From Candidatus Lindowbacteria bacterium RIFCSPLOWO2_12_FULL_62_27 (GTDB lineage: Bacteria > Lindowbacteria > 2-12-FULL-62-27), in contig MFPR01000043.1 of NCBI GenBank assembly GCA_001784175.1, positions 62,001 to 126,000 on the forward strand: a DNA stretch of 64,000 nt, written 5' to 3'. The position numbers were made by a program, and so were the translations under genes. The notes under the pieces were generated by a model, which searched no databases, was not told the origin of the DNA, and saw only the letters and a program-made list of their open reading frames with translations. Position 1 is the stretch's first letter. Each line of letters begins with the position of its first letter. Shown here in pieces: positions 1 through 64,000 of this stretch.

Positions 1-35
1 ACCCGAACGAATCTCTTTTCATTTCGACCTTACCG

Positions 36-626
36 ATGCCGGCCGTCCGTGAGTGGGCCGCCTACGGCTCCGTGGCCGCCGGGATTCTCTGCGCGGCCGC
101 CCTGATCCGCTGGATGCCGGTCGTGCCGGCCCACTCGGGTCTGAATATTCCGAAGATAGTCGTTCCCGCGCGTGCCCCGGTTACGCCGGAGGCGCTGGTT
201 GTCCGTCGTGATCTCCAGCCGCCGCCGTCACTGGAACGCCGGGTGACGCCGGCGCCGCGCGCTCCGCGCAAGGTCATTCCAGCGCGGGTGACGCCGGTGG
301 CGGAAACGCCGGCGTCTGCGCCTGCGCCCGTCGAGCGTCCCGCTGTCCCGGTGGCTGTGCCGGTCCCGGTGGTTCCGGTGGTCCAGCCGGCCGCGCCGCG
401 TCCGACGGGCATCCAGGTCAAAGTCGGGGACGCGGACAAATTCAGGGAGAGCGTCGGCGTCGTCGTCGCGCGCCATTCGGCCAAGGTCGAATTTTCCGGC
501 GCCGCCATTCGAATTCAGGTGCCGGCCGACCGCCGCGTTGCCTTGAAGGCGGACTTGGACCGCGCCATTTTTGAACACCTGTCGGACGACGGCGTTTCAT
601 TCCAGATCGATTTAACGTCTCCGTGA
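36..626 (+). CDS. Hypothetical Pro/Val-rich protein, N-terminal hydrophobic segment
   Basis: ORF directly upstream of glmU; signal/TM-like N-terminus followed by a Pro-rich linker. Confidence 0.55.
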   Translation: MPAVREWAAYGSVAAGILCAAALIRWMPVVPAHSGLNIPKIVVPARAPVTPEALVVRRDLQPPPSLERRVTPAPRAPRKVIPARVTPVAETPASAPAPVERPAVPVAVPVPVVPVVQPAAPRPTGIQVKVGDADKFRESVGVVVARHSAKVEFSGAAIRIQVPADRRVALKADLDRAIFEHLSDDGVSFQIDLTSP

Positions 627-684
627 AGCGCCGCGCTTCTTGACACTTTTTCCGGGACGACCTAGCATCCCTCTTTTGGCAACC

Positions 685-2091
685 ATGTCGAAACGAACCG
701 GGGTCTTTTTGATTCTCGCTGCGGGCAAGGGTACCCGCATGAAGTCGCCGCTGGCGAAGGTCCTTCATCCGCTGTGCGGCCGGCCGATGTTGTGCCACCT
801 GCTGGACCAGACGATGTCCTTTCGGGACATGCGGACGGTCTGCGTGATCGGGCACGACGCGGAGGGGGTGCGCGCGGTGCTGCCGGCGGCCGTTGGGTCG
901 GTCATTCAATCCCCGCAGCGCGGGACGGGAGACGCCGTCCGCGTGGCCCGCCGGGCCTTTGCGGGCGCGCGGGTGCTGGTGGTGGCGCCGGGCGATGCCC
1001 CGATGGTGTCGGCGGGAACGTTTCGGCGGCTGCTCGAACACCACCGGCGCAAGAAGGCGCTGGCGACGGTGCTGACGGCGGAGCCGGAGGAACCGGCCGC
1101 GTATGGCCGGGTGATTTGCAATCCGGACGGCACGGTCCAGCGGATCGTTGAGGCGGTCGATGCCGATCCTGAGACGCTGAAGGTCCGGCGGATCAACACC
1201 GGCATCTACGCGTTCGACCCGCGGGCGCTTCTGGCCGTGATCGGCCGGATCGGCAAAGCGAACCGCAAAGGCGAGTTTTATCTGACGGATGCGATCGAGC
1301 TTTTGTCGGCCCGCGGCTGCGTCGCGTCGCTGAACACGGATGACCCGGACGAAGTCACCGGGATCAACAGTCTCGCCGAACTGGCCCGGCTGGAAGGCGC
1401 GATCCAGAAACATCTGCGCGGCCGGCTGATGGAAAACGGCGTGCAGATTCCGCATCCCCAGTCGGTTTACCTGGAGCCGTCGGTGCGGGTCGACGCCGGC
1501 GCGCGGCTTCTTCCCGGTTCGCATCTGGCGGGCCGGACGGTGGTGGAGGCCGGCGCGGTGATCGGGCCGGACGCGTTCGTGGTGGACAGCCGGATCGGCC
1601 CGCGGTCCCGGATCTGGTATTCGGTGGTTGAGGGATCGGTGCTCGGAGAAAATGTGGTGGTCGGCCCCTTCGCGCACCTTCGGCCAAAGACACGTCTGGC
1701 CCCGGGCGCCCGGGTGGGCAATTTTGTGGAAACGAAGGCCGCGCGAATCGAAAGCGGCGCGAAGGCGATGCACTTGTCGTATGTCGGAGACGTGACGATC
1801 GGCGCCGGGGCCAACATCGGCGCCGGGACGATCACGTGCAATTATGACGGATTTCATAAATATCCCACCCGGATCGGCCCCGGGGCCTTCATCGGCTCCA
1901 ATGCGTCGCTCGTGGCGCCGGTCACCGTGGGCGCCGGGGCCGTGGTGGGCGCCGGTTCGGTGATCACCAAAAATGTTCCGGCCGACAGTTTGGCGCTGAC
2001 CCGTGCGCCGCAGACGGTCAAACCGGGTTGGGCGAAACGCCGGCGGGAACGGATGTCCCAGGAATTGGGGCGTCGAAAAAAAGGAGGATAA
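685..2091 (+). CDS. glmU: Bifunctional UDP-N-acetylglucosamine pyrophosphorylase / glucosamine-1-phosphate N-acetyltransferase
   Basis: LAAGKGTRMKS N-terminal uridyltransferase motif; C-terminal left-handed beta-helix hexapeptides with NFVETK, LSYVGD, NIGAGTITCNYDG. The ORF track starts at 640; ATG at 685 is preferred. Confidence 0.95.
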   Translation: MSKRTGVFLILAAGKGTRMKSPLAKVLHPLCGRPMLCHLLDQTMSFRDMRTVCVIGHDAEGVRAVLPAAVGSVIQSPQRGTGDAVRVARRAFAGARVLVVAPGDAPMVSAGTFRRLLEHHRRKKALATVLTAEPEEPAAYGRVICNPDGTVQRIVEAVDADPETLKVRRINTGIYAFDPRALLAVIGRIGKANRKGEFYLTDAIELLSARGCVASLNTDDPDEVTGINSLAELARLEGAIQKHLRGRLMENGVQIPHPQSVYLEPSVRVDAGARLLPGSHLAGRTVVEAGAVIGPDAFVVDSRIGPRSRIWYSVVEGSVLGENVVVGPFAHLRPKTRLAPGARVGNFVETKAARIESGAKAMHLSYVGDVTIGAGANIGAGTITCNYDGFHKYPTRIGPGAFIGSNASLVAPVTVGAGAVVGAGSVITKNVPADSLALTRAPQTVKPGWAKRRRERMSQELGRRKKGG

Positions 2092-2101
2092 CGCGCGCGC
2101 C

Positions 2102-3040
2102 ATGGCGACGAACAACGAATTCAAAATTTTTACCTGTTCCTCCAACTCGGATCTGGCTCAAAAGATTGTCCGACTGCTCCGGCAGGATCTCGGAAAACTC
2201 ACGCTCGACCGGTTCCGGGACGGCGAGATCCGCGTGAAATTCGACGAGAGCGTCCGCGGCAAGGACGTATTTCTGATCCAGTCGACCTGCCCGCCGGTCA
2301 GCGAACATTTGATGGAAATCTTGCTCACCATCGACGCCGCCAAACGCGCCTCGGCCGGCCGCATCACCGCCGTCATGCCCTACTTCGGATATGCCCGGCA
2401 GGACCGCAAAGACGTGCCGCGGGTGCCGATCAGCGCGAAACTCGTGGCCGACCTGATCGCCACCGCCGGCGCCGACCGGGTTCTCGCGATGGACCTGCAC
2501 GTCGACCAGCTCCAGGGGTTCTTCGACATCCCGGTCGATCACATCTTCGCCCGGCCGGTCATGCACAAATATTTCCAAAAAAGCAAACTCAAGACGATGC
2601 TGGTTTCCCCCGACACCGGCGGCGTGGAGCGATCCCGCAACCTTGCCGAGCAACTGGGCGTGCCGCTGGCGATCATCGACAAGCGGCGGACCGGCCCCAA
2701 CCAGGCCGAGGTGATGAACATCGTGGGCGAGGTCAAGGGCTTTGATGCGATCCTGTTGGATGATATCATCGACACCGGAGGCACCGTGGTGAAAGCCGCC
2801 GAGGCTCTGATGCGGGCCGGCGCGAAGAGCGTGCGGGTGGCGTGCACGCATCCGGTCTTTTCGGGATCGGCGCCCGAGATTTTGCAGCAAAGCCCGCTGG
2901 CCGAAGTCGTGGTGACGGACACCATTCCCTTGCCGCGGTCGAAGCATTTCAAGAAGCTGACGGTGGTGAGCGTTTCCAAAATATTCGCCGACGCGATTTC
3001 GCGGATTCATCTGAATCGATCGTTTCAGGGATTGATTTGA
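2102..3040 (+). CDS. prs: Ribose-phosphate pyrophosphokinase
   Basis: FKIFTCSSNSDLAQKIV, PYFGYARQDRK, AMDLHVDQLQGFFDIPVDH, ILLDDIIDTGGT (PRPP-binding loop). Confidence 0.96.
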   Translation: MATNNEFKIFTCSSNSDLAQKIVRLLRQDLGKLTLDRFRDGEIRVKFDESVRGKDVFLIQSTCPPVSEHLMEILLTIDAAKRASAGRITAVMPYFGYARQDRKDVPRVPISAKLVADLIATAGADRVLAMDLHVDQLQGFFDIPVDHIFARPVMHKYFQKSKLKTMLVSPDTGGVERSRNLAEQLGVPLAIIDKRRTGPNQAEVMNIVGEVKGFDAILLDDIIDTGGTVVKAAEALMRAGAKSVRVACTHPVFSGSAPEILQQSPLAEVVVTDTIPLPRSKHFKKLTVVSVSKIFADAISRIHLNRSFQGLI

Positions 3041-3065
3041 CAGAACAACAGGAGGAGTTTCGATC

Positions 3066-3770
3066 ATGACATTGACGGTTCACATTCGGGATAAACAGGG
3101 GAAGGGGCCGTCCGGCCGGGCCCGTCGGGACAACCGCATTCCCGCCGTTCTCTACGGGCGCGGCTATGACACCCAGTCGGTCGAAATCGACGCCCGGGCG
3201 CTACAGAAGGCGCTCCTCACGGGCGCCGGGGATTCCCAGTTGATTGACCTCGTCATCGAGTCTCAGAGCGGGCAGACTGGCGAGAAGGCGCTGATCAAGG
3301 CGATCCAGCGCCATCCGGTGACCGAGCGGATCCAGCACGTGGATCTGTACCGCGTGGTGATGACGGAGAAGATCGAAGTGGAAGTCCCGCTCGCGCTGAC
3401 GGGAACGCCGGCCGGAATCAAGAAGGGCGGCGTCCTTGAGAAACGTCTGACCACCGTCCGCGTGCGGTGCCTGCCGGGCAGCATTCCGGAAAAATTTGTG
3501 GCGGACGTCGCGGCCTTGGACGTCGGACACAGCATGCACGTGTCCGACCTGAAAGCGCCGGAGGGCGTCGTGATTTTGAACGATCCGGGTCAGACCCTCG
3601 CGGTCGTCACCGAAGTGACGGTGGAGGAAGCGCCGGCGGCGGCCGCGGCAGCGGCGGCAGCGGCGGCGACGCCGGAAGCGGGAGCGGCGGGAGCAGCGGC
3701 GGCGCCGGCGGCCGAGCCGGAGAAGAAAGAGGCGGGCAAGGAGAAGGAAAAGCCCAAAGGTAAGGGCTGA
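3066..3770 (+). CDS. rplY: 50S ribosomal protein L25/general stress protein Ctc, with Ala-rich then Lys/Glu-rich C-terminal tail
   Basis: L25 N-terminal domain (GRARRDNRIPAVLYGRG) plus TL5/CTC beta domain; follows prs and precedes pth as in many genomes. Confidence 0.92.
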   Translation: MTLTVHIRDKQGKGPSGRARRDNRIPAVLYGRGYDTQSVEIDARALQKALLTGAGDSQLIDLVIESQSGQTGEKALIKAIQRHPVTERIQHVDLYRVVMTEKIEVEVPLALTGTPAGIKKGGVLEKRLTTVRVRCLPGSIPEKFVADVAALDVGHSMHVSDLKAPEGVVILNDPGQTLAVVTEVTVEEAPAAAAAAAAAAATPEAGAAGAAAAPAAEPEKKEAGKEKEKPKGKG

Positions 3771-3775
3771 CGCGG

Positions 3776-4351
3776 GTGTTCTGCCTGGCCGGTCTGGGGA
3801 ATCCCGGCCGGGAATACGCCGGGAACCGCCACAATGCCGGCCGGCTCCTCGTTGAATTCCTTGCCGGCGCGTGGAATGCAGTCGGCGCGGGAAAAAAATC
3901 CGACTGCGATCTTCACAGGGCCGTCCGCAAGGACCGGGAAATTCTTCTTGCGCGTCCCCGCGCCTACATGAACGTGAGCGGCCCACCGCTCGTGGGCCTT
4001 CTCAAATCCTGCAACATTCCGTTGGAGCGGTTCCTGCTCATCCACGACGACATCGATTTTCCAGTGGGCCGGCTGCAGTTAAAACGCGGCGGCTCGGCGG
4101 CTGGCCACCACGGCGTCGAGAGCGTTTACGAAACGCTTGGGTCGTCGGATTTCCACCGCCTCCGCATCGGCGTCGGCCGGCCGAACCGGTCGACAAAGGA
4201 TTATGTGCTGTCGGATTTCACGGCGGGTGAGATGGGGGACCTGGAGCGCGTTTTTGAAAAATCGGTTGAGGGCCTGGATTTCTGGATCGACGGACATCCC
4301 AGCCGGGCCGCGCAGATTCTGAACACAGTCTCCGCCAACCCGCTGGCGTAG
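3776..4351 (+). CDS. pth: Peptidyl-tRNA hydrolase (GTG start)
   Basis: CLAGLGNPGREYAGNRHNAG; LIHDDIDFPVGRLQLKRGGSAAGHHGVESV. Confidence 0.95.
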   Translation: MFCLAGLGNPGREYAGNRHNAGRLLVEFLAGAWNAVGAGKKSDCDLHRAVRKDREILLARPRAYMNVSGPPLVGLLKSCNIPLERFLLIHDDIDFPVGRLQLKRGGSAAGHHGVESVYETLGSSDFHRLRIGVGRPNRSTKDYVLSDFTAGEMGDLERVFEKSVEGLDFWIDGHPSRAAQILNTVSANPLA

Positions 4352-4400
4352 GGCATAAGACATAAGTGCCGCTCTTGACTTTTTGACTTTCAAGTTCCAA

Positions 4401-6239
4401 TTACTTCTTCAGCAACTTCCGCGCCTCGTCCAGATTTGTTTGCGCTTGCGCCAAGCCGGGGTTCAGCCGCAGAGCTTCGGTGAAATGCAGGATCGCCTGG
4501 TCGAGATTTCCCCGCATGGCCCATGCGTTGCCCAGGTTGAGATGGGCGAGGGCCTTTCCCGGGTCCGATCGGATGGACTCCTGGTAATGCCGGATGGCGT
4601 CGGCATATTTTTTTTGCTGGAAGAGGACATTGCCGAGGTTATTGTGCGCGTCTGAGTAGTCGGGATGGGTTTGGGTTGCCCGGCCAAAATGCACGACAGC
4701 TTCGTCGAGTTTCCCTTTTTTAAACAGGATTGTCCCCATCGTGTTGTTCGCCTTGGCGTGGCCGGGCTGGACGGTCAGCACGTACTCGAGCTGCCGGATC
4801 GCATCGTCCAGACTGCCTTTTTGCGCGTACGCATAACCGAGGTTGAAATGCGCGGATGGATAGTAGTAGGGCTTGATCCGCACGGCTTCGAGATAATGCG
4901 GCAGCGATTCGTCCATCCTGCCTTGACTGAACAGCCGGTTCGCCAGATTGTAATGGGCCAGATAATTGTCGTTCGTGTGGCGGATCGCCTGCTCGTACAG
5001 CGCGCCGCTGTTTTGCCAGTGCGCGACGGCCTGGTGGCCGGCGGCCGACAGCGCGAGGATGACGCCGATGGTGACGGCCGCAACGGCGGCGCGCGGAACG
5101 CGCCACTTCGAGATCGCCGCAGCGCCGCTCCATGCGAGGATCATGTAAATGCCGATCAGGGGCACGTACGTGTAGCGGTCGGCCATCGCCTGCCGGCCGA
5201 CTTGAACGAGGCCGAGAACCGGGACGAGCGTGACGAGATACCACAACCATCCGACGGCCAGATAGGGCGCGCGCCGCATGGCCAGCACGGCCAGCACGGT
5301 GACTGTGAGGATCGCGAGGCCCGCCCCGATGACGGTTGCGTACGGAAGGTCGTGAGACAGCGGATAGAAAAACGCCAGGCCCGAAGGCCAGACCATCTGC
5401 TCGAGGTAACGGACGCAGCTCAGGAGCGCGTTGGCGACCCGGTGAGACACGGGCACCATATCGAGCGGCGCCATCGCGCCGCCGGTGCGTTGCGCGAGGA
5501 CGGTCATGTAGGATGAGAAGGCCGACAGCGCGAAAAACGGGATCTTTTCGATCAGCAATTTCCAAAACGGAACCGGCCGGCGGAGCGGCCAGTAATCGAG
5601 AAGCAGGAGCGTGACCGGCGCCATCACCAGCATTGGTTTGGCCATGAGTCCCACCGCAAGGGCGACCCACACGGCCGCGTAGCGGACGGCGTTCGGCCGC
5701 GCGGCATAGACGGCGTGAAGCCACAGCGCGCACAGCCAGAAAAATGTGCTCAGGACGTTCTTCCGCTCCGCGACCCACGCCACCGACTCCGCGTCCAACG
5801 GGTGGACGGCAAACAACGCCGCGACGAATGCGCCGGGCCACAGATCGCCGGTGAGCCGGCGCAACAGCAGAAACAGGAGGATCGCGTTGGCCAGATGGAT
5901 CGCCACGCTGACCAGGTGGTGCCCGCCGGGCCGGAGGCCGAAGAGCCGCACGTCGAGCATGTGGGACAGCCACGTCACGGGATGCCAGTTGGTGGCGTAA
6001 AACGACGTGACCGCCCAGCGGACGCTTTCGGCCGTGAATCCTTGCTGCACGTGCGGATTGCGGGTGATGTAGAGTTCGTCGTCGATTTCGACAAACTCAT
6101 GATGCCGCACCTGCCAGAACACGGCCATCGTCAGCGCCGCCAGCACGGCGATCACGGCGAAGGTCCATTTCCGATTATTCTGCGGGGGCTCCGCCGAAAC
6201 ATTGCGATCTCTGCGCCCAGACTTTCGATTCGGGTTCAT
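4401..6239 (-). CDS. Multi-pass membrane protein with C-terminal TPR repeats (Tmtc-like architecture)
   Basis: Many TM segments then repeated TPR units (AHYNLANRLFSQGRMDESLPHYLEAV, AHNNLGNVLFQQKKYADAIRHYQESI, AHLNLGNAWAMRGNLDQAILHFTEAL). Confidence 0.85.
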   Translation of the reverse strand: MNPNRKSGRRDRNVSAEPPQNNRKWTFAVIAVLAALTMAVFWQVRHHEFVEIDDELYITRNPHVQQGFTAESVRWAVTSFYATNWHPVTWLSHMLDVRLFGLRPGGHHLVSVAIHLANAILLFLLLRRLTGDLWPGAFVAALFAVHPLDAESVAWVAERKNVLSTFFWLCALWLHAVYAARPNAVRYAAVWVALAVGLMAKPMLVMAPVTLLLLDYWPLRRPVPFWKLLIEKIPFFALSAFSSYMTVLAQRTGGAMAPLDMVPVSHRVANALLSCVRYLEQMVWPSGLAFFYPLSHDLPYATVIGAGLAILTVTVLAVLAMRRAPYLAVGWLWYLVTLVPVLGLVQVGRQAMADRYTYVPLIGIYMILAWSGAAAISKWRVPRAAVAAVTIGVILALSAAGHQAVAHWQNSGALYEQAIRHTNDNYLAHYNLANRLFSQGRMDESLPHYLEAVRIKPYYYPSAHFNLGYAYAQKGSLDDAIRQLEYVLTVQPGHAKANNTMGTILFKKGKLDEAVVHFGRATQTHPDYSDAHNNLGNVLFQQKKYADAIRHYQESIRSDPGKALAHLNLGNAWAMRGNLDQAILHFTEALRLNPGLAQAQTNLDEARKLLKK

Positions 6240-6307
6240 GGTCCAGTGCCACGAGAATCCAATTCCGCGCCCAATCTGTCAAGAACCAGGCTTTATCCGT
6301 GCGCGTA

Positions 6308-6342
6308 TTGACAGGCGGGAGAGAATACGTATACTTATACGT
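6308..6342 (+). promoter_or_regulatory. Sigma70-type promoter TTGACA-N16-TATACT with palindromic operator ACGTATA-CT-TATACGT overlapping the -10
   Basis: TTGACA 6308-6313, TATACT 6330-6335; perfect inverted repeat 6327-6342; located 31 bp upstream of the antitoxin ATG. Confidence 0.7.
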
Positions 6343-6372
6343 GTAAAACCGAACTGGCCAAGGGAGAGATCC

Positions 6373-6603
6373 ATGAAAAAGAAATTGACGCTTTCCGTAG
6401 ACAGGGAAATCTACGACGGACTCCGGTCTCAAATCGGCGCGAGAAGGATCAGCGGATTCATTGAGAGCCTTCTGCGGCCGCATGTGGTCAAGTCCAGCCT
6501 GGAGGAGGGGTATGCCCGCATGTCAAGGGACAAGGACAGGGAAAAGGAGGCCCGCCGATGGGCCGAACAGACGGTCAGAGACATTGCCCGTGAAAAGAGG
6601 TGA
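6373..6603 (+). CDS. Antitoxin-like RHH/MazE-type small protein
   Basis: MKKKLTLSVDREIYDGLRSQIGARRISGFIESLLRPHV resembles ribbon-helix-helix antitoxins; overlaps the toxin ORF by 14 nt. Confidence 0.75.
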   Translation: MKKKLTLSVDREIYDGLRSQIGARRISGFIESLLRPHVVKSSLEEGYARMSRDKDREKEARRWAEQTVRDIAREKR

Positions 6604-6913
6604 TGTCTGGTGGGTCAAGTTCGATCCGTCCGTCGGCGGAGAAATTAAAAAACGGCGCACCGCCGTTGTGATGAGCAATGATGTCTCAAATAAATGGCTG
6701 AACCGCGTCCAGGTCGTTCCTCTCACGACAAATGTCAAGAATGTCTATCCGTCGGAAGCCTTGATTTCGCTCAAAGGTAAACCGTTCAAAGCCATGGCCG
6801 ACCAGATTGCCACCGTAAGCAAGGTTCGACTCTCAAGCCGCGTTGGCGCCATTTCCAGGGAGGACATTGAGAAAATCGAAGAGGTCGTAAAAATCCAGCT
6901 CGATCTCAGATAG
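6590..6913 (+). CDS. MazF/PemK-type endoribonuclease toxin (GTG start)
   Basis: VKRGDVWWVKFDPSVGGEIKKRRTAVVMSND...VQVVPLTTNVKNVYPSEALI...MADQIATVSKVRL, the PemK/MazF pattern. Confidence 0.9.
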   Translation: MKRGDVWWVKFDPSVGGEIKKRRTAVVMSNDVSNKWLNRVQVVPLTTNVKNVYPSEALISLKGKPFKAMADQIATVSKVRLSSRVGAISREDIEKIEEVVKIQLDLR

Positions 6914-6992
6914 AATTGCATCGTCTCCGATCCTGATTGGCAAGAGGGAGGTTGAAATTATCGCATTGTAACGGTATGATCTCCCAAATCTC

Positions 6993-7065
6993 GGGGGGTT
7001 AGCTCAGCTGGGAGAGCGCTACGTTCGCAACGTAGAGGTCGTGGGTTCGACTCCCATACCCTCCA
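6993..7065 (+). tRNA. tRNA-Ala (anticodon CGC)
   Basis: Cloverleaf read by eye: acceptor GGGGGGT/ACCCTCC (one G-T wobble), D arm TAGCTCAGCTGGGAGAGC, anticodon stem CTACG-TTCGCAA-CGTAG, T arm GTGGGTTCGACTCCCAT. Confidence 0.93.
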
Positions 7066-7099
7066 AGTATTCCTCTCGTAACAGGGGTGGCGACAATCT

Positions 7100-7348
7100 T
7101 CACTTACGCCGGCGCTTCCGATCTTCGTCAATGATTTCCTGAATCTCGTCCTCCGTTGGCGCCGGAGTGCCGTCATTGGTTCTAGCAAAAATTTCTTTAA
7201 GCCTCACATCCGCTGCCGGTGCAATCATCACCCGGTCGCCCATCGAGATCGCCTCGTAACGCTTTTTCGGATCGAGCGTCCGTTGGGCTTCCTTGGGCAG
7301 GACGATCGAGCCGTCAGCCTTGATTTTCACCGCCGCCATTTTCGACAA
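7100..7348 (-). CDS. AbrB/MazE-family swapped-hairpin DNA-binding protein (solo antitoxin-like)
   Basis: AAVKIKADGSIVLPKEAQRTLDPKKRYEAISMGDRVMIAP. Confidence 0.65.
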   Translation of the reverse strand: MSKMAAVKIKADGSIVLPKEAQRTLDPKKRYEAISMGDRVMIAPAADVRLKEIFARTNDGTPAPTEDEIQEIIDEDRKRRRK

Positions 7349-7359
7349 CCTCCTTCATT

Positions 7360-7557
7360 TTATCCCTCAATCTGTTGATAGGCCAGATCCGGCAGTTGTG
7401 TTGTCGTCCTTGCATGTTCAATGGTCATGGACACGGGATTCCCTTTTGCATCAAGATCAATGTAGATATTTTCCGAGATCTCTCTTGTTTCTTTAACCTG
7501 TTGATCGCTGAATTCCACAAGCGCCGTGTCTGTGTCATTAAAATATTTTATTTTCAT
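7360..7557 (-). CDS. DUF2283 family protein
   Basis: MKIKYFNDTDTALVEFSDQQVKETREISENIYIDLDAKGNPVSMTIEHA, the typical DUF2283 pattern; start at internal ATG. Confidence 0.8.
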   Translation of the reverse strand: MKIKYFNDTDTALVEFSDQQVKETREISENIYIDLDAKGNPVSMTIEHARTTTQLPDLAYQQIEG

Positions 7558-7558
7558 C

Positions 7559-7723
7559 TTAAACCTCCTTTTTAAAATCCCGGTCAAAGAAAGCGTTGTG
7601 AACGGTCTCCCCATCGGAAAGCAAAATAACGCGCAAATATTTTCCTTCTTCCCGAATTTCGGCCCATTTGCGCACTCTGCCATCCGACTGCATTTCAGTA
7701 TGTGCCGGCTTGCTGATCACCAT
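7559..7723 (-). CDS. DUF4258-like partner of DUF2283, possibly N-terminally truncated
   Basis: QSDGRVRKWAEIREEGKYLRVILLSDGETVHNAFFDRDFK resembles proteins commonly paired with DUF2283; in-frame ATG at 7723 (ORF open to 7765). Confidence 0.5.
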   Translation of the reverse strand: MVISKPAHTEMQSDGRVRKWAEIREEGKYLRVILLSDGETVHNAFFDRDFKKEV

Positions 7724-7739
7724 TTCTATGACTTCCGGT

Positions 7740-9488
7740 TTATTGTCCCCCCTTGATCCCAACACCCTGTTTGAGCCGCGCGCTGGTGGATCGATACAGA
7801 TCGGCGAGGCGGTGGAAGGTTGCGGCGTCGCGCGTTTCCTGGAGGCGGCGGAGCCGGTGATTGACGCTGAAGGCGGCCGATTCGAGGAGCGTGACGCCCT
7901 GCGGGACCGAATCGGGCAGGCGGCGGGCGCGGCCCAGGAAGACGTCGACTTCCCGCGGGAAGAGGTCCAGGGCGCGTTGAAAAACGGCCTGCGCTTTTTC
8001 GGTGTCGCCCGTTGCCGCGTAGAGGTGGCCGAGCCGCGTGAAGTTTTCTGTGGTGGGTTGTTTTTCTACGATGTCGGTCATGTAGGGAATGGCGTCCGCG
8101 AACCTGCGGAGCATGAAATTGAAAACGACAATGTTGTTTTTGACGGCCGGATAATCGGGATCCCGCTGCGACAGAAGCACGCTGTTTTTCAGCGCAAGCT
8201 CCACCATGCCCTTCGAGCTCAGCCCGCCGATCAGCTTGGACAACAGGTCATTGCGGCGGTAGTCGACCCAAACGAGGCCGTAATCGACTTCGTCCGCCGC
8301 CTCGTTGAGCCGGCCGTTTCGGAGATGATCCTGAACGCGCGCCAGGATCCGCTCGTACTCGTACGTTTTCTGCCAGAATATCTGCTGGAGAATGACGAAT
8401 CCTCCAAGGAGAGTGAGTCCCGTCCAGAAGACGCTGGCCGGAAATTCCCTGCCGGGACGCGGCGCCGCCGGCGCGGTCAGAAGGCCCATCACGCCGAAAA
8501 ATCCCATGGCGGCCCCGTGCGTCAACAGCCACGCGCCCCCGGCCGCCTCATGGGCGGCGAACAGGCCGTACAGTCCCAAAAGGAGCGCGCCGTCCCACGA
8601 GACGGGGGTTCTTACCCATGCGATCACGCAGGCGGCGGACACGAGCCACATCAGAAACAGCAATCCCATCGCTCCGATTTCTCCCGCAAGGACCACCATC
8701 GTCTGGCTCGGATACGGCACGCGGTCCGGCACGCCCCGGAGCGTGGCGTGAACCGGCCGGTACTGGAGGAATTTTCGATCGATGGATCCCGGCCCGGCGC
8801 CGGTCACCGGATGCTCCTTCAGACACCGTCGTGCCACCGACGCGAGCGCGTGGTCGGCTTGCAGGTTCCTTTCGACCAGCGTGACTTCATCCGTCCGCAG
8901 GCGATTCATTGTCCAGCCGGCCCAGCCGGCCGTGAGGATTGCGGACGCGATCGATGATGCGACGGCGAGGGACACCGCCGACGGCGGCGGCGCGCCGGCC
9001 TTTCGAAGTTTGAGAGACGCTGCCAGCGCCAGGCCGACGACGGCACCGAACCCGATCCGCCATGCCTCGGTCGGTGACAGCGGCGGATTCGATCGCACCG
9101 CCCAAAGAATCACCGCAACGGACGCAACCCCAGCCAATACCCGGCGCGCCGGCGGGTCGTGCATGGCGATCAACCAGGCGGCCGCGAGCGAGACGAACCA
9201 CAGGAGGCGTGTCAGGCTTTCGGCCGAGACATCGCGCTTGTCCAGGTCCGACCCAAAAAAAGAACAGGCAATCGCAAAAACAAAGCCGATCGCTCCGATC
9301 ACGATCGGCGGATCGCAGAGGATCAGCCGCCGCCGCCAGGCGCCTTCGGCCAGGAGCAGGATCGCCGTCGCCAGAAGGACCGTGTGATACAAGTATTGCT
9401 CCCAATAGAGGGGGAGGATCCGCGCGGAAAGGATCAAAAGCAGGGTGGCCCAGATGGCCGCGAGAATCCGATTAAAGACGATCGACAT
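7740..9488 (-). CDS. O-antigen ligase/polymerase-like membrane protein with C-terminal TPRs
   Basis: About 10 TM segments, Wzy/WaaL-like GAGPGSI loop, C-terminal TPR (TRLGHLYAATGDTEKAQAVFQRALDLFP); start at MSIVFNRIL. Confidence 0.75.
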   Translation of the reverse strand: MSIVFNRILAAIWATLLLILSARILPLYWEQYLYHTVLLATAILLLAEGAWRRRLILCDPPIVIGAIGFVFAIACSFFGSDLDKRDVSAESLTRLLWFVSLAAAWLIAMHDPPARRVLAGVASVAVILWAVRSNPPLSPTEAWRIGFGAVVGLALAASLKLRKAGAPPPSAVSLAVASSIASAILTAGWAGWTMNRLRTDEVTLVERNLQADHALASVARRCLKEHPVTGAGPGSIDRKFLQYRPVHATLRGVPDRVPYPSQTMVVLAGEIGAMGLLFLMWLVSAACVIAWVRTPVSWDGALLLGLYGLFAAHEAAGGAWLLTHGAAMGFFGVMGLLTAPAAPRPGREFPASVFWTGLTLLGGFVILQQIFWQKTYEYERILARVQDHLRNGRLNEAADEVDYGLVWVDYRRNDLLSKLIGGLSSKGMVELALKNSVLLSQRDPDYPAVKNNIVVFNFMLRRFADAIPYMTDIVEKQPTTENFTRLGHLYAATGDTEKAQAVFQRALDLFPREVDVFLGRARRLPDSVPQGVTLLESAAFSVNHRLRRLQETRDAATFHRLADLYRSTSARLKQGVGIKGGQ

Positions 9489-10627
9489 CAGCCGGCGACG
9501 GCCGCCTCCGCGCGGGCCTCCCGGGCGGACTGCAGTCTTGTCAGAATCTCGTCCAGGAGCGCCATGCGGTCCGGCTTCACGCGCAGCCGGGATTCGTCCG
9601 GGACAAAACAATCAGAAAGACCCGCGCGCCGGATGGCCGCGCGCCACTTTCGGGATTCCGAACCGGAGACTTTCAGTCCCGCGGTCGTCCGCAGTCCCAG
9701 CATCAGCCGCTCCTGGTCTGCCGTCGATTCGTCCGGCCGTTCTTCGCAGGCCTCCGGGAGCGCTCCACGCGATAGGCCATCAAGCCAGCCGGCGAGGTCG
9801 GACACGTTTTTGTATCGCCGTTTTCCGTCAAACCCCACGGCGGAGGGTCCCAGCCCGATATACGTTCCGTAGCTCCATGTGTTGAGATTGTGCCGGCAGG
9901 CGCGGCCGGCTCTCGCGAAATTGGAGACCTCGTATTGCGCAAGCCCGGCGCCGGCCGCCGATTCCATGATGGCCGCATACTGATCCGCGACGTCGTCGTC
10001 GGGCGGCGGGCGGACTTGACGGCGCGCAAACGGAGTGCCGGGCTCGATGGTGAGGGCATAGGCCGAAAGGTGCGTGAGGTCCGGCGACAGTCGTCGCACG
10101 GCGGAAACGCAGTCCGAGACCGATTGTCCTGGAATGCCGTAGATCAAATCCGCGTTGATGTTGTCCCAGCCGGCCGCGCGAAGCGCGCAGATCGCCCGAA
10201 TCGCGACGTCGGCCGTGTGGATCCGGTTCAGGAATTTGAGGAGGTCGTCGTCCAGACTTTGAACGCCGACGGAAATGCGGTTCAAGCCGGCGCGCCGCCA
10301 GAAAAGGGCGGTGTCCGGCCGGATGGTTCCCGGATTTGCTTCGAGCGACCATTCGGCGCCGTCTTGAATCCGGCCGTGGCCTGAAAATTCTCTCAGCAGG
10401 AGGTCCCAGCTTTCCGGCGTCATGAGCGAAGGTGTGCCGCCGCCGAAATATAACGTGGACAACACCGCGCCCGGCGGTATTCGGAGTCTTATCTCCTGAA
10501 TGATCCCGCGCACATACTGCCGCTCCAATTCCGCTTGGTACGGTTTCCGGAAAAAATTGCAGTAGCCGCACGGATCGACGCAGAACGGAACATGAACGTA
10601 GACATGAAGACCGCGGCGGTCCAGCAT
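9488..10627 (-). CDS. hemW: HemW-like radical SAM protein (coproporphyrinogen III oxidase-like)
   Basis: YVHVPFCVDPCGYCNFF (CxxxCxxC), TLYFGGGTPSL, RISVGVQSLDD, NINADLIYGIPGQ, NLNTWSYGTYIGLGPSA. Confidence 0.9.
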   Translation of the reverse strand: MLDRRGLHVYVHVPFCVDPCGYCNFFRKPYQAELERQYVRGIIQEIRLRIPPGAVLSTLYFGGGTPSLMTPESWDLLLREFSGHGRIQDGAEWSLEANPGTIRPDTALFWRRAGLNRISVGVQSLDDDLLKFLNRIHTADVAIRAICALRAAGWDNINADLIYGIPGQSVSDCVSAVRRLSPDLTHLSAYALTIEPGTPFARRQVRPPPDDDVADQYAAIMESAAGAGLAQYEVSNFARAGRACRHNLNTWSYGTYIGLGPSAVGFDGKRRYKNVSDLAGWLDGLSRGALPEACEERPDESTADQERLMLGLRTTAGLKVSGSESRKWRAAIRRAGLSDCFVPDESRLRVKPDRMALLDEILTRLQSAREARAEAAVAG

Positions 10628-11191
10628 CTAATGTTTGTGCGAATGCTTGTGGGAGGAATGGTCGTGCTTGGGCGGCTCAGCCGGTGGGGGAACAGCCGGC
10701 GAATCCGCCGTGACGGGAATGGCCGCGGCCTTCACGCCGGCGCCCTCGACAAACACCATCCGGCCGCCGAGGTCGGCGTTTTGCAGCGCAAGAAGCGCGG
10801 TGACGCCGAGGACGGCCACAAAGGCGGGCGCGGCCGGCGGGCGGTGTTCGCGCCGGAGAGAGCACCACGTCAGCAGAACGATGGACAGGCCGAGGACCGT
10901 GAAGCCCACGATTTCGTGCGTGTGCATGATCCGGTGAATCACGTCGTTGTGCGGAATGCCGCCTTCGGCGCGCAAGCCCGTAATGACCGAGAGCGCCAGC
11001 CCGGCCGTCGCCAGCCCGAGGCATGCGCGCCCGGCGAAGAAGGCCGACTGGGAGGCGCGGAGCCAGCCGATCGCGTAGAACAGAAAGGAAACCGGCAAAA
11101 GCGCGATCGGGAAATGGACAAACACCGGATGGAGATTGTAAACCTCGCCCAACCCGGAAAATCCCAGCAGGGACGCATCCATATGCTCCAC
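10628..11191 (-). CDS. DUF2231-type four-TM membrane protein with His-rich C-terminus
   Basis: YNLHPVFVHFPIALLPVSFLFYAIGWL; tail HDHSSHKHSHKH. Confidence 0.75.
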   Translation of the reverse strand: MEHMDASLLGFSGLGEVYNLHPVFVHFPIALLPVSFLFYAIGWLRASQSAFFAGRACLGLATAGLALSVITGLRAEGGIPHNDVIHRIMHTHEIVGFTVLGLSIVLLTWCSLRREHRPPAAPAFVAVLGVTALLALQNADLGGRMVFVEGAGVKAAAIPVTADSPAVPPPAEPPKHDHSSHKHSHKH

Positions 11192-11238
11192 ATTCTTATT
11201 TCACTGCCGACCAAACCGCAAGCATTGACATTCGTTCA

Positions 11239-11757
11239 ATGATCATGGAACTTTACAAAACAATGCGCACCCAGGGCGGGTTTTCCCTGCTGGAGGTACT
11301 GGTCTGTTCATTCATCCTGTCGATCCTGTCCGTTTCGATTCTGCACGGGCTGACGGCGCTCGAACTCGAGAGCCGGCTGGCCAAGTCGCGGATGAACGCG
11401 GGTCTCTTGGCGGCGGATTTGCGGGAGGAGATCCTGTCAAGGCCGCCGCTCGATCCGGACGGCTCGCCAGTGATGGGCCGGGAGGCCGGAGAATCCGGCG
11501 GGCGGCTGTCGTACGACGATCAGGACGATTATCAGGGATACGTGGACGGGCCGCCGACCGACATCGGCGGGGCGCCGCTGGCTGGGATGGAACGGCTTTC
11601 CCGCGCGGTGCGGATCGAAAACGTCGCGCCCGACCGGCCGGCGGGTCCGTCGACGGACACGGGTCCACGGGGGCTGAGGCGGTTTACGGTGACCGTGTAT
11701 CGCGACAAGGCCGAGATTGCGCGCCTCGTGTGGCTGGGCGTGGGGCAGGAACCATGA
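11239..11757 (+). CDS. Type II secretion/type IV pilus minor pseudopilin-like protein
   Basis: Prepilin cleavage/methylation motif GGFSLLEVLVCSFILSILSVSILHGL. Confidence 0.8.
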   Translation: MIMELYKTMRTQGGFSLLEVLVCSFILSILSVSILHGLTALELESRLAKSRMNAGLLAADLREEILSRPPLDPDGSPVMGREAGESGGRLSYDDQDDYQGYVDGPPTDIGGAPLAGMERLSRAVRIENVAPDRPAGPSTDTGPRGLRRFTVTVYRDKAEIARLVWLGVGQEP

Positions 11758-12263
11758 GGACGGCGCGGAGAATGGCCGGGATCACGCTCCTGGAGATGCT
11801 GGTGTCGCTGGCGATTTTCAGCATGGTGGTGGCGACGGTCATGCAGTTCAGCGAGTACGTGGCGCGAAGGATCATCACGGTGCGGGACGACGTGCAGGAG
11901 ATCGAGCAGGTGGCCGGTTTTCTGGGCCGGCTTGCCGGCGACGTTCGCGGCGGCCGCAGGGTCCTCTATTCGATGCCCACGGAGATCGGGATCTGGCGCG
12001 CGGACGAAAACGCCGACAGCGCGCCCGAACCTGCCGAGACGGTCGGATATGCGTGGGACGGCACGCCGGCCGGCCAAATCTACCGGCAGGACGGCGCCGA
12101 CAGCGTGCCGGTGCTGTGGAACGTCCACTCACTGCAATTCACCTATGACTGGCAAAGCCCGCAGACGCGCCATGTGGTGGTGGGCCTCCTCGTCGGAAAA
12201 ACGCCGGCCGCGGCCCATCCCTATCATCTCAGCCTGAACCTTCGGGCCTCGGAAGTACACTGA
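11754..12263 (+). CDS. Minor pseudopilin-like protein (GspJ/PulJ-like)
   Basis: MAGITLLEMLVSLAIFSMVVATVMQF; overlaps previous gene by 4 nt. Confidence 0.8.
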   Translation: MRTARRMAGITLLEMLVSLAIFSMVVATVMQFSEYVARRIITVRDDVQEIEQVAGFLGRLAGDVRGGRRVLYSMPTEIGIWRADENADSAPEPAETVGYAWDGTPAGQIYRQDGADSVPVLWNVHSLQFTYDWQSPQTRHVVVGLLVGKTPAAAHPYHLSLNLRASEVH

Positions 12264-13294
12264 TGCGGCGGAACGACTCCGGGACGGCGATGCTCTATAC
12301 GCTCATGGCGCTGATGGTGCTCTCCATATTTTTAAGCATGATTTACGATCGCGTCCTCCGGCTCATGCGAAGCTCGCTGGAGTGGCAGTGGCGGGAGAAG
12401 GCGCAGGCGGCGGCGGAAAGCGGGTCAGCCGCGTCCGAGGCGCGGCTTTTGGAGCAGCCGACATGGTCGGCCGGCGAGGACCCGGGGCGCGCGCCGGAAT
12501 GGAAGTTCACGCTGGACGGCTCGGACATCCGCGTGCGGACGGAACGGTTCCGGATTCCGGACATCGTCTGGATTTTTTCCAGCAGCGTCCACAAACGCGC
12601 CAAAAAGGAGGTCGTCCGGCCCCTGAAAATCGACGACCCGACCCTCTTCGCGCTCATGGCGCGCAGGAATATCTCGCTGGGCCTCGGCAGCATCGTCACC
12701 GGATCCATCTACGCGTCCCACATCAAGCTGGAGGAGGGCAGCGAGGTGGTGGAGAGCGTGATTTCGAGCGGCGGCCTCGACATCACCGAGTCCCACAAGG
12801 ACGCCAACATTTTCGACGATGCCGCCAGCCCGCCGGAGGTTCCCGACATCGACCTCAAGACGCTCACGGCGGTCTGGACGCAGCCGCTCATGACCGCAAC
12901 GCTGCCGGACACGCCGATGATGCCCGGCCGGTATGCGGCGGCGGGAGATCTGACGATTCAGAACGCATCGGAAACCGATGTCTCGATCCGCGTGGCCGGG
13001 AATCTGCGGCTGGACGGCCGCGTGAATTTGCGGTACACGACGGCCTCGGACACGCCGATCCTGGTCGTCGGCAAAGACCTTACAGGCACGCTGTCCGGCG
13101 CCAAGATCCGCGGCGTGATCTTCGTCGCGGGCAAAGTCACCCTCAAAGGCGAGGGCCTCATCACGGGCATGATCATCGCCGACGAAATCGACCTTGCGGC
13201 CGGCGTGGTCGTCCAGTCCTTCGACGCGCTGCCCAACGACCCGCGGCCGGCGGCCAGTTTCTGGAAACGGCGGGTGCGGCGGGTCAGGAATTAG
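12263..13294 (+). CDS. Pilus-assembly-like (PilX/GspK-like N-terminus) protein with a beta-helical/bactofilin-like repeat region
   Basis: N-terminal GTAMLYTLMALMVLSIFLSMIYDRVL; LSGAKIRGVIFVAGKVTLKGEGLITGMIIADEIDLAAG repeats. Confidence 0.55.
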   Translation: MRRNDSGTAMLYTLMALMVLSIFLSMIYDRVLRLMRSSLEWQWREKAQAAAESGSAASEARLLEQPTWSAGEDPGRAPEWKFTLDGSDIRVRTERFRIPDIVWIFSSSVHKRAKKEVVRPLKIDDPTLFALMARRNISLGLGSIVTGSIYASHIKLEEGSEVVESVISSGGLDITESHKDANIFDDAASPPEVPDIDLKTLTAVWTQPLMTATLPDTPMMPGRYAAAGDLTIQNASETDVSIRVAGNLRLDGRVNLRYTTASDTPILVVGKDLTGTLSGAKIRGVIFVAGKVTLKGEGLITGMIIADEIDLAAGVVVQSFDALPNDPRPAASFWKRRVRRVRN

Positions 13295-13303
13295 CGAACG
13301 GGG

Positions 13304-14437
13304 TCACCCCAGGGCGTCTTTGACCTTGCTGAAAAATCCTTTTTGCGCCGCGCGGGCGTCCTGAATTTCATGGAGGAGCTGGCGCTCGCGGGCGGAAATA
13401 TTTTTTGGAATTTCGACGGACACGCGCACGAGGAGGTCGCCGAGGCCACGCCCGTCGATCGAGGGGAGGCCCTTCTGGCGCAATCGGAGGAGCGCGCCGT
13501 GCTGGGTGCCGGGCGGGATTTTGACGGCGAGCGTTTCGTCCGACAGCCCGCGGATTTCCACGTCCGTGCCGAGGATGGCGTCGACGTAATGGACGGACAC
13601 CTCCGTCAGGAGATGATGGTCCTGCCGCTCGAACCCCGGATGAGGATGGACGCGGACGAGCACATAGAGGTCGCCGCGGTCGCCGCTGCCCGTTCCGGCG
13701 TCGCCTTCGCCGCGCAGCCTGAGACGCATGCCGTCGTCGACGCCCGCCGGGATTTTCACCGTGATCCGCCGCTTCGCGCGTTTGCGGCCGTCGCCCCGGC
13801 AGTTCGAGCAGGTCGTCTTGAAGGATGACCCGGCGCCGCCGCAGCGCCGGCAGGTGCTCGCGAAACTGAAAAATCCCTGCCGGTAGGCGACCTGGCCGCG
13901 CCCGCCGCAGTCCGGGCACTCGCGCCGGCCGCTGCCGCCCGCGCCGTTGCAGTCCTCGCAGGATTCGAGCCGCGCGATTTCGATGTGCTTTTCCTGAGTC
14001 TCAAGGACGTCGGCGAGGTTGAGGGCGATTTCGAGCTGGAGATCGGCGCCGTCCGTTCCGGCGTGCGCCCCGCGCCCGCGCTGCCCCCGCCGCTCGCGCC
14101 CCCCGCCGCCGAAGAAGACGTCGAAGATGCTTTCCATGCCGGAGGACCGGCCGAAAATTTCGGAGAAGATGTCCTCGAGGTTGGAGTAATCGACCTGCGG
14201 GCCCTGCGGGCCGAAGGCCTGGTGTCCGTACTGATCGTACTGCCGGCGTTTTTCGGCGTCGGACAGAATCTGATAGGCCTCGGTGGCCTCCTTGAACTTT
14301 TCCTCGGCCGATTTGTCTCCCGGATTCTTGTCCGGATGAAACTTCAGGGCAAGCTGCCGGTAGGCTTTCTTGATCTCGTCCTGCGCCGCCGACTTCGAGA
14401 CGCCGAGGACTTCGTAATAATCACGTTTTGTCATCAT
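13304..14437 (-). CDS. dnaJ: Chaperone protein DnaJ
   Basis: J domain with HPDKNPG, GF region, zinc-finger CxxCxGxG repeats ([32 protein letters not shown]). Confidence 0.96.
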
Positions 14438-16349
14438 CCACGACCTTGAAATCGGCGTCGACGGCGCCGGACTTGTCCTTCGATCCGGCGTCCTTGTCCT
14501 TGGCGGACCCGGCGCCCGCGCCGGCGGCATCGGACTCCTTCCGCGCGGCCTCGTAAATCTTCTCGCCCAGCTTCTGGCTCACCTGTCCGAGATGGTCGAT
14601 GGCCTTGCGGATGTCCGCCTCGCTGGTGGCGGAGTCCTTCGTTTTCTTGAGGTCCTCGACGGCCGCCTCGATTTTCTTTCGGTCGTCCTCGCCGACCTTG
14701 TCGCCGTACTCGCGGAGGGCCTTTTCGGTCGCGTAGACGAGCGAATCGGCCTGGTTTTTGGCGTCGACGAGTTCCCGGTGTTTGCTGTCCTCCTCGGCGT
14801 GCGCCTCGGCCTCTTTTCGCATGCGCTCCACGTCGTCCTTGCCAAGGTTGGAGCTGCCGGTGATGGAGATCCGTTGTTCCTTGCCGGTGCCCTTGTCCTT
14901 GGCCGTGACATGGATGATGCCGTTGGCGTCGATGTCGAACGTGACCTCGATCTGCGGCAGTCCGCGGGGCGCGGGCGGGATGCCGTCGAGATGGAACCGG
15001 CCGAGGATCTTGTTGTCCGCGGCGCGGGTGCGCTCGCCCTGGAGCACCACGATCTCGACGCTGGGCTGGTTGTCGGCGGCGGTAGAAAAGGACTCCGCCT
15101 TTTTTGTCGGAATGGTCGTGTTGCGCTCGATGAGCTTGGTCATCACGCCGCCGAGCGTTTCGACGCCCAAGCTGAGCGGCGTCACGTCCAGGAGCAGGAT
15201 ATCCTTGACCGACTTGTCCTGGGACAGGATCGCGCCCTGGATGGCGGCGCCGACCGCCACGACCTCGTCGGGATTGACGCTCTGGTTGGGTGTCTTGCCG
15301 AAAAATTCCTTGACGGCGCGCTGAATGGCGGGGATTCGCGTGGAGCCGCCGACCAGCACGACCTCGTTGATGTCCTTGACCGACAGCCCCGCGTCCTTGA
15401 GCGCCTGCCCGGTGGGGCCGATGCTGCGATCGATCAGGTCCTGGATCAGGGATTCGAATTTGGCGCGCGTCAGTTTAATCGAGAGGTGTTTGGGCCCTGA
15501 CGCGTCAGCGGTGATGAAGGGCAGGTTGATTTCCGTTTCCATGGTGGTCGACAGCTCGACCTTGGCCTTTTCCGCCGCCTCCCTCAGTCTCTGAAGCGCC
15601 ATCCGGTCCTTGCGGAGGTCCACGCCGTTTTCTTTTTTGAACTCGTCCGCGACATAATCGACGATCCGGACGTCGTGGTCGTCCCCGCCGAGATGAGTGT
15701 CGCCGTTGGTCGATTTCACCTGGAAGACGCCCTCGCCGATTTCGAGGATCGAGATGTCGAAGGTGCCTCCGCCGTAATCGTAGATGGCGATTTTCTCGTC
15801 TTTCTTCCTGTCGAGTCCATAGGCCAGGGCGGCCGCAGTCGGTTCATTGATGATGCGGAGGACCTCAAGCCCGGCGATCGCGCCGGCGTCCTTGGTCGCC
15901 TGCCGCTGGGAATCGTTGAAATAGGCCGGCACCGTGATCACGGCCTTGGACACCGTCGTGCCGAGGAAGGCCTCGGCGTCTTTTTTCATTTTCATCAATA
16001 TCCGCGCCGAGATTTCGGGCGGCGTGTACGTTTTATCCGCCACGTCCACGACCGCCATGCCCTCCTTGCCTGACGAGACTTTATACGGAACGCGCCGGAT
16101 CTCGTCGTCGATCTCGGCGCGCATGCGGCCCATGAATCGCTTGATCGAGTAAATGGTCCGGTCCGGATGCGTGACCGCCTGGCGTTTGGCGATGGCGCCG
16201 ACCAGGAGTTCCCCGGAGGCGGAGAATCCGACCACCGATGGCGTGGTACGGCCGCCCTCGGCGTTCGGGATCACTTTCGGCTCGCCGTTTTCGACGTATG
16301 CGACGCAGGAATTGGTGGTGCCCAGATCAATCCCGATGACTTTGCTCAT
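14421..16349 (-). CDS. dnaK: Chaperone protein DnaK (Hsp70)
   Basis: [77 protein letters not shown]. Confidence 0.98.
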
Positions 16350-16851
16350 GTGACTCACCTCTCTCGTTTACAGTTGAAACCCCGACCCTGACCCGCACGG
16401 GCCGGATCAGCCGGCCGTCCAGCCGGTATCCTTTTTGGAGGACGTGGAGGACCATCGGCGCGTCGAGTCCCGGGACCTCTTCGGTTTCGACGGCCTCCTG
16501 CTCGCCGGGATGAAAAAGCGCGTCCGGCGGAAGTTGGATGGCGCTCAATCCCATCGCTTCGAGGACCGACAGGACCTGCCGGCCGATGGCTCTGTATCCG
16601 TCCAGATATTTTTTTCGAATCTCCTCCGGCACGCCCGCGTCGATGGAAAGCTCCGCGAGGTCGAATGCGTCGAGGACCGGCAGGAGGCGCGCGACGAAGC
16701 GTTCCTTCTGCGCGGCGCTCGCGTCCTCGCGCTCCCGAAGGGCGCGGCGCTTGTAGTTCTCGAGTTCCGCCGCCGCGCGGTATGCGAGGTCCTTGAATTT
16801 TTCCAGCTCGGTGTCGGCCGCCGAGGTTTCGGCGGGATTGGCTTCCATCAT
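16327..16851 (-). CDS. grpE: Nucleotide exchange factor GrpE
   Basis: [20 protein letters not shown]...[11 protein letters not shown]...[16 protein letters not shown]. Confidence 0.95.
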
Positions 16852-17618
16852 CTCACCCCCCGCATCCGGCGGAACGTGCTGTTCACGGCGTCCTTGACGG
16901 CGCCGACCAGCGCGATGAGCCGGCCGTACGGCATGCGCTTGGGGCCGACCAGCCCCAGGCTTCCCTGACGCGCATCGTCCACGTGGTAGCCGGCCTTGAT
17001 GACGCCGAATTCCTGCAGCTCGGGCTGGTTCAGCTCCCGGCCGAGTTTCACATCGACTTCGTCCGGCCCACCCGGTTCGGGCCTGAAGATCTCGCCGAGC
17101 CGGGCCGGCTCCTCGAGAACCCCCATGGCCTCCCGGAGCTGGCCCATGTCCTTGAAATCGGGTCTGTCGAGCATGAGCGACAACCGGCTGATCTCGACGT
17201 GGCGGCGGTCCGGGTAGAGGACCACGGCCGTGTGGCCGGAAACGTCGGCCATGAGCCGCGCCGTTTTCTGGAGGATGTCGTCCAGCGAGGCCAGTTTCTC
17301 ATTGTACTCGCGGACGATCCGCTCGCGCTGCCGGGCGGCAATCTCCTGGATTTTCAAAAGCTCGTTGATGTAATACCGGTACCCCTTGTCGGTCGGCTGT
17401 CGCCCGGCGGACGTGTGGGGCTGGCCGAGGTATCCCCACTCCTCGAGGTCCGAGCAGATGTTCCGGACGGTGGCCGGCGACATGTCAAAGTCGAAGGCCT
17501 TGGAGATGGTCCGGGACCCGATGGGCTCGTTGGCCCGGATGTAGTTGTGGATCGTGAAATAGAGTATGCGTTTCTCCCGAACGGTCAATTCCCGGTCGGC
17601 CTCGCTTTTCGGCGTCAT
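16848..17618 (-). CDS. hrcA: Heat-inducible transcription repressor HrcA, central region apparently missing
   Basis: N-terminal wHTH IRANEPIGSRTISKAFDFDMSPATVRNICSDLEEWGYLGQPHTSAGRQPTDKGYRYY; C-terminal SLGLVGPKRMPYGRLIALVGAVKDAV; 256 aa versus about 340 in classical HrcA. Confidence 0.92.
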   Translation of the reverse strand: MTPKSEADRELTVREKRILYFTIHNYIRANEPIGSRTISKAFDFDMSPATVRNICSDLEEWGYLGQPHTSAGRQPTDKGYRYYINELLKIQEIAARQRERIVREYNEKLASLDDILQKTARLMADVSGHTAVVLYPDRRHVEISRLSLMLDRPDFKDMGQLREAMGVLEEPARLGEIFRPEPGGPDEVDVKLGRELNQPELQEFGVIKAGYHVDDARQGSLGLVGPKRMPYGRLIALVGAVKDAVNSTFRRMRGVR

Positions 17619-17643
17619 GTCCGCCCTCCACCCGCGCCCGAAG

Positions 17644-17670
17644 TTAGCACTCTCCCTTTGAGAGTGCTAA
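17644..17670. promoter_or_regulatory. CIRCE operator
   Basis: TTAGCACTC-tccctttga-GAGTGCTAA, exact consensus with 9-bp spacer, just upstream of hrcA. Confidence 0.97.
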
Positions 17671-17730
17671 TTAACTTTATAAAGGAACGCGGGCGAATGT
17701 CAAGACCGGGGCCGGATCAAAGAGATCGCA

Positions 17731-18618
17731 TCAGACGCTGTGCCTTCCGAAGACGGCGGTCGATAGAATCCGGCCGGCGCTTTTTTCGATGATCGCCAAT
17801 TCCCCGGCCTCCGTCGCGCCGCCCCACGTCCGGGCCAGACCGTCAATGGCGTTGGAGAGACTCAGCGCGGAGGCCCGAAACGCGTACACGGTGAGGATGA
17901 CAAAGAGCGGCTTGGAGGCGGAAAGATCGCGCAGGGATTCGAACAAGGCCGGCAGAGACTCCTCCAGTTTCCACACTTCGCCTTTCGGGCCGCGCCCGAA
18001 TTTCGGAGGATCGAGGATGAACGCGTCATAGCGCGCGCCGCGGCGGATTTCCCGCTTCACGAATTTCATCGCATCGTCCACAATCCACCGGATGGGACGG
18101 CCGCTGAGGCCGGACAGGATTTGGTTCTCTCGCGCCCACGTCATCGCCTTCTTCGAGGCGTCCACGTGGGTGACGGAGGCGCCGGCCGCGGCCGCCGCCA
18201 GGGTCGCAAGACCGGTGTAGCCGAAAAGCGAAAGGACGCTCACCGGCCGGCCGGATCCGCGAATCTGCCGGTCGATCCAGTCCCAGTGTGAGGCCTGTTC
18301 GGGAAACACCCCGAGATGGCGGAATGGAGTCGGCTGAACCCAGAACGCGAGTTCTTTGTATCGCATTTTCCATCGCGCTTCGATTGGCCGCAGCGTCTCC
18401 CACCCGGCCGGTTCGTCCTCCCCGCGCTCCCGGAAGACCATGTGGGTGTCTTCCCAGTCTTTCGCCAAAAGAGCCTTCTGCCAGACGGCCTGGGGTTCCG
18501 GCCGGACGAACCGGAAGGCGCCGAATCGTTCGAGTTTGGCGCCGCCGCCGCTGTCGAGGAGTTCGTACTCTGTCCAGTCCGGGGAGGTGAGAACGGTCAG
18601 AGATGCAGATTTTTTCAT
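17731..18618 (-). CDS. SAM-dependent methyltransferase (RlmI/RlmK-like rRNA methyltransferase family)
   Basis: VLSLFGYTGLATLAAAAAGASVTHVDASKKAMTWARENQILSGL; YDAFILDPPKFGRG. Confidence 0.88.
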   Translation of the reverse strand: MKKSASLTVLTSPDWTEYELLDSGGGAKLERFGAFRFVRPEPQAVWQKALLAKDWEDTHMVFRERGEDEPAGWETLRPIEARWKMRYKELAFWVQPTPFRHLGVFPEQASHWDWIDRQIRGSGRPVSVLSLFGYTGLATLAAAAAGASVTHVDASKKAMTWARENQILSGLSGRPIRWIVDDAMKFVKREIRRGARYDAFILDPPKFGRGPKGEVWKLEESLPALFESLRDLSASKPLFVILTVYAFRASALSLSNAIDGLARTWGGATEAGELAIIEKSAGRILSTAVFGRHSV

Positions 18619-18815
18619 AGGTCGCCGACGATCCTCATCCTGGAATCTCCTCTCTGTTCGCGAGATTTTAAGTGAAATTAAATCACGTAATTCGGAAAAG
18701 GGTTAGAGGTCTTCTGTAATTTCCCGCCTCATATCGTCCAACCCCTGGCGCCTGATCGGGGCTCTGAACCGGCGGCCATCCTTGACACTTTGAAAATACC
18801 GTGTATATTTAAAGT

Positions 18816-20081
18816 ATGACTTTCCCACGAATTTTGACCGGGTATCTCGACCGGTGGATCCGGCGGCCCAAATCTCTCCTGCTCTGGGGGCCAAGGCAGG
18901 TCGGAAAGACAACCCTCATCGAGAACTGGCTTGAGAAAGGGTTACCGCGCGGGTGGGAATCACATGCCTATCCTCTGCAAGACCCCTCCGTCCGGCGACG
19001 GATGGAACAGGAGCCCGGCATCCTTCAGGAGGAACTTTTGGCCGGGACCGGAAAACGGAAGGTGATCTTTATCGATGAGGTACAGAAAGTGCCGGCGCTG
19101 CTCGACCTCGTCCAGCTCCTGATCGACCGGCATAAATCAAAATGGAAATTCATCCTGACGGGATCTTCCGCGCGAAAAATCCGGCGCGCCGGCGCAAATC
19201 TTCTCCCGGGCCGCGTATTTGAAAAACGGCTGGATCCCTTGATGTGGTCGGAATTGGGTTGGCCTCATCCGTCACCCGGCCGATCTTTGACGCCTCTGCC
19301 GTGGCCTAAAATGCGCAAGGCCGGCGAGGCCGGCCGGAAGACCCCGCGCTTCGGGCTTGAAGATCAGATGACATGGGGATCTCTTCCGGAAATGCCTGCG
19401 CTTGGCGCGGCGGACAGAAGCGAGACGCTGAAATCCTACGTGAGTCTTTACATCGAGCAGGAGATCCGTGCGGAGGCGCTGGCGAGAAATCTGGGCGCGT
19501 TTAACCGATTTCTTGAGCTGGCCGCGCGCGAATCCGGATCGGCCCCGAATCTTTCCAAATTGGCGCAGGAAAGCGGCGTGAGCATGCCGGCGATCAAGGG
19601 ATATTACGCGATTTTGGAGGATACATTTCTTGTCGAGCGGCTCGAGCCGTATTTGAAAAACGCGCGCAAGAGGCTGATGGCGCCGCCGCGACACTTTTTT
19701 TTCGATACCGGCGTGCGAAACGCCGCCGCGGGCCTTCCGCTCACGCGGGACATCCTCGCCGTCGAATCCGGCCGGCGCTTCGAACACCACATCATCCTCG
19801 AAACCCTGCGGCGAATTAGGTCGATGGATTTGCCCTGGAAAGTCCATTATTGGCGGACCTCCCACGGCGCCGAGGTCGATATGGTCGTGGACACCGGTGA
19901 CGAACTGGTTCCGATCGAGATCAAGCATTCCACGCACGTCTCCAGATCGGATCTCAGCGGACTCCATCAATTCATGGAGGATTACCGCTCCAAAGTCCGC
20001 CAAGGCTGGCTCGTATGCCGCATCCCAAAACCCAGAAAACTGGCCCGCCAAATTACGGCGATTCCATGGCAGATGTTGTGA
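18816..20081 (+). CDS. AAA ATPase with C-terminal DUF4143 domain
   Basis: LLWGPRQVGKTTLIENWL Walker A; VIFIDEVQKVPALLDLVQLLID; LTGSSARK; C-terminal VHYWRTSHGAEVDMVVD. Confidence 0.92.
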   Translation: MTFPRILTGYLDRWIRRPKSLLLWGPRQVGKTTLIENWLEKGLPRGWESHAYPLQDPSVRRRMEQEPGILQEELLAGTGKRKVIFIDEVQKVPALLDLVQLLIDRHKSKWKFILTGSSARKIRRAGANLLPGRVFEKRLDPLMWSELGWPHPSPGRSLTPLPWPKMRKAGEAGRKTPRFGLEDQMTWGSLPEMPALGAADRSETLKSYVSLYIEQEIRAEALARNLGAFNRFLELAARESGSAPNLSKLAQESGVSMPAIKGYYAILEDTFLVERLEPYLKNARKRLMAPPRHFFFDTGVRNAAAGLPLTRDILAVESGRRFEHHIILETLRRIRSMDLPWKVHYWRTSHGAEVDMVVDTGDELVPIEIKHSTHVSRSDLSGLHQFMEDYRSKVRQGWLVCRIPKPRKLARQITAIPWQML

Positions 20082-20168
20082 AATAGGCATGTGACGTTTC
20101 TTTTCTTTTCCGCCCTATAGTGATCTTGCCATACTGCTCACCTGTAATCGTCCGGGCAGACCGTAAAA

Positions 20169-20435
20169 TTATATCAACGCCTCCGTCAGGATCCGGTCGA
20201 TCAACGTCTGATACCCCCGGAGTTTCTTCTTTTTTGCCATCTGTTTTGCCCGTTCAATCTGCCAGCGGCGCAGGCGGATCGTGACCGGGACCTTCGGAGA
20301 GGTGTCCTGAATGACCTTCTTGAACCATTCACGCTCCCCTTTGGTGAGGGGCTCTGTGTTCTCGATGTCTCCGGAGAACTCCTTGTCAAAGTGCGCGGAC
20401 AATTTTTCCAGTTCCTTCAGTCGTTTCGCTTTCAT
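20169..20435 (-). CDS. BrnA/CopG-like antitoxin
   Basis: KVPVTIRLRRWQIERAKQMAKKKKLRGYQTLIDRILTEAL; overlaps toxin-like ORF by 4 nt. Confidence 0.75.
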   Translation of the reverse strand: MKAKRLKELEKLSAHFDKEFSGDIENTEPLTKGEREWFKKVIQDTSPKVPVTIRLRRWQIERAKQMAKKKKLRGYQTLIDRILTEALI

Positions 20436-20704
20436 TCAATTTTTCTCCTTTCTTTGTCCGTCAGCGGACGGGTATGGATAACGAAAAAAGCCCCATCGTC
20501 GTCTGTCACATATGCCACCTGAAGCCACCGATCCCTGTTTGACTTCCCTCGGACAACATACGCCCCGCGGCTTTTTCTCGGATACCCCATCGCCAGATTC
20601 GAAAAAATGGATTCCACCTCCTCCGGCGTCATGTCCCGCAGATGCTTGACAATCTTCTCGAGGTTCCAGTCGTTCCAGCGGTAATTTGGATTCACCACCC
20701 CCAT
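20432..20704 (-). CDS. BrnT-like toxin
   Basis: YRWNDWNLEKIVKHLRDMTPEEVESIFSN...RWLQVAYVTDDDGAFFVIHTRPLTDKERR. Confidence 0.75.
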   Translation of the reverse strand: MGVVNPNYRWNDWNLEKIVKHLRDMTPEEVESIFSNLAMGYPRKSRGAYVVRGKSNRDRWLQVAYVTDDDGAFFVIHTRPLTDKERRKIE

Positions 20705-20726
20705 TTTACGTAGTATTTACTATTTG

Positions 20727-20880
20727 TCAATACCAATTTTGTTTTGCAGTTGCAAATTGCAACTTCAAAGAGTCGTACTCCTCCCGAGTCAGCCGGAACA
20801 CGAAACCCTCGGGAAATCGGTCCGTGTTTCTATTGACCTGCTGTCGGAAGTATTTTCCGATGCTTGTTCGGAATCGCGCC
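20727..20880 (-). pseudogene. C-terminal remnant of an ORF6N (phage/KilA-N-associated) domain protein
   Basis: Minus-strand reading frame ...GKYFRQQVNRNTDRFPEGFVFRLTREEYDSLKLQFATAKQNWY* matches the ORF6N core (V.RN..RFP..F.F.LT.EE...L..QFAT); no start codon or N-terminus; absent from the ORF track. Confidence 0.55.
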
Positions 20881-20942
20881 GAACTTTCGTTATATAAAGT
20901 AGAGGCGTTGAGGCGCCTTAAAAACGAAAGGGAGGTGCTTGA

Positions 20943-23324
20943 ATGGCGAGCCGCTGTTCGCTGGGCATTGATCTTGGTACATCGCGATCGGGCATTGCCC
21001 GGGCCTCGGTTGAGAAGACGCCTTTTGAGGTCAGGGCGCTGCCGCTTGGGAAGGTGGCCGACGGTAGGCCATCCTACAGAATGCCGTCTGTTCTTTCAGT
21101 CAATCATGGGATGGGTAGATATCTCGTTGGCGAGGATGCCGGCAGGGTTGACGGATCCAAAGGATTCAAAACATTTGCGTCTGCCAAGTCTGACCTGACC
21201 GGCAATCGCATCTACTTCGGCGGGCTGGGATCGATCTTCGTCAAGCCGTCCAACGTCCTTGCTGAAATTATTATGGAGCTTCAAAGCCGAGCGGCGCCGG
21301 CGCTCGGGATTGACGCGCGGACTCTGCCCACAACCATCGCGGTCCCCGCCTCCCTGCCCTACGATGGCCGGAAAGAAATCCTGGATGCGGCGCGGAAAGC
21401 CGGCTTGCCTGTCCGGGAAGGAGATCTTGTCGAAGAACCTGTCGCCGTATTGCTCGATTCCATATTTGGACCGGCCGGCATTCTGCCGAAGAATCCGACG
21501 GGTCCCATGCGCGTCGCCGTCTATGACATCGGTGCCGGCACATGCGATGTTGCGGTTTTCGAGCTGGATATGACGCATCGGAATGGAACCGGCCAGGATT
21601 TTCGTATTAAACCCCTCGCCATTGGTGACTATGATCGTCTGGGAGGCGATAACTTCGACATCGAAATAGCGCGCAAGGCCCTCATGCCGCAGGTTATGGG
21701 TGAACGAGGGCTTTCACCGGAAGAAGCGAGGCTTTTCATCAAACAGAATCGCCTTGTCGCAAAATGCCTCAAAGAAGAGCTTTGCCGGGCGATTGAAACC
21801 GTGTTGCTTCGAGACAACCGGCAATGCGCAAAAGTTCCGCCGATGGAATATCCGGCGCTGAAAGTGACCGGCAGGACAAATGAGGTTCCTGGCACAGATT
21901 TGATCATACCCGCAAAGGACGTTACCCTCACAACGGAAATGATGCTGCTGGCCCTGCGTCCATTCCTATCGCCGGATGCGGATGAAGGCGAAATTGAAGA
22001 AGGCCGTTGGGTCGGATCTCTCCTGGGACCGCTCGAGTTCGCGCTGATCCAGTCTGATATTGACCCGGAAACCGAACTGGACTTTCTCATTCTGTCCGGC
22101 GCCTGTTGTCGAGCCCCCTTTGTTCCCTATGTCATCAGCGCGTATTGCGCCCAGATCGGGATTCCACCTGGAAAAATCCGACATGCGGACCTGGACCTCT
22201 CTGTAGAACGCGGCGCGGCCATTCATGCCGGCGTCCTTGCGCTGACCGGACATCCGCCTATCGCTCCTGTCCTTGGTGAGGATATCGGCCTCTGGGTCTA
22301 TGGCAACCGTCCAGAGCTGATTGTAGAGGCGGGCAGAATACTGCCCTATCCACCGACGGGTGAGCAGGTGTTCGCTGACGCGTTTTTTGTCCCTGAAGAC
22401 AACTTGGATCGCTTAGTCGTCGAACTTTATGCGCGCTCACGAAAATCAAGAAAGCGCATCATCCGAAAAAGTTTCGACATCCCACAGCATACGCCTGCCG
22501 GCGCACCGGTAACGGTGTCACTCCGAATCGATGCGTCAAAAATGATTCATCTGAAAGCGGCTCTTGTCGACTATCCGGACGTTGGATTGACGATCCATGG
22601 TGAGGACGTCCGCATATCCGGCCGCGCACCCGACGAGGAGGAATGGGTGAAGTCCGCGCGAGAGAATATCCACAAGGCGGTTGAGACAACGGGGACGGCG
22701 CCTCTCAATGAACTTCTGAATCTGGCCCACGGAGAAAGTCTGCGGCACAATGAAACATCCTGGCGCAAATCGCACGAAATCCTCGACCATGTGATTGAGA
22801 ACCATCCCAGAGAAGCGCGGGCCTGGAACATTCTTGGACTCCTGCGCTGGACCGAAAACGATCTGTCCGGCGCCGAACGTGGATTCCGCAAGGCCATATC
22901 CATCGACGCTCACACTCGTTCTTACCGGACCAATCTGGGTTACGTTCTACTGGAAATGGGCCGCAGCGCCGATGCCGTTCACGTGCTTGCCGCCGCCCAT
23001 ACCCGCTGGCCCGATTATCCATATGCCGGAGAAATTTATGCGAGGGCATTGGAAGCGGAGGGAAAGTATCAGGATGCCGTCACTGCCAGACAAAAAACCA
23101 TTGTTGCATATTCAACGAGCTCAAAATCCCCCCTTCTATATGCCGGTGAAATTTCGTGGCTCGTCCGCCTATATGAAGGAATCGGAGAACGCGCGAAGGC
23201 CGATGAGATTCTGAAGCAGAAAGATCATGCATCCACACCACCGGACGTCACCGGTCCGCCGTATAAAGAAGCCCTGCTGGCCGGTCCAGATTCTCCTCAG
23301 CGTAGTCTGGCGTCGGCAAGCTGA
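20943..23324 (+). CDS. Hsp70-like ATPase with C-terminal TPR region
   Basis: SLGIDLGTSRSGIA; TTIAVPASLPYDGRKEILDAARKAGL; EEPVAVLLDS; VAVYDIGAGTCDVAVFEL; C-terminal TPRs (ARAWNILGLLRWTENDLSGAERGFRKAISID, YRTNLGYVLLEMGRSADAVHVLAAA). Confidence 0.88.
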   Translation: MASRCSLGIDLGTSRSGIARASVEKTPFEVRALPLGKVADGRPSYRMPSVLSVNHGMGRYLVGEDAGRVDGSKGFKTFASAKSDLTGNRIYFGGLGSIFVKPSNVLAEIIMELQSRAAPALGIDARTLPTTIAVPASLPYDGRKEILDAARKAGLPVREGDLVEEPVAVLLDSIFGPAGILPKNPTGPMRVAVYDIGAGTCDVAVFELDMTHRNGTGQDFRIKPLAIGDYDRLGGDNFDIEIARKALMPQVMGERGLSPEEARLFIKQNRLVAKCLKEELCRAIETVLLRDNRQCAKVPPMEYPALKVTGRTNEVPGTDLIIPAKDVTLTTEMMLLALRPFLSPDADEGEIEEGRWVGSLLGPLEFALIQSDIDPETELDFLILSGACCRAPFVPYVISAYCAQIGIPPGKIRHADLDLSVERGAAIHAGVLALTGHPPIAPVLGEDIGLWVYGNRPELIVEAGRILPYPPTGEQVFADAFFVPEDNLDRLVVELYARSRKSRKRIIRKSFDIPQHTPAGAPVTVSLRIDASKMIHLKAALVDYPDVGLTIHGEDVRISGRAPDEEEWVKSARENIHKAVETTGTAPLNELLNLAHGESLRHNETSWRKSHEILDHVIENHPREARAWNILGLLRWTENDLSGAERGFRKAISIDAHTRSYRTNLGYVLLEMGRSADAVHVLAAAHTRWPDYPYAGEIYARALEAEGKYQDAVTARQKTIVAYSTSSKSPLLYAGEISWLVRLYEGIGERAKADEILKQKDHASTPPDVTGPPYKEALLAGPDSPQRSLASAS

Positions 23325-23363
23325 AACTATCGTAAGCGACTTTGCGGCGGCTCCGCCGCCGGA

Positions 23364-24641
23364 TCAGAACGTGCCCGGCTCGACGAATCCCGACTCCGTG
23401 CCGTCCGGGGCGTAGCGGACCGAGCCCATGACGATGCCGCGGATGGGGGTTTGGTCGGAGACCGGCGTGAAGACTCGGAGGACGCGGCGGGAGAAATCGA
23501 AGGACTCGATGATGCCCATGCCCTGGCAGTGCTGTTTGGGGTCGAGGAGGCCGACGAGGACGCCGCGCTCGACGCCGCTGACGAGCGGGCGCAGGGAGGC
23601 CGTGCCGAGCAGTTTGGTGAGGGCGGCGCGGTCCCTGTCCGAGAGAGGTTTTTTGACGTAGAGGAGCGTTCCCTCATAGGCCGGGAGGCGCTCGGCCCAG
23701 ATGACCTGCGGGTGGTTGACGACGATCGGCTGGCCGCTGAAGAGGTAACAGCGGTAGAAGATGCCGGCGTCGAGCGAAAATTCCAAAATCCGTCCGTGCT
23801 TGAAATACGAGGCGCTGAGCCGCTCTCTCAATTGTTTGCGGACCTGCGGCGACGTCGGCGCCGCCTTTTTCGAGACCTTGATGCGGACGATGTGGTGCGG
23901 CGGCCGGCCACGGACCAGGTGTTCGAGTTCCTGCTCGCGCTGAAGGAGCACGACGAGGTCGGGCAGGAGGACGTCCATCTTGGCGCCCTTGAGCATCCGC
24001 CCGCCGTCGCCGTTGACCCAACCGGTCGTGTCGACGATGACGGTCGCCTCGTGCTTGAGGGCCTGCCAGGTGAGCTGCCGAACACCGATGAGGGCGTGGA
24101 CGAGATGGAGGCCCGGCGAGTGCGACCCGAGAAAATAGAGGCCGTCGACCGGCGCGTCGTGCAGGAACAACTGGGGCTGGCGCATGTAGGTCAGGCCGAA
24201 CGTGCAGGGCGGCCCGACGTCGCTCTGGCCCGCATCGCAGTCGACCACGGCGACCTTGCGGTGAAGACCGAGAAGCCGGTTGGCCATATAGGTGCAGAAA
24301 AAAGTCTTGCCGCTGTCCATTTCGCCGAGCACGAACACGACGCGCGCGTGTTCGCGGAAAATCTTGTAGACGAGGTCGTCCCAGCTCTGGGGGATGGTCC
24401 GTTCAGGAATTTTTTCAGCCGGGTTCGGGAGGGCGCTGTCGATGCGGATTTCGGCGCGTTCGCTGAATTCGACCGGTATTTTTTTGTTTTCCGGAATCTC
24501 GATGGTCTCCCCCGCGACGAGGGGCTTGCCGATCGATTCGGCCGCGCCGCGCAGGATCTCGATTCGGCTGGGGCCGCTGATGAGATAGAAACTGCCGGCG
24601 GGAATCTGAACCGGCTCGTTGGATGGGACGTTCTGGGTCAT
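23364..24641 (-). CDS. Clp1/Grc3/Nol9-type polynucleotide 5'-hydroxyl kinase
   Basis: Clp1-like N-terminal beta domain (GSFYLISGPSRIEILRG), Walker A VLGEMDSGKTFFCTYMANRLL, VAVVDCDAGQSDVGPPCTFGL, IVDTTGWVNGDGGRMLK. Confidence 0.85.
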   Translation of the reverse strand: MTQNVPSNEPVQIPAGSFYLISGPSRIEILRGAAESIGKPLVAGETIEIPENKKIPVEFSERAEIRIDSALPNPAEKIPERTIPQSWDDLVYKIFREHARVVFVLGEMDSGKTFFCTYMANRLLGLHRKVAVVDCDAGQSDVGPPCTFGLTYMRQPQLFLHDAPVDGLYFLGSHSPGLHLVHALIGVRQLTWQALKHEATVIVDTTGWVNGDGGRMLKGAKMDVLLPDLVVLLQREQELEHLVRGRPPHHIVRIKVSKKAAPTSPQVRKQLRERLSASYFKHGRILEFSLDAGIFYRCYLFSGQPIVVNHPQVIWAERLPAYEGTLLYVKKPLSDRDRAALTKLLGTASLRPLVSGVERGVLVGLLDPKQHCQGMGIIESFDFSRRVLRVFTPVSDQTPIRGIVMGSVRYAPDGTESGFVEPGTF

Positions 24642-25069
24642 TTTCGTCGTGCAGGCGTTTTCTTGTCAAAGACCAGCGTCGGCCAGAACGCCTCCAGGGT
24701 GTCGGTGCGGAATCGCTCGATGAGGCGGACGCCGGATTTGGGAATTTTAACCCGGCCATGTTTAGCCGGCGCGCCCGGCACGTCGATCTGAACGACCGCT
24801 TTGGACCATGCTGACAGTTTGCCGGCCAGAGGCTCGCCGTGTTTGGGCCACACGACGAGGAGGGCGCCCTTGGGCGGCGGGTTGTCCATCGGACACGCTT
24901 CGAAGGCCTTTCCAAGGCACACGCCGACGAGTCCGGGATAGACGGGGATCGCGTGATAGATCCGCGCCATCTCCCGAGCGTACCAGGCCACGGCTGCCGG
25001 CGGGTACTTGTTGAGGATGGTCTCGAGCTGCTTGATCATCCCGGGAAATTCGGATTCTCTATACGTCAT
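24638..25069 (-). CDS. Conserved-looking protein of unknown function coupled to the polynucleotide kinase
   Basis: ORF from ATG 25069 (MTYRESEFPGMIKQLETILNKYPP...); ATGA overlap with the kinase gene. Confidence 0.65.
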   Translation of the reverse strand: MTYRESEFPGMIKQLETILNKYPPAAVAWYAREMARIYHAIPVYPGLVGVCLGKAFEACPMDNPPPKGALLVVWPKHGEPLAGKLSAWSKAVVQIDVPGAPAKHGRVKIPKSGVRLIERFRTDTLEAFWPTLVFDKKTPARRK

Positions 25070-25070
25070 C

Positions 25071-25472
25071 CTACAGGTCCTCCGGGCCGAACGAGTCCGG
25101 CAAGAGGTCATCGACGGTCCGGACACGATATCCGCCCCGGAGATTCGCAAGCACGACCGGCATCGACTTGCCGAACTCGCGCATGACCTGCCGGCACGCG
25201 CCGCAGGGCGAGGCGAGCCGGGTTGAATGAAAGAGCACGGCCAGCGCGCGGATCTTTTTTTCGCCGGCCGCGACCGCGTTGAAGACGGCCGTGCGTTCGG
25301 CGCAGACGGTCAGGCCGTAGGATGCGTTTTCAACGTTGCACCCGCCGTATAGTTTGCCTGACCCGCCGATGACCGCGGCGCCGACATGGAATTTCGAGTA
25401 AGGCGCATGGGCGCGCCGCCGGGCGCGGGCCGCGGTTTGGATCAATTTGCGGATCTGCGCTTTCGTTATCAT
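25071..25472 (-). CDS. cdd: Cytidine deaminase
   Basis: APYSKFHVGAAV; GCNVENASYGLTVCAERTAVF; SPCGACRQVMREF. Confidence 0.95.
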   Translation of the reverse strand: MITKAQIRKLIQTAARARRRAHAPYSKFHVGAAVIGGSGKLYGGCNVENASYGLTVCAERTAVFNAVAAGEKKIRALAVLFHSTRLASPCGACRQVMREFGKSMPVVLANLRGGYRVRTVDDLLPDSFGPEDL

Positions 25473-26506
25473 GCGGCCCGCCGCCGGGACGAAAACCAGT
25501 TCCGGTCAATGATCCTGCGGATCCTTGTGCGCGTCGAGTCGTCGCAGAATGCGGCATCGGCGGCGCGCCGGACGGCCGTCGCCATCTGGGCGGCGGTCAG
25601 GCCGCAGCGCCGGACGGCCATCCGGTATTCGTGGGTCAGCGTGATGTTCGACACGCCGGGATCGTCCGAATTCACCGTGACGGCGATCCCCGCGTCCGCG
25701 AGGCGTTTCAGCGGATGCGCCCGGTAACTTTTCGCGACGTGCGTCTGAACATTCGACGTCGGGCAAATTTCCAGAGTGATGTCGTGTTTTCGCAAGAGAT
25801 CCAGAACGCGCCGGTCTTCGACGCTGTGGATTCCGTGACCGATCCGCCTCGCACCCATCCGCTCGATCGCCTCCCGCACTCGGTCCGGGCCGGCGGCCTC
25901 TCCGGCATGGATGGTGACCGGAATGTCATATTTTTGCGCGAGCCGGAACGCCGGATAGTGCGGCCGCGCGGGATGGCGGATTTCGTCGCCGGCAAAATCA
26001 ACGCCGACCACGCCCCGGCCCATATACCGCCGCGCCAGCTCGACCGTCCGGATGGACGAGGCCGGCGATTCGGACCGGTAGCAGCAGAGGATCAGGCGGA
26101 CGGTCACGCCGAATTTTTTCTGGCCGCGCCGGATTCCCCGCAGGGCGCATTCGACCACGTCCTCCATCGGAAACTCGCGGGTCGCCTGAAGGACCGGCGC
26201 GAACCGGGTTTCGAGATAGACGACGTTGTCGGCCGCCGCGTCCTCGCAGATTTCGCAGGCGATCCGCTCGACGGCCCATGGGGATTTGAGGAAATCGTAG
26301 AAGAAAAAAAATTTCTGCAGAAAGTCGGCCAAACTCCGGCAGTCCCGGCCGACCTGACAGTGTGGCGCGAGTCTGCGCACACTGCGGCTGGGCAGCGGGA
26401 ATCCGCCGGCGACGGCGAGGTCGCGCAGGGTGGCCACGCGGACCGACCCGTCCAGATGGCGGTGGAGGTCGACTTTGGGAAGCGTCTTGAAATTCGCGGG
26501 GTTCAC
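25469..26506 (-). CDS. add: Adenosine deaminase (GTG start)
   Basis: LPKVDLHRHLDGSVR; VTIHAGEAAGPDRVREAIERMGARRIGHGIHSVED; LEICPTSNVQT; VTVNSDDPGVSN. Confidence 0.93.
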   Translation of the reverse strand: MNPANFKTLPKVDLHRHLDGSVRVATLRDLAVAGGFPLPSRSVRRLAPHCQVGRDCRSLADFLQKFFFFYDFLKSPWAVERIACEICEDAAADNVVYLETRFAPVLQATREFPMEDVVECALRGIRRGQKKFGVTVRLILCCYRSESPASSIRTVELARRYMGRGVVGVDFAGDEIRHPARPHYPAFRLAQKYDIPVTIHAGEAAGPDRVREAIERMGARRIGHGIHSVEDRRVLDLLRKHDITLEICPTSNVQTHVAKSYRAHPLKRLADAGIAVTVNSDDPGVSNITLTHEYRMAVRRCGLTAAQMATAVRRAADAAFCDDSTRTRIRRIIDRNWFSSRRRAA

Positions 26507-27420
26507 TTTTTTTTGACAAAATATTTGTCGAGGAGGAACGCGAGCTTCGCGCGGGTTCGCGGCGGAACAAGATCCCGCGCGGTCACGATGGCGTTGGCGA
26601 GCGCGGAGTGGCACGGGCAGGACTCGTTCAGGCGTTTGGCCAGCGAGAGGATCGCCGTTCGGGCGATTCTCTTGGCGTTCTCCGCGTTTTTGAGCAGTGT
26701 CTGGATCACCATGTCGGCCGTAACGGCGTCGTGGCCTTCATACCAGCAGTCGTAGTCGGTCGGCAGTGCGCAGATGGCGTAACAGATCTCGGCTTCGCGC
26801 GCGAGTTTCGCCTCCGGCAGGGCCGTCATGCCGATGACCGATGCGCCCCAGGACCGGTGCAGGTGCGATTCGGCCTTCGTGGAGAATTGCGGGCCCTCCA
26901 TCACGACGTAGGTCCCGCCGCGGTGGACGTTCAGATGCTGTGCCTGCGCCGCGTCGTACAGCAACGCTGAGACCTTCGGGCAAAACGGATCGGCGAATGC
27001 GACATGCGCGACAACGCCCTCGCCGAAAAATGTCCCGGGCCGGTGCCGGGTCCGGTCGATGAGCTGGTCCGGAATCACGATGTCGCGGCCCGGCACGATC
27101 TCCTCCTTGAGCGAACCCACCGCCGACAGAGACAGGATCCATCGCACGCCGAGCGATTTGAGCGCGCAGATGTTCGCGCGCGAATTGACTTCGGTCGGCA
27201 AAATCCGGTGGCCCCGGCCGTGCCGGGGCAGAAACGCCACGCGCGCGCCGCCCAGCCGGCCCACGCGGATGCGGTCGGACGGTTCGCCGAAGGGCGTGTC
27301 GATTTCGATTTCCTGAAGGTCCTCGACGCCCTCCATATCATAAATGCCGCTGCCGCCGATCACGCCGATCGCCGGCGCGCTGTGCGCCGCGGCCATCTTT
27401 TTGGCCTTTGCCATGATCAC
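26503..27420 (-). CDS. mtnP: S-methyl-5'-thioadenosine phosphorylase
   Basis: IGVIGGSGIYDMEGV; FLPRHGRGHRILPTEVNSRANICALKSLG; LSAVGSLKEEIVPGDIVIPDQ-like; YVVMEGPQFSTKAES; VIGMTALPEAKLAREAEICYA. Confidence 0.95.
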   Translation of the reverse strand: MIMAKAKKMAAAHSAPAIGVIGGSGIYDMEGVEDLQEIEIDTPFGEPSDRIRVGRLGGARVAFLPRHGRGHRILPTEVNSRANICALKSLGVRWILSLSAVGSLKEEIVPGRDIVIPDQLIDRTRHRPGTFFGEGVVAHVAFADPFCPKVSALLYDAAQAQHLNVHRGGTYVVMEGPQFSTKAESHLHRSWGASVIGMTALPEAKLAREAEICYAICALPTDYDCWYEGHDAVTADMVIQTLLKNAENAKRIARTAILSLAKRLNESCPCHSALANAIVTARDLVPPRTRAKLAFLLDKYFVKKK

Positions 27421-27644
27421 GCCCTCTTCTTTTTGTTCTTTAAATGTTTTCCGGCCAGCAGATCCCGCTGGAGCTTTGAGATGTCCAGCTTGCGCTTCGC
27501 GGTTTCCCGCTCATCCACGCGGATCTCGACGACGAGGCCCTCGCGGGCGCCCGCGACGTACTTGGCCGGGATTTCCAGTTGCCCGCCGTCGTCGAACTCG
27601 ATGACGGCGATGCCCTCCTCGATCCGATCAATGACGCCCTTCAT
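27417..27644 (-). CDS. DUF3006-like small protein
   Basis: MKGVIDRIEEGIAVIEFDDGGQLEIPAKYV... Confidence 0.7.
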   Translation of the reverse strand: MKGVIDRIEEGIAVIEFDDGGQLEIPAKYVAGAREGLVVEIRVDERETAKRKLDISKLQRDLLAGKHLKNKKKRA

Positions 27645-29887
27645 CCGGAATTCCTTTCCGTGGCGGGCCGAACGTCCTCCAGGACCAACTGCAAGTCGAT
27701 TCGCCCTTGCCATTCGTTGCGGTCCAGCTCAAAGGCCGCGTTCACGCGGCGGCCGAGCGTGTCCGCATCGTCGCTCATGTTCCACCCGACGGCCGTCACC
27801 GCGTCGCGGGCGGTTGCGCCCAGCCGCAGCCGCAGGTGGCGGCCGTCGGCGCCGATCCGCCGGACGTCCGCCACCGGCGCGCCGAACAGCGCGAACCTCG
27901 GAAACGGATTGCCCTTGCCGAACGGCTCCAGAACGGAGATATCCTCAAGGGTGGCCATGGTCAAGTCCCCGAGCTGAAGTTCCGCGTCGATCGTCAGGAC
28001 CGGTTCCGGCATGTCCCTGAGGCGTTCAGCCACGGATTTTTTGAGCCGCTTGAAAAAGTCCGGTATGTTTTCCGGCCGGATGGTCAAGCCGACCGCCTGG
28101 TGGTGTCCGCCGAATTTCTCCAGAAGGTCCGCGCAGGTCCCGACGGCCTCGACCAGGTCCAGCGATTCGATCGACCGCGCCGACCCGACGGCCCTGCCCT
28201 CCTCCTCCATCACGATGACGACGGGCCGGGCGAACGCGTTTTTGACGCGCGCGGCGACGATGCCTCCGACGCCCGGCGGAACGCCCTCGGCGCGAACGCA
28301 GAGAATGCGGTCGGCGTCGAGGTTGTTTTGAAGCGGGACCATCTCCATCACCCGCGCGGCATGGACCTTCACCAGATCCTTTCGCTCCTCGTTCATCCGG
28401 ATGAGCTGGTCCGACAGGTATGCGGCTTCGTGATCCGACTGCGTGGTCAGCATCCGGAATGCAGGCAGCGGGTCGCCGAGCCGGCCGGGCGCGTTGAGGA
28501 GCGGGCCGAGGAGAAACGCGAGGTCCTTGCCGGTGGGCTCCGCGAGCGCCAGTTTTTCGAGGAGCCGTTTGAGGCCGATGGGTGGCGCGTGGCGCATAAT
28601 GCGGAGTCCCTCGGCCACGATGGCGCGGTTTTCTCCGACAAGCGGCATCATGTCGGCGACAGCGGCGAGCGCGGCCAGGGGCATGAGCTGTTCGTAATAA
28701 ACCTCGTCTTCAATCGATTCCCTTTCGAGGAGCTTGTAAAAGACGTCCGCGGTCGCCTGCGCGTCCGAGAGCGCGCGGTGGGCGGCGGGATTGACGACGC
28801 CGAGCGCTTCCGCCACGCGGCTGAGCTTGCGGCTGGGAAGTTCCGTGAGGGTCGAGGTTGCGACGGCCATGACGTCCAGGAAAGACGTCGACAGCCGCGT
28901 CTGGAGATGCCGGCCAAGTTCCGCGTCGAGAAAATCGCGGTCGAATTCCACATTGTAGCCGCAGAACACGGTGTCGGGGCCTTCCAGGAAACCCAATAAT
29001 TTTTTGAGCGCCGTCCGCGGCTCGATCCCGTGCGCGGCGAGGTCCTCGTCGGTGATCCCGGTGATCCGTCGGATCTCCTCCGGCAGAGGCCCTGCGGGCT
29101 TGACGAAGCACGAGAACTCGGATTGCCGGACGCCGTTGCGGTATTTGACGGCGCCGATTTCGATCACTTCGTCCTTCGCGCGGTCCAGCCCCGTCGTTTC
29201 GACGTCGACGAACACCAGCGTGCGGTTCGCGAAGGGCGACCGGCCGGCGATGAGGGCCATGGCGAGCTTGAAGGCGACCCCGGCGCCGGAAAGATGTTTG
29301 AACGGATACGTTTCGCCCGGCACGGCCGGGTGGAGGATCGCATAGGCGGGCGGCAGCGTGTCTTTCTGCTGGTGATGATCGGCGACGATGACGTCCATCC
29401 CGGCGCGGGCCGCCTCCTCGATCCGCTCGATCTCCGCGATGCCGGTGTCGACGGTGATGCCCAGCGTGCACCCTTCGCGGATCGCCCGCGCCATGACCTC
29501 GGGATGTACGCCGTACCCTTCCGACCCGGTCGGAATGTGGCTGTCGACGTCGGCGCCGAAGGCGGTCAGGACGATGCGGAGGATGGCGGTACCCGCCATG
29601 CCGTCGACGTCGCGATCACCGAAAATGAAAATCTTCTCGCCGTCCGCGATGGCCCGACGGAGTCGCGCAACGGCGCGTTCCATTTGAGTGAACAAAAATG
29701 GCGAGTGGAGATGCCGGCGTACCGGGTTTAGGAATTCCGTGGCCTCGGGCGCTGTCCGGACGCCGCGATTCACGAGAAGCCTCGCGAGAAGCGGGCTGAG
29801 TTGCAGGGCCGAAACGAGATCGTGTTCGGCGGCCGAGTCTCCGGCCGCGACCCGCCAGACCGGGGGGGCTATTTGAGAATCTGCCAT
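27641..29887 (-). CDS. recJ: Single-stranded-DNA-specific exonuclease RecJ with an internal DnaQ-like DEDDh exonuclease domain
   Basis: DHH core motifs GDRDVDGMAGT, VDTGI, VADHHQQ, ADMMPLVGENR; inserted FVDVETTG (ExoI), GYNVEFDRDFL (ExoII), AHRALSDAQAT (ExoIII). Confidence 0.92.
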   Translation of the reverse strand: MADSQIAPPVWRVAAGDSAAEHDLVSALQLSPLLARLLVNRGVRTAPEATEFLNPVRRHLHSPFLFTQMERAVARLRRAIADGEKIFIFGDRDVDGMAGTAILRIVLTAFGADVDSHIPTGSEGYGVHPEVMARAIREGCTLGITVDTGIAEIERIEEAARAGMDVIVADHHQQKDTLPPAYAILHPAVPGETYPFKHLSGAGVAFKLAMALIAGRSPFANRTLVFVDVETTGLDRAKDEVIEIGAVKYRNGVRQSEFSCFVKPAGPLPEEIRRITGITDEDLAAHGIEPRTALKKLLGFLEGPDTVFCGYNVEFDRDFLDAELGRHLQTRLSTSFLDVMAVATSTLTELPSRKLSRVAEALGVVNPAAHRALSDAQATADVFYKLLERESIEDEVYYEQLMPLAALAAVADMMPLVGENRAIVAEGLRIMRHAPPIGLKRLLEKLALAEPTGKDLAFLLGPLLNAPGRLGDPLPAFRMLTTQSDHEAAYLSDQLIRMNEERKDLVKVHAARVMEMVPLQNNLDADRILCVRAEGVPPGVGGIVAARVKNAFARPVVIVMEEEGRAVGSARSIESLDLVEAVGTCADLLEKFGGHHQAVGLTIRPENIPDFFKRLKKSVAERLRDMPEPVLTIDAELQLGDLTMATLEDISVLEPFGKGNPFPRFALFGAPVADVRRIGADGRHLRLRLGATARDAVTAVGWNMSDDADTLGRRVNAAFELDRNEWQGRIDLQLVLEDVRPATERNSG

Positions 29888-31188
29888 ATCAGTTTCCTTT
29901 TTTTGGGCCGCCCGGCGCCGATTTTCAGCGCCGCCAGAAACCGCGCCCGGCCGTCAGGGATGCGGGCGGGATCGCCGGCATGAAGCCATGCGACGGGCTC
30001 GCCCTTTTTCACGCGATCGCCCGTTTTTTTGGCAAGGACAATTCCCGCGGCAAAATCGATTTTGTCCGACGCGCGCGTCCGGCCGGCGCCGAGCAGGAGA
30101 GACGCGACGCCGACATCCCGCGCCGCCAGCCGCTGAACGACGCCGCTCTTTGGCGCCTCGACCGCAACGACATGCCGGGCCGCCGGAAGGCGCGCGGGGT
30201 CGTCGATCGCCTTGGGATCGCCGCCCTGGGCTTCGACGATCTCCGCGAATTTCCGGCGGGCCTGGCCGTTGGACAACACGGTGAGGATGGCCTTGCGGCC
30301 CTCCTCGGAATTTTTTACGCGGCCCGCAAGTTTGAGCATTTCGGCGCCGAAGGTGACCACGAGTTCCCGCAGGTCGGCCGGCCCCTCGCCCGACAGGCAC
30401 TCGATGGTTTCGCGGATCTCCAGCGCGTTGCCGATGGCCCGGCCCAAGGGCTGTTCCATGTCGGTGATGAAACAGACGGCGGGCCGGCCGGCTTTCCGGC
30501 AGATGCCGAGCATCGCGCGTGCGAGGCGTTTGGAGTCGGCGAGGGTCTGCATGAATGCGCCGTGCCCGGTCTTGACGTCGAGCACAAGCGCCTCGGGACC
30601 CGCCGCAAGTTTTTTGGAGAGGATGCTGGCGGCGATGAGGGGAATGCAGTCGACGGTGGCGGTCACGTCGCGGAGCGCGTACATTTTTCGGTCGGCGGGC
30701 GCGATCTTGTCCGTCTGGCCGATGATGGCGCCGCCGACGCGGGACAGGACCTGGACGAACTCATCTTTTGACAGATTCGTGCGGAATCCGGGGATCGATT
30801 CAAGCTTGTCGAGCGTCCCGCCCGTGTGTCCGAGCCCGCGGCCGGACATCATCGGGACGGGCACGCCGCAGGCGGCGACGGCGGGCGTGAGCGGCAGCGA
30901 AACCTTGTCGCCGACCCCGCCCGTCGAATGCTTGTCGACGGTCCGGACGGGAAACCGGCCGTGCAGGTCGAGGACTTCGCCGGACGCCATCATCTCCTGT
31001 GTGAGCGCCGCCGTTTCCGCGTCGTCCATCCCGTGGAAAAAGACGGCCATCAGGAAGGCGGCCATCTGGTAGTCGGGGATGTCGCCCCGCGTGAACCCGC
31101 CGACCATGAACTCGATCTCGTCGCGGTCCAGGCGCCGGCCGTTGCGTTTTTTGAAAATGATTTCGTAAGGAAGGAAATTCGGGCTCAT
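29869..31188 (-). CDS. deoA: Thymidine/pyrimidine-nucleoside phosphorylase
   Basis: FMVGGFTRGDIPDYQMAAFLMAVFFHGM; VDKHSTGGVGDKVSLPLTPAVAACGVPVPMMSGRGLGHTGGTLDKLESIPG. Confidence 0.95.
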   Translation of the reverse strand: MSPNFLPYEIIFKKRNGRRLDRDEIEFMVGGFTRGDIPDYQMAAFLMAVFFHGMDDAETAALTQEMMASGEVLDLHGRFPVRTVDKHSTGGVGDKVSLPLTPAVAACGVPVPMMSGRGLGHTGGTLDKLESIPGFRTNLSKDEFVQVLSRVGGAIIGQTDKIAPADRKMYALRDVTATVDCIPLIAASILSKKLAAGPEALVLDVKTGHGAFMQTLADSKRLARAMLGICRKAGRPAVCFITDMEQPLGRAIGNALEIRETIECLSGEGPADLRELVVTFGAEMLKLAGRVKNSEEGRKAILTVLSNGQARRKFAEIVEAQGGDPKAIDDPARLPAARHVVAVEAPKSGVVQRLAARDVGVASLLLGAGRTRASDKIDFAAGIVLAKKTGDRVKKGEPVAWLHAGDPARIPDGRARFLAALKIGAGRPKKRKLIWQILK

Positions 31189-32008
31189 TTGAATTCCGGT
31201 TCTTTCATCATCTCCATCACGAGGCGTTGGAATTGCCCGGCGACCCGCTCGGACGTTTCGATCACTTCGGCGTGGGACAGGGCCTGCTTGCTGACGCCGG
31301 CCGCGAGGTTCGAGACCAGGGAAATCGACAGGCATCGCATGTTCATATGGCGGCCGGCCAGAATTTCGGGCACGGTCGACATCCCGACGGCGTCCGCGCC
31401 GAGTTTTCGCAGCATCCGCACCTCGGACGGCGTCTCGTAGCTCGGGCCGAGACACGCGGCGTACACGCCCTCCTGAATCCGCAGCTTCATCCGCCGCGCC
31501 ACCCGCCGGGCGGCGGCGCGAAGGTCCGCATCGTAGGCACAGGTCATGTCGTAAAACCGCGGACCCAGGCTGTCCGGGTTCGGGCCGCGGAGCGGATGGT
31601 CGCCGAGAAGATTGAGATGGTCGCGGATCAGCATGAGGTCTCCGACACGGAATTTTTTGTTGATCCCGCCGACGGCGTTGGCGGTGAAGAGGATCGACGC
31701 GCCGAGAAGTTTCATGAGCCGCACGCCGAAGACGATCTTGTCCATCGGGTGGCCTTCGTAATAATGGACGCGGCCCTGCATCGCGACCACCGGCACGCCG
31801 TGGAGGGCGCCGAAGACCAGGTTGCCGGCGTGTCCGGGAACGTTCGTCCGCGGAAATTCGGGAATGTCCTCGTACCGGATCGCCTCCCGGCCGGCCAGCC
31901 GGTCGGCGAGCCCGCCCAGACCCGACCCGAGGACGATCGCCACGCGGGGCGTGAGCGAAACACGGCGCCGGACGGCGCGGAGCGCGGTCTGCAGGTCGGC
32001 GGCGCCGC

Positions 32009-32012
<4 letters not shown>
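31185..32012 (-). CDS. punA: Purine nucleoside phosphorylase
   Basis: VAIVLGSGLGGLADRL; MQGRVHYYEGHPMDKIVFGVRLMKLLG; AACLGPSYETPSEVRMLRKLGADAVGMSTVPE. Confidence 0.95.
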
Positions 32013-34876
<2,864 letters not shown>

Positions 34877-35172
34877 CCTGCATCCTCCACTCCGCCCGAG
34901 GGCTGAACCTAAAATCAGTCATACTCTCTTTTTTGCGGCACGTTGTCAAATTTGGGACGGAGTCGCCGTGGGAAAAATGTTGCTCCTCCTTCGATTTCGG
35001 GACAAAGACACGTGGCGCGGTTCGACGGGCAAAGACCACTCCAGATACGGAGAGCGATTGGACTTATCTTTCGTACTACTGACCCCATGAAGGATCAGGG
35101 TGCCAGATCATGTGAGAAGCCGGAGTCGTGGAGGTTCCACTTCCCTTGGATCAACAATTAAAAAAACGGGGC

Positions 35173-35357
35173 CGGTTCCAATTTATATGCCGCAGAATCA
35201 AGGGACTGAACCCTGATTCTTGAGTCATCGCCGGTCGCTCCTGCCGGAGCCGTCCCGGCGGCGATGGGCCAAGGCCTAGATCGCCACCGCGACCAAGGTG
35301 ACGCCTTCGTTTTTCCGGCCGTAATCCGCGTCGGACTGCAGGAACGGGAACTGGAGA
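35173..35357. repeat. 185-bp direct repeat, copy A (partner 36147-36331)
   Basis: Gap-free alignment at offset 974 bp, about 12 mismatches by hand count (~93% identity); encodes the duplicated tail LQFPFLQSDADYGRKNEGVTLVAVAI*. Confidence 0.93.
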
Positions 35358-35501
35358 CCACGGGGACCACGGGGGGACCACGGTGCCGGGCATTGAATAG
35401 CGGTTTCCGGGATTTGTCCCGGCGATTGGAAAATTATTCGAGTCCCGCAGCGAGCGGGATACACCCGTCAGGTCACGGGCGAACACGAAGTTTTTCTTCT
35501 C

Positions 35502-35723
35502 TTAAGCCGCAATCGATTGATCGGCGCGGCGATCCAGATACTCCTCGATCCGGCGCATATCCGCCATCGTGTAAAACTGCTCGCCGCAGTCAGAGCATTT
35601 CCAATACATCGCCTTTGGAATTTGCACCGCTCGGCCATTCCGCCGATGCGTGATGCTGCCCCTGATATGCCGAATCCGGTCGGATTCGCACGCCGGACAC
35701 TCGTCAAACTCCAGCTCATCCAT
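35502..35723 (-). CDS. YgiT-type zinc-finger protein (MqsA-like antitoxin family)
   Basis: CPACESDRIRHIRGSITHRRNGRAVQIPKAMYWKCSDCGEQF. Confidence 0.8.
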   Translation of the reverse strand: MDELEFDECPACESDRIRHIRGSITHRRNGRAVQIPKAMYWKCSDCGEQFYTMADMRRIEEYLDRRADQSIAA

Positions 35724-36093
35724 TCTTTTTTTTCCTCCTTTCAGTAGTGTCTGTCGACCGTTTAGAGGAAATCAAAATATAGAAAACAGCTTTCTCCTGT
35801 TGCTTTCGAAAAAGTCCCTTCGTATAAATCCGCGCCCCGGAATCGGACGGCGCCACGATGATATGGATTTTCTCCCTATCCATCACTCGCTTCGGGCTGC
35901 GGGATCGCTTTGATCGCACGGTCCGCGCATTCATCAGCGACTGATACACGTCCACATCCATCAAATTGTCCGCGCCCATTTCTTCTCGGGCCTTCAGCGT
36001 AAACGCCACCCGCCCCGTCAGCACGGCCAGCCGAATCTCTCTCAGAATATTTTCCACCGCCGAAAGTTTACCCTGCCGACCGCGGACTGTCAA
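35716..36093 (-). CDS. DUF4258-type protein (putative toxin partner)
   Basis: GRVAFTLKAREEMGADNLMDVDVYQSLMNA...REKIHIIVAPSDSGARIYTKGLF; overlaps the YgiT gene. Confidence 0.7.
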   Translation of the reverse strand: MTVRGRQGKLSAVENILREIRLAVLTGRVAFTLKAREEMGADNLMDVDVYQSLMNARTVRSKRSRSPKRVMDREKIHIIVAPSDSGARIYTKGLFRKQQEKAVFYILISSKRSTDTTERRKKKNG

Positions 36094-36146
36094 AGTTGTG
36101 GATCATGGTGCCAGGCGTTGGTGAAGAAAAGGGGAAGAAAAGGAGA

Positions 36147-36331
36147 CGGTTCCAATTTATATGCTGCGGAATCAAGGGATTGAACCCTGATTCTTGAGTT
36201 ATCGCCGGTCGGTCCTGCCGGAGCCGCCGCGGCGGCGATGGGCCGAGGCCTAGATCGCCACCGCGACCAGGGTGACGCCCTCGTTTTTCCGGCCGTAGTC
36301 CGCATCGGACTGCAGGAACGGGAACTGGAGA
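36147..36331. repeat. 185-bp direct repeat, copy B, covering the 3' end of the Smr-domain gene
   Basis: See copy A at 35173-35357. Confidence 0.93.
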
Positions 36332-36690
36332 ATGATGCTTCTTCCGGCCTGGTTGAACTCATGGAAGTCCTCGCCTTTCAGGAAGCCGGCGATGTGCTTT
36401 CCGCGGGCGAGATTAGAGAAGGTTGCGAGAAGCGCCTGTTTCAGTTTTCCACCGACACCGGAAGAGCCATAGCCGTGAATAATTTTCAGAACCTTGACGC
36501 CCCGCGCTTTCGCTTGCGCGATTTCCTGTCGGGTTCTCTCACGCGCCTCCTCGACCGTCGGCCAGCCCTTCTCGACGTTCACTGACTTGTACGGAATTCC
36601 CGTGGGCGCATCGATCTCGGATCCGCAATATCGGCATTCCCCGGATAATGCGTTCACGGCCTCGCCGCACATGCTGCAAACAATTTTCAT
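36250..36690 (-). CDS. Smr-domain protein with N-terminal zinc ribbon
   Basis: MKIVCSMCGEAVNALSGECRYCGSEI zinc ribbon; KVLKIIHGYGSSGVGGKLKQALLATF Smr motif. Confidence 0.8.
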   Translation of the reverse strand: MKIVCSMCGEAVNALSGECRYCGSEIDAPTGIPYKSVNVEKGWPTVEEARERTRQEIAQAKARGVKVLKIIHGYGSSGVGGKLKQALLATFSNLARGKHIAGFLKGEDFHEFNQAGRSIILQFPFLQSDADYGRKNEGVTLVAVAI

Positions 36691-36844
36691 GTGTCTTCCA
36701 CCCCCCATCATTTTGTCCACCCCGGCCATCCCCGTGCCGGCAATCATCATAAACGTCCGTTTGAGCGATTTTTCCGGAATGCTTTCCTGGGGACGGAGTC
36801 GCCGGCTTGTCCCTCTGCCCCGCCGTTGATAGGGTGGGGCCGGC

Positions 36845-37639
36845 ATGAGACGTGTGTGGGTGGCGATCCTGTGTCTGGGAATGTCCGGCGGGCCGGTGTG
36901 GGCGGACGAGACGGCGGCGGTGCGGGAGATGATGTCGTGGGTGGACGAGAACATGAACCCCGCGGACGAAGTGAGCGAGGCGACGCTCATTCTGATCCAC
37001 GCGAACGGCCAGCAGCGGCGGTGGCAGATCAAGCAGTATTACCAGCGCGCGCCGGAAAGCGGATCCGGTGCGGCGATCCTTCTGCGGTTTCTGTCTCCCG
37101 CCGACCTTCGGGGGACCACGCTGATCAGCGTGAATCAGCCGGAAGGCGACAATTACCAGTGGCTGTATCTGCCGGCGTTCCGGACGCCGAAATTTCTGAC
37201 GGAGAGCGGCAAATCCGATTACGTGTTCGGCAGCGACCTGACCTTCGAGGATTACGTCCCGAGAACCATGGACGACTACATCTACACACGCCTCCGGCAG
37301 GACAAGCTGGACGGCCGGCCGGCGGTGGTCGTGCAGGTGGCGCCGGCGGCGAAGAAATTGAGGGATCGCATTGCCTATCATCATCAGCTTGTGTGGGTCG
37401 ACCCGGACCGCGCCGTGATTTTGCGCGTCGACAGTTTCGACGCGCAGGGACGCCTGTTCAAGACGTCCACTTGGAAGGATTTCTACCAGCCCGACGGGCG
37501 CCGGTGGCGCGCGCGGCGCCTCACCGTCTTCAGTCCGCTCCGGCCGCACTGGACCGAGATGACGGTTGAGGACATCAAGATCAACCAGGGATTGCCTTCG
37601 GACTTTTTCTCCGAAAGCAACCTGTCGTCGATACGATAA
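36845..37639 (+). CDS. Outer membrane lipoprotein-sorting (LolA-like) protein
   Basis: Signal peptide; DLRGTTLISVNQPEGDNYQWLYLPAFRTPKFLTESGKSDYVFGSDLTFEDY; adjacent to RND transporter. Confidence 0.85.
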   Translation: MRRVWVAILCLGMSGGPVWADETAAVREMMSWVDENMNPADEVSEATLILIHANGQQRRWQIKQYYQRAPESGSGAAILLRFLSPADLRGTTLISVNQPEGDNYQWLYLPAFRTPKFLTESGKSDYVFGSDLTFEDYVPRTMDDYIYTRLRQDKLDGRPAVVVQVAPAAKKLRDRIAYHHQLVWVDPDRAVILRVDSFDAQGRLFKTSTWKDFYQPDGRRWRARRLTVFSPLRPHWTEMTVEDIKINQGLPSDFFSESNLSSIR

Positions 37640-40407
37640 TGGTCCGGTCCTACGTCCGGTTCCTCCACCGTCACCGCCGGGCGGCGTTTGCGGCGCTGGC
37701 GCTGGTCACCCTCTTTTTCGGCGTGGGCCTCTGGCGGCTCTTCGGCGGCGACACGCGGATACTCTCGCAGATGGCGCTGCGGCACCTGCGCCTGCAGGTC
37801 GACACGTCGGACGACCTGTTTCTGCCGGCGCACGACGAGGAGCTGCGGCGGTACCGGGACAGCACGCGGATTTTCGGAGACGACCGGTTCCTGATCGCCA
37901 TCCTCGAGTTTGAAAACGCCTTCACCCCGGACAACCTCGCGCTGATCGCGCGCCTCAGCGAGTCGGCCGGCCGCGGCGCCCGGCGGGTCTCCAGCCTCAC
38001 GCATGATCTGCTCTACTCCGCATCCGGCAAAACCCTCGGATACTTCCGGCTGGGCGACCACCTGCCCCAAACGCAGGCCGAGGCCGATGCGGTCCGGGAC
38101 TCGGTCCTGTCCGACAGCTTTCTCGTCCACCACCTGGTCTCGCAGGACGGCAAATACGCGGCGATCATGGTCCGCACCTGGCCGCACGTGCGCGGCGCGC
38201 AGCTCGATTATTTTGTGAAGCGGTTCCAGCAAAAAATCCGGATGGAGGCCGGGCGCGTCCCCGTGAGCTTCGCGGGCAGCCACGTCCAGGCGCTCGAACT
38301 GCACAGGGCCACCCTGCGGGAACTGAGGCGCCTTCTGCCGATCACGGCGATCATCATCGGCCTCTTTCTCTTCGCGGTCTTCCGGTCGGTCCGGGGCGTA
38401 TTTCTGCCGCTGAGTCTCATGGGCCTGACGCTGATCTGGACGTTCGGTCTCCTCGGGTGGATCGACCGGCCGGTGACGCCGATCGACGTGATCCTGCCGA
38501 CCCTGCTCATGACGCTGTGCGCTACCTATTCGCTGCAGTTCATGACCCGCCATCTGCAAATGGCCGAAGTGGCGGCGCGGTTGGGCGAGACGCCGGACCG
38601 GGTGGCGTTGTGCGAGGAGGCGGCGAGCGATGCGTTTTTCCCGTTGTTTGTGGCGCAGGCAACCACCCTGATCGGCACGGCCATGCTGTGCCTCACGGAC
38701 ATTCCGGTCATCCTCCAGTTTGGCCTGCTGTCCGCCCTCGGCACGGCCTTCACGGCGTTTCTGATCTACACGTATCTCCCGCTCATGCTGATGTCGGCGG
38801 CGCCGCGGGTCCGGCGCGTCGCACCGGAAAGCCGGCTGATGGCGTTCCTTGCGGATATGTCCCAAGCCTTTCACCGGAACAAAACCGCCCCGCTCATCGC
38901 CGCGTTCGGCTTGACCCTGCTCTTGTCGGCCGGGATGCTGCATTTGAAAGTGGAGAGCGACCCGAAACAATTTTTCAAACCGGACTCGCCTGTCCGCCGG
39001 GCCTTTGCGGTCCTCGAGGACAAGATGGGCGGCGCGCTCAGTCTCAGCATCGTGGTGGACGCCGGCGGGCCGGACGCGCTCAAGGACCCGGAAACGCTGC
39101 GGCAGATCGAAGCGCTGGAGCGCTACGCGTCGCGGCAGCCCGATGTTCTTCGAACCCTCTCGTTCGTCGACCTCGTCAAACGGCTGAACCGGGCGGTGCA
39201 CGGGAATGATCCTGCGATGGAGAAGATTCCCGATACGCGGGAGGAGGTATCGCAGATTCTGTTTCTCGCGGCGTTCGGCCGCGACCCGTCGAACATGGAC
39301 CGGTACGTCGACTACAGCTACCAGCGGAGCCGGATCGAGGTCCGGGTCAAAAACGTGAGCGCAACGCAGACGCTCGCGCTGGCTTCGAACCTCCAGACGT
39401 ACATGGACGAACGCTGGACGGCCGCGATGACCGGCCACGTCACGGGCGATCATTTCATGTCGTGCCGGGCGAACACCGCGATCCTGAGCGGGCAGGTCAA
39501 GGGATTCTTCGGCACGGCGGTGGCGGTCTTTGTCGTGATGTGGATATGTTTCGGCTCGCCGAAGGTCGGGTTTCTCGCAATGATCCCGAACGTGGCGCCG
39601 ATCGGGGCGGTCCTCGGGATCATGGGGTACATGGGCGTGCAGATCGACATGGCGACGGCGCTTCTGGCGTCGGTCGCGCTCGGCATTGCGCTGGACGACA
39701 CGATCCATTTCGTCGTTCACTACATGCGGGGCATCCGGACGCAGCCCAAGGGGTATCTCGCGATCCGGGACGTCGTGGGGAGCGCGGGCCGCGCGATGGT
39801 GTTCACGAACGTGGCGCTGGCCCTGGGATTTTCGGTGCTGCTCGCGTCGGATTTCCCGCCGGTGCGGATGTTCGGATTTTTCATGATCGTCGCGATGGCG
39901 ATGGCCTGTTTCGACGATTTCGTGATGATGCCCGGTCTCCTCGGCTGGATTCCGCTCGTGGGAATATGGGAACACTGGCGGATCAAATTCAAATCGGACG
40001 TCCGGCATGGAATTCCGCTCTTCGCGCGGCTCGGGGTTTCGGACATCAAAAAAATCGTGTCGATGGGCCGGCTCATGACCGTGCCGGACCGCTGGCCCCT
40101 CATGAAGGAGGGCGCAACGGGAGACGAAATGTTTGTGATCCTCGAGGGCTCGGTCACGGTGATGAAATCGGGCCGGCCGGTCACGGAACTCGGCCGGGGC
40201 GAGACCGTGGGCGAGATGGGCTTGATCAGCGAGCATCCGCGGAGCGCCGATGTGATCGTCCACGGCGCCACCACGGTCTTCGCCTTCGGCTATGACGCGC
40301 TGGACCGTTTGGAGCGCCGCTACCCGCGCCTGGCGACGCGCGTCCTGCACAACCTGTCCTCGATCCTGAGCCGCCGGCTGGCCGAGACGACGGAGCATCT
40401 CAAGTAA
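37639..40407 (+). CDS. MMPL/RND-family exporter with C-terminal cyclic-nucleotide-binding (cNMP) domain
   Basis: Two 6-TM RND blocks; C-terminal WPLMKEGATGDEMFVILEGSVTVMKSGRPVTELGRGETVGEMGLISEHPRSADVI. Confidence 0.88.
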   Translation: MVRSYVRFLHRHRRAAFAALALVTLFFGVGLWRLFGGDTRILSQMALRHLRLQVDTSDDLFLPAHDEELRRYRDSTRIFGDDRFLIAILEFENAFTPDNLALIARLSESAGRGARRVSSLTHDLLYSASGKTLGYFRLGDHLPQTQAEADAVRDSVLSDSFLVHHLVSQDGKYAAIMVRTWPHVRGAQLDYFVKRFQQKIRMEAGRVPVSFAGSHVQALELHRATLRELRRLLPITAIIIGLFLFAVFRSVRGVFLPLSLMGLTLIWTFGLLGWIDRPVTPIDVILPTLLMTLCATYSLQFMTRHLQMAEVAARLGETPDRVALCEEAASDAFFPLFVAQATTLIGTAMLCLTDIPVILQFGLLSALGTAFTAFLIYTYLPLMLMSAAPRVRRVAPESRLMAFLADMSQAFHRNKTAPLIAAFGLTLLLSAGMLHLKVESDPKQFFKPDSPVRRAFAVLEDKMGGALSLSIVVDAGGPDALKDPETLRQIEALERYASRQPDVLRTLSFVDLVKRLNRAVHGNDPAMEKIPDTREEVSQILFLAAFGRDPSNMDRYVDYSYQRSRIEVRVKNVSATQTLALASNLQTYMDERWTAAMTGHVTGDHFMSCRANTAILSGQVKGFFGTAVAVFVVMWICFGSPKVGFLAMIPNVAPIGAVLGIMGYMGVQIDMATALLASVALGIALDDTIHFVVHYMRGIRTQPKGYLAIRDVVGSAGRAMVFTNVALALGFSVLLASDFPPVRMFGFFMIVAMAMACFDDFVMMPGLLGWIPLVGIWEHWRIKFKSDVRHGIPLFARLGVSDIKKIVSMGRLMTVPDRWPLMKEGATGDEMFVILEGSVTVMKSGRPVTELGRGETVGEMGLISEHPRSADVIVHGATTVFAFGYDALDRLERRYPRLATRVLHNLSSILSRRLAETTEHLK

Positions 40408-40486
40408 CGGCGTTGATTGCCGGCGGCGGTCATGTTAAGCAAAAGGACGGCAGGGCAGATTACACTGAAGGAGGAGGCTCATATCC

Positions 40487-40939
40487 ATGAAACGGTTTTT
40501 AGCGGCGGTTTTCGCTCTCACGCTCTTCATTGCGGTTTCCGGGCCGGCGTGGGCCGACGAGAAGAAGGAGTCCGGCAAGAAAGATGAGGCGGCGGAAGGG
40601 TCGTCCAGGAAAAAAGGCAAAGGCGACAAGGAAAAATCAAAGTCCTTCACCGGAAAAATCAAGGCCATGGACGCGAAGAACAGGACGGTGACGCTCACCA
40701 AGAAATCAAAGGGCGTCGAGTCGGAAGCGGTGATCGTGATCAAGGATTCGACCACCTTCAAGAATGTCAAGGCGTTCGCGGATCTGAAAGTCGGCGATCG
40801 CATCGGCGTCAAGTACATGGAAGAAGGCGGCAAGAAGGTGGCCAAGTCCGTCGAGTTCAAGATCAACAAGGGAAAAGGCAAGGGACACGGACACCACAAG
40901 AAAAAGAAAGACAAGGAAAAAGAGGACGACGACGAGTAG
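40487..40939 (+). CDS. Secreted Lys-rich protein of unknown function
   Basis: Signal peptide MKRFLAAVFALTLFIAVSGPAWA; central beta-type segment; Lys/His-rich tail. Confidence 0.7.
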   Translation: MKRFLAAVFALTLFIAVSGPAWADEKKESGKKDEAAEGSSRKKGKGDKEKSKSFTGKIKAMDAKNRTVTLTKKSKGVESEAVIVIKDSTTFKNVKAFADLKVGDRIGVKYMEEGGKKVAKSVEFKINKGKGKGHGHHKKKKDKEKEDDDE

Positions 40940-40948
40940 GCTCGACCT

Positions 40949-42844
40949 TTAGCGGGCCGGGAACTGGATATCCGCCACCGGGAACGTCCGGGCCCACGTA
41001 TAAAGGAACAGGAGATTCCACAGCCGCTGGTCGTTTTTGCGCCGGCCTTCCAGATGATCCCGGAGAAACAGGCGGGCGGCGTCCGGTTGAAGAATCGATC
41101 GGAGCGCGTCCGGCGGTCGGTCGAGCGCTTCCTGGGCGAATGATCGGAGTTCCCGCCGGAACCAGTGTTCCAGCGGCACGCCGAACCCCATTTTCCCGCG
41201 CCGCCGCACATCGGGCGGCATGAGGTCCTTGAAAGCCGTTTTCAGCAGATCTTTCTTTCTCATCCCCCGCATTTTCAGTTCCGGCGGCAGCGACATCGCG
41301 AATTCAATGATCTGGTGATCGAGAAACGCCGAGCGCGTTTCAAGGGAGTTGGCCATCGACGCGATGTCGACTTTGACCAGGATGTCCTCCGGCAGGTACG
41401 TGTGAATGTCCAGGCAGGACAGCGCCTGCAAGAGCGGCGCGCTGGCCGGAAAGAAATCATTCAGGTAGCGCTCAGCCGCCGAGCCTCGCTCGTTTTCTCC
41501 TGTGAGCCGCCGGCCGTGTTCTGGCAAATAGAGGCGCGCCTTGTCATCGGGCGTGAAATGCGACACGGCGTCCAGGTAGCTGCGGATCGTGGGCCGGCCG
41601 CTCATCTGAAGCAGCCGGGCGGCCTGGCGGGCGCGCTTGTGACGAAGGAGGCGCAGCACGCCGATGCCGGCGGCGCGGAGCCACGAGGGGCAGAGGCCCA
41701 GGATGGGCATCAGGCGCATGGCGAGGTAGCGGTTGTAGCCGAGAAACCCCTCGTCCCCGCCGTCGCCCGAAAGCGCCACCGTCACGTGCTTGCGCGTTTC
41801 CCGGCAGAGATAGTAGGTCGGAATCGCGGAACTGTCGGCGTAGGGCTCGCCGTAGTGCCGGACGAGTGTCGGTAAAAGCTCGATGGCGTCCGGTTTTACG
41901 ACGAACTCGTGGTGTTCCGTCCCGTGAAGTTTTGCTGCCGCGCGGGCATGATGGAGTTCGGAATAATCGGACTCCTCAAACCCGATCGAAAACGTCTTGA
42001 CCGGCCGGGTCGAACAGCGGGCCATCAGGCCCACCGTGATGGTCGAGTCGATCCCTCCTGAGAGAAACGCGCCCAGCGGAACGTCCGAGATCATCCGGAT
42101 CCGCACGGCCTCCAGCATTTTTTCGCGGAGCTGCCGGATCGCCTCCGGCCGCAAGATCGGGCGGACCGCGGGGGAGAGAAACCAGTACCGCTCCACGCGT
42201 TCGATGCGGCCGTTCCGGGCGATCAGGAAGTGAGCCGGCGGAAGCTTGCGGACGGTCGCGTAGATGCTGCGGGGCGCGGGAACGTATTGCAGCGAGAGAT
42301 ACAGGTCAAGCGCCTCAAGGTCCAATACGGGCCGGACGGCCGGCGCGGCCAGCATCGCGTGCAGTTCTGAGGCGAAGAAGAGGCCTGCGGGGGTTTCGGC
42401 ATAATACAGGGGTTTGACGCCGAGCCGGTCGCGCGCGAGAAAGAGCGTTCCGTCCCGCGCATCGTAAATCGCGAACGCGAACATCCCGCGCAACCGGTCG
42501 ACCATCTTCGGGCCGAGTTCCTCCCACAGGTGAACGAGCACCTCCGTGTCGGACTTCGTGGCCATCCGGTGCCCGCGGGCGAGGAGTTCCTGCCGGAGTT
42601 CGAGGAAATTATAAATTTCGCCGTTGAAGATCACCTGGACCGAGCCGTCCTCGTTGCCCTGCGGCTGTTTGCCCGTGCTGAGATCGATGATGCTCAGCCG
42701 CCGGTGCGCCAGGCCCACGCGGCGGTCGATGAAGAAACCGTCCTCGTCGGGACCGCGGTGAACCAGCCGCGCCGCCATCTCGCGGAGAACCTCCCGCGCA
42801 TTTTCGGGTTCCCGTGTCCACTGCCAGCCGGCGATGCCGCACAT
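40949..42844 (-). CDS. asnB: Asparagine synthetase (glutamine-hydrolysing)
   Basis: MCGIAGW class II GATase N-terminus; HRGPDEDGFF; GAFLSGGIDSTITVGLMA; SGDGGDEGFLGYNRY. Confidence 0.95.
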   Translation of the reverse strand: MCGIAGWQWTREPENAREVLREMAARLVHRGPDEDGFFIDRRVGLAHRRLSIIDLSTGKQPQGNEDGSVQVIFNGEIYNFLELRQELLARGHRMATKSDTEVLVHLWEELGPKMVDRLRGMFAFAIYDARDGTLFLARDRLGVKPLYYAETPAGLFFASELHAMLAAPAVRPVLDLEALDLYLSLQYVPAPRSIYATVRKLPPAHFLIARNGRIERVERYWFLSPAVRPILRPEAIRQLREKMLEAVRIRMISDVPLGAFLSGGIDSTITVGLMARCSTRPVKTFSIGFEESDYSELHHARAAAKLHGTEHHEFVVKPDAIELLPTLVRHYGEPYADSSAIPTYYLCRETRKHVTVALSGDGGDEGFLGYNRYLAMRLMPILGLCPSWLRAAGIGVLRLLRHKRARQAARLLQMSGRPTIRSYLDAVSHFTPDDKARLYLPEHGRRLTGENERGSAAERYLNDFFPASAPLLQALSCLDIHTYLPEDILVKVDIASMANSLETRSAFLDHQIIEFAMSLPPELKMRGMRKKDLLKTAFKDLMPPDVRRRGKMGFGVPLEHWFRRELRSFAQEALDRPPDALRSILQPDAARLFLRDHLEGRRKNDQRLWNLLFLYTWARTFPVADIQFPAR

Positions 42845-43284
42845 GATGAGGAAGGCTTTACAAGCCCACCGCCGCCGGGTCAAGAGACATTATGTCAACT
42901 GGCGCTTGATGCGGAAAAATGAAAAATACCCACGGATTCCCCTAATTTATTCCAGCGGGATACCGAAGAGGATGAATAGAGACAAGGATTCGACCAACGC
43001 ACGGAGGCGGTCATACGGTCATGGGCAAAACACAAGGAACATCGGCGCATTCCTCAACACGCAATCCCAAAAACAGATGTGGCAGGACTTATTACTGCTC
43101 ATACTCCATCGGAGAATCATTTCATTATCCAAGTCGCCCGCATCCCTCGCCGGCCCGGCGTTCGGCTGAGGGGGCGGGCGCAGATTTTCCTCAGTCTGCG
43201 GCTCCGAGTGGAGAGGTCCCCAATGCGGGATCTGAATCGAAGACAGCGGCCCTCGGGGCGGCTGTCTCCAGTAGGTGACGTCCC

Positions 43285-43446
43285 ATGCAAACAGCTCCTG
43301 TGACGCTCGCCGATATCAGTGCCCGGTACTACAGCATGGCGCAACAGATTGAACCATCCGCCATGCCGGCGCCGGGCTCGATAGCGGTTAAAGGCACGAG
43401 CGCACCGGACGTTGGGCGCGGCACCCTCGTAGACACGTACGTGTAA
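43285..43446 (+). CDS. Candidate 53-aa small ORF
   Basis: MQTAPVTLADISARYYSMAQQIEPSAMPAPGSIAVKGTSAPDVGRGTLVDTYV*; SD-like AGGTGA 43273-43278, 6 nt upstream of ATG; long hairpin terminator about 70 nt downstream. Confidence 0.35.
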   Translation: MQTAPVTLADISARYYSMAQQIEPSAMPAPGSIAVKGTSAPDVGRGTLVDTYV

Positions 43447-43515
43447 GACCAGTGTCACACGCACTTTAGTCTTATAGGGCCCGCCCGATGTCAGGGCGCC
43501 CAAAGTTAGGAACCG

Positions 43516-43584
43516 GTTACAAGCTCTCAAGCCGCGGGACCGGACGCAATCCGGCCCGTGGCTTGAAGCTTGTAACTTTTTTTT
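43516..43584 (+). terminator. Long Rho-independent terminator-like hairpin with T8
   Basis: GTTACAAGCT-c-TCAAGCC-g-CGGG-a-CCGG [ACGCAAT] CCGG-CCCG-t-GGCTTGA-AGCTTGTAAC followed by TTTTTTTT. Confidence 0.85.
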
Positions 43585-43599
43585 ATCCAGGGATGGATT

Positions 43600-43665
43600 A
43601 TCCCTGTTGCCCCAGGGTCAGGATTTGCCATGGACGGCAAATCCGCCATCTCAAGCAACAGGGAT
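43600..43665. repeat. Nested inverted repeat immediately 3' of deoB
   Basis: Outer arms ATCCCTGTTGC/GCAACAGGGAT (11 bp); inner arms GGATTTGCC/GGCAAATCC (9 bp). Confidence 0.75.
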
Positions 43666-43678
43666 CACCGGCCCCGTG

Positions 43679-44857
43679 TCATATATCTGCAAGGAAACTC
43701 TTCGCGCCGGTCCAGCCTTCAATCGAAAAATTTTCCGCGACGGTCTGTCCGATGTCCCAGAATCCCTGCCGCACGCCGAGATCGACCAGGCGGGTGAGGC
43801 GGGGGTGCCAGGCCAGGAGCGGCACCAGTTCCCGGGAATGGTCGGTCGAGGGCGTGGTGGGATCGTTGCCGTGGTCCGCGGTCAGCACCGCCAGGTCGTC
43901 CTCCCGAAGGCGCTTCTGAAAGCCGGCCAACTGCGCGTCGAACTCCTCCAGCGCCGCCACGAATCCCCGCACGTCGTTGCGGTGGCCGTACAGCATGTCG
44001 AAATCGACGAGATTCAAAAACGCCATGCCTCGAAACGCGCGGCCCGCCAGGTCCGATAGATGGGCCATCCCCTCCGCGTTGCTTTCCATGGGGAAATGAC
44101 CGGTCAAGCCGCACCCGGCGAAGATGTCCTGGATTTTGCCGATCCCCAGAACCTCCAGGCCCGCGGATTTCATGCGGTCCAACAGCGTCTGGCGCGGCGG
44201 CTCGACGGAAAAATCATGCCGGTGCGGCGTGCGCTTGAAATTCCCTGTGTTCCCGACAAACGGCCGCGCGATCACGCGGCCGACCCGGTGTTTTCCGGTG
44301 AGCATCTGCCGGGCGGTCCGGCAGATCTCGTACAGCGTATCGAGAGGAATGATGTCCTCGTGCGCGGCGATCTGAAACACGCTGTCGGCCGACGTGTAAA
44401 CGATCGGCCGGCCGGTCCGCACATGTTCTTCTCCGAGTTCGGCGATGATCTCCGTGCCTGACGCCGCCTTGTTGCCCAGGATCCTTCGGCCGATCGCCTC
44501 CTCAAACGGCCGGATCACTTCGGCCGGAAACCCGTTGGGATAGGTCGGAAAGGATTCTTCGACCACGACACCCGCCATCTCCCAGTGACCGCTGGTCGTG
44601 TCCTTGTTGACCGATTTCTCCACCATCACACCGTGCGCGCCCGCGCGGGCCCTCGCCGCATCGACGCCCTCGATCCGGCCCAGACGGCCCAACCCCATGC
44701 GCTCCAGCGTCGGCAGGCGCAGTCCGCCCACGGCCCGGGCCATGTTGCCGAGCGTGTCGGAGCCTGTGTCGCCAAAGGCGGCCGCGTCGGGCGCCTCTCC
44801 ACATCCGACGCCGTCGAGAACGATCAGAAAAATCCGGTTAAAGCGCTGCGCGTTCAT
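43679..44857 (-). CDS. deoB: Phosphopentomutase
   Basis: RIFLIVLDGVGCGEAPDAAAFGDTGSDTLGNMA; TTSGHWEMAGV; VNLVDFDMLYGHRNDVRGF; LTADHGNDPTTPSTDHSRELVPLL. Confidence 0.96.
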   Translation of the reverse strand: MNAQRFNRIFLIVLDGVGCGEAPDAAAFGDTGSDTLGNMARAVGGLRLPTLERMGLGRLGRIEGVDAARARAGAHGVMVEKSVNKDTTSGHWEMAGVVVEESFPTYPNGFPAEVIRPFEEAIGRRILGNKAASGTEIIAELGEEHVRTGRPIVYTSADSVFQIAAHEDIIPLDTLYEICRTARQMLTGKHRVGRVIARPFVGNTGNFKRTPHRHDFSVEPPRQTLLDRMKSAGLEVLGIGKIQDIFAGCGLTGHFPMESNAEGMAHLSDLAGRAFRGMAFLNLVDFDMLYGHRNDVRGFVAALEEFDAQLAGFQKRLREDDLAVLTADHGNDPTTPSTDHSRELVPLLAWHPRLTRLVDLGVRQGFWDIGQTVAENFSIEGWTGAKSFLADI

Positions 44858-44905
44858 TGAGCCGGCAGAATATCAGAAACCGTGTGGGGTGAGAAGGTGG
44901 GGAGG

Positions 44906-45913
44906 TTACAGCGAGGAGAGTTCCTGCTTGAGCTGCGATCCGACCTTTTCGATCAGAGAAAAAATGTCCGCGCGGTCGCCTTCCACCTTGAACTCGCGCA
45001 GCGCCGACATGCTCGGCGAGAGAAACCAGGTGGTGACGATCAGCCGCTCGCCGGCCTCCTGAAATTCGCCGGTGATGATCAGATCCGCCGCCAGGCCGGA
45101 ATCCTTGAACCAGGCCGGATCGAACGTGACGTCCGTCCGGTCCCGGTCGAGCATCTGTACGGACTTGACCTCAATGATGTCGAACTTCAAAATGTTGGCG
45201 ATGCCGCGTTCCAACCATGCGAACTGCGCCCCGGCGGTCTTGTCCTTGTAATTGAACAGTGCCACCTTCCGCCCGCCGGCGGACCAGGATTTTGCCGGCT
45301 GGGCCTCGGGCGCGGCCGGCTTCCAATCCGGCTTTGCGGGCTCCGCGGCCATCGGTTTGTCGCTTCTGGGCGCGGCGGCCGGTGTCGCGCGCGCCGGAGC
45401 GGGCGCAGAGGTCGAACCGCCCAGTGGTTTGAGTCTGGGCGCCGACGACGATATCGAAGGCGCCGGCGGCGGGGTGATCGCGGGCTTGGGCGTTGCGGGC
45501 GCCGCCGGCGTCTGCCACGGCAACGGCGCCGGCGCCGCAGAAGGCGGCGTTGCGGCCGGCGCCGCCGGCCACGAAGCCGACGGCGTGGTCGCCGCCGGCC
45601 ACGAGGCGGCCGGCGCGGTGGGCGCCCACCCGCTCGGCGAGGCCGGCGCCGGCGCGGCGCGCTCCATCGACATTCCCGCAGTTTTGACGTCCGGCATCAC
45701 TTTTTGAAACTGGATTTTCCCGCCCCACTCGCCCTGGTTGAGCAGCACGACAAACCCGTCGGGCGCGGACGGCGACGACATCAGGACGTCGGGTTTCCCG
45801 TCCCCGTTGAAATCGGCTACGAACAATTCGGCGGATACAGGGGCCGCCGCCACCCACATGACGAGCGCCGCGGCCAAACGTGTCACCTTCGTGGAACTGC
45901 CCTCCCTCTCCAT
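44906..45913 (-). CDS. Secreted protein: FG-GAP/VCBS-like unit, long Ala/Pro linker, C-terminal CsgG/FlgO-like domain
   Basis: FVADFNGDGKPDVLMSS; low-complexity APAASWPAATTP...; C-terminal KVALFNYKDKTAGAQFAWLERGIANILKFDIIEVKSVQMLDRD. Confidence 0.6.
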   Translation of the reverse strand: MEREGSSTKVTRLAAALVMWVAAAPVSAELFVADFNGDGKPDVLMSSPSAPDGFVVLLNQGEWGGKIQFQKVMPDVKTAGMSMERAAPAPASPSGWAPTAPAASWPAATTPSASWPAAPAATPPSAAPAPLPWQTPAAPATPKPAITPPPAPSISSSAPRLKPLGGSTSAPAPARATPAAAPRSDKPMAAEPAKPDWKPAAPEAQPAKSWSAGGRKVALFNYKDKTAGAQFAWLERGIANILKFDIIEVKSVQMLDRDRTDVTFDPAWFKDSGLAADLIITGEFQEAGERLIVTTWFLSPSMSALREFKVEGDRADIFSLIEKVGSQLKQELSSL

Positions 45914-45959
45914 GCGGGAAGATATTAACGTGACCGGCAGTGGAAAGTCAAGGAAATAC

Positions 45960-48806
45960 TCACCGATTGTCCAGTTCCTCCAGCGAGGCCTGCGCGAGCT
46001 GGCGATAGGGGTCGCCGGGCGGGGCATCCCGCAGAATCGCTGAAAAATAATCTCTGGCCCCCCTCGCGTCCTTCGCTGCCTTCGCCAGAAGGCCCAGCCG
46101 GTAGGCGGCCGGCGCAAATTCCCCGTGGTCCCGGAGGGCCGACCGGTACGCCTCGACGGCCTCCTTGGCGCGGCCCTGATTTTCCAAGAGCCGGCCCAGG
46201 AAAAATTTGCCGCGCGGCGTTTTCGCCGAAACCTGCCGCACGATCTGCTCGCCCTGTTCGGGCGACTTGCTCACGGCGAGGGCCATGCCCCATGCGAGAA
46301 TCAGCTCCGAAGGATCCGAGCCGGGACCCGCCTTGTCCAGATGGGCCAGCGCCCGCAGCGGCTCGCCGAGGATCAGCGCGAGCTGGCCAAGCTTGAGATT
46401 CGCCGGGACGCTCCAGTCCGGAAACTTGGCGGCGGTCCGCAGGGACTCGCGCGCGAGATCGTAGAGACCGAGTTTGAGGTACGCCGCCCCTTTGAGATAG
46501 TGCGCCTCCGGTGCGTCGGCGCGCCGCAGAAGGTCGTCGCAGAGGTCGATCAGCGCCTCGTGGTCATCCGCCGCGAACCGGCGCCGCGCCGCGCTCAGGA
46601 TCGATTCGTTCCATTCCTCCTGAATTTTTTTTCTCCGGCCCTCCGGCCGCTCAGGTTCGCCCAGCACCGTCCTGAGCAGCCGCGGATTCAGTTTCGCGAG
46701 CCGTTCCGTCCGGCCTCGTTCCGCTTCCAGAACGGCCTCGAACAGGCCGCCGCGTGGAACCAGTTGGAAGGCCTCGTCAATCTGGCCGGCCCGGAACCAG
46801 TACCATGCGGTTTGCATGCGGTCCTGATCCGCTTCGGCGCATTTCTCCATCCAGCCGGCCGCCATTTCCCATTCGGCGCGGCCCGCATGCAGCCGGGCCA
46901 GCGCGCGGCACACTTCCTTGGATTTGGGGTCCAGCTTCGTCAGCGCCTCGATGGACCGGCCGGCGTCGCCGGATTGCTCGAGCAGCCGCGCCAACCCCAG
47001 GGCCGCCTCTTCGTTGTTCGGCCGCGCGGTCAGCGCAAGCCGAAACGCGGATTCGGCCGCGGCCCGGTGGCCCAGCGCAAGCTCCAATTCGCCGAGGAGC
47101 GCATAGGCCTCGGGCGTTTCGTGGACGAGCGATCTCAGGGCGGCGGAAAGTTTGTCGGATTCGGCGAAGTCCCGGGCTTTCAATTTTTCCCGGATCTTCG
47201 CCATCTGCTCCGCAACCGTCGCCGCCACGGCGCGGCCCGTCAGCGCCGGCTGCGCATACTGTCGGGCGGCCTCTTCGAGATTTCCCTCGGACATTGCAAG
47301 CTCGGCCGCGAGCGCGATCAGGTCCGGCGGCATCGGCGCGGTGCGCGGCCGGCCGCTCAGAGACTGGACCCATCGGCGGACCGGTTCGGTCTCTCCCAGC
47401 GCGAGCAGCCGGCGGCCCACCGCAAGGACAGGCCGGCGGTCCCAGAGTGCACGGACCTGCCCCGCATCCATTCGCTGCAGGGCGGCGACCGCGTCGCTCT
47501 CGCGGCCAAGGTCGATCGCCGTCCGCGCCGCGCCCCCCGTCGATTCCCGGGAAGACGGGTCGAGTCGCGATGCCAGCGCATAGCGGTCATGCGCCTCCTG
47601 CGCCCGACCGCGCGATTCCAATCGCCGGGCCCACGCGAGTTGTGCGAGCGGTGACTCCTGCAAAAGCCCTGCGGCTCGACGCAGCGTTTCATCCGGGATC
47701 CCCGCTCCGCGGTCGAGCCGCAACAACGCTCTTTCAACGTGAGTCGCCGCCTGTCGGCGGTCCGGTTCCGCCAGGCCGGCCTCGAGCGCCGCAAGATATT
47801 CCTCCAGAGATTCGGCCGTCTTTGCGCCTCGGTCCAGAATCTCCGCCCGCAGAAGCCGCGCGGCGCCGTCGTCGTAGCCGAGCCGGAAGGCCTCCCGCAG
47901 CGACACCAGCGCCTCGGCGTCCTGCCGGTCCTGCGCCTGAAGGCGCGCGAGGCGGTGGAGCAGCGCGGGATCGGTCCTCGCGCGATCGAAATTTTTTCTC
48001 AGATCCGCAACCAAGCCTTTCGCGCGGTCCCGCACGTTCCATTGTTCGAGCAGGGCCAGATACGTTTCCTGGAACCGGTAGACGTCGTCCGCCGGAAGGC
48101 TCTCCGTGTGGGACTTCAAATGTTCGAATGCCCGGTTCACCAGCCTGCGCCTGGGTTCCGTCATGGTGGCCACGGGCAGCCGGCCGGCGAGATCGATCAT
48201 CTGCCGGGCGGCCGTCGTCTGGTGGGACACGCTGCCGACCTCGATGAGCGTGGAAAGATCCCGGAAGCGCTCTTCCAGAAGCGTCGGGCTTTCCAGCGCC
48301 GCCGGCGTTCCGACGCCGACTATTTTGGCGAGGATGTCGGCGTTCTCTCTGAGGGATGGATGAAGGTTCAGCATCGAGCGGGCGGCGGCCCGGTCGCCTT
48401 TTTCAAGATAAATCTCCACCAGCCACCGCGCGATGTCCGGGTCCGACGGCGCGGCCCGGCGCAGATCCAGGAGCGTTTTGAGTTCGGTCGAAAGCGGCCG
48501 GCGCGCGCGGACCGACCGCAGATAGGATTTCTTGAGTTCGATCTCGGACAGGCCGGCCCGCGGCTGCCGCGCCGCCAGTTGCAGAGCCGTTTGGAATTCC
48601 TTTTCGGCCTGGGGCCACAGCGAATGCCGGGAGTAGGCCGCACCCAGCTCATAATGGAGCGCCGGAGAGTCCGGCGCCAGGATCAAGAGTCGCACCAGGG
48701 TCGACAGCGGCCGTCCGGCGGGCTCCGGGGCGCGAGGCTCGGCGGCGGAAATGACCGGCAGGCATAGAAAAAATGAAACGGCCAGTCCGATCATTTCACG
48801 ACCCAC
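45960..48806 (-). CDS. Large secreted/periplasmic TPR protein
   Basis: Signal-like N-terminus; many TPR-like units (EAYALLGELELALGHRAAAESAFRLALTARP, AHYLKGAAYLKLGLYDLARESLRTAAKFP). Confidence 0.8.
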   Translation of the reverse strand: MGREMIGLAVSFFLCLPVISAAEPRAPEPAGRPLSTLVRLLILAPDSPALHYELGAAYSRHSLWPQAEKEFQTALQLAARQPRAGLSEIELKKSYLRSVRARRPLSTELKTLLDLRRAAPSDPDIARWLVEIYLEKGDRAAARSMLNLHPSLRENADILAKIVGVGTPAALESPTLLEERFRDLSTLIEVGSVSHQTTAARQMIDLAGRLPVATMTEPRRRLVNRAFEHLKSHTESLPADDVYRFQETYLALLEQWNVRDRAKGLVADLRKNFDRARTDPALLHRLARLQAQDRQDAEALVSLREAFRLGYDDGAARLLRAEILDRGAKTAESLEEYLAALEAGLAEPDRRQAATHVERALLRLDRGAGIPDETLRRAAGLLQESPLAQLAWARRLESRGRAQEAHDRYALASRLDPSSRESTGGAARTAIDLGRESDAVAALQRMDAGQVRALWDRRPVLAVGRRLLALGETEPVRRWVQSLSGRPRTAPMPPDLIALAAELAMSEGNLEEAARQYAQPALTGRAVAATVAEQMAKIREKLKARDFAESDKLSAALRSLVHETPEAYALLGELELALGHRAAAESAFRLALTARPNNEEAALGLARLLEQSGDAGRSIEALTKLDPKSKEVCRALARLHAGRAEWEMAAGWMEKCAEADQDRMQTAWYWFRAGQIDEAFQLVPRGGLFEAVLEAERGRTERLAKLNPRLLRTVLGEPERPEGRRKKIQEEWNESILSAARRRFAADDHEALIDLCDDLLRRADAPEAHYLKGAAYLKLGLYDLARESLRTAAKFPDWSVPANLKLGQLALILGEPLRALAHLDKAGPGSDPSELILAWGMALAVSKSPEQGEQIVRQVSAKTPRGKFFLGRLLENQGRAKEAVEAYRSALRDHGEFAPAAYRLGLLAKAAKDARGARDYFSAILRDAPPGDPYRQLAQASLEELDNR

Positions 48807-49159
48807 AGTCTGTTTTCGAGGGATTCCGGCGAAACTTGCGCGAGAACTTTTTCGCCGGACCGGTACCTGTCCGGCGCCGGCCGGGTCTCAACAATTTGAA
48901 CGAACCGCCGGCCCTCCTCGTCCCATCGGAGCGCAAACCTGGCGCTTCGAGTGGGCCGGTAGGATCCGTCGAACCGCGCCGTCGCCTCAACGCGATTGAC
49001 CTTCGGCGCGAGCCTGACGATCCGGCCGACGGTCTCGCGGTCCCGCAGCACCGGATCGCCGTCGCGCAGGCCGTCGGCGGTGGAGAGGATCAGGTCGATC
49101 TCGAAAGCGCCGTCCGGCGAGTCGCCCGGCCGGCCGCCCGTGCATCCCGAAACCAGCAA
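48791..49159 (-). CDS. MCE/MlaD-like small lipoprotein
   Basis: Lipobox-like LVSGC; FEIDLILSTADGLRDGDPVLRDRETVGRIVRLAP resembles an MCE domain. Confidence 0.55.
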   Translation of the reverse strand: MLVSGCTGGRPGDSPDGAFEIDLILSTADGLRDGDPVLRDRETVGRIVRLAPKVNRVEATARFDGSYRPTRSARFALRWDEEGRRFVQIVETRPAPDRYRSGEKVLAQVSPESLENRLWVVK

Positions 49160-49187
49160 CCACAGGATCGCTGTCCCGAGGCGGAGG

Positions 49188-49520
49188 TCAGGCCGGGCGT
49201 TCCAGCAGAAGATAATATTTTCCTTCTTTCTCTGTTACCCGCACCGGCTCGCCCACCGTCAGGCTCTCCCGCGCGCGGTAGTCGCCGATCTCGCCGAGGA
49301 CGCGCAGGCCGCCGTCCAGCTCACAAATGCCGATCACCAGCGGCGGCGTGAACCCGTCCGGCGTCACGAAGAGGGTCGTGAAGGTTCTGAGTTTCCCGCG
49401 GCCTTCGATGTAGATCCGCTCCGTCCGGCCGCGGCAGGAGGAGCAGTGAGCCCGGACCGGGACGAACTGCTTGCGGCACTTTCCGCAAAAGGACGCTTCG
49501 AGGCGGGATGCCGGCTCCAA
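49188..49520 (-). CDS. DUF35 Zn-ribbon/OB-fold protein (thiolase partner)
   Basis: CGKCRKQFVPVRAHCSSCRGRTERIYIEGRGKLRTFTTLFVTPDGF. Confidence 0.88.
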   Translation of the reverse strand: MEPASRLEASFCGKCRKQFVPVRAHCSSCRGRTERIYIEGRGKLRTFTTLFVTPDGFTPPLVIGICELDGGLRVLGEIGDYRARESLTVGEPVRVTEKEGKYYLLLERPA

Positions 49521-49523
49521 CGG

Positions 49524-50657
49524 TTAGGCCACCTTTTCGAGAATCGTCACGATGTTGCTGGTGCCCAGCCCCCCGACGCTCTGCGTCAGGCCGTAGCGGA
49601 GTTTGCGGTCGACCTGCCGCAGTCCCGCGGCGCCGCGGAGTTGCCAGACGATTTCGATGATCTGCGCGAGTCCCGACGCGCCGACCGGATGGCCGCGGGC
49701 CTTGAGGCCGCCGGAGGGATTGACGGGAAGCGGGCCGGTGATTTCGGTTTCGCCGTTCAGTATATGCTTCCAGCCGTCGCCGGGCTCGAAAAATCCGACG
49801 TCCTCGCAACCGAGGATTTCAAATGGCGTGAAGGCGTCATGGATTTCCGCGACGTCGATCTTGGCCGGCTTGATCCCGGCCAGCTTGAAGGCCTTCTTCA
49901 CCGCAACACGGGTCGACGTGAAATGAATCTGGCTCTCGCGCTGGGTCAGCGCGACGAAATCGGTGCCGTGGCCGATCCCGGCCACCCGGATCGGCGTCTT
50001 CTCCGTCGTCATCACGATGGCGGCCGCGCCGTCCGACAGCGGGCTGCAGTCGTAGAGGCGGAGCGGGTCGGCGATGACCTTGCTGGTCTCCACCCGCTGC
50101 GCGTCGACTTCGAACTGGAAATGGGCGTAGGGATTCTTGGAGGCGTTCCTGTGATTCTTGACGGCAATGTACGTCAGGGCCTCTCGCGGGCAGGCGTAGG
50201 TGTGCATGTAGTCCCGCGTGATCAGCGCCGCCAGGGCCGGCATTGTCCCGCCCTGCCGCCGTTCCTGGGGGGACAGGACCTCGGAGAGGATGCGGGTGGC
50301 GGCGCCGGTGCTGAGGGTGGTCATTTTCTCGCCGGCGAGCACGAGGATGTTTTTGAAAAATCCGGAGGCGAGCGCAAAAAAGGCGCCGTCAAAAATGGCG
50401 GCGCCGGTCGAGGAGGCCGTCTCGATTCTCATCGTGGGTTTTGGCACGAGGCCCAGGTAGTCCGTGATGAAGGCCGAAATGTTGCTCTCGCCCGTGAAGG
50501 ATTCCGGGCTCATCGCGCCGACCACCACGCCGTCGACGTCGTCCACCCCGGCGTCGGACATCGCCGTGACGGCGGCTTCGTACATCAGGTCCTCCAGCCG
50601 GCGTTCCGACGGCCCGAATTTCGTCATCCCCACACCGCGAATGTAGACGTCCGTCAT
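49524..50657 (-). CDS. Thiolase-family acyl-CoA acetyltransferase
   Basis: DVYIRGVGMTKFG; IETASSTGAAIFDGAFFALASG; EIHDAFTPFEILGCEDVGF; NPSGGLKARGHPVGASGLAQIIEI. Confidence 0.92.
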   Translation of the reverse strand: MTDVYIRGVGMTKFGPSERRLEDLMYEAAVTAMSDAGVDDVDGVVVGAMSPESFTGESNISAFITDYLGLVPKPTMRIETASSTGAAIFDGAFFALASGFFKNILVLAGEKMTTLSTGAATRILSEVLSPQERRQGGTMPALAALITRDYMHTYACPREALTYIAVKNHRNASKNPYAHFQFEVDAQRVETSKVIADPLRLYDCSPLSDGAAAIVMTTEKTPIRVAGIGHGTDFVALTQRESQIHFTSTRVAVKKAFKLAGIKPAKIDVAEIHDAFTPFEILGCEDVGFFEPGDGWKHILNGETEITGPLPVNPSGGLKARGHPVGASGLAQIIEIVWQLRGAAGLRQVDRKLRYGLTQSVGGLGTSNIVTILEKVA

Positions 50658-50697
50658 TGAGGGTGGGATTATAAGCTACGGGGAGAGGGGCGTCAAA

Positions 50698-50916
50698 TTA
50701 AAGCGTCAGAATGTCGGAACAGCCGCACAGCGGGCAGGCGGTCGGCTCAAGATCGGTGTTGGCGTCGTAATAGACCGTGCCGTCGGACTCGTCAGTCTCC
50801 TCATTAAAGCCCTTGACATGCCACTTGTAGCCGCATTCCTCGCACCGGTACTGCGTGGCGGAAGAATTGGTTGAGGCGTAAGCGACGTCGTCATCGAAAT
50901 CGTCGAGGTTGCCCAT
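50698..50916 (-). CDS. Small Zn-ribbon protein
   Basis: YRCEECGYKWHVKGF...ACPLCGCSDI. Confidence 0.65.
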   Translation of the reverse strand: MGNLDDFDDDVAYASTNSSATQYRCEECGYKWHVKGFNEETDESDGTVYYDANTDLEPTACPLCGCSDILTL

Positions 50917-50981
50917 ACCGCCCTCCTGAGGTTTGAGATTTCAAATAAAGCTTACCGCACAAACATCGGTTGTCAAGAGAA

Positions 50982-51221
50982 TCAGTCCGTGTCGCACCGC
51001 GGACAATGGTCGGGATCGCCGGAACATTCACCGCCGTCAACATCCGAGCCGAAATCCTCGCCGACGCCGGACTCGCCGGAAATCACCGCGAATCGCGACA
51101 ACTGCTTTTGAATCTCGAGGCTCCCGCATTTCGGACAGCGGACGCCCTTCCATGCCATCGTCGGGGTGTAGGTCTGGAACGGCTTCTTGCAACTCAAACA
51201 GGAAAACTCATAAATGGGCAT
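50982..51221 (-). CDS. FmdB-family zinc ribbon protein
   Basis: MPIYEFSCLSCKKPFQTYTPTMAWKGVRCPKCGSLEIQKQLSRF. Confidence 0.85.
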   Translation of the reverse strand: MPIYEFSCLSCKKPFQTYTPTMAWKGVRCPKCGSLEIQKQLSRFAVISGESGVGEDFGSDVDGGECSGDPDHCPRCDTD

Positions 51222-51259
51222 GTCTCCGTCCACCTCCTGATTGAGGAACTGTTCAGGTA

Positions 51260-51385
51260 TCCCCCTCTCCCGCCCTTGGCGGGAGAGGGTCGGGGTGAGG
51301 GTGGCAATATTGCCTGCCGACGCCTGACCCCCCCTCACCTCAATCCTCTCCCCCCTGCGGGGGGAGAGGAGGTGAATAGTTACCT
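51260..51385. repeat. REP-like GC-rich palindromic repeat pair
   Basis: CCCTCTCCCGCC-cttg-GGCGGGAGAGGG-type hairpin 51263-51289 and CCTCTCCCCCC-tgc-GGGGGGAGAGG hairpin 51345-51369. Confidence 0.75.
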
Positions 51386-51426
51386 GATTGATTAGATTAC
51401 CGAACGGCGGCGGTTTGTCAAGCGAA

Positions 51427-52419
51427 TCAGGATCGGCGGATCCACTCGCAGGCGTCGGGGGCCCAGTAGGTCAGAATGAGATCGGCGCCGGCCCGGCGGA
51501 TCGCGGTCAGAATCTCCATCGCGACTCGCCGCTCGTCCAGCCAGCCTTTCTGCGCGGCCGCTTTGACCATGCTGTATTCGCCGCTCACGTTGTAGGCCGC
51601 AATCGGCACATCAAACCGCGCGCGTGCGGCGTGGATCACGTCCAGATAGGCCAGGGCCGGCTTGACCATCACGATGTCCGCGCCTTCCTCCATGTCCAGC
51701 GCGATTTCGGCCAGCGCCTCACGGACGTTCGGCGGGTTCATCTGATACCCGGCGCGGTCGCCGAATTTGGGCGCGGACCCGGCGGCGTCCCGGAAAGGGC
51801 CGTAAAAGCCGCTCGCGTATTTGGCGGCGTAGGAAAGGATCGGAACGCGCGCGTATCCACGCCGGTCCAGCTCCGCGCGGATCGCGCCGACACGGCCGTC
51901 CATCATGTCGGAGGGGGCCACGACATCAGCCCCGGCGTCCGCGTGTGCGAGCGACATTTTCGCGAGGAGCGGCAGGGTCCGGTCGTTGTCCACGCGAACC
52001 GTCGCGCCGCGCTTTTCGAGGACGCCACAATGGCCGTGGTCTGTGTATTCGCACAGGCACACGTCCGTGATCACGACGATGTCCGGCAGCGCCTTCTTGA
52101 TCGACCGCACCGCCCGCGGGATCACGCCATTGGGATCGTAGCCGGACTTCCCAAGGGCATCTTTGGAAGAAGGAATCCCAAAGAGGAGCACGGCGCTCAC
52201 GCCCAGCTTGTGCGCCCGCTCGCATTCCTTGACGATCGTGTCGGAGGAATACCGGTACTGGCCCGGCATCGAATCGATGGGTTCCCGCACGCCTCGGCCG
52301 TCGCGGACGAAGAGGGGATAGATGAAATCGGCCGCGTGAAGCCGCGTTTCCTGAAGCAGTCTCCGAATCCCGGGCGTCGCCCGGCGCCGCCTCATCCGTA
52401 TCAATGGATATCCACTCAT
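51427..52419 (-). CDS. hemB: Delta-aminolevulinic acid dehydratase (porphobilinogen synthase)
   Basis: RRLLQETRLHAADFIYPLFVRDG; VITDVCLCEYTDHGHCG; VAPSDMMDGRVGAIRAELD; IMVKPALAYLDVI. Confidence 0.96.
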   Translation of the reverse strand: MSGYPLIRMRRRRATPGIRRLLQETRLHAADFIYPLFVRDGRGVREPIDSMPGQYRYSSDTIVKECERAHKLGVSAVLLFGIPSSKDALGKSGYDPNGVIPRAVRSIKKALPDIVVITDVCLCEYTDHGHCGVLEKRGATVRVDNDRTLPLLAKMSLAHADAGADVVAPSDMMDGRVGAIRAELDRRGYARVPILSYAAKYASGFYGPFRDAAGSAPKFGDRAGYQMNPPNVREALAEIALDMEEGADIVMVKPALAYLDVIHAARARFDVPIAAYNVSGEYSMVKAAAQKGWLDERRVAMEILTAIRRAGADLILTYWAPDACEWIRRS

Positions 52420-52454
52420 CTCACGCCACGATCCTTTTTGCCGTTATCCCGCAT

Positions 52455-54065
52455 CTATTGGTCCTTGACCGTGACCGTCTGGTGGACCGGCGCCTTTGCC
52501 GCTGTCACGACACGGCCGGTCGGATACGTCACGCGCACGTCCACCTGCTTCGCCTTGCCGACGCCCAGATGGACCGGGATCGCCGAATTGCCCAGGCCGT
52601 CGCCGGCGCCGACCAGAGCCGCGACGTAACGGCCCGGACCTTTTCGAAAGTCCGCGCCGCCGTCCAAGTCGATCTCGACCCATGCGCCGATCGCGAGCCG
52701 GTAAGGCGCGCCGTCCCCCGCGTCGGATTTTACGATCTCGCGGGTGGCCGGATTGAATTTCGTGCCGCAGTGCGGACATTCGACGACCTGCGCCCGGCCC
52801 CGGGCGGCGCCGCGCGTCAGCGGATTGACCTTGATCCAGCCGTTCGCGCCTGTGTCCTCGTTGCGATAAAACAGATCGACATGCGTCACCTGCGTGCCGA
52901 TGAACAGATCAAGATCGCCGTCGTTGTCGTAATCGGCCCATCCCGCGCCGATGCACCAGCCGCCTTCCAGGCCTTCCTGCTTCGCGACGTTTGCGAACGT
53001 GCCGTCGCCGTTGTTGCGGTACAGCGTGAGTGGCTGGCTGGCGTCGTTGGCGACGACGAGGTCCAAGTCGCCGTCGTTGTCGTAGTCGCCCCATGCGACG
53101 CCCCGGCCCCGCAGGCTGTCCCGCATACCGGACTTTTCGGCCACCTGCGCGAACGTGCCGTCACCGTTGTTGCGGTAGAGAAAATCCTGCGCGTCGCCGT
53201 AGTTGGCGACGTAGAGATCGAGATCGCCGTCGTTGTCGTAATCGCCCCACGCGGCGCCCTGGCCGTTCACGTTTTCGGCCATGCCCACGTCGGCGGCCAC
53301 ATTTTTGAACGTCCCGTTGCCGTTGTTGCGGTACAGGAAGTCCTGCCCGCCACGCGTGACGTAGATGTCGAGGTCTTTGTCGCCGTCGTAATCGCCCCAT
53401 GCGACGCCGTATCCCTGCACAGAGGATTCGACGATGCCGGCCCCGGCGGCGATGTCGAGAAAAGTGCCGTTGCCGCGGTTTTGAAAGAGCGCATTCTGCG
53501 CCCCACCGACCAAAAACAAATCGAGATGTGCGTCGCCGTCAAAATCGGCCCACGCGGCGCCGTAATGGTTTCCCTTCTGGCCCATCCCGGCCTCCGCCGC
53601 CACGTTTCGGAAATGGCCTTCTCCGTCGTTCTGCCACAAAAAGTCCGGCTCCTCGTTCACGTTGACGACGTACAGGTCCTGGTCGCCGTCGTTATCGTAG
53701 TCGGCCCAGCCGCAGCCGAATCCCGCGGCCCGGCCCGCGTCCACGCCGGCTTCCGTCTCCGCCTTCGCGAACGTTCCATCGCCTTTGTTTCGATACAAAA
53801 GATCCGGATGGCGATAGTATCCGCTCACAAAAAGGTCCGGCAGCCCGTCCCCGTTGTAGTCCCCCCAGGACGCGCCCATGCCCATGTGAAAATCCCATGC
53901 CCACGTGTCCTTGATCCGCGTAAACCGCGGCCGCTCCGACGCCGGCGCCGTGTCCTCCACGGCCACCGCGCCCGAACGCACCTTCTCGATCTTGACGATC
54001 TGCTGGCCAAAGGCCGGAGAAACAGACAACATGAAACAGGCCATCAGCGCCGCAACGGCTCTCAT
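52455..54065 (-). CDS. FG-GAP/VCBS repeat (ASPIC/UnbV-like) secreted protein with an internal zinc-ribbon-like CPHCG motif
   Basis: Signal peptide; repeated WGDYDNDGDLDLYVANYG blocks; VVECPHCGTKFNPATREIVK near the C-terminus. Confidence 0.9.
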   Translation of the reverse strand: MRAVAALMACFMLSVSPAFGQQIVKIEKVRSGAVAVEDTAPASERPRFTRIKDTWAWDFHMGMGASWGDYNGDGLPDLFVSGYYRHPDLLYRNKGDGTFAKAETEAGVDAGRAAGFGCGWADYDNDGDQDLYVVNVNEEPDFLWQNDGEGHFRNVAAEAGMGQKGNHYGAAWADFDGDAHLDLFLVGGAQNALFQNRGNGTFLDIAAGAGIVESSVQGYGVAWGDYDGDKDLDIYVTRGGQDFLYRNNGNGTFKNVAADVGMAENVNGQGAAWGDYDNDGDLDLYVANYGDAQDFLYRNNGDGTFAQVAEKSGMRDSLRGRGVAWGDYDNDGDLDLVVANDASQPLTLYRNNGDGTFANVAKQEGLEGGWCIGAGWADYDNDGDLDLFIGTQVTHVDLFYRNEDTGANGWIKVNPLTRGAARGRAQVVECPHCGTKFNPATREIVKSDAGDGAPYRLAIGAWVEIDLDGGADFRKGPGRYVAALVGAGDGLGNSAIPVHLGVGKAKQVDVRVTYPTGRVVTAAKAPVHQTVTVKDQ

Positions 54066-54069
54066 GCGG

Positions 54070-55104
54070 TTAGCGCGAACTTCGCGCGAAGTCGAGGATG
54101 CGGGTGATGAGGCCGTCGAAGCCCCAGCCGGCGGTTACGGCCATTTTGGCCATGCCGGCGATCGGGGAAAGATCGGGATTGGGGTTGACCTCCAGCACGT
54201 AAATCCGGTTGTGCCGGTCCAGTCGCAGGTCAATGCGCGTGTAGCCGCGGACGTTCAGCGCGCCGAGGACCGTCCGTCCGACTTGGACGATCCGGTCGCG
54301 AAGGGCGGCGGGCAGAGGCGCGGGGCAGAGCGTTTGGGTGCATTTGAAATAGACGGTATCGTATTTCCATTTTGACTCGTATCCCACAATGCGCGCGGCG
54401 CCTTCCGGCAGCCGCGAAAAATCGATCTCGGCCAGCGGCAACACCTCGTCGCCGACCACGCCCACGTTGATTTCCCGGCCGGCGATGTAGGATTCGATCA
54501 GGATTGGCTGCCGCAGTTTCCGGTACAGCGAGCCGACCCGCCGCCGGAGACGCAACGGATCGGAGGTCACGGCGTCGGCGGTCACGCCGATGCTGCCGTC
54601 CTCCAGGGTCGGCTTGGAGATCCAGGGTGGCAGCGGAAGATTTTCCGGGAGCGTTCCATCCGTGGAGATCGCGTGAGGCGGCGTGAACACGCCGTACTCG
54701 CCCAGCACGGCTTTCGCTTTGAGCTTGTCCCGGCATAAGAGCAGCGCGTCCGGAGGCGCCGACGTATGGGGCAGATTCAGAAGGTCCAGCAGGGAAGTGA
54801 CGCGGGCCTCGCCCATCGTGTCGCCGAACGCGGTCTCCGCCAGATGGAACACCACATCCGGCCGGTCTTTTACGAGCGCTCGTACGAGCTTGTCGATCCC
54901 CATACCCAGCGACACCGTCCGGGTTCGGTGGCCAAGCCGCGCCATCGATTCCTGAATCGGCAGGATGGCTTCCCAGACGCCTACATGCGCTTCCTCGCCC
55001 TCCCGGCCCCGCAGGTCCTCCGTTTCGTCGTGCAAGAGAACGACGTTCAGGCTTGAAACGCGCGGCGCCGCGCGCGGCCGGGATCTGGAACGGATCAGCG
55101 CCAT
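54070..55104 (-). CDS. D-Ala-D-Ala ligase-like ATP-grasp protein (second of tandem pair)
   Basis: DKLKAKAVLGEYGVFTPP; LPPWISKPTLEDGSIGVTADAV; ILIESYIAGREINVGVVGDEVLP; TRIDLRLDRHNRIYVLEVNPNPDLSP. Confidence 0.9.
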   Translation of the reverse strand: MALIRSRSRPRAAPRVSSLNVVLLHDETEDLRGREGEEAHVGVWEAILPIQESMARLGHRTRTVSLGMGIDKLVRALVKDRPDVVFHLAETAFGDTMGEARVTSLLDLLNLPHTSAPPDALLLCRDKLKAKAVLGEYGVFTPPHAISTDGTLPENLPLPPWISKPTLEDGSIGVTADAVTSDPLRLRRRVGSLYRKLRQPILIESYIAGREINVGVVGDEVLPLAEIDFSRLPEGAARIVGYESKWKYDTVYFKCTQTLCPAPLPAALRDRIVQVGRTVLGALNVRGYTRIDLRLDRHNRIYVLEVNPNPDLSPIAGMAKMAVTAGWGFDGLITRILDFARSSR

Positions 55105-56147
55105 CCGGAGGCGGAGGCGGAGACTTCGCGCGCTGGATTCAAACGGGCCAGCGCCGCGGTCAGGATTTTTTCGATCAGCTCCGTGTAGGGAATTCCCAGC
55201 AGCCGGGCCAGAATCGGCAGGTCGCCGGTCGCGGGTGAGAGGCCCGGGAGCGGATTGGCTTCGATAAAAAACGGCGTGCCGTTTTCGGCCAGACGAAAAT
55301 CGATCCGCGCGACGTCGCGGCACTCGAGCGCGCGGAAAACCGACGTCGCCGCCTCCTCGATCCGCTTGATCTGCGGCCCGGACGCGGGCGGCGGCGTCAC
55401 GTATTCGACGAGGTTCACAAAATCCCGCTTGACTTCAAGGCTGTACACAAAATTGGGATTGCTCCCGCCGCGCGGAATCACCTCCAGAACGCCCAGCACC
55501 TCCACCGTGTCGCGCCCGCCGTTCACGGCGGAACTGTTGCCGATCACGCCCACGGTGATCTCCCGGCCCGCAATGAATTGCTCGACGAGGACGGGCCGGC
55601 GATAGGTCCGCAAGAGCCACCGGACGCGCTCTTCGGCCTCCATCATCCGCCGGCAAATGGAATCGTTCCGGATGCCCTTCGAGGATCCTTCGTCGAGAGG
55701 CTTCACAAAGAGCGGCGGCGTGGGAAATTTGGAGGCCTCGAGGTCCTCTTCCTGCCGGATCACCGCAAAGTCCGGCGTGGCCAGGCCGTCCTGCCGGACC
55801 AAGCGCTTGGCCATGGCCTTGTCGAGCGTTGCGGCCAGCGTCAGAGGATCGGAATGCGTGTATGGGATGCCCAAAAATTCGCAGATCGACGGCACATGCG
55901 CCTCCCGGCACCGGCCTCCGGCGCCTTCGGCGATGTTCCACACGAGGTCCGGCGGATCGAACCGGACGCGGTCCAGAAATCCGGCGCCGCCGCCCAGCAG
56001 GACCGTCTGATGGCCGATCTGGCGGAGCGCGGTCGCGATGGATTCCACGGTTTCGGCCGAATCGTACTCCTCGTAGTAATCGTCCGGGACATCCGCAGAC
56101 TTCGCGGCGGCGGCCGGTTTCAGATCAAATGCGATACCAATCTTCAC
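55095..56147 (-). CDS. D-Ala-D-Ala ligase-like ATP-grasp protein (first of tandem pair)
   Basis: DKAMAKRLVRQDGLATPDF; TPPLFVKPLDEGSSKGI; VLVEQFIAGREITVGVIGNS; ARIDFRLAENGTPFFIEANPLPGLSP. Confidence 0.9.
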   Translation of the reverse strand: MKIGIAFDLKPAAAAKSADVPDDYYEEYDSAETVESIATALRQIGHQTVLLGGGAGFLDRVRFDPPDLVWNIAEGAGGRCREAHVPSICEFLGIPYTHSDPLTLAATLDKAMAKRLVRQDGLATPDFAVIRQEEDLEASKFPTPPLFVKPLDEGSSKGIRNDSICRRMMEAEERVRWLLRTYRRPVLVEQFIAGREITVGVIGNSSAVNGGRDTVEVLGVLEVIPRGGSNPNFVYSLEVKRDFVNLVEYVTPPPASGPQIKRIEEAATSVFRALECRDVARIDFRLAENGTPFFIEANPLPGLSPATGDLPILARLLGIPYTELIEKILTAALARLNPAREVSASASGWR

Positions 56148-56180
56148 GGGTGTGATACGCCCCTCCTTCCGGATTCCTTG

Positions 56181-57560
56181 CTAGGCGTGCGGGACCAGCG
56201 TCGGCTGCGCCGCATCGGCGTGCTGCGCCCGGCGCGTGTAGCGGAGCAGATGTTCCGGAATCAGGCTGGGTTGGTCGCCCGACAACAGGCGCGCCACGCC
56301 CTCGACCGGCCGGCGGTCCCGGCGCCGGCGGAGGCGGCGCAGAGGCTTGGGCGGCTCCTCGACCGCCACCATCATGCCCTCGTAGTTGCGGAGCACCCAG
56401 CGCTCCTCGGAAACCGACACGATGTAGTTCGGCATGACGGGAATCTTGCCGCCGCCGCCCGGCGCGTCGACCACGTAGGTCGGAACCGCCAGGCCCGACG
56501 TGTGGCCGCGCAGATACTCCATGATTTCGAGTCCCTTCGCGATCGACGTCCGGAAATACTCCGCGCCCTTGATCTGGTCGCAGTGAAAAATGTAGTAGGG
56601 CCGGATCTTGGACGCCGTGAGCTTGTGCATGAGTTCCAGCATCACGAACGGATCGTCGTTGACGCCGCGCATGAGGACCGTGTGGTTGTTCAGCGGCACG
56701 CCGGCGCGCAGAATCTTGAGACAGGCCTCGGCGGCCGTCGGCGTGACCTCGCGCGGATGGTTGAAGTGCGTCTGCACCCAGACCTTTTTGCCGCGCTCGA
56801 GGATGTCGATCAGCTCGGGCGTGATTTTCTGCGGGAGCGTGGTCGGAACCCGCGTGCCGAGGCGGACCATCTGCACGTGCGGGATGTCCTTGAGGCGCTG
56901 GAGCACGTAGTCGAGCTTGACGGGCGACAGCATGAGCGGGTCGCCGCCGGAACAGATGACGTCCCGGACGGCGTCGGTGCGCGCGATGTAGTCGATCATC
57001 GCGTCGAGTTGCGGCCGGGTCATCTGGAAATCGCCGTCGATCCATTCGCGCTTGCGCGTGCAGAACCGGCAGTACATGGAACAGACGTTGGTGGTGTACA
57101 TCAGGACGCGGTTGGGATACCGGTGCGTCAGGCCGGGCACCGGCGAGTCCTCCTTTTCGTCCAGCGAGTCGGCCTCGCCGTAGGACGTCACCTCCAGCTC
57201 CTTCCCTGACGGAATCGACTGGAGCCGGATCGGATCGTTCGGGTCGTCCGGATTCACCAGAGACATCCAGTAAGGCGAGAGCATGAAGTGGTAGACATCG
57301 GTGACATTTTTTAGGCGTTGTTCTTCCGTTGGAGTCAGCGGAATGTGCAGTTTCAGTTGATCGACGGTTTTGATGGAGTTACGCATCTGCCATTTGAAGT
57401 CATTCCACTCATGGTCGGGCACATCTTTCCAGCGGGACTTGGACTTCCACGGGCAAATCGAAGCTGCGGGCGATGTCGCAGATTGAGGTTTGGAAGACTC
57501 AACTGGATCCGGCGGCTCTTCCCCCCCACTTTTACCATGAGCGCTCTGGATCGATTCCAT
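56181..57560 (-). CDS. KamA-family radical SAM protein (lysine 2,3-aminomutase-like)
   Basis: CSMYCRFCTRKRE (CxxxCxxC), RTDAVRDVICSGGDPLMLSPVKLDYVLQRL, HTVLMRGVNDDPFVMLELMHKL, PYYIFHCDQIKGAEYFRTSIAKGLEIMEYLRGHTSGLAVPTYVVDAPGGGGK. Confidence 0.93.
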   Translation of the reverse strand: MESIQSAHGKSGGEEPPDPVESSKPQSATSPAASICPWKSKSRWKDVPDHEWNDFKWQMRNSIKTVDQLKLHIPLTPTEEQRLKNVTDVYHFMLSPYWMSLVNPDDPNDPIRLQSIPSGKELEVTSYGEADSLDEKEDSPVPGLTHRYPNRVLMYTTNVCSMYCRFCTRKREWIDGDFQMTRPQLDAMIDYIARTDAVRDVICSGGDPLMLSPVKLDYVLQRLKDIPHVQMVRLGTRVPTTLPQKITPELIDILERGKKVWVQTHFNHPREVTPTAAEACLKILRAGVPLNNHTVLMRGVNDDPFVMLELMHKLTASKIRPYYIFHCDQIKGAEYFRTSIAKGLEIMEYLRGHTSGLAVPTYVVDAPGGGGKIPVMPNYIVSVSEERWVLRNYEGMMVAVEEPPKPLRRLRRRRDRRPVEGVARLLSGDQPSLIPEHLLRYTRRAQHADAAQPTLVPHA

Positions 57561-57706
57561 TTGGGATCAACCACATCCTTTCGTCAAGCAAAAAAATCAG
57601 CTCCGCTGCGCGGAGCCGGGGCACCCTATTTCCCCTGCCCTCATCGCATTCATACAGCGATGGAAAATGAATGTCAATACTTCAAACCAATATTTTGCGA
57701 AAATTT

Positions 57707-58705
57707 TTACGGAGACAAACAGACGTGCGGGATCAGATACTCGCGCACATATTCCTGAACGGCGCCGTCGAGCGGCGTGAGCGGGCGCGCGCAGCCGGCG
57801 GCGCGGAGCCGCGAAAGATCGGCGAGCGTGTGGTACTGATACTTGTCGCGGATCCCGGCCGGCATATCGATGTACTCGATCGTGACGGGCCGGCCCATGG
57901 CCGCAAAGACCGGTGTGACGAGTTCCTTCCACGTGTGCGTGACGCCTGAGCCGATGTTGAAGATGCCGTGGACGGAGGGCCGGTCCAAAAAAAACAGCGT
58001 CAGGTCGACGGCGTCCTTCACGTAGAGAAAATCCCGGACCTGCTCGCCGTCGGCGTAGTCGGGCCGGTGCGACTTGAAGAGCCGCACCCGGCCGGTGCCG
58101 CGGATCTGCTCGTACGATTTCAGCACGACGCTTCGCATGTCGCCCTTGTGATATTCGTTCGGCCCGAAGACGTTGAAATATTTGAGGCCGGCGATCCGGT
58201 CCAGCCATCCGCGCGATTTCGCCAGGAGATCAAACCGGTGCTTGGACTCGCCGTACAGGTTCAGGGGCTGCAGCCGCTCGAGGGCGGCCGGATCGTCGGA
58301 GTATCCGGCGTGGCCGTCGCCGTAGGTGGCGGCGCTGGACGCGTAAATGAACCGGACGCCGCGCCGGAGCGCATATTCGGCCAGCGTGCGCGTGTATTCG
58401 GTGTTGTTGCGGCGCAAAAGGTCGGCGTTCATCTCGGTGGTGCTGGAGATCGCGCCCATGTGGATCAGGGCGCGCACGCCGGTCTCCCAGCCGCCTCGGG
58501 CGATGCGATCGAGAAAATCGTCGGCGTCGAGATAATCGGCGTACGCGAGCGGCGCCAGGTTCCGCCGCTTGTCGTTCAGCTCGCCGTCGGGCGGGCCTGG
58601 TTCATCGAGGCGGTCTACGACGAGAATGTCTTTTTCTCCGCGGCGGTTGAGTCCCCAGACGATGGCGCTGCCGATGAATCCGGCGCCGCCGGTGACGACG
58701 ATCAT
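57707..58705 (-). CDS. hldD: ADP-L-glycero-D-manno-heptose 6-epimerase
   Basis: MIVVTGGAGFIGSAIVWGLNRRGEKDILVVDRL; IYASSAATYGDG; LNLYGESKHRFD; GLKYFNVFGPNEYHKGDMRSV. Confidence 0.92.
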   Translation of the reverse strand: MIVVTGGAGFIGSAIVWGLNRRGEKDILVVDRLDEPGPPDGELNDKRRNLAPLAYADYLDADDFLDRIARGGWETGVRALIHMGAISSTTEMNADLLRRNNTEYTRTLAEYALRRGVRFIYASSAATYGDGHAGYSDDPAALERLQPLNLYGESKHRFDLLAKSRGWLDRIAGLKYFNVFGPNEYHKGDMRSVVLKSYEQIRGTGRVRLFKSHRPDYADGEQVRDFLYVKDAVDLTLFFLDRPSVHGIFNIGSGVTHTWKELVTPVFAAMGRPVTIEYIDMPAGIRDKYQYHTLADLSRLRAAGCARPLTPLDGAVQEYVREYLIPHVCLSP

Positions 58706-58727
58706 TCTGTATTCTGTATTCTGATGA

Positions 58728-59198
58728 TTAGTCGGAAAACCGGATGTAGATGCACATGTCGGGCTTGTTCTTCTTGTAGATGTGCCGGAAGGAGTGGAGG
58801 ACGCTGGGATCATAGGAATAGATGAGCGTGTAGGTGGTCCGGCTGCCGTCCTTCCGGCACTTGACCGTGTCGGTCGGATATTTCAGGGTCGGCTGGTAGA
58901 TTTCAGGAACCTTCTTGTTGATCAGCCGGATGGCGGAAATAAACCCGCGCTTGCCCGGAACGTGGACCTTCTCCAGCTCCTCGACATAATAATTGCGGAG
59001 TTGTCCGGGATAGGCGGTCGAGGAGATTTCAATATCCTTGTGCTTCAGGATCCCCAGATCCTCGAAGACTTCGTCCATGAACTGGCGCCGCTCGTCCAGC
59101 TCCTCCGGCGAGATGGGCTCGTCGCCTTCTTCAAACGCTTCCTGCTCCGTTTTCTTTTCTTCCGCCATGGCTGTTCGTTTCTCCATCAAGATTGTCAT
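58728..59198 (-). CDS. Conserved-looking hypothetical protein, acidic N-terminus
   Basis: ORF with likely start at MAEEKKTEQEAFEEGDEPISPEELDERRQFMDEVFEDLG. Confidence 0.6.
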   Translation of the reverse strand: MTILMEKRTAMAEEKKTEQEAFEEGDEPISPEELDERRQFMDEVFEDLGILKHKDIEISSTAYPGQLRNYYVEELEKVHVPGKRGFISAIRLINKKVPEIYQPTLKYPTDTVKCRKDGSRTTYTLIYSYDPSVLHSFRHIYKKNKPDMCIYIRFSD

Positions 59199-59231
59199 AT
59201 GTGGCCGCGCGTTAAACGATCGAAACTCCCA

Positions 59232-60815
59232 TCAGTAGATGTTGCTGGCCCGGACGCCGCCCGTATAATCGATGAACACGGTTTTCAGCTCGGTGAAAAA
59301 CTCGATACCTTCCTTGGCCATCTCCCGGTTTCCGCAGCCGCTCTCCTTGATCCCCCCGAACGGCACCTGCGCCTCGCCGCCGATGGTCGGGGAATTCACG
59401 TGGACCATCCCGGCTTCGATCGCGTCGACGTACCGCAGGGCCTTGTTGATGTCCCGCGTGTAAATGGAACTCGACAGGCCGAAGATGACACGGTTGGAAA
59501 CCTCGATGGCCTCCTCGAAACTCCTGACCCGCGTCACTGCCAACACCGGGCCGAAAACCTCCTCCCGGAAAAGCGTGTCGGTTGGCTTGACGTGATCGAA
59601 TACCGTCGGCTCCACAAAGTACCCCTTTTCCAGTCCATCCCGCATCGCCCGGCTGCCGCCGGCCAGAAGCTTGTTGCCCTCGGCCTTCGCCTTCGCGATG
59701 TACTCGAGCACGGTCTGGAGCTGGGACTTGTCAATCAGCGGGCTCATCGTGTTCGACGGGTCGATCCCGGGGCCGGCTTTGAGTTTTTTGACTTCCGGCA
59801 AAAATTTCTCGAGGAACCGGTCCGCGATCGATTCCTCCAGGATCAGCCGGCTGGTGGCCGTGCAGCGCTGGCCGGCGTTGCCGAAGGCGCCCCGCAGGAC
59901 GCCGCCGACGGCGCTGTCGAGATCCGCGTCGGCCAGGATCACGCACGGGTTCTTGCCGCCCATCTCGCAGGTGACTTTCTTGTTCAGTATCCCGCACATC
60001 TCTTCGACCTTCCGGCCCACGCCGGTGGAGCCGGTGAAGGAAACGACGCGGACGGCGGAGTTCGTGATCAACTCGTTGCCGACAATCGAGCCGGCGCCCA
60101 CGATGAAGTTCAGGACGCCTTTCGGAAGGCCCGCCTCCTCGAAACATTTCACCAGCTCCGCCGCGAGCCACGGCGTGAAGCTGGCGGGCTTGAAGACCAC
60201 CGTGTTGCCGGCCACGAGGGCGGGCGCGATTTTCCAGCACGGAATGGCCCACGGGAAATTCCAGGGCGTGATGATCGCCACGACGCCGATCGGCTGGCGG
60301 ATCGTGAAGAGAAAATTGTTGGCGAGTTCCGACGGCGCGGTTTCGCCGTAGTAGCGGAACCCCTCGCCGGCGTAAAATTCCAGAAGATTGTCCCCCTTGG
60401 TGATCTCCCCGCGCGCGTCCGAGAGGATCTTGCCGCCCTCGATCGCCATGATCCGCGCCAGATCCTCCTTGCGCGCCTCGGCGATCTGAAACGCCCGGAG
60501 CACGATCCGAGCCCGGACCATCGGCGGCGTCGCCTTCCACGCCGGAAAGGCCCTCCGGGCCGCCTCGATCGCGGCCTTCGCGTCGCGCAGCGTGGACGCG
60601 GGAGCTTTCGCGACGATGTTCCCGTTCGAGGGGTCCTCGACGTCGATCGTTACGCTGTGCTCGGCCGGCTGCCAGCAGCCGTCAATGTAGTTCTGAACGA
60701 TCGTCATCAGGCCGGAGGTCACCGGTTTCTCCCGACTGCTGGTTTTCGCCGGCGCGGCGCGCCCGCTTCCCTTCCCGCGTTTCGCCTTCTTCCCGCCCCT
60801 CGTGATGGTCGCCAT
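59232..60815 (-). CDS. NAD(P)-dependent aldehyde dehydrogenase family protein
   Basis: IITPWNFPWAIPCWKIAPALVAGNTVVFKP; VVSFTGSTGVGRKV; CEMGGKNPCVILADADLD; GAFGNAGQRCTATSRLI; PFGGIKESGCGNREMAKEGIEFFTELKTVFIDY. Start taken at MATITRGGKK. Confidence 0.93.
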   Translation of the reverse strand: MATITRGGKKAKRGKGSGRAAPAKTSSREKPVTSGLMTIVQNYIDGCWQPAEHSVTIDVEDPSNGNIVAKAPASTLRDAKAAIEAARRAFPAWKATPPMVRARIVLRAFQIAEARKEDLARIMAIEGGKILSDARGEITKGDNLLEFYAGEGFRYYGETAPSELANNFLFTIRQPIGVVAIITPWNFPWAIPCWKIAPALVAGNTVVFKPASFTPWLAAELVKCFEEAGLPKGVLNFIVGAGSIVGNELITNSAVRVVSFTGSTGVGRKVEEMCGILNKKVTCEMGGKNPCVILADADLDSAVGGVLRGAFGNAGQRCTATSRLILEESIADRFLEKFLPEVKKLKAGPGIDPSNTMSPLIDKSQLQTVLEYIAKAKAEGNKLLAGGSRAMRDGLEKGYFVEPTVFDHVKPTDTLFREEVFGPVLAVTRVRSFEEAIEVSNRVIFGLSSSIYTRDINKALRYVDAIEAGMVHVNSPTIGGEAQVPFGGIKESGCGNREMAKEGIEFFTELKTVFIDYTGGVRASNIY

Positions 60816-60965
60816 CGCCCTTGCTCCTTTGTTGTTTGAAATGCACCCACACGCATTCAATCACAATCGGCGCGCGCCCGTCAAGCAAGAGGCCGCAGGT
60901 TGACTCCATCTGCGAAGTATAATTAATAGAAATCAACATGATGGGAATGGACAGCGTGTGCGGCC

Positions 60966-62276
60966 GTGAGTGAGGCCGGCCGGAAGAGTCCGTGGCCGGC
61001 GCGGATCGGCCTGTGTCTGGTGTCGGCGGGAGCGGCCGTCTGGATGTTTGTGTTCGCGCTGGAGTGGTTTCATGTCGGCGCGATGGGGTTCGGGCCGCAG
61101 CAACTGATTCTGGCCGTCGGCGGGACGTTGCTGATGGTCGGCGGCGTGCTGCTCTGGATCAGCGTGCGCGTGTTTTACGTGAGTCTCAAGATTGCGGTGA
61201 CCCTCCTGTCGCTCTGGGGTGTTTTCCATCTGGTGACGGGGCTGGGCAGCCTGGAAGTCGTGATGGAGTCGCTGTTGAAAGCGGCCGGCGTGCATGAGCG
61301 GGTTCCGCCCGGACAGTTCGTGTTCCGGCGGATGGCCAACGTGTTCGCGCAGTTTTATCATTTTCCGTACTCATACCAGGTCAAGCCGCGGCCCTACGGG
61401 ATTTATGAGAAGCTGAAACTGAACGATCTCGGGTATCGGATGGAGGAGGACCTCGCGGATTTTCGCGGTCGCCATCCGGACGACCGGGTCATCCTCCTCT
61501 TCGGCGGGTCCGCGGCCTTCGACGTCACGGTGCCGGACTACCGGCAAACCATCGCAGGCCGGATCGAAACGCTGCTCAACGCCGATACGGCCCTCCTCCG
61601 CGGAGAGCGGCGCTTCAAGGTCCTGAACATGGCCGTGCCCGGGTCGATGATGCTGGATGCCATGGTCCACTACGTGGTGTTCGGCGCGCGACTCGCCCCG
61701 GAGATCGTCATCTGCCATGCCGGATTCAATGACCTGTCGGCCGGGCAAATGACCGACACGTATCTGTTGACGAATTATGAAGTCACCTATACCAGCTTTC
61801 ACGAGGAGTGGTCGAAAATCCTGTTTGGCCGGCGGAACTTCCTCTTTGCGCCGTTTTCCCGGCAGACCGAAGTGCACCGGGCGGTCAATCCGCCGGAACA
61901 CGTGGTCGCGGCGTACCGGGACCGGGTTCTGCAGTTTCAGAGGATGGCGCAGGCGGACAGCGCCCTCTTCATATCGGGACTGCAGCCGATGGTGTCGAGC
62001 AAGAAGCGGATGTCGCCGGAGGAGGAACAGCGGGCCCGCCGGGATTACCGGCTGCCGACGCTCGTTTTTTCAGGGGTGCCGGACCTGTACGCGCTGTACC
62101 TGCGAAGCGATCCGCGGCAGTTACCTGCCCACTTTGTCGATTTCCACACGATGTTCCATGCGTACGGCGAGGAAGTCACTCTGTTCGCGGACGTCATGCA
62201 CTACAGCGAAGACGCCTCCCGGATGATCGCGGAGAGTTATCACCGGAAAATATCGGAACTTCTAAAACGACCGTAA
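60966..62276 (+). CDS. Membrane-anchored SGNH/GDSL-hydrolase-like protein
   Basis: N-terminal TM segments; VILLFGGSAAFDVT; VLNMAVPGSMMLDAMVHYVVFGARLAPEIVICHAGFNDL. Confidence 0.75.
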   Translation: MSEAGRKSPWPARIGLCLVSAGAAVWMFVFALEWFHVGAMGFGPQQLILAVGGTLLMVGGVLLWISVRVFYVSLKIAVTLLSLWGVFHLVTGLGSLEVVMESLLKAAGVHERVPPGQFVFRRMANVFAQFYHFPYSYQVKPRPYGIYEKLKLNDLGYRMEEDLADFRGRHPDDRVILLFGGSAAFDVTVPDYRQTIAGRIETLLNADTALLRGERRFKVLNMAVPGSMMLDAMVHYVVFGARLAPEIVICHAGFNDLSAGQMTDTYLLTNYEVTYTSFHEEWSKILFGRRNFLFAPFSRQTEVHRAVNPPEHVVAAYRDRVLQFQRMAQADSALFISGLQPMVSSKKRMSPEEEQRARRDYRLPTLVFSGVPDLYALYLRSDPRQLPAHFVDFHTMFHAYGEEVTLFADVMHYSEDASRMIAESYHRKISELLKRP

Positions 62277-62304
62277 CTGTGATATATACAGGCGCGTTTT
62301 CAGT

Positions 62305-62378
62305 GGGGACGTGGTGCAGCTGGTTAGCACACCGGCCTGTCAAGCCGGAGGTCGCGGGTTCGACCCCCGTCGTCCCCG
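62305..62378 (+). tRNA. tRNA-Asp (anticodon GTC)
   Basis: Acceptor GGGGACG/CGTCCCC, anticodon stem CCGGC-CTGTCAA-GCCGG, T arm CGCGGGTTCGACCCCCG. Confidence 0.93.
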
Positions 62379-63962
62379 TCACACATCCTTGTACGTCTTG
62401 ACGGCGTTCCTTCCGGATTCTTTCGCCACGTACAGCGCGCGGTCGGCGGATTCGATCAGCGAGCGCTTGTCGGTTGCGCTGTCCGGGAAGGTTGCCAGCC
62501 CGATGGAGATGGTGATCCGGACGGACCTTCCGTCAAAATCGAATTCCAATTCCTCGACGGCATTGCGGAGCCGGTCGGCGAAAATCTTGGCGCCTTCGAG
62601 CGGCGTATCGGGGAGGATGATCCCGAATTCCTCGCCGCCGTAGCGGCAGGGCACGTCGATCTTGCCGCGGATCGATTTCTTGATGGCCCCCGCCACCGCC
62701 CTGAGCACGATGTCTCCCTGCTGGTGGCCGAACGTGTCATTGACGCGCTTGAAATGGTCGAGGTCGGACATGACCAGCGTGAAGTTTCCATTCATCCGCT
62801 GGGTCCGGTCGATCTGGCGGTTCATTTCCTGCTGGAAATAGCGGTGGTTGTAAAGGCCGGTCATCGCGTCGGTCACGGCGCGGTACTGAAACTCCAGTTT
62901 CGACAGCGTCGCCTCGAGCTGGTTGGAGACGCCGTTCAACAGCCGCTCGTCGATCTCGTCGATGACCGCGTCTGCCGGCCGGACCATCCAGATGCCTCCC
63001 GTGACCTCGTTCTCGGAAAAGAAGGGGAAACAGAGCCGGTTCGACTCCGCGAGCGGTTTGGGATGCTCGCCCGATTCGGGCGGCGGCGAGGCGCGGAGCT
63101 TCCGGAGATAAAACAGCGCGATTTCGTCCGGCTCGCCCGCCACCATTTCCTCGGCGCCGACCCCGTGAAACACGAGGGCGCCGGTCGTTCCTGAAATGCT
63201 CCGGGCCAGCCGCGCAAGGACGGCGGTCAGGACTTCCTGTGGGCCCGCCTGCTCGTTCAGGATTGTCGCGATTTCCTGGAGAATCCCGAGATTGTCCGTC
63301 ATCCGGTTGAACGCGCCCGCCAAAATCCCCGTCTCGTCGCGGCTCTCGACCCTGATCCGGTGCTGAAACTCGCCGCCGGCGATTTTTAGAATGCCGGACA
63401 TGACGGTCCGAAGAGGCTTGAGGACCGTGTCGGAGATGATGAAGGCCAAGAGAAGAGAAAAGGCGATCGACACGGCCATGAGGCCCAGCATGAGATCGCG
63501 CGTCTGGACCAGCCGGTCCTGCATGAATTTCAACGAGAGGCCCACCCGGACGGTCCCGAGCAGTTTCTCGACGCCTCGGATCTGGACCGGCTCGAAAAAT
63601 ACGTACAGCTTCGTATCGTCCAGCGTGCGGCGCCGGTCGGTGAAAATGTCCTGGGTGGCGCGGACCCAGCGGTCGTCGCCGACGATGGCGACGATTTCGT
63701 TGCGCGGGGTGGTGAGGTCGTTGACGGCGATGAAGAGAATCCGGCTGTCCTTTTGCTGGATGCTGTTGGCAATTTCTCGGATCTCGAAATACTGGGACTG
63801 CGCCAGAAGTTCGGCGATGTGGTCGGCGAGACTGGAGGCGATGAATCGCCCGGAGGCGGCGAGGCTCGACTCGATGACCGCCTCCTGCTGCCAGAGTGCG
63901 ACCCAGGTGACGCCCGCGGTGACGCCGATCGCGACGATCATCATGGCGATGAAAAGCTTCAT
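62379..63962 (-). CDS. Membrane sensor diguanylate cyclase (HAMP + GGDEF)
   Basis: TM, HAMP (VLKPLRTVMSGILKIAGGEFQHRI), GGDEF domain with DAMTGLYNHRYFQ and PCRYGGEEFGIILPDTPLEGA. Confidence 0.93.
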   Translation of the reverse strand: MKLFIAMMIVAIGVTAGVTWVALWQQEAVIESSLAASGRFIASSLADHIAELLAQSQYFEIREIANSIQQKDSRILFIAVNDLTTPRNEIVAIVGDDRWVRATQDIFTDRRRTLDDTKLYVFFEPVQIRGVEKLLGTVRVGLSLKFMQDRLVQTRDLMLGLMAVSIAFSLLLAFIISDTVLKPLRTVMSGILKIAGGEFQHRIRVESRDETGILAGAFNRMTDNLGILQEIATILNEQAGPQEVLTAVLARLARSISGTTGALVFHGVGAEEMVAGEPDEIALFYLRKLRASPPPESGEHPKPLAESNRLCFPFFSENEVTGGIWMVRPADAVIDEIDERLLNGVSNQLEATLSKLEFQYRAVTDAMTGLYNHRYFQQEMNRQIDRTQRMNGNFTLVMSDLDHFKRVNDTFGHQQGDIVLRAVAGAIKKSIRGKIDVPCRYGGEEFGIILPDTPLEGAKIFADRLRNAVEELEFDFDGRSVRITISIGLATFPDSATDKRSLIESADRALYVAKESGRNAVKTYKDV

Positions 63963-64000
63963 GCGGATCGACAGCCGCAGGATCCTGTCGTGGACCTGCT

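Follow-up and report, generated by a model that had tools for sequence, protein, structure and literature searches.

A three-domain, long-form bacterial Clp1/Nol9-type polynucleotide kinase with a conserved partner gene and an associated DHH-family nuclease

What does a polynucleotide kinase of the Clp1/Nol9/Grc3 family do in a bacterium, and which genes accompany it? The question is raised by a reading frame in a 64,000-nucleotide stretch (the window) of the genome of Candidatus Lindowbacteria bacterium RIFCSPLOWO2_12_FULL_62_27. The initial annotation called the bacterial members of the family poorly characterised. Such kinases have already been described and one is active in vitro (PMC6777427); we found no paper assigning a function to any of them. 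The source genome, 94% complete with 4.39 Mb in 44 contigs, carries a single copy of the gene, and full-length orthologues share 76, 71, and 43% identity with its product; the nearest named relative, at 76%, is a Candidatus Lindowbacteria metagenome-assembled genome of the same family. The reading frame is open throughout with no interruption and lies exactly where the initial annotation had placed it, on the minus strand, which that annotation had not given (Table 1). A 446-aa reading frame antisense to it, on the plus strand, is probably a mechanical shadow of GC-rich DNA.

The assignment to the Clp1/Nol9/Grc3 family, first proposed from short motifs, is upheld by profile comparison. Residues 106 to 281 match CLP1_P in a Pfam scan (E=2.7e-34), and the search against this model that had been proposed in advance gave a score well over the curated cut-off (119.1 bits versus 26.6), covering positions 1 to 187 of the 188 in the model. 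All 16 long-form members of the family (see below) also exceed the cut-off when scanned singly. NOL9, Clp1, and Grc3 are the nearest sequences of solved structure, and the protein matches no model in NCBIfam and nothing in PADLOC. The peptides originally quoted in favour of the assignment (GEMDSGKT, VVDCDAGQSDVGPPC, DTTGWVNGDGGRMLK, and a C-terminal stretch) are all located in the reading frame, and the Walker A, Walker B, clasp, and lid motifs are intact. As judged from these features, the product is very likely an ATP-dependent 5'-hydroxyl polynucleotide kinase in its predicted chemistry. By family the kinase is ordinary; its subfamily and its association with a partner and a nuclease are new.

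Table 1. Features of the kinase locus (window coordinates; residues refer to the kinase)
Feature	Position	Strand	Size or detail	Basis
Long-form bacterial Clp1/Nol9-type polynucleotide kinase gene	23364..24641	-	425 aa	CLP1_P match, model, invariant residues
N-terminal domain, Clp1/Nol9-like	24354..24620	-	residues 8-96 (about 1-97)	profile collinear with human Clp1
CLP1_P kinase domain		-	about residues 98-282	Pfam
C-terminal domain	23367..23795	-	residues 283-425; ends DG.E.GF..PG	NOL9_C in 4/16 members, below cut-off
Conserved partner gene	24638..25069	-	143 aa (MTYRESEFP...)	next to long Clp1 in 16/16 genomes having the partner
Cytidine deaminase (CDA), first salvage gene upstream	25071..25472	-		TIGR01354, 145.7 bits, over cut-off
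Adenosine deaminase (ADA)	25469..26614	-		TIGR01430, 319 bits, over cut-off
S-methyl-5'-thioadenosine phosphorylase (MTAP)	26503..27420	-		TIGR01694, 323 bits, over cut-off
DUF3006 protein	27417..27713	-		PF11213, E=8.6e-14
RecJ	27641..29887	-	DEDD exonuclease domain inserted between DHH and DHHA1	TIGR00644, 489 bits; RNase_T 225-383
Pyrimidine-nucleoside/thymidine phosphorylase (PyNP)	29869..31455 (ORF as listed)	-		TIGR02644, 563 bits
Purine-nucleoside phosphorylase (PNP)	31185..32012	-		TIGR01700, 324 bits, over cut-off

The predicted fold agrees with the family match along the whole chain. In a Foldseek search of the PDB, an AlphaFold2 model built with nine relatives (one predicted structure; pLDDT 89, pTM 0.87) retrieved human Clp1 first (E=1.2e-24), followed by Caenorhabditis elegans Clp1 with bound nucleotide and RNA (TM 0.67-0.73) and then by Grc3 at about 1e-18, in each case across the chain. 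Eukaryotic Clp1 is thus the best overall fold match (TM about 0.65-0.73) and the active-site residues are kept, but identity in the structural alignment is 14-16% and no counterpart of Pcf11 or TSEN was seen. A profile of the relatives (9 or 16) aligns positions 17-274 with residues 53-327 of human Clp1, from the N-terminal domain through the lid (E=3.1e-22), in keeping with the Clp1-like N-terminal domain proposed in the initial annotation. Across the 16 long-form proteins, the Walker A lysine K112, the clasp residues D136, G138, and Q139, T205, G207, and the lid arginines R268 and R272 are invariant; W208 is found in 15, and position 204 is D or N.

The flanking domains yield fainter matches. 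The window protein itself matches CLP1_P only in the Pfam scan, with no match to Cupin_NOL9, CLP1_N, or NOL9_C; scans of the long-form members one by one gave Cupin_NOL9 in 3 of the 16 (best 4.6e-5), CLP1_N in 2 (0.074), and NOL9_C in 4 (best 0.0032, below cut-off). Searched alone against the PDB, the N-domain profile had Grc3 as its sole relevant match, a weak one (E=0.3), and the C-domain profile had none. The C-terminal resemblance to Clp1 that had been suggested earlier is nonetheless supported by the Clp1 fold across the chain, and the three-domain homology to Clp1/Nol9 is well supported, given that whole-length alignment and predicted fold agree. The order of N-domain, CLP1_P, and C-domain is the same as in Nol9/Grc3, which acts in eukaryotic ITS2 processing with Las1 and Rat1, and the Cupin_NOL9 and NOL9_C matches among the long members are weak but specific; affinity of the long form to Nol9 rather than to Clp1 is only suggestive.

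We surveyed 386 genomes, spread over families and mostly metagenome-assembled, counting a CLP1_P match of at least 44 bits as convincing. Such matches occur in 47 of them; with sampling of this kind, the figure should not be set against the 0.9% of bacterial species given in PMC6777427. Lengths and phylogeny were compared for 16 long and 24 other proteins, all bacterial. The N-domain measures 83-99 aa in all 16 long forms, against a tail of 15-28 aa in 23 of the 24 others and of 66 aa in one; the C-domain spans 136-142 aa in every long form, with C-terminal lengths overlapping between the two groups. In the kinase-domain tree the long forms fall on one side of a branch with support of 86/82, or 99/96 when one sequence (L081) is removed. 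The kinase is accordingly a member of a distinct, three-domain, long bacterial branch that is separate from the short form. Thermus scotoductus Clp1 (Ts-Clp1) shares the kinase domain family and is also bacterial, but it reportedly lacks both terminal domains (PMC6777427), whereas the window kinase has them. The surroundings differ as well: when the neighbourhoods of 20 short forms were compared with the reference proteins from long-form loci, none of the proteins described below (partner, DHH, P-loop kinase, RecJ, and salvage enzymes) had a homologue there. Three short forms (L012, L109, and L111) come from a single family, f46, in which two genomes share their gene order; by eye, the upstream ORFs in L012 resemble a RapZ C-terminal region and WhiA, and the downstream ORF resembles GAPDH.

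The closest companion of the long form is the partner gene, which overlaps the start of the kinase gene by 4 bases in the window. A profile search found it in 16 of the 386 genomes, always adjacent to a CLP1_P gene on the same contig, and homologues stand immediately before the kinase in L002, L003, L004, L018, L019, L021, and L022. As far as gene content tells, the pairing with long Clp1 is obligate wherever the partner occurs; two long forms (L020 and L084) have no detected partner, and 31 of the genomes with a convincing CLP1_P match do not have the gene. The partner protein matches nothing above cut-off in Pfam, NCBIfam, or PADLOC. Its invariant positions (YPGLV, WP.L.F) are structural in appearance, and the alignment holds no catalytic-looking conserved residues and, by eye, no HEPN-type motif. 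The single predicted structure (pLDDT 77) has a helical N-terminus and a small beta-barrel, for which the best PDB matches are Hfq/LSm proteins; with E=8.8e-3 and about 54 residues aligned, this is a hint of an Sm-like fold and is not put forward as a claim.

Together, kinase and partner close an apparent operon for nucleoside salvage and RecJ. The minus-strand order in the window is PNP, PyNP, RecJ, DUF3006, MTAP, ADA, CDA, partner, and kinase, and gene overlaps and the shared strand suggest that these genes form one transcript. The true start of the PyNP gene is probably internal to the listed ORF, as residue 94-98 is the first to be covered by the family match. The sister genome G002 (L088) has nearly the same gene set, L016 and L074 have a large part of it, and nucleoside phosphorylases or deaminases adjoin the kinase in several lineages. 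Neither salvage nor DHH genes are linked to the pair in 4 of the 16 partner genomes (G020, G134, G167, and G214), two of which have it on very short contigs. Homologous RecJ genes occur in the same operon in relatives. With salvage genes around it, the kinase might be thought to have turned the Clp1 fold to a nucleoside or similar small salvage substrate; the clasp, tryptophan, and lid residues of Clp1 are kept in nearly all members, and we regard such a change of substrate as very unlikely. A known defence system was also considered and rejected: the kinase, the partner, and the DHH protein have no PADLOC match, and the window RecJ matches through a generic exonuclease domain only.

A family of P-loop kinases (A7) with a DDFPKLW motif, unmatched above cut-off by any curated family, is encoded directly before the partner in L016 (4917-5564), L021 (4899-5564), L076-L078, and L081. 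Of the 11 genomes with strong matches to it, 9 have the partner, and a search of the source genome gave no match. In two genomes of one family (G073 and G343, f72), DHH and P-loop kinase genes overlap, and neither genome has a CLP1_P or partner match.

A further association is with a stand-alone nuclease of the DHH family (RecJ/NrnA superfamily). Its gene occurs in 16 of the 386 genomes, namely in 14 of the 16 with the partner and in 2 others, and is absent from all 31 genomes in which CLP1_P lacks a partner gene. A hypergeometric calculation (14 shared of 16 and 16) gives P = 1e-21, which overstates the association because the genomes are related; at the family level, all 8 families with the DHH gene are among the 9 with the partner (about 260 families assumed). 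In L073, L074 (where the partner was taken from the same record as L019), L075, L080, L082, and L083 the DHH gene immediately precedes the partner; in L076-L078 a few genes separate the two. The kinase and DHH genes are on separate contigs in the source genome (the DHH gene at C1:172808-174139, its product 35% identical to the L018 protein), in G002, and in three others, and no DHH gene was detected in G001 and G134, where the kinase-partner pair is present. On this pattern of gene content, the nuclease is co-inherited with the partner and long Clp1. The proteins are about 430-475 aa long and fall well short of the cut-offs for all named RecJ families, with no RecJ_OB match and none in PADLOC. 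Eight members conserve the DHH, DKG, DHH, and GGGH motifs, so that the DHH and GGGH motifs of RecJ, archaeal RecJ2, and NrnA are kept. At the N-terminus the proteins resemble archaeal and bacterial RecJ profiles, and among solved structures their profile matches archaeal RecJ and its relatives in that part.

What could such a set of genes do? We consider it about an even chance that the kinase primes RNA or DNA fragments with 5'-OH ends for degradation by a DHH exonuclease and for salvage. The kinase would add a phosphate to single-stranded RNA or DNA fragments that carry a 5'-OH, with the partner serving as its adaptor or nucleic-acid-binding subunit, and the new 5'-phosphate would make the fragments good substrates for a DHH-family exonuclease, which may be the co-inherited stand-alone protein, the operon RecJ, or both. 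The released monomers would then pass to the nucleoside-salvage enzymes that the cluster encodes. Of the two possible substrates of the kinase, RNA is more likely than DNA. We infer that the DHH enzyme works from the 5' side and depends on a 5'-phosphate, that the proteins are in contact, and that the pathway serves salvage.

This reading is the best one on account of the biochemistry of related kinases and nucleases together with the gene association. Kinases of the Clp1 family act on RNA with a 5'-OH end. Ts-Clp1 phosphorylates 5'-OH single-stranded RNA in vitro and uses single-stranded DNA at high enzyme (PMC6777427), and in yeast Las1 yields products with 5'-OH ends that the kinase Grc3 phosphorylates before Rat1 degrades them (PMC10942766); by analogy, the long-form bacterial kinase may likewise pass a 5'-phosphate to an exonuclease. 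A 5'-phosphate stimulates Methanocaldococcus jannaschii RecJ1 on single-stranded DNA, with a weak effect on single-stranded RNA, and RecJ2 clearly degrades from the 5' end only when that end is phosphorylated (PMC5615345). Dependence on a 5'-phosphate is also seen in a dinuclease with a different fold (PMC8492067). DHH enzymes differ in polarity and substrate.

The stimulation of RecJ1 and the use of DNA by Ts-Clp1, along with the RecJ gene within the operon, would also suit a kinase that readies 5'-OH single-stranded DNA ends for RecJ-type resection in repair. Characterised Clp1-family kinases, however, prefer RNA (PMC6777427), and the other linked genes are for salvage, a UvrA gene further upstream being the sole other repair gene seen; a role in DNA-end processing is thus rather unlikely. 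An unlikely alternative, though one that shares the kinase-exonuclease logic (PMC10942766), is maturation of stable RNA (rRNA or tRNA precursors) instead of bulk turnover and salvage, with the kinase and 5'-to-3' trimming by the DHH enzyme as a counterpart of Las1-Grc3-Rat1. The Nol9/Grc3 domain order and the absence of an RNase J match (TIGR00649) from the source genome, where control genomes gave matches, are in its favour, but the linked genes belong to nucleoside catabolism and not to RNA maturation, and no Las1-like endonuclease was seen among the kinase neighbours, the partner showing no HEPN-type motif by eye.

Repair of RNA was weighed too, including tRNA splicing, in which the kinase would heal 5'-OH ends for an RNA ligase to reseal, as proposed for Clp1 in 5'-phosphate ligation. 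Clp1, the best structural match, belongs to the human TSEN splicing complex, and the source genome encodes RtcB. RtcB requires a 5'-OH, so the kinase would oppose it. The genome has no match to an ATP-dependent RNA ligase of the PF09414 type, again with matches in the control genomes, and the neighbours, most of which were compared with the reference set only, included no recognisable ligase or cyclic phosphodiesterase. The presence of RtcB without a TIGR00649 or PF09414 match weakens the repair reading, which we consider quite unlikely; the lack of these two matches also speaks for degradation.

Returning to degradation of primed fragments, we offer as a tentative and broader proposal that in several bacterial lineages the kinase, an adaptor that may have an Sm-like barrel, and the new DHH family form a counterpart of Grc3 plus Rat1, converting refractory 5'-OH ends to 5'-phosphate ends from which degradation would proceed on the 5' side. 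The bacterial candidate exonuclease differs from Rat1 in being a DHH enzyme, not an XRN, and in its link to salvage. In the literature searched, we recognised no paper linking Clp1 with RecJ/DHH genes in bacteria. As its genes come as a set, the long branch offers a concrete and testable answer to the question of what bacterial Clp1 does. The gene set is suggestive of bacterial machinery that marks broken ends of nucleic acids for breakdown. It also draws attention to the partner and the stand-alone DHH nuclease as uncharacterised families open to joint testing. If the reading is true, the three-domain Clp1/Nol9 architecture is not restricted to eukaryotes.

Other genes lie just beyond the kinase in the window. 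The gene at 20943-23324 on the plus strand, convergent with the kinase gene, encodes an HSP70-like domain followed by TPR repeats. Two overlapping minus-strand ORFs (20169-20435 and 20432-20704) may form a toxin-antitoxin pair, in which a BrnA-like ORF with a weak antitoxin match, below cut-off, is preceded by a 90-aa ORF with no Pfam match. An AAA_14/DUF4143 ATPase is encoded at 18816-20081 on the plus strand.
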